Part shown: piece by piece, positions 1 through 40,569 of the stretch
Layout: the number at the start of each line of letters is the position of its first letter
Position numbering within the stretch: the stretch's first letter is position 1
Assembly: GCA_025934025.1 (NCBI GenBank)
Contig: JAICYU010000005.1
Location: 1 to 40,569 of the forward strand
Direction: 5' to 3'
Source of the DNA: Terriglobales bacterium
GTDB lineage: Bacteria; Acidobacteriota; Terriglobia; Terriglobales; Acidobacteriaceae
DNA length: 40,569 bases
Made by a program: the position numbers and the translations under genes
The notes under the pieces: generated by a model
Database searches by the model: none
Seen by the model: only the letters and a program-made list of their open reading frames with translations
What the model was told of the DNA's origin: nothing

Positions 1-1042
1 ACATGAACAACAACGATGAGCCTCCATAGCTCATCAGGGGCAGGGGAATTCCGGTGACAGGCATAAACCCTACCACCATTCCTGCATTCACCAGGATGTG
101 AAACAGTAGTACTGCCACCACACCCATCACCACAAACCCTCCTGCGCGATCTGGCGCAGTCTGAGCGTTGTGGACTAAACGCATTAACACCATAAAGTAT
201 AGCAGCAGGAGAGCAACGGCGCCGACAAACCCGTGCTCCTCGGACCAAGCCGCGAAAATGAAATCCGTGTGCGGCTCAGGGAGGAAAGAACCCTGTGTTT
301 GCGTGCCTTTTCGCACACCTTTGCCCCAGATTCCGCCCGAACCAACGGCAATCTTGGATTGCTCAAGTTGGTACCCCGTCTTCTGCGAGTCTGCGTCTGG
401 GTGCAGAAAGCTGGTAAGACGCTGCTTCTGGTACGGCTTGAGGCCGTAATGCCAAATGCCCGGCGCAAGCACGCCCGCGACCACCAGAATCACCGCGGCA
501 TGGCGGAATTGCATCCCTCCAAGGAACAAGCCCATCAGCGCAACAGGCACATAAGTGAGCGCCGTTCCCAAGTCCGGCTGTTTCAAGACCAATAGCATGG
601 GAACGCCGGCAATCAACCCGCCTTTCACCACATCGGACAGACTGGCGGCGTGGTCGCTCTCCTCGCTGAAGTATTTTGCCAGCGCCAGAATCAACACGAG
701 CTTGACCCACTCCGAAGGCTGGAAGTGCTGGCCTCCGGGAAGCTGAATCCAGCGCCGCGCTCCCAAATACTTCCTGCCAAAAAGAGTCACGGCCAACAAC
801 GAGACCAGCGATGCGATATAAAGCCAATGTGAATTTTCCAGCAGCACCTGGTAATTGATCAGGCTTACCAGGAACATGAGGCCTAGGCCTCCCATGATCC
901 AATAGATCTGCCGGACGTGGGCGCCCGCGAACTTTGTTCCCCAGGTGGTGCTGTAAATTTCGATCACGCCCAGCGAGCAAATGATCAGAACAAAGGTGAG
1001 CAACAGCCAATCAAAGTCGCGGAAAGAAATCATGCGGCGCAT
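1..1042 (-). CDS. rodA: Rod shape-determining protein RodA (SEDS family), partial, runs off the left edge
   Basis: Minus-strand translation from ATG at 1042 reads MRRMISFRDFDWLLLTFVLIICSLGVIEIYSTTWGTKFAGAHVRQIYWIMGG... with polytopic SEDS motifs (QPDLGTAL, MSYGGSS). Start overlaps the mrdA stop (TGATG). Absent from the ORF track because it is open at the edge. Confidence 0.93.
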   Translation of the reverse strand, partial: MRRMISFRDFDWLLLTFVLIICSLGVIEIYSTTWGTKFAGAHVRQIYWIMGGLGLMFLVSLINYQVLLENSHWLYIASLVSLLAVTLFGRKYLGARRWIQLPGGQHFQPSEWVKLVLILALAKYFSEESDHAASLSDVVKGGLIAGVPMLLVLKQPDLGTALTYVPVALMGLFLGGMQFRHAAVILVVAGVLAPGIWHYGLKPYQKQRLTSFLHPDADSQKTGYQLEQSKIAVGSGGIWGKGVRKGTQTQGSFLPEPHTDFIFAAWSEEHGFVGAVALLLLYFMVLMRLVHNAQTAPDRAGGFVVMGVVAVLLFHILVNAGMVVGFMPVTGIPLPLMSYGGSSLLFM

Positions 1043-3096
1043 CAGAGATTTCCCTCCACCCCGAGATTGCGCAGCTTGGCCGCCTTTTTGATATTCAGTC
1101 GCGGTATGCGCCCGACCTTCACCAGCAGCGTTCCACCTTGCAGCCGGTCGGACACATCAGCATCGTCTTTGTGGCCATCTGTATCGGGAGTTTCCGGATT
1201 GTTCCACACTCCCGCAAGCGGCACCGATCCCGGATCAGCTTTATCGCTGAACAGAGTGGGGTTATTGCGCAACCGCCGCTGCTTCTCTACGTAGGTCTTG
1301 ATCACTTGAGACGCGATGCGAGCGGCAAGATATCCGTGCTCACCCTGCTCCAGCAACACGCAAACAACGATTTCAGGATTGCGGCGCGGAGCAACGCCGG
1401 CGAACCAGCCGTTGTCCTTCATGCTTTTTCCACCGCCGCCACGCGATTTCTTGAACGAATTGCTCACTACCTGCGCGCTGCCCGTCTTGCCCGCGAAATC
1501 TATGCCCTCAAGATGCGCGCTGGGGGCCGTACCCACGCCGGGCTGAACCACGCCCGCCATGGCGTCAGTAATCGTGACCCAATTCTGCGGGTCAATGGGA
1601 ACATGCACGACATCCGGGACATTCGATGCAACTACGTTCTTGTACTCGGGAGGCATATCGCTGGGGTTCACTACATGGGGCCGGTAGAGTGTTCCACCCA
1701 TGGCGATGCCGCCAATCGCGCGCGCGAGCTGGATGGGCGTGGCTGCAATTGCTCCCTGCCCAATGCCTACTGAGATGGTCTCACCGGCATACCACTTTTG
1801 ACGGAAGTTCTTGAGCTTCCATTCTTCCGAAGGCATCACTCCGCTGGCTTCGTTGGGCAGATCCACTCCGGTCTTTTTTCCGATGCCGAATGCGGTTGCC
1901 CATTTTGCGATCTTCTCAATTCCCAAACGCTCGGCGAGGGTGTAGAAGAATACGTCGCACGATTGGTAAATGCCCTTCGTGATATTAGTGAGCCCATGGA
2001 CTCGGTGCTCCGCCACCACCCAGCATTTGAAGTAGCGGCCATAGAACGTGCCTCCGCCATTGCAGTTCACGGTAAGGTTCTGGGCAATGCCCTCCTGCAA
2101 TCCCGCCACGGACATGATGATCTTGAAAACCGATCCGGGAGCAAGCTGTGCCTGGATTGCTTTGTTGAGCAGCGGGTGATCGGGATCATTTGCCAGCCGT
2201 TTCCACTCTTCCCCGGAGATGCGTACGGCAAAATCATTGGGATCGAAAGTTGGCCGGCTCACCATAGCCAGGATCTCGCCGTTGCGTGGATCCATCGCGA
2301 CTACAGCGCCATTCTTGCCTTCAAGTGCCATCTCTGCGGCCTTCTGGATGTCAATGTCAATGGTCAGCTTCAGCTTGTGGCCGGGCACGGCTGGAATATA
2401 TGCGTCCTTGGGCCGGCCTACTTCTCTGCCATGGCTATCAACGAGCACGCGCCGAGAACCGTCCTTGCCCATGAGCAGATCGTTGTAATAGAGTTCCACC
2501 CCCGACTGGCCAACGATGTCACCCTTTTCATAGAGCTCGAAACGGGGCGAGTTGAGCATGTCTTCGCTGACTTCGCCGACATATCCGATGAGGTGGGCCA
2601 TGAAGCCGTCTTTGGGATAGAGGCGGCGATAAACCATCAGCGTTTCCAGCTCAGGAAATTCATCGCGATGGGCTTCAATGAAGGCGCGCTCATCAGGCGT
2701 GATGTCGTCCTTAATAATGATGGGCTCGAACGCGGGTTTCCGGGCAAGCTGGTAACGATGGATTTTGTCGAGAATGTCTTCCGCCGGAATGTGCAGACCA
2801 ACAGCGATCTTTTGCGCATCGGCGTTCAGGTCGCGCATCTGGTCACGCAGCAGCAGCGCGGAAAACGAAGGGTAGTTGTCAACGATCACCTGGCCATCGC
2901 GGTCCAACAGCTTGCCGCGTGGCGCAAGAACGGCCACTTGACGAATGCGGTTTTGCTCGGCGCGGGTTAAATACTCGTCATTCCTGCGGACCTGAAGGCT
3001 CCACAACCCGTAAGCCAGCACCAGAAAAACAGCGAGAATGATGTATTGGACAACCGTGAGTTTGGCTGACGGAATTTTCTCTTCGCGACCGGACAT
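1042..3096 (-). CDS. mrdA: Penicillin-binding protein 2 (peptidoglycan transpeptidase)
   Basis: 684 aa; N-terminal TM, PBP dimerization domain, transpeptidase motifs APGSVFK, SCD and KTGSAQ; adjacent to rodA. Confidence 0.95.
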   Translation of the reverse strand: MSGREEKIPSAKLTVVQYIILAVFLVLAYGLWSLQVRRNDEYLTRAEQNRIRQVAVLAPRGKLLDRDGQVIVDNYPSFSALLLRDQMRDLNADAQKIAVGLHIPAEDILDKIHRYQLARKPAFEPIIIKDDITPDERAFIEAHRDEFPELETLMVYRRLYPKDGFMAHLIGYVGEVSEDMLNSPRFELYEKGDIVGQSGVELYYNDLLMGKDGSRRVLVDSHGREVGRPKDAYIPAVPGHKLKLTIDIDIQKAAEMALEGKNGAVVAMDPRNGEILAMVSRPTFDPNDFAVRISGEEWKRLANDPDHPLLNKAIQAQLAPGSVFKIIMSVAGLQEGIAQNLTVNCNGGGTFYGRYFKCWVVAEHRVHGLTNITKGIYQSCDVFFYTLAERLGIEKIAKWATAFGIGKKTGVDLPNEASGVMPSEEWKLKNFRQKWYAGETISVGIGQGAIAATPIQLARAIGGIAMGGTLYRPHVVNPSDMPPEYKNVVASNVPDVVHVPIDPQNWVTITDAMAGVVQPGVGTAPSAHLEGIDFAGKTGSAQVVSNSFKKSRGGGGKSMKDNGWFAGVAPRRNPEIVVCVLLEQGEHGYLAARIASQVIKTYVEKQRRLRNNPTLFSDKADPGSVPLAGVWNNPETPDTDGHKDDADVSDRLQGGTLLVKVGRIPRLNIKKAAKLRNLGVEGNL

Positions 3097-3323
3097 ACTT
3101 GTTACATTCTGCCGTCCTCACGGCAGAGTCTTCTGTGCTGGAGTGGTTGCTGGGAACCCGCATTTAGAGTACCTCAATTTCAACTTGCGCCACGTAAGAC
3201 AAAGGCCCGAGAAAGTTACGGAAGGATTACAGTAGGGCAACAGCAGGCTCTATTCATGGCCCCCTGCGGTGGCGGCACGGCCGCGGATAGCAGGCCTGCA
3301 GTTCCTCTACAATCGTTTTCAGA

Positions 3324-4229
3324 ATGCGCATTACGAGCCGCACCAAGGCGATCGCGTTTTTCATTACGCTGGGCGCCTGCCTGGTTGCCGTCGCAATTTT
3401 CCTCAATATCACCTGGATCGTCCTGAACTGGCGCGAAGTGGTCCCGCTGGTGCTGGGAATCGTTTTTTTTGGGGTGATCATCGCGGGAATGGTTCTGAAC
3501 ACCATCTTCCTGGTCCGCGAGATCCGCAGAAGCGAGCAGCAGGACAGCTTTCTGAACGCGGTCACGCATGAATTGAAAACTCCCATCACCTCCATCCGGC
3601 TGTACCTTGAAACACTCGAAATGCGGCAAGTGGACGATGGCAAGCGACACGATTTCTACCGCTTGATGCTCGAAGACACTGACCGTCTGCTGGGGACAGT
3701 AAATCAAGTGCTCAAAGCGGGCGAAATACGCCAGCGCGGCAGGAAAGAAAATTGGCAGGAAGTGAACTTTTCCCGAATCGTGCAGGAAAGCGTGGAACTC
3801 GCCCGTCTTCGTAGCGGACTGCCGGAACAGGCAATCTCATTTGGCAGCCAGCCACCCGGACAAATCACGCTGCTGGGCAATCCGGAAGAACTGCGGACTG
3901 CGGTAGCCAACCTGCTCGAAAATGCAGTGAAGTATTCGCCGAAAAATCCGCAGATTACCGTGGACCTGCTCACGCCCAATGTGGACTCCGTGCAGCTGCG
4001 CGTGCGGGACAATGGAATCGGGATCCCTCAGACCGATCTCAAGCGGATTTTCCGCCGTTTTTACCGCGTCCACGGACATGGGACGGAAAAAATGAAAGGC
4101 ACTGGGCTGGGTCTGTTCATCGTCCGTTCCATAGCGAGGCGGCACGGAGGCGAAGTGTTGGCAGAGAGCGCTGGGCAGAACCAGGGCAGCACCTTCACCC
4201 TGCGGCTGCCGAGGGTCTATCACGTATGA
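3324..4229 (+). CDS. Sensor histidine kinase
   Basis: N-terminal TM segments, H-box NAVTHELKTPITSIR, N-box NLLENAVKYS, DNGIGIP and GTGLGLFIV. Confidence 0.93.
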   Translation: MRITSRTKAIAFFITLGACLVAVAIFLNITWIVLNWREVVPLVLGIVFFGVIIAGMVLNTIFLVREIRRSEQQDSFLNAVTHELKTPITSIRLYLETLEMRQVDDGKRHDFYRLMLEDTDRLLGTVNQVLKAGEIRQRGRKENWQEVNFSRIVQESVELARLRSGLPEQAISFGSQPPGQITLLGNPEELRTAVANLLENAVKYSPKNPQITVDLLTPNVDSVQLRVRDNGIGIPQTDLKRIFRRFYRVHGHGTEKMKGTGLGLFIVRSIARRHGGEVLAESAGQNQGSTFTLRLPRVYHV

Positions 4230-4936
4230 GCCGCATCCTGGTGGTGGAAGATGAAAACCACATCGCACAGGGACTTCGCTTCAATCTGGAAGCGGAAGGG
4301 CATTCCGTAATCCTGGCGGAGCGTGGCGAAGAGGCGCTGCTCCGGCTGCTGGAGGAGCACCAGGAATTTGATCTGCTGGTGCTTGATGTGATGCTGCCAG
4401 GCAAAGACGGCTTCACCGTGGCTCACGAGCTACGCCAGGCAGGGCAATTCATTCCTCTGCTGATGCTCACCGCTCGCAGCCGGCCCGAGGACGTGCTCAA
4501 AGGATTTTCCTCCGGCGCCGATGACTATCTCCCCAAACCTTTCAACCTGGACATTCTAGTTGCGCGCATCTCCAGCCTGCTGCGCCGCACGAAATGGACC
4601 CAGGCAGAATCCTCGTCCTCTGCGGAAGAGAATTTCAGATTCGATGGCATCACCGTGGATTTTCAGAAATTGGAGTTACGCAAAAACGGCCAAGTATTCC
4701 AGCTAACGCTGATGGAGTTGGACCTGTTGCGCTACCTGATTCAGAACCGAGGCCGGCCTGTCTCGCGTAAGGAAATCCTGGAGAAAGTCTGGAACTTGAA
4801 AGAAGAAACCGACACGCGCGCCATTGACAATTTCATTGTCCGGCTGCGCCGCTACATTGAGCAGGACCCCGCAAAACCCAAACATCTGCTCACCGTCCGC
4901 GGGTTGGGATACCAGTTTGTGGCGGAACCGGGATGA
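4226..4936 (+). CDS. Response regulator, OmpR/PhoB family
   Basis: Receiver (VVEDE, LDVMLPGKDG, KPF) plus winged helix (DTRAIDNFIVRLRRYIE...TVRGLGYQF); overlaps the kinase stop by 4 nt. Confidence 0.94.
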   Translation: MSRILVVEDENHIAQGLRFNLEAEGHSVILAERGEEALLRLLEEHQEFDLLVLDVMLPGKDGFTVAHELRQAGQFIPLLMLTARSRPEDVLKGFSSGADDYLPKPFNLDILVARISSLLRRTKWTQAESSSSAEENFRFDGITVDFQKLELRKNGQVFQLTLMELDLLRYLIQNRGRPVSRKEILEKVWNLKEETDTRAIDNFIVRLRRYIEQDPAKPKHLLTVRGLGYQFVAEPG

Positions 4937-4983
4937 GAAACCCAGCTTGGAGGAAGGTGATAATCTAAGGGTGTTCAGGATGC

Positions 4984-5060
4984 GCGCCCGTAGCTCAGCT
5001 GGATAGAGCGATTGCCTCCGGAGCAATAGGTCGGGAGTTCGAATCTCTCCGGGCGCGCCA
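4984..5060 (+). tRNA. tRNA-Arg (anticodon CCG)
   Basis: Cloverleaf: acceptor GCGCCCG/CGGGCGC, anticodon stem ATTGC/GCAAT with loop CTCCGGA, TTCGAAT T-loop, encoded CCA. Confidence 0.95.
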
Positions 5061-5417
5061 GATCGTTTTCTCCTGCCGATTCAGTGTCTTATAACCACAC
5101 CCATCTCACTGTTTTTCGGGATATCTGGCTGTAAATCGTTTGTTTTCTGTTATTCAGCCAGAGTTCGAAGATCAGGCTGCATGAGTAATGAGGTGTTTTC
5201 ATCCACTCGATAATTAGCCTCGCTGCGATCAAAGAAAAATTAGCACGGCGGCTTTTGCAATGGGGACTGGAAGACAATGCTCATGACAATATGAAGGTAG
5301 TCGGGATAACCTGAGCTCCGGCGGGCAAAGGCCGAGTTCGCGAGTTGTCTCACCAGCAACGCACGCATATGTGCTTTCTGTGGCGTTTATTATGCAAGCT
5401 GCTCGAAGCTGCAATGT

Positions 5418-6545
5418 TCAGTTTGCTCCGGAATATCTGTAGCCCACGGTAGGATCACGATCAGAGACGATCACGATCTGCAAATCCTTTGCTTCATCAA
5501 TGATCTCCTGAACGGGATCATGAATCATGAAGCGCAGCCAAATGCGGCTGCGGGGGCGGGTAACAAAAATCTGCGACACTCCGTTTTGGCGTGCGAATTC
5601 AACCACCGCTGCCGCGCCCTGGCCTTTTAAAATCCGGGTCTCAATGTGCAGATTGCGGGCAAAGTTTAGATGCTTTTCCATGGTTTCCCGCGCTTCTCCC
5701 TCCAGAGTATCGAGGTCTCCGGCCGGTTGTACCGTCACAGCATAGCAATCGGCCTCCAGAAAATCACTGACACGCTTGGCCCGTCTGATCACCATCGCGG
5801 TTTTTGGATCGGTGGTTAAATGAACCAGGATTTTGCGCTTGGCGCGGGGAGGCCCTCCCTCTTTGCTTTCCGGCCCGCCGGCAATGGGTCCGATCCGTTG
5901 CCCGACTTCGTGAGCGGCCTCACGCAAAGCCAGCTCACGCAGCGCAACCAGAGTTGGCTCACGGAAGAAGCTCTGCAAAGCGCGCTGTGCCTGCTCTGGT
6001 CCATATACGACTCCGCGTTGCAGACGATGGAGCAGAGCACGCGGGGTTAGATCCACCATCACCACTTCATCAGCCTTTTGGATGATCCAGTCGGGAACGG
6101 TCTCGCGAACCGTAACGCTCGCGATATGGCGGACCTGATCATTCAGACTTTCAAGGTGCTGTATGTTCATGGTACTCAGAATATCGATTCCAGCATCTAA
6201 CAGCACCATCACATCTTCCCAGCGTTTGCTTCTGGCCGATCCAGGAACGTTCGTATGGGGGAGCTCATCGACAACGCAGACTTCAGGACGCCTCCGCAGG
6301 ACAGCCTCGAGATCCATTTCTTCGAACATCTTGCCGCGATAGGCCACCTTTTTGCGCGGTATGACTTCGAGTCCTTCCGCCTTCGCGATGGTGTCTGCCC
6401 GCCCATGCGGTTCGAAATACCCGATGGCAATATCGATTCCACGTGCGCGGAGGGTATGGGCTTCTTCCAGCATCTTGTAGGTCTTTCCGACGCCGGCAGC
6501 ATAGCCCATAAAAATTTTCAGTTTGCCACGAGTATGTTCAGTCAT
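5418..6545 (-). CDS. Stand-alone KdpD N-terminal sensor domain plus Usp domain (no kinase core)
   Basis: GYAAGVGKTYKMLEEA Walker A and VVDELPHTNVPGSARSKRWEDV typical of KdpD N-terminus, followed by a Usp-like domain; stops without HisKA/HATPase. ATG at 6545 overlaps the upstream gene's stop. Confidence 0.9.
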   Translation of the reverse strand: MTEHTRGKLKIFMGYAAGVGKTYKMLEEAHTLRARGIDIAIGYFEPHGRADTIAKAEGLEVIPRKKVAYRGKMFEEMDLEAVLRRRPEVCVVDELPHTNVPGSARSKRWEDVMVLLDAGIDILSTMNIQHLESLNDQVRHIASVTVRETVPDWIIQKADEVVMVDLTPRALLHRLQRGVVYGPEQAQRALQSFFREPTLVALRELALREAAHEVGQRIGPIAGGPESKEGGPPRAKRKILVHLTTDPKTAMVIRRAKRVSDFLEADCYAVTVQPAGDLDTLEGEARETMEKHLNFARNLHIETRILKGQGAAAVVEFARQNGVSQIFVTRPRSRIWLRFMIHDPVQEIIDEAKDLQIVIVSDRDPTVGYRYSGAN

Positions 6546-7707
6546 GATCGTTGGGAAAAATCCGGACATCCATGCCCCGCGAGAGCCGCACCAGCCGGTC
6601 CACCGGGTTGCCGAAGAGGCGCGACCAGAACCTTGAACTGCGACTGTGGCCTACGAACACTTGGGTCATTCCCCGCGCCCGAGCGAACGCCATGAGCGTC
6701 TCGACTGGGTCTCGCCCCTGCAGGATCTCAACCGGCACGCCCGCAGCGCGCGCCAAGCGGAGCTTCCCATCGAGCACTGCACGCTCCACAGAAGAAATTT
6801 CCGGCTGATCCACATTTACCACTACCAACTCCCCATAGAACCGCTGGGCAATCAATTGCGCCGTCGCGATCATCTCTTCTGCCTTGGAATCGGCGGTGAG
6901 GCAAACCACAATTCTTTCCTGTGCGCCTAACTGCTGCTTGACTCCATGGGCCTCCAGATAACTGGCGAGCTGGTGGTCCACGACATCGGCCGCCAGCACT
7001 AATGCCAACTCGCGCAGCCTTAGCAGTTGTTGACGCCGCTCGTCGAAGCCCGACTGTTCCGCCTGCGTCCGCGCCAACGCGTCCAGTGGTGGAGCATCCA
7101 CAACCTCGATCTCATCGGCGCTCCTGATAAAAGAAATGGGCACCGTCTGAGTCACATGCTTGCCGGTGATTGCCTCTATCTGCTCGCTCAGCTCAGTAAT
7201 GTATTGGATGTTAACGGAGGCGACGACCTTGATTCCGGCTTGCACCAGTTCCTGAACATCCTCCCAGCGAGATTTATTCCGCGCTCCAGGAGGGTTTTCA
7301 TACGCCAAGCCGTCGATAAAACAGACTTCGGGATGACGTCCAATCACAGCTTCCACATCAACTACCACGCCCTCGCCAACGGCTTTGAGGGGCACAACTT
7401 CAAGGGCTTGCAGAGCCAACTTGGCCTCGGGCGGGATTCGGGGTTGCGTGGCACCCACTAACACATCCTGGCCGCGAAGATGACGACGGCGGGCCTCGTC
7501 GAGCATCCGAAACGATTTCCCGACGCCAGAAGCATAGCCGAGAAAGATTTTGAGATAGCCCCTTCGATTCCCGGAACTGATCGCCTTCAGGCCGTCCTCC
7601 TCTGATACCGGTTCGCGCATTCTCCCCTTGAGCGATTCGCCATGAACACGGGCAATCTGTTCCGGTTTGCGATTCTGACGTCGCCGGTCAGGCGACATCC
7701 TGCACAA
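6538..7707 (-). CDS. Second stand-alone KdpD N-terminal sensor domain plus Usp domain
   Basis: GYASGVGKSFRMLDEARRR, FIDGLAYENPPGARNKSRWEDV, C-terminal Usp-like domain; paralogue of the neighbour; no kinase domain. Confidence 0.9.
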   Translation of the reverse strand: MCRMSPDRRRQNRKPEQIARVHGESLKGRMREPVSEEDGLKAISSGNRRGYLKIFLGYASGVGKSFRMLDEARRRHLRGQDVLVGATQPRIPPEAKLALQALEVVPLKAVGEGVVVDVEAVIGRHPEVCFIDGLAYENPPGARNKSRWEDVQELVQAGIKVVASVNIQYITELSEQIEAITGKHVTQTVPISFIRSADEIEVVDAPPLDALARTQAEQSGFDERRQQLLRLRELALVLAADVVDHQLASYLEAHGVKQQLGAQERIVVCLTADSKAEEMIATAQLIAQRFYGELVVVNVDQPEISSVERAVLDGKLRLARAAGVPVEILQGRDPVETLMAFARARGMTQVFVGHSRSSRFWSRLFGNPVDRLVRLSRGMDVRIFPNDHD

Positions 7708-7709
7708 AT

Positions 7710-8321
7710 CTAGCGGCTTGCGCTCGAAGCCCTTTTTCCTGAATCTCCTAGTAGGTCCTGTGTGTCGAGCGCCAGGTTAAGTTCCACTACATTGACGCGT
7801 GCCTCTCCCAAGAACCCGAATTGCCGGCCGCGCGTATGCTCACGTACCAGTTTGAGAACGACATCTTGGCTGATTCCGCGTGCTCTGGCCACGCGTGCTG
7901 CCTGAAACTCAGCGGCAGCAGGCGTGATATCGGGATCAAGCCCCGAGCCAGAAGTTGTAACCAGGTCAACGGGTACAAGCCTGTCTGAGCGTTCTCTCCG
8001 CAGGCGCTCCACATCCTTCCTCACCCGATCAACCAAGATTTTACTGGTGGGGCCGAGATTACTGCCCGAGGAATTGTCGGCGGCATATCCATTGGGACCT
8101 GCAACCGAGGGACGAGGATGGAAATATTCTGGTCGAGTGAAAGGTTGAGCGATGATGCGCGAACCAATCACCACCCCATTGTGAACCATGAGCTGTCCAG
8201 TTGCTTTTTCCGGCCAGAAGCGCGCCAGACCGGTAACCAGAACAGGATAGAGTATCCCCAGTATGACCGTGGTGATAAGGGTGTAAAGAATTGAGGTAAC
8301 AAGGTTCTTTTTCATCGTCAA
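7710..8321 (-). CDS. kdpC: Potassium-transporting ATPase subunit C
   Basis: N-terminal TM, GLARFWPEKATGQL..., RPS.AGPNGYAADNSSGSNLGPTS, GLDPDITPAAAEFQAARVARARG. Confidence 0.96.
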   Translation of the reverse strand: MTMKKNLVTSILYTLITTVILGILYPVLVTGLARFWPEKATGQLMVHNGVVIGSRIIAQPFTRPEYFHPRPSVAGPNGYAADNSSGSNLGPTSKILVDRVRKDVERLRRERSDRLVPVDLVTTSGSGLDPDITPAAAEFQAARVARARGISQDVVLKLVREHTRGRQFGFLGEARVNVVELNLALDTQDLLGDSGKRASSASR

Positions 8322-8327
8322 CTCCGG

Positions 8328-10373
8328 TTATGCCATCCCCAGCGCCCGAACGATCACGTCAACGATCTTGATTCCGATGAAGGGGACTATGACGCCTCCA
8401 ACTCCATAAAGGAATAAATTCCGGCGCAGCAATGCTTCGGCGCTCATGGCCTTGTACTGCACTCCGCGCAATGCCAGGGGGATGAGGGTGATGATGATCA
8501 ATGCATTGAAAATCACCGCCGAAAGCACCGCCGATTGGGGCGTAGCCAATCGCATGATGTTGAGCGCCTTCAGTACGGGAAAGGTTGCGGCAAACATTGC
8601 CGGGATGATGGCAAAATATTTGGCAACGTCATTGGCAATCGAGAACGTGGTCAAGGAACCACGGGTCATCAGTAGCTGTTTGCCAATCTCGACAATCTCC
8701 AGCAGCTTGGTCGGATTGGAATCGAGATCTATCATGTTGCCCGCCTCTTTGGCTGCCTGAGTTCCGGTATTCATCGCGACGCCAACATCAGCCTGAGCCA
8801 GTGCAGGCGCATCATTGGTACCGTCTCCCGTCATCGCCACCAGCTTGCCCTGGCTTTGTTCTTTCTTGATGAGATCCATTTTGTCTCTTGGAGTCGCCTG
8901 GGCGAGAAAATCGTCAACCCCAGCCTCGCGCGCGATGGCTGCCGCGGTGAGCGGGTTGTCGCCTGTGATCATCACGGTGCGAATGCCCATGGCTCGGAGC
9001 TGCGCGAAGCGCTCGCGCATGCCTCCTTTTACAATGTCCTTCAAATACACCACCCCAAGAGCCCGATTGTTTTCCGCCACCACGAGCGGTGTGCCACCGG
9101 AGCGGGCAATACGCTCCACCGTAGCTCGGACTTCGCACGGAAGGATGCCGTTGTTTTCCTTCAGGTATCTCTCGATAGCATCAGCAGCTCCCTTGCGAAT
9201 CACACGACCGTCGAAATTAACGCCCGACATCCGCGTCTGCGCTGTGAACGGAACAAATTGCGCCTCATGCGCAGACAATTCTCTGCCTCTAAATCCATAC
9301 TTTTCTTTCGCCAGGACAACAATGGAGCGGCCTTCCGGTGTCTCGTCCGGTAAAGAGGAGAGTTGCGCTGCATCCGCCAATTGATCATTGCTAATTCCCG
9401 GAGCCGCAATAAATTCAGCAGCCTGCCGGTTTCCCAGAGTAATGGTTCCGGTTTTGTCGAGCAGGAGTGTGTCAACGTCTCCAGCCGCCTCAACAGCTCT
9501 TCCGGACATGGCAAGAACGTTGTGCTGCACAAGCCTGTCCATTCCAGCGATGCCAATCGCCGAAAGCAAACCGCCTATGGTCGTCGGAATGAGGCAAACC
9601 AGCAATGACACCAGCACAAACACGGTCTGGGGAGATCCCGAGTAGACCGCGAACGGCTGCAGCGTAACCACCGCCAACAGAAAGGCAATGGTTAGACCCG
9701 CGAGAAGGATGTTTAAGGCAATTTCGTTTGGCGTTTTCTGCCGTTCGGCCCCTTCGACCAAAGCAATCATACGGTCCAGGAAAGTCTCACCCGGATTGGA
9801 AGTGATCTTGATCGTGATCTCATCGGAAAGCACGCGCGTGCCGCCGGTGACGGCAGACCGATCTCCACCGGATTCCCGGATTACCGGTGCGGACTCGCCC
9901 GTGATCGCGGACTCATCGACAGAGGCGACGCCCTCGATGATATCGCCGTCCCCGGGGATCACTTCTCCCGCCGCAACCATCACCACATCATCAACGCGTA
10001 ACCTCGAGCCAGGCACGGTTTCGATACGGCCATTGGGAAGGACTCGCCTCGCCATAGTTTCCGATTTTGCGCGCCTTAAGGTTTCCGCTTGGGCCTTGCC
10101 TCTGCCTTCCGCCATGGCTTCGGCGAAGTTTGCGAAGAACACAGTGAACCAAAGCCACAGCGTAACTTGCAGATCGAACCCGAAGGCGCCGCTGCCCCGC
10201 AAGAGATTCCTGATGAGCAGCACCGATGTCACCACGCTGCCGATCTCAACCACAAACATGACTGGGTTGCGCAACATTTTTCGCGGGTTCAATTTGAGAA
10301 GAGAATCGATAAGCGCCGAGCGAATGATCCTGCCATCCCACAGCGATTTTTGTTTGGCTTCTTTTCCAGGCAT
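8328..10373 (-). CDS. kdpB: Potassium-transporting ATPase ATP-binding subunit B (P-type ATPase)
   Basis: [13 protein letters not shown] phosphorylation motif, [51 protein letters not shown]. Confidence 0.98.
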
Positions 10374-10377
10374 GGCC

Positions 10378-12171
10378 CTAGAAGGTTCTCCCCGAGTTCA
10401 TGAACAAGTGTTCAAGAATTGGCCCCAGGCTAAGCACTGGGAAAAAGGTGAGGGCGCCCACAATGATGATCACGCTCACCAGCAGAGCGGTGAACAGCGG
10501 CGTAGTAACCGGAAACGTGCCCGGCGAAGGTGGGACGACCTTCTTTCGGGCCAAATTGCCGGCCACCGCCAGCATCGGCACGATCATCAGAAATCTTCCA
10601 GCCAGCATGGCAAATGCCATGGCCAAGTTGTACCAGCGATTCGCTCCCAATCCCGCAAAAGCGGAACCGTTGTTGCCTGTGGCCGAAGTGAATGCGTACA
10701 GAATCTCTGATAGACCGTGCGGGCCATGATTATTGAGGGTGGCCAGTCCTTGCGGCAAAAGCGATGAGGCAGCGGCCAGCAGAAGGATCATCAATGGAAA
10801 GATGAGTATGTACAACATCGCCATCTTCACGTCGTAGGACTCGATCTTCTTGCCGAGATATTCCGGCGTTCGTCCAACCATCAGGCCGGCAATGAACACG
10901 GAAAGCACAACAAAAATCAGGATTCCGTATAGACCCGCCCCTACCCCTCCGAACACTACCTCCCCGAGCATGATGTTCACCAGAAGCACCATGCCGCCGA
11001 GAGGTGTGTAAGAATCATGCATGCCGTTGACCGCGCCACAGCTTGCATCGGTGGTGATGGTGGCGAACAGCGCAGAATCGGCGATTCCGAAGCGCACCTC
11101 CTTGCCTTCCATGTTCCCGCCGGGCTGGAGCGCGGTGTGTGTTTCATCCGCCCCTTTAAGCAATGGATTGCCGCGTGCTTCCGCCCAATATGTTGTGGTA
11201 ATTCCGACCAAGAAGAGTACGGCCATGGCGGCAAATACAGCCCAGCCATGCTTCTGCGATCCGGTCATGCGCCCTAAGGTGAAGGTCAGGCCAGCAGGTA
11301 TCAGGAAAATGAGCACCATTTCGACAAAGTTGCTGAAAGGGGTGGGGTTTTCGAAGGGATGGGAGCTGTTGGAATTCAAAAAACCGCCGCCATTGGTTCC
11401 CAACTCCTTGATTGCTTCTTGCGAGGCAATTGGACCCTGGGCGATGGTCTGCTCGGTAATCGTGTCCATCACCTGCTTTCCACTCGCATCGAAAACTGGC
11501 TTGCCGTCTTGTCCCACTCTCTGCACCAACTGCGGTTGGATCAGCCTTGCGGTATCGTATGGCCTGAAATTCTGGATGACTCCTTGCGAGACCAGCACCA
11601 GAGCCGCTACCAGCGACAGCGGGAGGAGCACCCAAAAAATTGCCCGTGTCATATCGACCCAGAAATTTCCGATGGTTTCTTTCTCCCGCCGCGCAATCCC
11701 GCGGATAAATGCCACCGCCAAAGCCATTCCCGCTGCGGCAGAAACGAAATTGTGAAACGCAAGGCCCGCCATCTGTGTGAGGTAGCTCATGACCTGCTCG
11801 CCGGAGTAAAACTGCCAATTGGTATTGCTGGTGAACGAAGCAGCGGTATTGAATGCGAGATCTTGCGGAATGGCAGGAAATTTCTGCGGGTTGAGCGGCA
11901 GCCATTGTTGGGTGCGCTCCAGCAAATACAAGCCCAACATCGACACTGCGCTAAACAGCAGCGTGGCAATTGAATATTCAGTCCAGCGCATTTCGCGGTG
12001 CTCGTCCACACAGGTCAGCTTGTAGAGCGTTTTCTCGATGGGCCGCATGACCGGGTCGAGCCACGTCCGCTCGCGGGAAAACACCTTCGCCATGAAGACT
12101 CCCATGGGTTTGGTGAGCAGCAGCATCACCGCACAGTACACGAGAATTTGCAGCCACCCGTTCAGCGTCAT
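10378..12171 (-). CDS. kdpA: Potassium-transporting ATPase subunit A
   Basis: 597 aa polytopic; [53 protein letters not shown]. Confidence 0.98.
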
Positions 12172-12172
12172 T

Positions 12173-12262
12173 TCAGAATTTCTCCGGACGCAGGAGTGCG
12201 TACATCAGGTAAATCAGCAGCAACGCACTGACGAGGACCAGCGAGATATTTTCCAGATTCAT
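12173..12262 (-). CDS. kdpF: KdpF small membrane subunit
   Basis: Own translation: MNLENISLVLVSALLLIYLMYALLRPEKF (29 aa), immediately upstream of kdpA; below the size cut of the ORF track. Confidence 0.88.
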   Translation of the reverse strand: MNLENISLVLVSALLLIYLMYALLRPEKF

Positions 12263-12271
12263 AGACATCCT

Positions 12272-12358
12272 TCACTTCAACTTGTCACAGGCGGCGGTGT
12301 ATCCGATCGCGATAAGGAAGAATACGACAGTAAAGACGATCATCAACAGGTCGTTCAT
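12272..12358 (-). CDS. Small single-TM protein between the porin and kdpF
   Basis: Own translation: MNDLLMIVFTVVFFLIAIGYTAACDKLK (28 aa), 9 nt before the kdpF ATG, same strand, hydrophobic. Confidence 0.65.
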   Translation of the reverse strand: MNDLLMIVFTVVFFLIAIGYTAACDKLK

Positions 12359-12378
12359 CAGCGAACCTCAATTCAGAG

Positions 12379-13857
12379 CTACCATGCGCCTTGTTTCTGG
12401 CCAAACCACCAGAGAAGGCCCAGCGTGGCCGTCGTTTGTTCTTTTTTAAATACGTTCGGAAGGTCTGCCAGGAAGAACGGCTGATTGGAGAAATCCCGAC
12501 GCCACTCTGCCCTCGCCAAGAACCCGTCGGCAAATTTGTATTCGTAAGTGATGGTCGCTTCCTTCAGCGCCTGTGTGACACCGGTGAATAAGCCTCCTCG
12601 ATCCGACATGTACTCGGCGCGGCTGGCTACCGCGACTTTTGGCGTTACCTGATAACGAACGTAGGCCGCACCACCAGAAACTCGCTGTGGAGGAGAATTG
12701 CTGAACACGCGACTGATAACGTAGTCGCCTTCGGCCGCCAAAGTCCAATCCGGCGTTGCCTTCCAGATCACATAGCTGTCGAAGATATGTTCACGTCCGG
12801 CAGGGACAGGGTTGATATTGCTGATGGGCAAGCCGGGATGGGTCGCTTCCGCCGGCAACCCCGGATTCAGGAGTGCAACTACGTCCCGCTGCTCCTGCCC
12901 GAAGTAGTAATTGACGTTCCACGTCAGCGTCTTTTGTGGTTTGAGAACGAACGCAAACTGCTGCGACTTGAAGCCATTAAAATCTTCGGTTTGTTGTGCC
13001 CCATTGCTGAGCATGTACGTGAAATTGATTTCGGGATTGAGATCATAGCTGGCCCGAAAGCCCATGTGATAAAAGGGCAGGAAATCAAAATAAAGAGAGC
13101 GGGAATAATTGATCTGGTCTTTGTTGTAATTTCCTTCCGGTCCCAGCGAACTGGCCCATTTTCCAAAATCAACCGTTAACCCTTTCCCGACGGGGAAAAC
13201 GTAAGTTCCGTATGCCTGCCAGATTGGGCGGTAGACCTGAGGCCGAAGTTCGTTGGCCGCACTGCCCTGAACTGTTTCCGTGGCCTGCCCGTATTGGAAA
13301 TCCACGCGCACGCCGAAACGCTGGTCCAGGTCGACGTTGGGGGCATGTTCAAGAATGAGATTTGCCTGGCTCAGGCTGAAGCTGTTGCTGCTGACATCGT
13401 AGGCGCGCAGCAGGTTCACCCGTCCGATTGGCTGATTAAAGTTGTAGCCGTAGTAGCCGTCGAGAGCGCCATTGAGGGTGGTGCCTTTGAGGAAGTTGAT
13501 AGACGATCTGTCTTCCTGACCGATGGTTCCGGCTTGGGCTGCACTAGGTTCTGCGCTGGATGTAGACGTTGCCGTCGGAGAAACAGATCCGCTTGCGCTC
13601 CTGCCGCTCACAGTTGATTCCGCGTCAAGCCGCGCTTCCAATTGCTGTATTCGGGCGCGCAATTGCTCGAGTTCCTGAGCAAGCTCCGCACTGGAACGGT
13701 CGCCCCCGAGCGCGCGGTCGGACTTCCCTGAATCATCGGCACATTGGGATTGTGCGTAAGTTTTTCCGCAAAATTGGAAACAGAGGAGGACCACCAAACC
13801 CGGCAACATAAGGTTTCTGAGCAGGAGTCTCGATGTGATGCTGATATCCATCTCCAT
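12379..13857 (-). CDS. Outer-membrane beta-barrel porin (BBP2/DUF1597-like)
   Basis: Signal-like N-terminus, coiled-coil LAQELEQLRARIQQLEARL, then amphipathic barrel with DGYYGYNFNQP...GKWASSLGPEGNYNKDQINYSRS...; co-oriented with kdp genes. Confidence 0.82.
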   Translation of the reverse strand: MEMDISITSRLLLRNLMLPGLVVLLCFQFCGKTYAQSQCADDSGKSDRALGGDRSSAELAQELEQLRARIQQLEARLDAESTVSGRSASGSVSPTATSTSSAEPSAAQAGTIGQEDRSSINFLKGTTLNGALDGYYGYNFNQPIGRVNLLRAYDVSSNSFSLSQANLILEHAPNVDLDQRFGVRVDFQYGQATETVQGSAANELRPQVYRPIWQAYGTYVFPVGKGLTVDFGKWASSLGPEGNYNKDQINYSRSLYFDFLPFYHMGFRASYDLNPEINFTYMLSNGAQQTEDFNGFKSQQFAFVLKPQKTLTWNVNYYFGQEQRDVVALLNPGLPAEATHPGLPISNINPVPAGREHIFDSYVIWKATPDWTLAAEGDYVISRVFSNSPPQRVSGGAAYVRYQVTPKVAVASRAEYMSDRGGLFTGVTQALKEATITYEYKFADGFLARAEWRRDFSNQPFFLADLPNVFKKEQTTATLGLLWWFGQKQGAW

Positions 13858-13894
13858 GAACGATCCTCTTCCGATCTTCTTTTTTCCGGCCAGT

Positions 13895-14188
13895 TCATTG
13901 CAGCTTTGTTTGTCTAAGCCGCGTCTCGGAGAAGTTCTCCTCCGTTGTCGCCTGCTCTGGCGTGGCTTTAACGCTTACTCGATCGTCATCTCTGTCGATT
14001 GTGGTTTGAAAATCTGGAATTCGAGCGTACAGGTCAGCATTTTTGGGGTCTTGCCGCAATGCTCTGGTAAAACCGATCAAACAGAACACAAGAGCAGCCA
14101 ACGAAAACCCCAGAATCACGTAAAGTACGATATTCGCCATTCGGCCCTGCATTACGCGTTCCGGCAGCCCCATCCCGAACGATCCCAA
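13895..14188 (-). CDS. Small membrane protein of unknown function
   Basis: 97 aa with one TM (MANIVLYVILGFSLAALVFCLIGFTRAL), upstream of the porin on the same strand; true start may be the internal MANIVLY. Confidence 0.55.
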   Translation of the reverse strand: MGSFGMGLPERVMQGRMANIVLYVILGFSLAALVFCLIGFTRALRQDPKNADLYARIPDFQTTIDRDDDRVSVKATPEQATTEENFSETRLRQTKLQ

Positions 14189-14400
14189 GTAAACAAGCCC
14201 AGCAATAAAAGTGGCCTAAAGGATTCCTCAAATTTCCCTAAAGAAGGTGAGGGCCGTTGGCGCCGCCGCACCAGGCAATTCCGGAGGCAGTTCTAGCTGG
14301 AGGCGAAGTTCAGGGCAAAATGCACAGGCAATGGCAAAGATAAAACCTTGGCGCTTTGACATTGAGCGCTGGGAGGTTGGGAAGGTGCAAGGCTCAGATG

Positions 14401-15099
14401 TCAGTCGTTGCTAGGTTGAAAGCGATAGCCGACCCTGGGCTCGGTCAGGATGTAACGCGGCGTGCTACCGGGCTCGATTTTTTTACGCAGGAGATTCATA
14501 AAAACCCAGAGATATTCCGCTGACTGGGAGTTCTGCCCACCCCAAACCGCGGTCAGCAGCCTCCGATGGGTCAGTACCTTTCCCGGATGGCGGGCCATGT
14601 ATAGCAGGAGATCGAATTCCTTTGGAGTAAGGTGGACGTCGCGGCCTCGAACTAACACGACGCGCGCCTGCACGTCGATATGAAAATCGCCAGCATCAAT
14701 CGGCTCGGCGTCCTCATCTTCTTTGCCAATATTAGGGCGGCGCAAATTTGCTCGAATGCGGGCAAGCAACTCGTTAATACTGAATGGCTTTGTGACGTAA
14801 TCGTCTGCCCCCCTATCCAACGCCTCCACTTTGCTTTGGTCCTCTCCTTTGACGGAAAGCACAATGATGGGAACTTGTGAGCGGTCGCGCAGGCTCTCGC
14901 ATAGTTCGACCCCTGTCATTTTGGGCATCGACAAATCGGTGATTACGAGGTGCGGCTTCCAACTTGCGAAGGCTTCTAAACCAGCCTCCCCATTATTTGC
15001 AACCTCAACTTCATACCCATGCATGCACAAACTGGCCTTTAGAGTGCGAGTAATCTGGGGTTCGTCATCGACTACCAAAATTCTGGGCCGCTCGGACAT
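14401..15099 (-). CDS. kdpE: KdpE-like response regulator (OmpR family)
   Basis: VVDDEPQITRTL, ITDLSMPKMTG, DYVTKPFSINELLARIRANLRR, winged helix ending EPRVGYRF; lies in the kdp locus. Confidence 0.88.
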   Translation of the reverse strand: MSERPRILVVDDEPQITRTLKASLCMHGYEVEVANNGEAGLEAFASWKPHLVITDLSMPKMTGVELCESLRDRSQVPIIVLSVKGEDQSKVEALDRGADDYVTKPFSINELLARIRANLRRPNIGKEDEDAEPIDAGDFHIDVQARVVLVRGRDVHLTPKEFDLLLYMARHPGKVLTHRRLLTAVWGGQNSQSAEYLWVFMNLLRKKIEPGSTPRYILTEPRVGYRFQPSND

Positions 15100-15268
15100 T
15101 CTTCCGCCTCACACGCGCTGTGACCATTGAACAGCAATTTGCCTAAAAAACAAATAAAGGACTCGTGCAATGTTGCAATCTCTGCCAGCCTGCGGTCCGC
15201 TGCCTTGGGCAGCAGGTCCGGGGCAATCATCGGCACAGCTCTGAAACGATCAGCTACAATTCATTTTC

Positions 15269-16705
15269 GTGAAACTGTCTCGTGTCACTGCTTTCAGGTT
15301 TGCCACCGCTCTGCTCACCGTTGTTATCATCGTCGTCTTTTATTTCAAATTTGTACACCTGAACCCGACGACCGTCGCTCTGAGCCTGCTAGTCGCGATC
15401 TTGGTTGTATCAGCGGCTTGGGGATTGCGATACGCAATTGCCATGTCGATTCTGGCAACCCTCTGTTTCAATTTCTTTTTCCTGCCTCCCATCGGCACGC
15501 TGACCATCGCCGATCCGCAAAACTGGGTTGCATTGATGGCGTTCCTGTTTACAGGACTTGTTGCCAGTCACCTCTCCGAGCGCGTTCGACGGGAGGCCCG
15601 CGACTCACAAAGACGGCGCATTGAAGTTGAAAAACTCTACGCATTCTGCCAGAGGCTGCTTCTTAGCGACAATACGCATGAGCTGCTGAAGTCGATTCCT
15701 TTTCATGTGGTCGAAGTCTTCGGCATGGCAGAGGCTGCCGTTCACATTTCGGCAAAGGACGAGATTTATCGATTCGGCGGAGAGGGCGAGCAATTACCCG
15801 CCGCACTTCTCAAACATGGTTCCCTTCAGGGAGAACTCGTCCTGGAAATTGACAAAGGGCTTTCCGTGACGCCTCTCCATATGGGAGTAAAGATAGTAGG
15901 CAGTCTCGCTATGCGGGGCGAAATGCTTTCCCGTGAAACGCTAGAAGCAGTTGGGGGATTGATCGCGATAGCCATCGAACGGGCCGAAGCCCTCGAAAAA
16001 CTCATGCGAAATGAAGCGTTGCGCGAGAGTGAGCGGCTGCGATCCGCTCTCCTTGATTCCATTACGCATGCATTTCGCACCCCGCTAACTTCCATCAAGG
16101 CATCCGCCACTAGCTTGAAATCCGAGGCCATTGCAAATGATGAACAGCGGCGCGACTTTGTTGAGATCATCGACCAAGAGAGCGACCGGCTGAATCGTCT
16201 GATCGGTGAGGCAGTGGAAATGGCCCGTCTCGATGCCCACGAAGTGAAGCTGCAATTGGAGCCACACCAGATTCTTGAACCAATCCAGGCTGCGCTCGGC
16301 GAATCTAAGAACGTGATTGCCGCTAACCCCATTGACATCCGCGTGCCTCCGGACCTGCCTCCTGCCTTAATGGATCTCGACTGGATTACAAAGGTCATAC
16401 AACATTTGGTCGAGAACGCGGTCAAATACTCCGAGCCGGGCCAGCCGATCTGTATCAGCAGTGAACTTCGGAACGGCAACTTAATCACAAGCGTTGTGGA
16501 CCGAGGGGTAGGAATCAATGAGGCGGAGCGGGCATTAATTTTTGACAAATTTTACCGGGCTCAGAGCGAGCGCTATAGAGTGCAAGGCACCGGCATGGGA
16601 CTGGCGATTGCAAAAGCGATTGTGGAAGCCCATGGTGGTCAGATCGAAGTCACCAGCCAGTTGGGGCGCGGATCGGTGTTCTCATTTGCCCTTCCCGTGG
16701 CCTGA
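15269..16705 (+). CDS. KdpD C-terminal-type sensor histidine kinase (DUF4118 TM domain, HisKA, HATPase)
   Basis: Four-TM DUF4118 segment ([25 protein letters not shown]), [47 protein letters not shown]. Confidence 0.9.
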
Positions 16706-16759
16706 ATGGCCTAACCTTTGGCCGTGATCGAAACGATTCATCGTTTCGATCCCCCCAAT

Positions 16760-16792
16760 GCCCCTTGCGCTATAGAAAACCAAGGGGCTTTT
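16760..16792 (+). terminator. Rho-independent terminator of the DUF4118 kinase gene
   Basis: GCCCCTTG-13 nt-CAAGGGGC followed by TTTT. Confidence 0.75.
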
Positions 16793-17057
16793 GTTGGTTG
16801 CGAATCAAAGAGCTTCGGCGCGGACGGGATGCTGAACCGCCAAAGTTCTAAGATCGTCACCTAGGGCGCGCCAGACCTTTTAGCACATTTCGCCTCATGG
16901 TCTTCCTTGTATGTGCTCCAGAGCAAAACTCATGGACGCCTTTACGCCGGCCAAACCGACGACATTGGGCGACGACTTTAATGCACAAAATGGGATTGAC
17001 CCGGTCAACGAAAGAACTTCTAAACTACGCATCCCCTAGTATTCCTGAACCATTCTG

Positions 17058-17086
17058 TTGACAAACGTCGCCGGTAGGCATATGCT
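17058..17086 (+). promoter_or_regulatory. vapBC promoter (sigma-70-like) with overlapping palindromes
   Basis: TTGACA, 17-nt spacer, TATGCT; GCATATGC at 17078-17085 and again at 17090-17097. Confidence 0.6.
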
Positions 17087-17093
17087 CTGGCAT

Positions 17094-17345
17094 ATGCTCA
17101 AGAGAATTCGTAGAGCCAGAGAACAACGGGTAAAGCTTTTTCGGAACGGACGAAATCAGGCTGTGCGCATTCCCCGCGAGTTTGAACTTCCGGGAAAAGA
17201 CGCGATTTTGCGGAAAGAAGGTGCGCGTTTGATCCTTGAGCCGGTTCCACCCAAATCGCTTCTAGCCTTGCTCGATACTCTGGAGCCAATCAAGGAAGAG
17301 TTTCCACCGATAGCTGAACTGCCCATTGACCCGGTCAATTTCTAG
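17094..17345 (+). CDS. vapB: VapB-type antitoxin (AbrB/SpoVT-like)
   Basis: MLKRIRRAREQRVKLFRNGRNQAVRIPREFELPGKDAILRKEG...; immediately upstream of a PIN gene. The track start at 17058 overlaps the -35 box, so ATG at 17094 (or 17082) is preferred. Confidence 0.88.
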   Translation: MLKRIRRAREQRVKLFRNGRNQAVRIPREFELPGKDAILRKEGARLILEPVPPKSLLALLDTLEPIKEEFPPIAELPIDPVNF

Positions 17346-17749
17346 TGCGTTATCTCCTGGACACGAACATCATTTCTGACTTAATACGCAATCCTCACGG
17401 ACAGGTGGCGCGACACATCCGAGAAGTTGGCGAGACGCAGGTCTGTACCAGCATTATCGTTGCGGCAGAATTGCGTTACGGCGGCATCAAGAAAGGATCG
17501 CAACGGCTCTCTGCCCAGCTTGACGCGGTCCTCAGCGCTCTTGAGGTGCTGCCTTTGGAAGCGCCTGCTGACGAAATCTATAGCCTAGTCCGATCTCGTC
17601 TCGAACGAAGCGGAAAGCCGGTCGGCGGAAATGATTTGCTTATTGCTTCGCAAGCGATTGCGCTGAACTGCGTCCTCGTAACCGATAACGCACGCGAATT
17701 CTCCAGGGTCAACAATCTCAGAAGCGAGAATTGGCTTCGATTAATTTAA
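17345..17749 (+). CDS. vapC: VapC-type PIN domain ribonuclease toxin
   Basis: MRYLLDTNIISDLIR...; PIN acidic residues (DTN, E in AAELRYG, NDLLIASQA, TDNAREF); GTG start overlaps the antitoxin TAG. Confidence 0.92.
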   Translation: MRYLLDTNIISDLIRNPHGQVARHIREVGETQVCTSIIVAAELRYGGIKKGSQRLSAQLDAVLSALEVLPLEAPADEIYSLVRSRLERSGKPVGGNDLLIASQAIALNCVLVTDNAREFSRVNNLRSENWLRLI

Positions 17750-17799
17750 ACGGCTCTTGAATCGGCTCCGCCCCGCTCGCGCCGGCAACCACTAATTTT

Positions 17800-18288
17800 T
17801 CATGTGCCTTGGCCATGCCCCTTGCTCTTGAACATCCGAGTGTCATAGCTCAACGCCGTCACATCTTCGATCGCGAGTTTCCTGAAATCAGAATGAGCAG
17901 GATTGATCAGGCAGTTGTGCTCCTCCGGCGCCAGCACTGAAGGAACGAAGAGCAAGCAATGCTTGCCTCGTTGAGCAAAGTCATCGCCGATTCGGGCGAG
18001 TTGCGGAGGCGCAGCGGGATCGCGCCAGTTTGGCGGGAGCCTCGCAATTTCAATTCGTTCCGATTGCAGGTCTGCAGGAATCTGCGCGACGGCAAGTACC
18101 AGGTCCTCCGGCGGATCGTCCTTATCGAGGTGAACGAAGTATTCAAGCTGTGCCAGCGACTGGTGCTCTGATGCGTAGCTCAGGCGAACTCCAGGACTCG
18201 ACCAGCGCCCGCCGTAGAGATAAGCGCCTTCACCGTCGAAGGGATTGCGGGCAATTTTTTTTCGCAGCACCCGGTAAAGCCGGATCAA
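17800..18288 (-). CDS. RES domain toxin
   Basis: IRLYRVLRKKIARNPFDGEGAYLYGGRWSSPGVRLSYASEHQSLAQLEYFVH is RES-like; TTG at 18288 overlaps the antitoxin TGA. The track ORF extends to 18408 but that extension overlaps the antitoxin. Confidence 0.85.
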   Translation of the reverse strand: MIRLYRVLRKKIARNPFDGEGAYLYGGRWSSPGVRLSYASEHQSLAQLEYFVHLDKDDPPEDLVLAVAQIPADLQSERIEIARLPPNWRDPAAPPQLARIGDDFAQRGKHCLLFVPSVLAPEEHNCLINPAHSDFRKLAIEDVTALSYDTRMFKSKGHGQGT

Positions 18289-18722
18289 CTGATCCCGCCG
18301 TAGGCGATCCGGCCAAGAACGTTTTCGACCTGGCGCGCGCCTAACTCGGTATCGAGCACTGCGACGGGCGAAATGCCGCCAAGGGCGCGGTTGGGACGCT
18401 TCAGCCAATGAAGGGCGCGTTCATGGCCGCCAAGAAATTCGTTGGCAAGGGCTACGATGCGCGCGAGCCGGTAAAGCCGATCAGACTCGTAGCGGGCCAG
18501 CCTGCCGGTTCGACGGCGGCGCTGCAAGCTGCGAGGCGAAAGATCGAGCGCGGTTGCCAGTTCCTTCAATGTGAGTCCTGAAGCCCGCATCAGTTCTCCC
18601 ACAACGCGAGGCGGAAAGCCCTCTTTGATCGCTTCACGCATGTCGCGCTCGCTGGAGAGGGCACGCCCAAGAACTCCTTTACCGCCAAGTCCCTGCACGA
18701 CGGCTTGCAACTCATTGGTCAT
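18285..18722 (-). CDS. RES-associated Xre/MbcA/ParS-type antitoxin (DUF2384)
   Basis: LTLKELATALDLSPRSLQRRRRTGRL...RALHWLKRPNRALGGISPVAVLDTELGARQVENVLGRIAYG. Start at 18722 or 18737. Confidence 0.88.
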   Translation of the reverse strand: MTNELQAVVQGLGGKGVLGRALSSERDMREAIKEGFPPRVVGELMRASGLTLKELATALDLSPRSLQRRRRTGRLARYESDRLYRLARIVALANEFLGGHERALHWLKRPNRALGGISPVAVLDTELGARQVENVLGRIAYGGIS

Positions 18723-18790
18723 TATGTCGCTTATCATAGCGACAAATGGCGGGTTACGTCAAATCAGCGACACCTCCCTATCTTGCGGTT

Positions 18791-19504
18791 CTATCGTGGT
18801 CTGCTGGCCATCAGCAGCAACGCCCCAATCCGTTTGAAGTCGCGCAGCTCTTCGGCGTTCTTGAACCACTTGCCGGAATAGGTCTCGGGCGTGGGGCTGC
18901 GGTCAGGAATGCGGCGCGCTTCAACATCAACGAAGCCATGCTTCTGCAGGAGAGTGATGTATTCAGCTTCTGAAAGCGCCTGTACCGGAACCTTGAGCTC
19001 TCCGACCCAGCGCAGCGAGTAGTGATTGTCTCTATATAAGTTAATAAGGATAAACAGGCGGCCACCCGGCGCCATCACGCGGCGAAGCTCGTCCAGTGCC
19101 GCTCCCTGATCGGCGTAGTAGTAAAAGGACTCGACGGACAATACCTTACTGAAAGTGTTATCAGCCAGGGAAAGACTCTCGGCCGAGCCCCAGAGATAGC
19201 GCACGTTGCCGATTCCCGTTGAAGCCGTTTCTGCCCGGCGCAGCATCTCGTCCGCCACATCCACCCCGACCACTTCTCCGCCCGTTACGACTCGCGCCAT
19301 ACGTCGCGAGGCCCATCCGGTGCCGCAGCCCAGATCGAGCACGCGATCGTTCGGCTTCAGGTTCATCAGGGCAAGCGTCTGATCTGTGATGTCGGAATGA
19401 TGGCCCTCCATCTCATCGCCACGGCCGGCCGCGGCCCATTGATTGAACTCCTGTTGCAGGTTTTTGTCGGCTTCGCTCTGGATCGGTTCGGTTCGAATGT
19501 TCAT
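18791..19504 (-). CDS. Class I SAM-dependent methyltransferase
   Basis: VLDLGCGTGWASRRMARVV, GVDVADEMLRRAE, LRRVMAPGGRLFI. Confidence 0.88.
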   Translation of the reverse strand: MNIRTEPIQSEADKNLQQEFNQWAAAGRGDEMEGHHSDITDQTLALMNLKPNDRVLDLGCGTGWASRRMARVVTGGEVVGVDVADEMLRRAETASTGIGNVRYLWGSAESLSLADNTFSKVLSVESFYYYADQGAALDELRRVMAPGGRLFILINLYRDNHYSLRWVGELKVPVQALSEAEYITLLQKHGFVDVEARRIPDRSPTPETYSGKWFKNAEELRDFKRIGALLLMASRPR

Positions 19505-19551
19505 GGGTCTATGCTACAGTGAAAACTTTCGCGGACTCAATCCACGCTGCA

Positions 19552-19713
19552 ATGACTCAACCTGCCAATCCGCAACAATCCCCGGAGCCGCTCTACTGCC
19601 CGAACTGTGCACGGGCGGTAAAGGATCCTCTTACGTGTGGCGACTGCTCGGCTGTGATCTGCCGCGTCTGCGGCACGCCCCTTGAAGCGCCCGAGGACCT
19701 GGGAATCGGATGA
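19552..19713 (+). CDS. Small zinc-ribbon-like protein
   Basis: MTQPANPQQSPEPLYCPNCARAVKDPLTCGDCSAVICRVCGTPLEAPEDLGIG; three CxxC pairs. Confidence 0.6.
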   Translation: MTQPANPQQSPEPLYCPNCARAVKDPLTCGDCSAVICRVCGTPLEAPEDLGIG

Positions 19714-19809
19714 ACCAGATTGCCGGAATTGCCAAAATTGCCAAAGGTTGAAAATTGAAAGAGCACGATCACCCGCCGCGAGAGTATCACCAAGAATTAC
19801 CAGATCAGC

Positions 19810-21015
19810 TTAGATCGGCGTCGCCGTCTTTCTCGCCGGATTGAAGAACGGCAGCTTCACCACTTTTGCTGTCACTTTCTCTCGCACCGCTTCGATTGTG
19901 ATTTCCATCTGCAGCCTGGTTCCAGGTTTTGCATGAACAGTGTCAATGCTGGCCAGAGCGATCATCTTCTTAAGCAGCGGTGACCAGGTGGTTGAGGTCG
20001 CTTTACCTGCCTGCTTTCCTCCCATATAGACGGGCACGTGCATGCGGGAAGCCTGCGCCGGCGCGGCCGGCGTGAGACCAAACCGCTCGTAGCGCTCTTC
20101 GATCTCAACCCAATCCATCTCCAACCCGACGAGCTGTCGTGGCACTCCCTTCTTTTGCTGGTCGGACAGAGCCGCTTTGCCGACGAAGTTCTCTTTGTCC
20201 AGATGCACCATCCGTCCGAAGCCCAACTCATAAGGCGAGTAAGCCTGCGAAGAAATCAGGGCCTTTTTGCTGCTGATGTAGTCCACTTCAATGAGCAACA
20301 GGCCGGCCTCAATGCGCGCAACATCCAAGGCGAGCATTCCGGCGGGATGAATATCGAAACGGCGGCCGGCTAACATGAGCGCATCCCAAACTTTCAAGGC
20401 ATTGTTCTCGTCTCGTAATGGAATCCATATCTCATAGCCGAGGTCGCCGGTGTATCCCGTGCGCGAAATGTCCACGGGAACGCCCGCAATTTTGCCGCTG
20501 GTCACGCGAAAGTACTTCAGGTTTGCAATATCGGCTTCCGCGACGGACTTGAGCAGCTTGCCGGAAGTGGGACCTTGCAAGGCGAGCGCGGCCACCTGCT
20601 CGGAGATGTCCGCAATCTGCACGTCCATACTCAGGCCGTTCTGGCGGAACCAGCGCAGGCTGGGATCAGCGGCGGTCCAGCGGTACTTGTTCTCATCAAG
20701 GCGGCTGATGGTGCCATCGTCAATCACCTTGCCCTGCTCATCGCACCAGCAGCAATAGATGACCTGCCCTGGCTTTACCTTGTTGATGTCGCGCGAGATG
20801 ATCCGGTTGACCAGCTTCGTGGCGTCGCGGCCTTCAACCATGTACTTGTAGAGCGGGCTAACGTCAATCAGCGCGGCCGCATTGCGGATCGCGTTGTACT
20901 CGTGCTCATGGTGCGCCTCGTAGCTGCTGACCGTGTAATAACCCGACCACTCCCGGTAGTTCAGGCTCTGGCAGAGAGCGAAGGTGCGATCGTGAAATGC
21001 AGTGCCAACCGGCAA
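19810..21015 (-). CDS. GcvT-family aminomethyltransferase (glycine cleavage T-protein-like)
   Basis: EYNAIRNAAALIDVSPLYKYMVEGRDA, ALQGPTSGKLL, RTGYTGDLGYEIWIP, AGLLLIEVDY. Confidence 0.88.
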   Translation of the reverse strand: MPVGTAFHDRTFALCQSLNYREWSGYYTVSSYEAHHEHEYNAIRNAAALIDVSPLYKYMVEGRDATKLVNRIISRDINKVKPGQVIYCCWCDEQGKVIDDGTISRLDENKYRWTAADPSLRWFRQNGLSMDVQIADISEQVAALALQGPTSGKLLKSVAEADIANLKYFRVTSGKIAGVPVDISRTGYTGDLGYEIWIPLRDENNALKVWDALMLAGRRFDIHPAGMLALDVARIEAGLLLIEVDYISSKKALISSQAYSPYELGFGRMVHLDKENFVGKAALSDQQKKGVPRQLVGLEMDWVEIEERYERFGLTPAAPAQASRMHVPVYMGGKQAGKATSTTWSPLLKKMIALASIDTVHAKPGTRLQMEITIEAVREKVTAKVVKLPFFNPARKTATPI

Positions 21016-21150
21016 GAGAAGACCTCAGTAAAGAAAATTCACGCTCGATTATACGAAAGCAGGCCGCGCCGGCATGAATAGACCGGCCATGCGTGTGCAG
21101 TCGCCTAGGAGAAATTGCAATTCGTTCCTTCAGCGGAATAACTCCTCTCC

Positions 21151-21480
21151 TCACGCCGGCTGCAACACGCGATTGATAGCAGCGGTGACCCGCTGGAACT
21201 GCGAAACTTCGACTTCAAGTTGCCTGCGCCCGGCCGCAGTAAGGTGGTAGTAGCGGGCGCGGCGGTTCCCTGCCGTTTGTCCCCACTGCGCGGTCACCCA
21301 TCCTTTAATGAGGATGCGCTGCAACGCGGGATACAGGGAGCCTTCTTCCACCTGCAGCACGTCGTCCGATAGCTGCTCGATGGATTTGGCAATTTCGAAT
21401 CCGTGCAGTTCGCGATTGTTCGAGAGGACCCGCAGGATCAGCATCTCCAGCGTGCCTGGAGGAATTTCATCTCGCCGCAT
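21151..21480 (-). CDS. PadR-family transcriptional regulator
   Basis: GTLEMLILRVLSNNRELHGFEIAKSIEQLSDDVLQVEEGSLYPALQRI...RYYHLTAAGRRQL. Confidence 0.93.
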   Translation of the reverse strand: MRRDEIPPGTLEMLILRVLSNNRELHGFEIAKSIEQLSDDVLQVEEGSLYPALQRILIKGWVTAQWGQTAGNRRARYYHLTAAGRRQLEVEVSQFQRVTAAINRVLQPA

Positions 21481-21495
21481 GCTTCAACTCCGTTG

Positions 21496-21531
21496 CATAG
21501 ATATTCTATGCCACAACATAGATAGACTATG
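21496..21531. promoter_or_regulatory. Probable PadR autoregulatory operator, two palindromes
   Basis: CATAGATATTCTATG (21496-21510) and CATAGATAGACTATG (21517-21531), 21 bp centre-to-centre, just upstream of padR. Confidence 0.6.
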
Positions 21532-21697
21532 CCAGCTAGAAGAAGTTAGCAAGAGTTGCTCTGCAAGCTTTGGAATGGGAGATGTTGGGTTTCGAGAGGA
21601 ATACAGCTGCGGAAAATACTGCGGAGCGCAATTCTGAGGCGCGGCCTGCCCGGCAGTGCTAAACACTTTCTCGCAGCGTTTCTGGTGAGTAGTGGGT

Positions 21698-22963
21698 TTA
21701 TGCCCTTCCCACGCCCAGGTATTCGAATCCAAGAGCTTTCATGCGCGCGCCATCGAGCATGTTTTTGGTGTCCACAACCAGCGGGCGGCGAATGATGCGG
21801 CGAATACGGTCGTAGTCGAGCGTGCGGAACTCCGGCCAGCCGGTGCCCAGCACCAGAGCATCGGCGCCTTCAGCAACGGCATAGGCGGAATCGCAGTAGC
21901 GAACGTTGCCGGTTAGTTCCTGCTGAGCATCGGGCATTGCGATCGGATCATAAGCTTTAACGTGGGCGCCGCCTTCCATGAGAGCGCGCGCCAGGTGAAT
22001 GGAACCCGAACTGGCTACCGAATTGGTGTTGGGCTTAAAGGCGAGACCCAGCAGGCCAACCTGCTTTCCTTGCACAGTCTGGAGCACTCCGTTGATCTTC
22101 CGCATAATGCGGCCGCAGAACTCGCGATTCACCTCACGTGCCGCCGTTAGAATCTTGAGCGACACTCCAGAGCCGGCCGCCAGGTTGGCCAGCGAGTCCA
22201 TATCGGACTCAGTGAACGTCCCGCCCAGCGACCCTGGTTGCAGGCAGCGGGGCGCAATGCGCTTGTCCAAGCCGAGCGCCAGGGCAAGATCCACTGCGTC
22301 GGCGCTGATGCGTTCGCACAGGCTGGAAAGCTCATTAATGAAAGAGACTTTTGTCGCCAGAAATGCCGTTGAGGCTTCGCGCACCAGTTCGGCCGTTTCG
22401 TGAGTGGTCACGATCACCGGCACGCCGCGCATCACCAGCGGACGATAAAGCGCTTTCAACGCCGTCACTGCGGCATTCGAATTGGTGCCGAGCACAATGC
22501 GGTCCGGCCAGTTGAAGTCTTCTACCGCGCAACCTTCGGAGAGAAACACCGGATGCGAAACCACAGTGACCTTCCGTCCGGCGGCATTAATGCGCGCTTC
22601 AATGCGCCTCGCCGTTCCCACCGGGACCGGCGTGATCAGCACCAGGATCTGTCCGTGGTCGCAGTAAGAAGCAATCTCCATGGAGATGGATTCAATGTCG
22701 GCGTTGGCATCTTCGGCCAGGTAGATGATTTCCGCCCGCTGCACCATGGACTGCAGATGCGTCGAGTACATCAGCCGGCTGGCGCGCACGCCGCGGCGCA
22801 CAATGTCGCTCAGGTTCTTTTCATGGAACGGCAGGATGCCGCTGGCGAGAAGAGTTGTGTTGACGGAATCACTGCCGTAGGCGGTTACCGGCACTCCGAA
22901 ATCTGCCAGGCACGCAGCGACAACAGTCCCCAGATAACCACAGCCGTACACACCGATTTGCAT
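21698..22963 (-). CDS. UDP-glucose/GDP-mannose dehydrogenase-family protein with degenerate active-site motifs
   Basis: MQIGVYGCGYLGTVVAACLADFG, TPVPVGT, STAFLATKVSFINELSSLCE, GLAFKPNTNSVASS; canonical PEFL and GGSCFPKD motifs are replaced (see findings). ATG at 22963 preferred over 22990. Confidence 0.85.
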   Translation of the reverse strand: MQIGVYGCGYLGTVVAACLADFGVPVTAYGSDSVNTTLLASGILPFHEKNLSDIVRRGVRASRLMYSTHLQSMVQRAEIIYLAEDANADIESISMEIASYCDHGQILVLITPVPVGTARRIEARINAAGRKVTVVSHPVFLSEGCAVEDFNWPDRIVLGTNSNAAVTALKALYRPLVMRGVPVIVTTHETAELVREASTAFLATKVSFINELSSLCERISADAVDLALALGLDKRIAPRCLQPGSLGGTFTESDMDSLANLAAGSGVSLKILTAAREVNREFCGRIMRKINGVLQTVQGKQVGLLGLAFKPNTNSVASSGSIHLARALMEGGAHVKAYDPIAMPDAQQELTGNVRYCDSAYAVAEGADALVLGTGWPEFRTLDYDRIRRIIRRPLVVDTKNMLDGARMKALGFEYLGVGRA

Positions 22964-23159
22964 GATGGATCTCCCTGGTCTCAAGCACACAAGGCCAGCC
23001 CGGCGGTTTCGGGGGAGTGAGGGATCTCACCTAGAGCTGCTTGTTTTTGTTCTACTTAGGCTTTGTGATTAAAAGCTTTTGCTTAGTACATGCGCAACTG
23101 GGAATTAGTACATGTACCAGGAAGGAGGTACATTGTCCTGCTGGACATGTACCGAGGGA

Positions 23160-23510
23160 TCATCCAGGATACGGAGCATCTGGATCAATCGCGCGGTTCA
23201 CCATTGCGATGAGTTCCCGCATTCGCAGGCCCGAAAGCATTCGCGGAAGCCGCTCAATGAGCACCGACTTTTCTACCGTGGTTATGAAATGAGCTTTCAG
23301 AAATGAGGGCTCTCTCAGCCCGGTTTCTCCCGGTTCCATCCGGAGGGTGGTCGGACCTTCGACACCATAGCTTCCAAATGGAACCGCCAGAATCGAACTC
23401 ACTCGCTCGCTGGCATTACGTTGGTCGAGGGAAACAACTACCATCGCATGCCGCTTGCCGCCGGTATTGGCGTACCAGATTTCGCCGCGCCGAGCCGCGT
23501 TAGATTTCAT
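23160..23510 (-). CDS. MazF/PemK-like toxin
   Basis: MKSNAARRGEIWYANTGGKRHAMVVVSLDQRN...SSILAVPFGS...; start ATGAAATCTAAC overlaps the antitoxin stop. Confidence 0.87.
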   Translation of the reverse strand: MKSNAARRGEIWYANTGGKRHAMVVVSLDQRNASERVSSILAVPFGSYGVEGPTTLRMEPGETGLREPSFLKAHFITTVEKSVLIERLPRMLSGLRMRELIAMVNRAIDPDAPYPG

Positions 23511-23808
23511 GGTCGAAATCAATCGAACTCGCCGAGGCAAGGTCACGCGACAGGGCGTTCTCTTCAAGAGCAGCTTGCGGGTCAAGCTGCTCAAAGTATC
23601 GAGAGGTGGCGAGAGCAAGGCGACGCCGGTTCTCCACTTTGCGAATTCTCGAGACTACAGCGTCGAGAGCATCCGCAATGGATGCTGCCTGGCCACGCTT
23701 GACCATCTCCTGCAGGAAATCATGCGTTTCCCGAGCAATCGTAGTTGAGAGCTTCTGCCGAGTCTGTCGCGAAGAAGAAGTATGGTTCAGTCGCTTCACA
23801 GAAGACAT
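23500..23808 (-). CDS. Cognate antitoxin (MazE/RHH-like)
   Basis: 102 aa; TRQKLSTTIARETHDFLQEMVKRGQAASIADALDAVVSRIRK then an acidic tail; overlaps the toxin start. Confidence 0.78.
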   Translation of the reverse strand: MSSVKRLNHTSSSRQTRQKLSTTIARETHDFLQEMVKRGQAASIADALDAVVSRIRKVENRRRLALATSRYFEQLDPQAALEENALSRDLASASSIDFDHEI

Positions 23809-23869
23809 TTTAGCAGATATACCAGGCGATAAACCAGAAGATAGCTCATCCGATCACCGTACGCTCGGA

Positions 23870-27220
<3,351 letters not shown>

Positions 27221-27239
27221 GCTAGGCAGCCTCAAATTC

Positions 27240-27462
27240 AGCGCCGGAGGCGCGGCAGGAGTTAGCCCAGGGCGTGAGCCCTGGGTAGACGGTCGGAAAA
27301 GAGGGAAGCCCCAGCGGGGCGACAGAAGCGAGGCGCGCTGAGTTGGACGCTTTTGATACGGCGCTCATTTTAATTGTGCCGCCCCTCCGGGGCTCCGAAT
27401 CGTTATTGCACGTTTTCCCAGCGCTTCCGCGCTGGGCTAACTCCTGCCGCGCCTACGGCGCT
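27240..27462. repeat. Inverted-repeat intergenic element between carA and carB
   Basis: 34-bp arms 27240-27273 (AGCGCCGGAGGCGCGGCAGGAGTTAGCCCAGGGC) and 27429-27462 (reverse complement AGCGCCGTAGGCGCGGCAGGAGTTAGCCCAGCGC), 2 mismatches, with internal hairpins. Confidence 0.85.
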
Positions 27463-27521
27463 GTTCTCGAATTGCACCGAAGCGATGCAATCGAATTCAT
27501 TTAGCCGATTCCCCCAAAAGA

Positions 27522-28655
27522 TCATCTCCCCGTCCACTCCTCCATCATCTTCACGAAATCTCCAAACAGATAATGCGAGTCGTGCGGGCCGGGCGAGGCT
27601 TCAGGGTGATACTGCACGCTGAACAACGGCAGCGTGCGGTGACGCAAACCCTCCAGAGTGTTGTCGTTTAGGTCAATATGCGTTTTGATGATCTCGGATT
27701 CCTTGAGCGAGTCCGGATCCACGGCAAAGTTGTGGTTGTGGGCTGTGATTTCGATCTTGCCGGTCTCCAGCTGCTTTACCGGATGATTGCCGCCGTGATG
27801 CCCGAATTTCAATTTATAGGTGCGGCCGTGCAGCGCCAGCCCGATCAACTGATGGCCCAGACAGATGCCGAAGATGGGAGTTTTGCACATCAGCCGCCGG
27901 ATGTTTTCCTGAGCGTAGCTACACGGTTCGGGGTCGCCCGGTCCATTAGAAAGAAAAACGCCGTCAGGATTCAGCGCCAGCACATCTTCCGCTGAGGTCA
28001 CGGCCGGAACAACCGTTACGCGGCAGCCTTGGTCCACGAGCATGCGCAGAATGTTCTGCTTGATGCCGTAATCGTAGGCAACCACGTGTTTGCTTGGCGG
28101 CTGGTCTTTCACGCCCACAACTTCTGTTGGCTCGTGCGAGCGCGTTCCCATTTCCCACTGATAGCGCTGCTTGGTGGTGACCACTCGCGCCAAGTCGGTG
28201 CCGTCCATTTTGCGGATGCCGCGCGCTTTGGCCACCAGCTTTTCCGGATCGCTCTCGATGGAGGAGATCACACCGCGCATAACGCCGTGCGTGCGCAGAT
28301 GGCGGACCAGGGCACGGCTGTCAATATCGGCGATGACAGGAATTTTGAATTTTTCCAGGTACTCGTCCGTCACCTGCTGCGAGCGCCAATTGGAGCTGAT
28401 GGGAGAGAACTCACGCACCACGAGACCTTCAATAAAAGGATGTGTGGCTTCGTTATCGTCAGGATTGGTGCCGTAGTTGCCGATCTCAGGGTTGGTGAGG
28501 ACTACGATCTGGCCGGCATACGAAGGGTCCGTGAAAATTTCCTGGTAGCCGGTGAGCGAGGTATTAAAAACAACTTCCCCGTAACATTCGCCTTTCGCGC
28601 CGTGGCCTCTGCCGCTGAAGATCCTGCCATCTTCCAGCGCAAGGATTGCCTGCAT
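27522..28655 (-). CDS. carA: Carbamoyl-phosphate synthase small subunit
   Basis: [40 protein letters not shown], glutaminase [32 protein letters not shown]. Confidence 0.98.
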
Positions 28656-28758
28656 TGCATCTCCGGGGACTGATTTTATTAATTTTAGCAGAGCTATGGC
28701 TTTTCAGAGTGCGCATAGCTGTGGATAAGCGGGCAGAAACTCACATTTCTTCGGCGCT

Positions 28759-29292
28759 TCAGTCTCCCGCGTGCGCGCTGCTCTCTTTGTAAAAGCCTTC
28801 GCTGCCGAAGCCGAACACCCGGTTCGAGCGAGCCCGATAGTTTTCCCAGGCAATCGCCGCGCCGAGTTCAACAAGCTGGGGCGTGGAGAAGCGCTGCTGC
28901 AAACGCTGCCGGAGCTCAGCACTCACATTGGCAGGAGTGGAGCTAAGCGCGTCCGACAGTTCGAGCACCAGCTTCTGGTCAGAGTCGAAGAGATTACTTT
29001 CCCGGAACCAATTCAGATTACGGAGTTGATCGTCGCTGAGGCCTGCCGCCTTACCTGCGGCAGAGTTGATGTCAATTCAAAACGGACATTCCACCAGCTT
29101 GGCTGCGCGGATTTGCGCCAGCACTTTCAGCTTGTGCGCGACGAGATTGGTCTTCTCCAGCGCCTGACCGAATTTTGCATAAGGAATGAGCACGCCAGGA
29201 TGAGTGGCCACGGTCTGAAGCGGCGCAATGTCCCTGCCCAGACGCTTGTGGGCGAACTTAAAGATGAGAGCGACCTTGAAGGCTTCAAACAT
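28759..29292 (-). CDS. Carboxymuconolactone decarboxylase/AhpD-like protein with in-frame UGA at 29079-29077 (candidate selenoprotein; CPFU)
   Basis: Track ORFs 29077..29292 and 28759..28968 are in one frame; reading through TGA gives ...LAQIRAAKLVECPF[U]IDINSAAGKAAGLSDDQLRNLNWFRESNLFDSDQKLVLELSDAL...LVELGAAIAWENYRARSNRVFGFGSEGF. SD AGGAGGT 6 nt before the ATG. Confidence 0.8.
29043..29063 (-). promoter_or_regulatory. Candidate bacterial SECIS stem-loop
   Basis: RNA 5'-CUGCCGC AGGUAAG GCGGCAG-3': perfect 7-bp stem, loop containing GGU, loop starting 20 nt after the UGA. Confidence 0.6.
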
Positions 29293-29356
29293 TGAAAGAC
29301 CTCCTGCGTGAAAGATTCAAATCGTTTCAACAGCGCTTCAGAAATTTTTGAGAAAA

Positions 29357-29968
29357 TTAACGCAGTATGCCCAGTTTATCCACGGGCCAGTAACCAAAAA
29401 CCGCTTTGCCGTAAATGTAGCTGCGGTTGACCGGGCCGAAATCGCGACTGTCGTTCGACATGGAGCGATGGTCTCCCAGCACGAAGTAGGTGTTTGCTGG
29501 AATGTAGGTCTCCGGATAAGAGCGCAAGTCTTCGTATTCAGGAGGGACATAAGCCTCGACGATCAGCTTGCCATTCACGTAAACGCGGCCACGGCTGATG
29601 CGCACATCATCCCCGGGAAGACCGATCACACGCTTGATAAAGCTCTTGCGGGTGTCGCGCGGATAACGGAACACGATGATGTCGCCGCGCTCGATGCTCT
29701 CCCAGTGATACACCATCTTGTTGATGAAAATGCGTTCCTGATCTTCCAGACCGGGCTCCATGCTGCCGCCTTCCACTTTCACCGGCTGGTAAACGAACAG
29801 GATTATGAAGAAGGAAACGACGATGGAGAAAAAGAAGTCGCGCACCCAGGAATGAAGCACGCGCAGACCGCTGGGCGGCGCCACGGCAGGCTGGCTCGGT
29901 TGTTCGGACTGCTCCACTGGCTTGATGGTCCTCGTTAGCAGTAGTTTGCCGCATTCAACCCGGTTCAA
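29357..29968 (-). CDS. lepB: Signal peptidase I
   Basis: GGSMEPGLEDQERIFINKMVYH, GDIIVFRYPRDTRKSFIKRVIGLPGD, YFVLGDHRSMSNDSRDFGPV. Confidence 0.96.
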   Translation of the reverse strand: MNRVECGKLLLTRTIKPVEQSEQPSQPAVAPPSGLRVLHSWVRDFFFSIVVSFFIILFVYQPVKVEGGSMEPGLEDQERIFINKMVYHWESIERGDIIVFRYPRDTRKSFIKRVIGLPGDDVRISRGRVYVNGKLIVEAYVPPEYEDLRSYPETYIPANTYFVLGDHRSMSNDSRDFGPVNRSYIYGKAVFGYWPVDKLGILR

Positions 29969-30000
29969 GCAAGCGGCAATTCTGGGTTAAAATACCTGCT

Positions 30001-30447
30001 ATGAAATACCTTTCCGGCCTTATAGTTCTCGCCTGCGCGCTCTCTTTGACTCATGGACAGCTACGAGCGCAGTCGAATATTCCGGCATACCACAATGCTC
30101 CGCCCGCCAAGGGAGAGAAGCTGCCTGCAGTGCTCACGCAGCAGCAGTTGCATGAATCGGGCATGACTGAGCCCGCGCAAAGAGAAGCTTACAAGGCAGC
30201 AGCCAAGATTCCGAACGTCCTTTATCAGCTACCCTGCTTCTGCTATTGCGACCGTCATGCCGGGCACAAGAGCCTGCACAGTTGCTTTGAAGGAACTCAC
30301 GGCGCGAACTGCGGAACCTGCATGGCGGAGGCCCTTTATGCCTACCAGATGAAGAAGAAAGGCTGGACGGTCAGTCAGATACGCGACGGCATCATGCGTC
30401 ATGACTACCAGCAGATTGACCTTCAGAATCCAGCGCCAGTGTTATAG
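30001..30447 (+). CDS. CYCXC/PCYCGC-motif protein, probably exported
   Basis: Signal peptide then LYQLPCFCYCDRHAGHKSLHSCFEGTHGANCGTCMAEALYAYQMKKKGWTVSQIRDGI. Confidence 0.82.
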   Translation: MKYLSGLIVLACALSLTHGQLRAQSNIPAYHNAPPAKGEKLPAVLTQQQLHESGMTEPAQREAYKAAAKIPNVLYQLPCFCYCDRHAGHKSLHSCFEGTHGANCGTCMAEALYAYQMKKKGWTVSQIRDGIMRHDYQQIDLQNPAPVL

Positions 30448-30606
30448 CTGCTGCACACTTTACGGTGCAGTTGACGTGGTAGTAAGATTCTGCGTATAAA
30501 GGCTGCATCCGGGCAAATCCGCATCCATGCGGAGAGCCGTGTTTTTAAGATTTCCACAGCCTTGGTTTGCCGCTGTCTCCGATGTGCGCCGCAAGGACAC
30601 AATAGA

Positions 30607-31257
30607 ATGAAAAAGAAAGTGGCAGCAAGCATTAAACATCCAACCGCTAAACCACAGAAAACACAAGCTAGTAGAGATAGAACGAAGATGTCCCCAAAGA
30701 GAATTGCTGCCCCTCCCCCAAAGTCAGGGTTCGCCCAAGATCCGAGTTTTGCACAGGCTGTGCAAAACTACGAGGCTGGTCTCAAGGCCATGCAGGAGCG
30801 TAAGTTTGACCGGGCGAAGGGCTATCTGGAAAAGGTGTTGGCCAACGGTCCTAAAGAGCTGGCCGACCGCACGCGCGTCCACCTGAGCACATGCAATCAG
30901 CAGCTTAACGATGTCTCAGCCAGCTTTAAGACTCCGGAAGAGCACTTTGATTACGCCGTTTCGCTCATCAACCGGGCACAATACGACCAGGCACGCCAGC
31001 ATCTGGATAAGATCCTGAAACAAAACGCCAAAGTAGACTTCGGGTTTTACGGTCTTGCGGTTGTTGACTGCCTTACCGGCCAAGTCGAAAGTTCTCTTAA
31101 GAACTTGAGTGAGGCCATCCGCCTGAACCCGCAGAACCGATTCCAGGCGCGCAATGACTCAGATTTCCAGAACATGGCCGACGATCCCCGCTTTACCGAA
31201 CTGCTCTATCCTGAGCCGAACGAGCAGTCACCAGCCTCCGGCCAGAAAAGGTACTGA
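30607..31257 (+). CDS. TPR-repeat protein
   Basis: Basic N-terminus, then AVQNYEAGLKAMQERKFDRAKGYLEKVLANGP and further TPR-like units. ATG at 30607 preferred. Confidence 0.75.
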   Translation: MKKKVAASIKHPTAKPQKTQASRDRTKMSPKRIAAPPPKSGFAQDPSFAQAVQNYEAGLKAMQERKFDRAKGYLEKVLANGPKELADRTRVHLSTCNQQLNDVSASFKTPEEHFDYAVSLINRAQYDQARQHLDKILKQNAKVDFGFYGLAVVDCLTGQVESSLKNLSEAIRLNPQNRFQARNDSDFQNMADDPRFTELLYPEPNEQSPASGQKRY

Positions 31258-31316
31258 ATCTGAAAGTTCGTCCGCACTCCGAACCGCTTCATGCGCGCCC
31301 CGGGCGGGGCATTCGT

Positions 31317-32321
31317 GTGGTTGCGATCGGCGGAGGCACGGGGCTTTCCACCTTGCTGCGCGGGCTCAAACGCTACACCGTCGCTCCAGGGGACGCGCAG
31401 CCTGTCGGCAACTACATTTCTGAGCTGACCGCCGTGGTTACGGTGAGCGACGACGGCGGTTCGAGCGGCCGGCTTCGCCGCGAACTGGGCATGCTGCCTC
31501 CCGGAGACGTCCGCAACTGCCTGGTCGCGCTTTCCGCAGACGCGAACCTGCTCTCCAAACTTTTCCAGCACCGTTTTTCCAGTTCCGGCGATCTGGAAGG
31601 TCACAGTTTCGGCAACTTGTTTCTCGCGGCGCTTACCGCAATGACCGGCGACTTCGCCGTAGCGGTCAAAAAAGCTTCAGAGATCCTCGCTACCCGCGGA
31701 CACATACTTCCAGCCACCGCAGCCAACGTTGAATTGGAAGCGGCGATGGACGATGGCTCGCATGTGCGCGGCGAAACCAACATCAGCGCCAGCGAGAAGA
31801 GGATTGTGGAGCTCACGATCGTTCCTGCTCATCCGGAGCCGCTGCCGGAAACTCTTGACGCCATTGCGCGTGCCGACGTGATCACCATCGGTCCCGGATC
31901 GCTCTTCACCAGCTTGATTCCCAACCTGCTGGTGCGGGGAATTCCTGAAGCGATCAGAAAATCTCCGGCGCTGAAGATCTTCATCTGCAATCTGATGACG
32001 GAGGCCAATGAAAGCCTGCATTTGAGCGCCTCCCAGCACATTGCAGCAATTCATACTCATGCCGGAAACGGTATTTTCAATTACGCGCTGGTGAATTCTT
32101 CCGCCGTTTCAGAAGCCATGCAACAACGCTATGCCGCTGAACGAGCCGAGCCAGTGGTTTGCGATGCGGCAGCCGTTGAAGCCCTGGGTGTGCGATGCAT
32201 CGCAGGAAATTTCCTCGAAGAGCACGAGATGGTTCGCCACGATACTGACCGGCTTTGCCGTGAGTTGTTTCGCCTGGTGCACACCTCCACGCAGGAACTG
32301 CAAGTTGCCGGAGGCCGCTGA
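31317..32321 (+). CDS. YvcK/CofD-like gluconeogenesis factor family protein
   Basis: VVAIGGGTGLSTLLRGLKRY, VTVSDDGGSSGRLRRELGMLPPGDVRNCLVALS, ITIGPGSLFTSLIPNLLV. Exact start uncertain (upstream in-frame sequence available from about 31261). Confidence 0.93.
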   Translation: MVAIGGGTGLSTLLRGLKRYTVAPGDAQPVGNYISELTAVVTVSDDGGSSGRLRRELGMLPPGDVRNCLVALSADANLLSKLFQHRFSSSGDLEGHSFGNLFLAALTAMTGDFAVAVKKASEILATRGHILPATAANVELEAAMDDGSHVRGETNISASEKRIVELTIVPAHPEPLPETLDAIARADVITIGPGSLFTSLIPNLLVRGIPEAIRKSPALKIFICNLMTEANESLHLSASQHIAAIHTHAGNGIFNYALVNSSAVSEAMQQRYAAERAEPVVCDAAAVEALGVRCIAGNFLEEHEMVRHDTDRLCRELFRLVHTSTQELQVAGGR

Positions 32322-33733
32322 TGGCGCGCGGAAACACTCAAGCCGCAGGCAAACTTGCCATTGTCATCATGGCGGCCGGCAAAGGAACACGGTTCAAGTC
32401 CGCCCGCGCCAAGGTGCTGCATCAAATCGGCGGCAAGCCGCTGCTGGCCCATGTGATCGCCGCCGCTCAGCAGGTGGTTCCCGCCCACCACATTCACGTC
32501 ATCATTGGGCATCAGGCTGAGCAGGTCCGCGCGGCGGTGGCGCACACTGGCGTGCAGTTTGTCATGCAACCGGAACAGCGCGGCACTGGGCACGCAATTA
32601 TGTGCGCGCGCGAGCAGGTGCAGGGCTATGACAATCTCCTGGTGCTTTCCGGCGATGTTCCGCTGATCCGGCCGGAAACCATCACCCGGGTGCGCGATTT
32701 CCATTTCAACCGGAAAGCGGCAATGACCATCCTGACGGCCGAACCGCCCGAGCCGTTCGGCTACGGCCGCGTGATTCGCGCTACCTCGCGCAGCGATCAG
32801 GTCAAAGCCATCGTCGAACAGAAGGCGCTCAGCAAATCGCAGCAAAAGACGCGCGAGATCAACTCCGGAATCTACGCGTTCGCCGCCAAGCCGCTGTTTG
32901 CGAACATTGACCGCCTGACCACAGACAATGCTCACCGCGAGTTTTATCTCACCGATATGGCTGCTCTGCTGGTGAAATCCAGGGCCAAGGTGGTTGCACT
33001 GAAAGCAGACGATCCGGCTGAGGTGCTGGGCGCCAACACACTGGCCGAACTTGCCGCGCTTGATAGCGAACTGCGAGCGCGCAAGTGCCGGCAGCTTATG
33101 GCGGAAGGAGTGAGCATCTATGGGCCTGAAACCTGCGTGATTGATTCTGACGTGCAGGTTGGGCCGGACACTGTGATCGAGCCTTTTGTTCAGCTTCTGG
33201 GCAGAACGAAGATCGGCTCAGAATGCCGCATCCGATCTTTCAGCGTGATCAGCGATTCCGAGCTTGGCGACAAAGTCCTGGTCCGCCCAGGCTGCATCAT
33301 TGATCAGTCCAGAATTCTTGCCGGCGCTCTTCTCGGTCCCTACTCGCACCTTCGGCCGGAGAGCGAGGTCGGCGAAGGAGCGCACGTGGGCAACTTCGTC
33401 GAGACCAAGAAAGCGCGTCTCGGCCGGGGATCAAAAGCCAACCATCTCACCTATCTTGGGGACGCCGACATAGGCGAAGGCGTGAACGTGGGCGCCGGCA
33501 CCATCACCTGCAATTACGACGGGAAAGCAAAACATCGTACCACGATTGAAAACGGCGCTTTCATCGGCAGCGACTCTACTCTGGTTGCGCCGGTGCGCAT
33601 TGGCCGCGATGCCTATGTCGCCGCCGGTTCCACCATCACTGAGGACGTTCCTGAGAACGCGCTCGCCCTGGGCCGTTCGCGCCAGACCACGAAAGAAGGC
33701 TGGGCCAAAGCCCGCCGCGAAAACAAGCGCTGA
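32321..33733 (+). CDS. glmU: Bifunctional N-acetylglucosamine-1-phosphate uridyltransferase/glucosamine-1-phosphate acetyltransferase
   Basis: AIVIMAAGKGTRFKSARAKVLHQIGGKPLL, left-handed beta-helix, GVNVGAGTITCNYDGKAKHRTTIENGAFIGSDSTLVAPV. Confidence 0.97.
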   Translation: MARGNTQAAGKLAIVIMAAGKGTRFKSARAKVLHQIGGKPLLAHVIAAAQQVVPAHHIHVIIGHQAEQVRAAVAHTGVQFVMQPEQRGTGHAIMCAREQVQGYDNLLVLSGDVPLIRPETITRVRDFHFNRKAAMTILTAEPPEPFGYGRVIRATSRSDQVKAIVEQKALSKSQQKTREINSGIYAFAAKPLFANIDRLTTDNAHREFYLTDMAALLVKSRAKVVALKADDPAEVLGANTLAELAALDSELRARKCRQLMAEGVSIYGPETCVIDSDVQVGPDTVIEPFVQLLGRTKIGSECRIRSFSVISDSELGDKVLVRPGCIIDQSRILAGALLGPYSHLRPESEVGEGAHVGNFVETKKARLGRGSKANHLTYLGDADIGEGVNVGAGTITCNYDGKAKHRTTIENGAFIGSDSTLVAPVRIGRDAYVAAGSTITEDVPENALALGRSRQTTKEGWAKARRENKR

Positions 33734-33810
33734 CTTTTTTGCGAATGCGCTCTCGATTTCACGCCATCCGGCTCTGAATCAATGTCATCCTAGCAATCAG
33801 GGAAACGAAA

Positions 33811-34110
33811 ATGGCGCAGAAGAAATCTGATCAACCCGAAGCTCTTGCCGAATCAAGTCCAAACCCTCATTCTGAGCAGCACCCGGCAGACGATGTTGTA
33901 AAAACCGACCACTCGGACGCGACCGGAGCACGAAACGTCGCGCAAACGCCCAGCACCAAAGAAGGCCGCCTGCATCCCTCGGTTAGCCAGGAAGTCGAAG
34001 GCGCGGCGTTCGATGATGACAGCATGTTCAACAGTGCGGATCCGCAGATCAGGCCTGGCTCCAGCAAACGCTCACCTCCTGACTCCGAACACAAGAACAA
34101 AGTCGCCTGA
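33811..34110 (+). CDS. Hydrophilic, probably disordered protein of unknown function
   Basis: 99 aa, polar, follows glmU; no recognised domain. Confidence 0.5.
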   Translation: MAQKKSDQPEALAESSPNPHSEQHPADDVVKTDHSDATGARNVAQTPSTKEGRLHPSVSQEVEGAAFDDDSMFNSADPQIRPGSSKRSPPDSEHKNKVA

Positions 34111-34245
34111 TTCAGGCGGAGCGTTGTTCTTTTTTATCGTGTTCGTTCATGCAGCCTCACGCCAGAGCTTTCTGAGTTGGGGGCTCTTCAGAAGCTTGCA
34201 AATCAGTTATTCATAAATCCAACAATTATGAAAAAGGAGAAGACC

Positions 34246-34731
34246 ATGGCAAACATTACGCGTTGGGACCCATTTGCCGACCTGGCATCGGTGGACCCGT
34301 TCAGTGATTTTTTCAATCAATCATCCAATCCCTATGGCCTCGTGCGAAATCGCGAGCAGTCGCTTACTTCACCCAGTTTCCTGCCCCCAGTTGATGTGTA
34401 TGAAGACGAGCACCACATCACTTTGCAGGCTGAATTGCCCGGCATTGACGAAAAGGACGTTGACGTCCGGGTAGAGAACAACGTGCTTACGATAAGCGGC
34501 GAGCGCAAGCTGGAGAACGAAGAGAAGAAAGAAAACTACCATCGCCGCGAGCGGAGCTACGGACGCTTTACCCGCTCCTTCACGCTACCCTCCACCGTGG
34601 ATGCGGAAAACATCAACGCGGAATTCAACAATGGCCTGCTGAGGATCACGCTGAACAAGCGTGCTGAGGCAAAACCAAAGCAGATCAAGATCGGCGTGAA
34701 CAAGGGGCCGGTAAGAGGGAAAGCGGCGTAA
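34246..34731 (+). CDS. Small heat shock protein Hsp20 (alpha-crystallin family)
   Basis: MANITRWDPFADLASVDPFSDFF...FLPPVDVYEDEHHITLQAELPGIDEKDVDVRVENNVLTISGERK...FTLPSTVDAENINAEFNNGLLRITLNK. Confidence 0.95.
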   Translation: MANITRWDPFADLASVDPFSDFFNQSSNPYGLVRNREQSLTSPSFLPPVDVYEDEHHITLQAELPGIDEKDVDVRVENNVLTISGERKLENEEKKENYHRRERSYGRFTRSFTLPSTVDAENINAEFNNGLLRITLNKRAEAKPKQIKIGVNKGPVRGKAA

Positions 34732-34747
34732 AGATCTGCGAAAACTT

Positions 34748-34993
34748 ACAGGGAGGAGAAGTGTCAGGGCATGACTTCAGTCGTGCCGCAACTCGTCCCG
34801 TGGCCGTGGGCTTTAGCCCCTGGATGAATGCCCTTCTCACCGAAAACGGTTTCCGCAGTTCGTGTAGCCGACAGGGAGGAGAAGTGTCAGGGCATGACTT
34901 CAGTCGTGCCGCAACTCTTCCCGTAGCCGTGGGCTTTAGCCCCTGGATGAATGCCCTTCTCACCGAAAACGGTTTCCGCAGTTCGTGTAGCCG
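34748..34993. repeat. Tandem duplication of a 123-bp unit (two copies)
   Basis: 34748-34870 and 34871-34993 nearly identical (differences seen: CTCGTCCCGTGG vs CTCTTCCCGTAG). Confidence 0.93.
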
Positions 34994-35034
34994 AATGCCT
35001 GGCTGGTCGGGGGCTGCACCGGCCAGCTTTCTAT

Positions 35035-35733
35035 CTACTTGTTTGGCGAGGCCGTCGGACTCGGAGCGCTCTTCTGCTGGCCAACTTCAATGGAAGCAAG
35101 CTGTTTCAGGATGTTCTGTTCCTGAGGAGAGAAGGTGCTGCGGAAACGGTCTGATTCAAGCGTCTGCTGGCGCTCCTGAGGGCTCATCTGCCGCAGGTGC
35201 CGCACGGCGGCGTGCACCATCACGCGGCGCTCCGGCGGAAGCGTTTGGAGCTGCTGGTTGGCATCCCGAATTTCTTTTCGCTGCTCCGGGCTCAATGATG
35301 ACATGAACTGCATGCGTTGCAGGGCACGGTCCTGTTGCTGCGGCGGGAGGCCGGCAAACTTGCGCAGTCTCTCCTTCAACGCATCCTGGCGATTTTTGGG
35401 AAGCCGTCGGAAGTTGGGATCGCTTTCCAGAATCTTTTCCTGCTGGTCAACAGGGAGGCTTCTGTGCTCACGCAGCCAGTCGCCCATTTTGCGCGACTGC
35501 TGGGCGTCATGGCCGCTACCTTTATTCTGGTTCGGACTTTTCTGTGGCCCAGGAGATTGCAGCAAGAATCGTGTTTGTGGAACTGAAGAAACGGGCGTGG
35601 CAAAGGCAGCAAGTCCCAGCGCACAAGCTGAGACTGCTGTTCCCATCGCTCTCATTGTTATCACCGGAAATTCTCCCCCGAGAAGTTTACGGCTCGGCAA
35701 CATCATCTGACGGAGCGCCGCTGAGCTCGTCAA
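35035..35733 (-). CDS. DUF3106-like secreted protein
   Basis: Signal-like N-terminus, then LPVDQQEKILESDPNFRRLPKNRQDALKERLRKFAGLPPQQQDRALQRMQFMSSLSPEQRKEI. Start may be an internal ATG. Confidence 0.75.
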   Translation of the reverse strand: MTSSAALRQMMLPSRKLLGGEFPVITMRAMGTAVSACALGLAAFATPVSSVPQTRFLLQSPGPQKSPNQNKGSGHDAQQSRKMGDWLREHRSLPVDQQEKILESDPNFRRLPKNRQDALKERLRKFAGLPPQQQDRALQRMQFMSSLSPEQRKEIRDANQQLQTLPPERRVMVHAAVRHLRQMSPQERQQTLESDRFRSTFSPQEQNILKQLASIEVGQQKSAPSPTASPNK

Positions 35734-36160
35734 TTAAATCTGTATTGACCAGTACGTCCGCGTTTTTATCGAGTTGTTCGATGTCGGCCACGGCAGTTCC
35801 GGTCTGGGGCGTTGCCGGCGCTTCAGTCTGAAAGACGCTCAGGCGCAAAACCACTCCGCCCGCTGCCAGCACTGCGGCAAATGTGGCGGCCAGCACCGGC
35901 CTGCGGAACCATGCCAGAGGACCCGCGTGTACCGGCGCCTTCTGCTGCGCTTCTCTAGCATGCGCTTTTACCCGGGTCAAAAAATAAGGAGAAGGCTCCG
36001 GGACCTCCCACTCGTCGAGCAGGCTCATGGTTTTGCGCAGCCCATCAAGCTCGGCGGAACATGTTCCGCACTGGCGGAGGTGGGCCAGCACCTCCGGTGA
36101 GGTCTGCTCTTCGGCCAGAGCATCCATCAGGTTTTCACGTACATTCTTGCAGGTAATCAT
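35687..36160 (-). CDS. Anti-sigma factor with zf-HC2 zinc finger and one TM
   Basis: VLAHLRQCGTCSAELDGL (HxxxCxxC), later TM (VLAATFAAVLAAGGVVL); overlaps the ECF sigma stop. Confidence 0.85.
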   Translation of the reverse strand: MITCKNVRENLMDALAEEQTSPEVLAHLRQCGTCSAELDGLRKTMSLLDEWEVPEPSPYFLTRVKAHAREAQQKAPVHAGPLAWFRRPVLAATFAAVLAAGGVVLRLSVFQTEAPATPQTGTAVADIEQLDKNADVLVNTDLIDELSGAPSDDVAEP

Positions 36161-36858
36161 ACAAATTCCTTCAACCGCTCCCGCAGCGCTTCGTAAGCGC
36201 GAAAGAGCAGAGACTTAGTGGCGGATTCGCTTAACTTCAGGACGCTGGCAATCTCGCTGTAATTCATGCCCTGATATTTGTGCATCAGCACGGCGGCGCG
36301 CTGTTTTTCCGGCAACGCCAGCACGTGTTTCTTGATAGCGGCCAGCCGCTCCTGGCGCAGGAGGTGCTGTTCCACGTTCATCGTCGGGTCGGCGACGTCC
36401 AGCGTCGTCCCGGTTTCTTCGTCCGGCTCGTCCAGGCTCACGACCTTGCCCGGCGTCGCTTCCGTCTTATGGTCGCGGGCGTAGTTGACGGCCAAATTGG
36501 TTGCTATGCGATAGAGCCAGGTGGAAAACTTGGCTTCCGCCGCATAGCTCTGGCGCGACCGGTAGACGCGCAGAAACGTTTCCTGGGCCAGCTCTTCCGC
36601 CGTCGCCTGATTGCGCGTCATGCGGTACATGAACGCGATAATCGGACGATGAAATTTCTGGACCAGATACTCATAAGCCGCAGTATCGTCCTGGGCTCCT
36701 ACGCGGAGCATGACTTCTGCGTCTGTGAGCGAATCGTAAGGCACCTGGCCTGCTGCCATTGCTGCAACACCCCGCGCCCTGGTATCAATCGCCGTGGGCA
36801 TCAACCATCCCGATTTTAGGGCTACGCTGCTCACACCCGCTTTAACCCTTCCTGCCAC
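36157..36858 (-). CDS. ECF RNA polymerase sigma factor (RpoE-like)
   Basis: YEYLVQKFHRPIIAFMYRMTRNQATAEELAQETFLRVYR...KHVLALPEKQRAAVLMHKYQGMNYSEIASVLKLSESATKSLLFRAYEAL. Confidence 0.95.
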   Translation of the reverse strand: MAGRVKAGVSSVALKSGWLMPTAIDTRARGVAAMAAGQVPYDSLTDAEVMLRVGAQDDTAAYEYLVQKFHRPIIAFMYRMTRNQATAEELAQETFLRVYRSRQSYAAEAKFSTWLYRIATNLAVNYARDHKTEATPGKVVSLDEPDEETGTTLDVADPTMNVEQHLLRQERLAAIKKHVLALPEKQRAAVLMHKYQGMNYSEIASVLKLSESATKSLLFRAYEALRERLKEFV

Positions 36859-37105
36859 AAAAAGTTGCAGCCGGCCGGGTTACGGCAGCTCGCCCGAAAG
36901 TAGTCTATTGTATTCCGGAGCCACGGTCACGGCGACCCGTTCTGTCTGTCTTGACCGTTTGTCCCATGCTCGGAACGGATCCGGCGGGAGCTCAATTTTC
37001 AATCTTGGCAATTTCGGCGATTCTGGCAATTGGTGTGATCGCCCGATTCTCCTGCTGTCTGTTAAAATATTCTTTACCCACTGTAGGTAAGAACGGGCCG
37101 GCAGT

Positions 37106-37180
37106 GGGCGCTTAACTCAGCGGTAGAGTGCCATCTTCACACGGTGGAAGTCATAGGTTCGAATCCTATAGCGCCCACCA
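37106..37180 (+). tRNA. tRNA-Val (anticodon CAC)
   Basis: Acceptor GGGCGCT/AGCGCCC, anticodon stem CCATC/GGTGG with loop TTCACAC, TTCGAAT, encoded CCA. Confidence 0.95.
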
Positions 37181-37439
37181 TTTCTCCAAATTCCACATTC
37201 CCTTCCCCGAATTGGCCGGGATTGCGGATTTTTGAGCATGGAACGTCCCGTTCGTGATAACATCGCGAAGTCTTCAAATTGCCGCCCATTCCGATGCGGC
37301 TGGCTCGCGCCAAGGCGCTGATAATACAGAAGATTTCACTGATTGAACTCAGCCGGAGCTGATCTCGCCCTATCCAGGCGAACTCATTTCCACAGTAGGA
37401 CTTCCGGCAAGACTGACCAGAACTCAAGGTAATAACAGC

Positions 37440-38183
37440 ATGAATGAAGCACCTCAGCAGCCGCACAACCCGGGGAACCGGCAGAAGCGGCGTCGTAAAC
37501 GCAGTTTCGGCGGACATTCTCAGAACAATCCCAATCAGCCTCAAGGCCAGGGCCAAAGTCAAGGCCAAGGTCAGCGTCGGCATGGCGGCGGAGACGGCCA
37601 GAACCGCTCCAACCGGCAGAATCGCGGCCGGGGGCAGCGGCGCGGCTCCAGCGCTTTCGTCGGCCCCATGGACCATAGCTACCGCAACCAGAACGGCGCC
37701 GGCACTCAGGGTGATCGTTTCCGCAACGGCGCTGCTCCGGTGCCCAACATGGAGCCGGTGCACCAGCGCGAAGACGCGCCCACCCGCATCTACGCCTTTA
37801 TTGACGACCTCTTTTTCCTGGCCAAGATCCAGGAAGTTTCACGCAAGCTCAATGTAAAGGTTGAGTTCGTGAAATCGGAAAAAGAGATCGCGGAAAAGAC
37901 CGGCGAGAACCCTGAAGAAAAGCCCTCGCTGATTGTGGTTGACCTGAACAGCAACAGCATCAAGCCGCTTTCCATCATCGCCAAGATGCGCTCCAAGTTT
38001 AAGAAGCCTACTTCGATCGTCGGCTTCGTCTCGCACGTGCAGGGCGACTTGAAGATGAAGGCCCAGGAAGCCGGTTGCGACGTGGTGATGCCGCGTTCCG
38101 CGTTTTCCCAGAATTTGCCCAACATCCTGCGACGGCACGCTGCGGAAGACGAAACCGACCAGAGCAACTTCAACCGCGCGTAG
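37440..38183 (+). CDS. Protein with Q/N/R/G-rich N-terminus and a receiver-like C-terminal domain
   Basis: NNPNQPQGQGQSQGQGQRRHGGGDGQNRSNRQNRGRGQRRGSS; then RIYAFIDDLFFLAKIQEVSRKLNVKVEFV...SLIVVDLNSNSIKPLSIIAKMRSK...FVSHVQGDLKMKAQEAGCDVVMPRSAF. Confidence 0.8.
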   Translation: MNEAPQQPHNPGNRQKRRRKRSFGGHSQNNPNQPQGQGQSQGQGQRRHGGGDGQNRSNRQNRGRGQRRGSSAFVGPMDHSYRNQNGAGTQGDRFRNGAAPVPNMEPVHQREDAPTRIYAFIDDLFFLAKIQEVSRKLNVKVEFVKSEKEIAEKTGENPEEKPSLIVVDLNSNSIKPLSIIAKMRSKFKKPTSIVGFVSHVQGDLKMKAQEAGCDVVMPRSAFSQNLPNILRRHAAEDETDQSNFNRA

Positions 38184-38190
38184 GCGAAGC

Positions 38191-38454
38191 AAAACCTGCC
38201 CGCTGATCGCGCTGATACCACTGATTTCCGCAGATTCCGATTCTGATTAGGAGTAACTGAACTTCCTATTTATCTGCGAATATCAGAGTGCTCAGCGTTG
38301 TCAGCGATCAGATTCTCTGCTGCCAGGACAAAACCTGCCCGCTGATCGCGCTGACACCACTGATTTCCGCAGATTCCGATTGAGAGCAACTGAACTTCCT
38401 CTTTAGTTGCGAATATCAGCGTGCTCAGCGTTGTCAGCGATCAGATTCTCTGCT
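38191..38454. repeat. Two tandem copies of an imperfect palindromic unit, about 139-bp period
   Basis: 38191-38321 and 38330-38454 share AAAACCTGCCCGCTGATCGCGCTGA.ACCACTGATTTCCGCAGATTCCGATT...GTGCTCAGCGTTGTCAGCGATCAGATTCTCTGCT. Confidence 0.9.
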
Positions 38455-38456
38455 CT

Positions 38457-39563
38457 TCAGATGACCCGATTCTTCACCACCTGCCTCAGCTCCAGCACCT
38501 CCAGCGGACATTCCGGCCAATTGTGTTCCCAGCACACAATCAGGTCGCATCCCTTCGGATCGTGCCGATGCTTCACGAAATTGAAGCTCTGATATTCAAT
38601 CTCAATTCTCAGCCGCTCCCACCAGCCATTTACCCAGCGCAGGGCTTCACAATCCGGAAAGGCCGTTTGCATGGACTGGATTACAAATCCCAACTCCTTC
38701 GCCAGCATGCCGAAGGCGAACACCACCCCGGTTTCGTTCGTTGGCGCGTGCGCCATCGGAAACGGGTTCAACGACTCTCCATACGGCAACCGGTTCAGCT
38801 CCGCGGTTGAGCCGGCGGTTAATCCAGAGGTAAATTCAGCGGTGCAAGCTGCGGTTCCTGCTGGTCCACTTTGCTGACTATTTTCCGCGCTGATCCTCAG
38901 CTCGCTCTCCCGGCCATTTTCTTTGGCATACTTGAGCAACGCATCGTTCGCCGCATTCCAGCCTCCAAACCGCCGCATCAGCGGACGCACGCTGAACCGG
39001 CTGCGCAGGGAATACTCCAAAACCTTCGGCGCTCGGCCCAGTTCACGCGTGACCCTGGCCCAATCTTCGAATAACGTCTCCGTGGGCTGCTTCACGCCTG
39101 CTCCCACAAGTTCAAACCCGCATTCCCTCATCGCCTGCGCGTAAGTCACAAAATACTTCTGGACCATGTAGCGCGTGATCCCAGTCATTTTGCCCAGCTC
39201 GAATTGCGTCGGGGCCCTTCCCAACTTCTCCGCGCACTCCCGGATCACGGCAATCACACGCTGCTTTTCCGCGTTCCATGCCGGACTCTTCACCTCCAGG
39301 CGAACCCACTTCCCGCCTGTATCCGGGATCTTTGCTTCCGGCATGTGGAGCTTTGCAGGTTGCGCCTGCCCCTCAGGAACCTGGCAGGCGTCTTCAGCCA
39401 AGTCTTCCGGGCAGACTGGCGGCAGGCCCGCCTGGAACGGTTCATGAGCGGCTTGGTTGGTGGTTAGCATCGTGGGCTGGCCGGCAGAATTAATGCGCTC
39501 GACAGCGGAAGTAATAGCGTGATTCGTGGGCTCGATCGTGGAATTATCAGTGGAAGTGATCAT
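38457..39563 (-). CDS. Protein with homing-endonuclease-associated (HNH_repeat-like) repeats and a putative nuclease-like C-terminus
   Basis: AVIRECAEKLGRAPTQFELGKMTGITRYMVQKYFVTYAQAMRECGF and WARVTRELGRAPKVLEYSLRSRFSVRPLMRRFGGWNAANDALLKYA; C-terminal RIEIEYQSFNFVKHRHDPKGCDLIVCWEHNWPECPLEVLEL. Confidence 0.75.
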   Translation of the reverse strand: MITSTDNSTIEPTNHAITSAVERINSAGQPTMLTTNQAAHEPFQAGLPPVCPEDLAEDACQVPEGQAQPAKLHMPEAKIPDTGGKWVRLEVKSPAWNAEKQRVIAVIRECAEKLGRAPTQFELGKMTGITRYMVQKYFVTYAQAMRECGFELVGAGVKQPTETLFEDWARVTRELGRAPKVLEYSLRSRFSVRPLMRRFGGWNAANDALLKYAKENGRESELRISAENSQQSGPAGTAACTAEFTSGLTAGSTAELNRLPYGESLNPFPMAHAPTNETGVVFAFGMLAKELGFVIQSMQTAFPDCEALRWVNGWWERLRIEIEYQSFNFVKHRHDPKGCDLIVCWEHNWPECPLEVLELRQVVKNRVI

Positions 39564-39966
39564 GTTCGTGGGTCCTCATTCAGGAAGGTGATTTGTGGCT
39601 TGCGATTTTTTGCGGCGCTGAGGCTTGGGGCCTCAGTATTAGCTCGTTAGTGTTTTCTATTCGGCTGGCGCCATCATTTCTTTTGTTTCTCGAATTCTCC
39701 TTTCTTAGCTACCGTCAAATATCCTATTCCGTAATTCTGTCCCGTGTCAACAAAAATATCACTCTTGGGAGCATTTTTATTTGTAGTCTTTTCAGCTACT
39801 TACGATTGCGATGCGTTTTTCCGGGTGCTCTGTTAGCCCAGTCCGTTCCCGAGTCGCGCACAGCGCCTTCCGATCACCCGATGACCCGATTCTTCCAGGT
39901 GTTCCCACCTATCGTCCTGCGAGCCTGCGCGTCCCGCTGTGCTAAACTTCGCTCAACCTACGCCGC

Positions 39967-40371
39967 ATGCAACTGAACCTGAAACCCACCAGCGCCAAAG
40001 TGCGCGATTACTACGCCGCTCTCAACCAGTTTGGCCAGCTCAACATCAGCCACGAGATGGCGGTGCGCGCGGCCTTTGCCTCACTGCTCGATAGCTGCGC
40101 CAGGCCGCTCGGCTGGAAGCTGGTTCCCGAATACCGCATTGCGCTGCCCCGGAGCAAATCGGTCATCGTGGATGGCGCTGTCCTAGACACGTTCACTCTC
40201 AAGCACGGCTACTGGGAAGCCAAGGATCTGAAAGATGATCTCGAAAAGGAGATCAAGAAGAAGCTGGAACTGGGCTATCCCCGCAACAACATCATTTTTC
40301 AGAGCCCCGAGCGCGCCATCCTTTACCAGAAGGGCATCCGCCAGATGAGATTTCCCTGCGGGTTCGCATGA
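39967..40371 (+). CDS. Short protein resembling the N-terminal nuclease domain of large restriction-modification enzymes, possibly truncated
   Basis: VPEYRIALPRSKSVIVDGAVLDTFTLKHGYWEAKDLKDDLEKEIKKKLELGYPRNNIIFQSPERAILYQ (D...EAK PD-(D/E)XK-like core), then stops after a short unrelated tail. Confidence 0.6.
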   Translation: MQLNLKPTSAKVRDYYAALNQFGQLNISHEMAVRAAFASLLDSCARPLGWKLVPEYRIALPRSKSVIVDGAVLDTFTLKHGYWEAKDLKDDLEKEIKKKLELGYPRNNIIFQSPERAILYQKGIRQMRFPCGFA

Positions 40372-40462
40372 CCTTGCTGATCGGTTATCCGAAAAGAGAA
40401 ATTCGCCTTCCATTCACCTGTGCTATATTCAACGGGATGTCAGATTTGCGGCAGGAAACCAC

Positions 40463-40569
40463 ATGACCATTTACCACCGAGCGAAACAAGGTCAAATCGT
40501 CTTGGGTGACTCGCTGGAATACATGCGCGATCTTAAGAGCGAGTCGGTCGATCTCGTTGTTACCAGTCC
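40463..40569 (+). CDS. DNA methyltransferase (site-specific, amino-MTase type), partial at the right edge
   Basis: MTIYHRAKQGQIVLGDSLEYMRDLKSESVDLVVTS...; GDSLEYM and DLVVTSP match the start of an alpha/beta-class amino-MTase. Confidence 0.7.
   Translation, partial: MTIYHRAKQGQIVLGDSLEYMRDLKSESVDLVVTS

Follow-up and report, generated by a model that had tools for sequence, protein, structure and literature searches.

The question raised by this locus is whether an in-frame TGA, which divides a minus-strand reading frame in a 40,569-nt stretch of DNA from a Terriglobales bacterium (the whole stretch is referred to here as the window), ends a short protein or is read as selenocysteine (Sec) within a longer one. 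An earlier note on the sequence had favoured the second reading, and the frame, the decoding machinery, the relatives of the gene and the RNA downstream of the codon are considered here in turn.

Reading frame, neighbourhood and fold

The frame runs on the minus strand from an ATG at 29292 to 28759, and its sole internal stop is the TGA at 29079-29077; it terminates with a further TGA at 28761-28759. A Shine-Dalgarno sequence, AGGAGGT (29299..29305, minus strand), is followed 6 nt further on by the ATG. The coordinates given in the earlier note for the ATG, the AGGAGGT, the internal TGA and the end of the frame all agree with the sequence, as does its statement that a single stop separates two minus-strand ORFs of one frame that is otherwise open. 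Translation through the stop gives a coding sequence of 177 aa (28759..29292, minus strand), in which codon 72 (UGA, 29077..29079) occupies, by codon comparison with homologues, the place of the second Cys of a CxxC motif. The motif reads C69-P70-F71-U72 (CPFU where CxxC is expected), within the stretch ...AAKLVECPFUIDINSAAGKAAGLSDDQ..., and homologues align on both sides of the TGA along the whole length, which goes beyond chance. An antisense open frame of 174 aa is also present (window 28771-29295, plus strand); homologues favour the minus strand.

The upstream neighbour is lepB (signal peptidase I; 29360..29968, minus strand), identified by Pfam (Peptidase_S26, E 2e-48) and synteny, and the downstream neighbour, identified by the same means, is carA (carbamoyl-phosphate synthase small chain; 27525..28655, minus strand). 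The position of lepB is conserved within the genus only, and carA lies downstream in some congeners. Clustering of neighbouring frames at 81 loci gave no partner common to more than 7 of them, and function can therefore not be read from context. Other elements were noted nearby. Between carB and carA lie two oppositely oriented Acido-Lenti-1 RNAs (RF01687; window 27240-27285, minus strand, and 27417-27462, plus strand; 60 and 57 bits), separated by about 130 nt. A protein with a PCYCGC motif (Pfam PF13798) is encoded at window 30004-30447 (plus strand), and a cluster of similar proteins is found near the gene in some congeners.

Pfam CMD (PF02627) matches the protein at E 2e-4 and 21.7 bits, a little short of its gathering score (23). 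Among NCBIfam models it matches NF053654, GroundWater_YciW, best (E 4.6e-25, 88.4 bits, against a curated cut-off of 310 bits), and phmmer links the protein to 2gmy at E 3e-6. The solved relatives 2gmy, 2ijc and 7xw1 are small CMD/AhpD proteins whose CxxC aligns with CPFU in the alignments displayed. An AlphaFold model built from a 13-sequence alignment has a mean pLDDT of 89 and nine helices; with this model Foldseek returns CMD-type structures at probability 1.00, including Pseudomonas AhpD and the debrominase Bmp8, the best solved structures being 2o4d, 2ijc, 6ohi and 7xw1. In AhpD, a His four residues past the second Cys serves as a proton relay. The corresponding place is Asn76 in the window protein, and among 94 relatives it is Gly in 51, Asn in 35 and His in 8. 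The description of the protein as AhpD-like thus holds for the fold and the CxxC-type motif but not for this His, which is mostly replaced by Gly or Asn, and the chemistry therefore need not match that of AhpD. Taken with the evidence set out below, the gene is almost certainly a single stand-alone oxidoreductase of all-helical CMD/AhpD fold in which UGA 72 is decoded as Sec.

Selenocysteine decoding machinery

The earlier note had named selA, selB, selC and selD as the genes to look for. The genome that carries the window encodes a tRNA-Sec (selC) with a UCA anticodon (74 bits), selB (375 bits) and selA (499 bits, the gene being cut by a contig end); a search of the assembly (3.66 Mb, 362 contigs) for selD gave nothing over the cut-off. 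Among congeners selD is mostly present, usually with an in-frame TGA of its own (L160-L164 and others), so that their selenophosphate synthetase is probably itself a selenoprotein. In four of the congeners that were read (L160, L161, L162 and L164) selD adjoins tldD. A break between contigs at this usual site was considered as the cause of the missing selD and rejected, since the site in the window's genome (L165, G000:C50) is assembled and carries a short-chain dehydrogenase instead; selD has therefore moved, is unassembled or has been lost.

If it has been lost, the Sec codon would be real in the lineage and this strain would make only a truncated product of 71 aa, a reading consistent with the missing selD and with the occupation of its syntenic place by another gene. 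However, the strain has kept selA, selB and tRNA-Sec as well as the UGA gene and its hairpin, and absence of selenophosphate is therefore unlikely. Against it also stand the small size of the fragmented assembly, compared with 4.9-6.9 Mb in most congeners, the truncation of selA itself by a contig end, and the retention of selD in most congeners. An incomplete machinery is accordingly considered very unlikely, and decoding of UGA 72 as Sec remains the preferred reading, with selD the sole exception to otherwise concordant support from the alternation of UGA and Cys, from tRNA-Sec, selA and selB, and from the constrained hairpin. The gene and the machinery also tend to occur together: in 300 genomes of the family, a true tRNA-Sec is found in 32 of the 36 that have the gene versus 100 of the 264 that lack it (Fisher p 3.5e-9, uncorrected for relatedness). 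The four gene-bearing genomes without a tRNA-Sec (G051, G170, G211 and G297) are drafts of 200 to 850 contigs.

Codon 72 and the downstream hairpin

Of the 129 loci at which codon 72 was read, 115 have TGA, 13 have Cys and one has Ser (TCG), a 115:13 ratio of TGA to Cys that is not a frequency, because some genomes are present twice (from two collections) and distant TGA and Cys paralogues were added by choice. The first Cys of the motif is kept at all 129 loci, and the alignment of Cys or Sec with the UGA that the earlier note anticipated is seen in 128 of them. Among 300 genomes from the family, 36 have a close relative (39-84% identity), each with an in-frame TGA, and wherever such a sequence was read the TGA lies at codon 72. 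The motif, read residue by residue in the relatives from 30 of the 36 genomes, is C-P-F-U in 29 and C-P-V-U in one. Extra stops, which the earlier note had regarded as a possible refutation, are not a feature of the close relatives; one second gene copy among the 36 genomes reads with two in-frame TGA codons. A scan of named genomes yielded 80 loci, in the genus of 'Candidatus Angelobacter sp. Gp1-AA117' and other Acidobacteriota, and also in Gemmatimonadota, Planctomycetota, Verrucomicrobiota, Rubrobacteraceae, Rokubacteria, Myxococcales and others. A more distant CMD/AhpD paralogue (L147-L152, L154 and L155) has C-E-Y-U, C-D-Y-U or C-Q-Y-U, with the UGA at the same position and a different, repeated-looking sequence after the motif; its Cys forms are L139-L144.

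These data bear on the possibility that the TGA is a nonsense mutation in a dead gene, or a wrong base call, as might be supposed from one stop dividing a frame in a single assembly of many contigs. Such a reading is exceedingly improbable and was rejected on the conservation of the TGA, which 115 homologues, independently assembled and spread over several phyla, have at this very codon; in congeners whose copies are full-length, the coding sequence to either side of it is 70-79% conserved, and synonymous constraint extends past it. A sequencing error at 29077-29079, the other refutation that had been foreseen, is excluded because the TGA is common to independent assemblies from many projects.

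Past the UGA, folding and the published constraints on bacterial SECIS elements (bSECIS) predict a hairpin, CTGCCGC-AGGTAAG-GCGGCAG (29043..29063, minus strand), which starts 13 nt beyond the codon and folds at -13.8 kcal/mol. It has a stem of 7 bp or more and a 7-nt apical loop, AGGUAAG, with G at loop position 2, and 20 nt separate the UGA from the loop. The bSECIS model specifies an apical loop of 3-9 nt with G in the first two loop positions, a stem of 4-16 bp, a UGA-to-loop distance of 16-37 nt and an MFE <= -7.5 (PMC13188914), and the window hairpin satisfies all four published constraints. Folding energy itself gave no signal: the 45 nt past the UGA in the window are not unusual against synonymous recodings (p 0.53) or dinucleotide shuffles (z -0.96), and across the family the mean z against synonymous recodings is -0.38, versus -0.03 to -0.28 in control segments. 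Folding energy was therefore set aside, and the case for a SECIS is built on the position of the hairpin, on codon choice and on covariation. A scan with Rfam gave no match at the selenoprotein gene.

In nearly all relatives TCTGC(C)-N3-(G)GCAGA is found at +15 to +29 of the UGA, and the search for a SECIS suggested by the earlier note thus finds both a SECIS-like hairpin and a region under synonymous constraint. The Ser codon of the hairpin is TCT in 90 of 94 cases, compared with 47 of 689 in the rest of these genes (7%), and the Arg codon is AGA or AGG in 89 of 90, compared with 95 of 1060 in the rest (9%), a synonymous constraint with p about 1e-77 for each arm. The pair +14/+30 alternates between CG, TA and GC in 71 of 83 non-redundant sequences versus 31 expected; none of 10,000 permutations reaches the observed value, with relatedness not fully corrected, and a register slid by -2 also scores fairly high (67 vs 74, all standard pairs counted). 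Members of NF053654 have GCTGCC-GTG-GGCAGC at the same place, the outer pair T15-A29 being changed on both sides to G15-C29. One clade, made up of the window and the two relatives closest to it (L032 and L037), has lost the usual register and carries a shifted hairpin instead, in which L032 has T-A changed to C-G on both sides. In relatives with Cys the hairpin is not kept, with 0 to 3 of its 5 core pairs present. At the Ser locus, from Rokubacteria (L107), TCG replaces the UGA, a Cys stands one residue earlier (CPCS) and the SECIS-like hairpin is nearly intact (4 of 5 core pairs); Sec may recently have been lost there, leaving a fossil SECIS.

tRNA-Trp can in principle read through UGA, yet insertion of Trp, or of another amino acid by near-cognate readthrough, is scarcely credible here and was rejected on the conservation pattern, as codon 72 alternates with Cys and never with Trp (Ser occurring once), the same gene also uses UGA as its terminal stop, the genome has Sec machinery and the hairpin arms past the UGA are constrained. 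Decoding as Sec is thus retained. The genes together provide a clean alignment of bacterial SECIS elements with covariation, including a clade with a register shift, and the sequence rules of SelB recognition could therefore be tested with it outside Escherichia coli.

Proposed chemistry and relation to known selenoproteins

In the mechanism proposed here, SelB and tRNA-Sec would decode codon 72 as Sec, guided by the downstream hairpin, and Cys69 and Sec72 would form a CxxU redox pair. By analogy with CxxC-type CMD/AhpD proteins, Sec72 would most likely be the attacking residue (peroxidatic or reductive) and Cys69 would resolve the intermediate. The probable substrate is a hydroperoxide or another electrophile, and electrons may be supplied by a thioredoxin- or lipoamide-type donor. 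As the earlier note foresaw, an ORF caller that applies the standard code splits or truncates the gene at its internal TGA; this happens in each of these genomes, and what is then easily missed in annotation would be a redox enzyme that depends on selenium and is common among soil Acidobacteriota and their relatives.

A Sargasso Sea study of 2005 (PMC1088965) described selenoproteins with CxxU, both AhpD-like (COG2128, YciW) and of the CMD-domain type, and these appear in reviews and current lists (PMC9312934, PMC13188914), which bears out the background given in the earlier note; the window gene belongs to this kind of selenoprotein, known since 2005. The published COG2128/CMD examples, likened here by description, share with it the CMD/AhpD type, the CxxU motif and a bacterial SECIS hairpin. 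AhpD of M. tuberculosis (1knc, 1gu9) has the same all-helical AhpD-type fold and a CxxC-type redox pair, but it is a weak structural match only (Foldseek E about 1.3), has Cys rather than Sec, and the place of its relay His is taken in the window family by Asn or Gly, with His retained rarely. The best matches in sequence and fold are Pseudomonas PA0269/AhpD (2o4d, 2ijc, 7xw1), Atu0492 (2gmy) and Bmp8 (6ohi), which have CxxC at the aligned place in the alignments displayed, with Cys for Sec, and are 16-22% identical to the window protein. YnjA of E. coli is a Cys-containing relative (about 30% identity over 92% of the length) and, unlike the window protein, is not a selenoprotein.

The closest comparison is with NF053654, 'YciW-related (seleno)protein', for which a literature search found no paper on the GroundWater_YciW family. 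It shares with the window protein the fold region, C-x-F-U, the UGA codon and the hairpin distance, but is about 31-33% identical over the aligned part, and its motif is followed by QDINAA rather than the IDINSA or VDINSA of the window group. A true member of NF053654 in the same phylum scores 318 bits, whereas the window protein (88 bits) and the ten relatives scanned (98-127 bits) all fall below the cut-off. NF053654 is a sister group of the window's CPFU proteins, and from these scores the CPFU group appears not yet to be delimited as a family. It is tentatively suggested, with somewhat less than even confidence, that CPFU proteins form a distinct, undelimited selenoprotein subfamily across soil Acidobacteriota, Gemmatimonadota, Planctomycetota, Verrucomicrobiota, Rubrobacteraceae and others, whose SECIS has been rebuilt in a shifted register in the window's clade and which, mostly without the relay His of AhpD, may act on a substrate other than that of AhpD, for example through a reductive reaction like that of Bmp8, a debrominase with the CMD fold.
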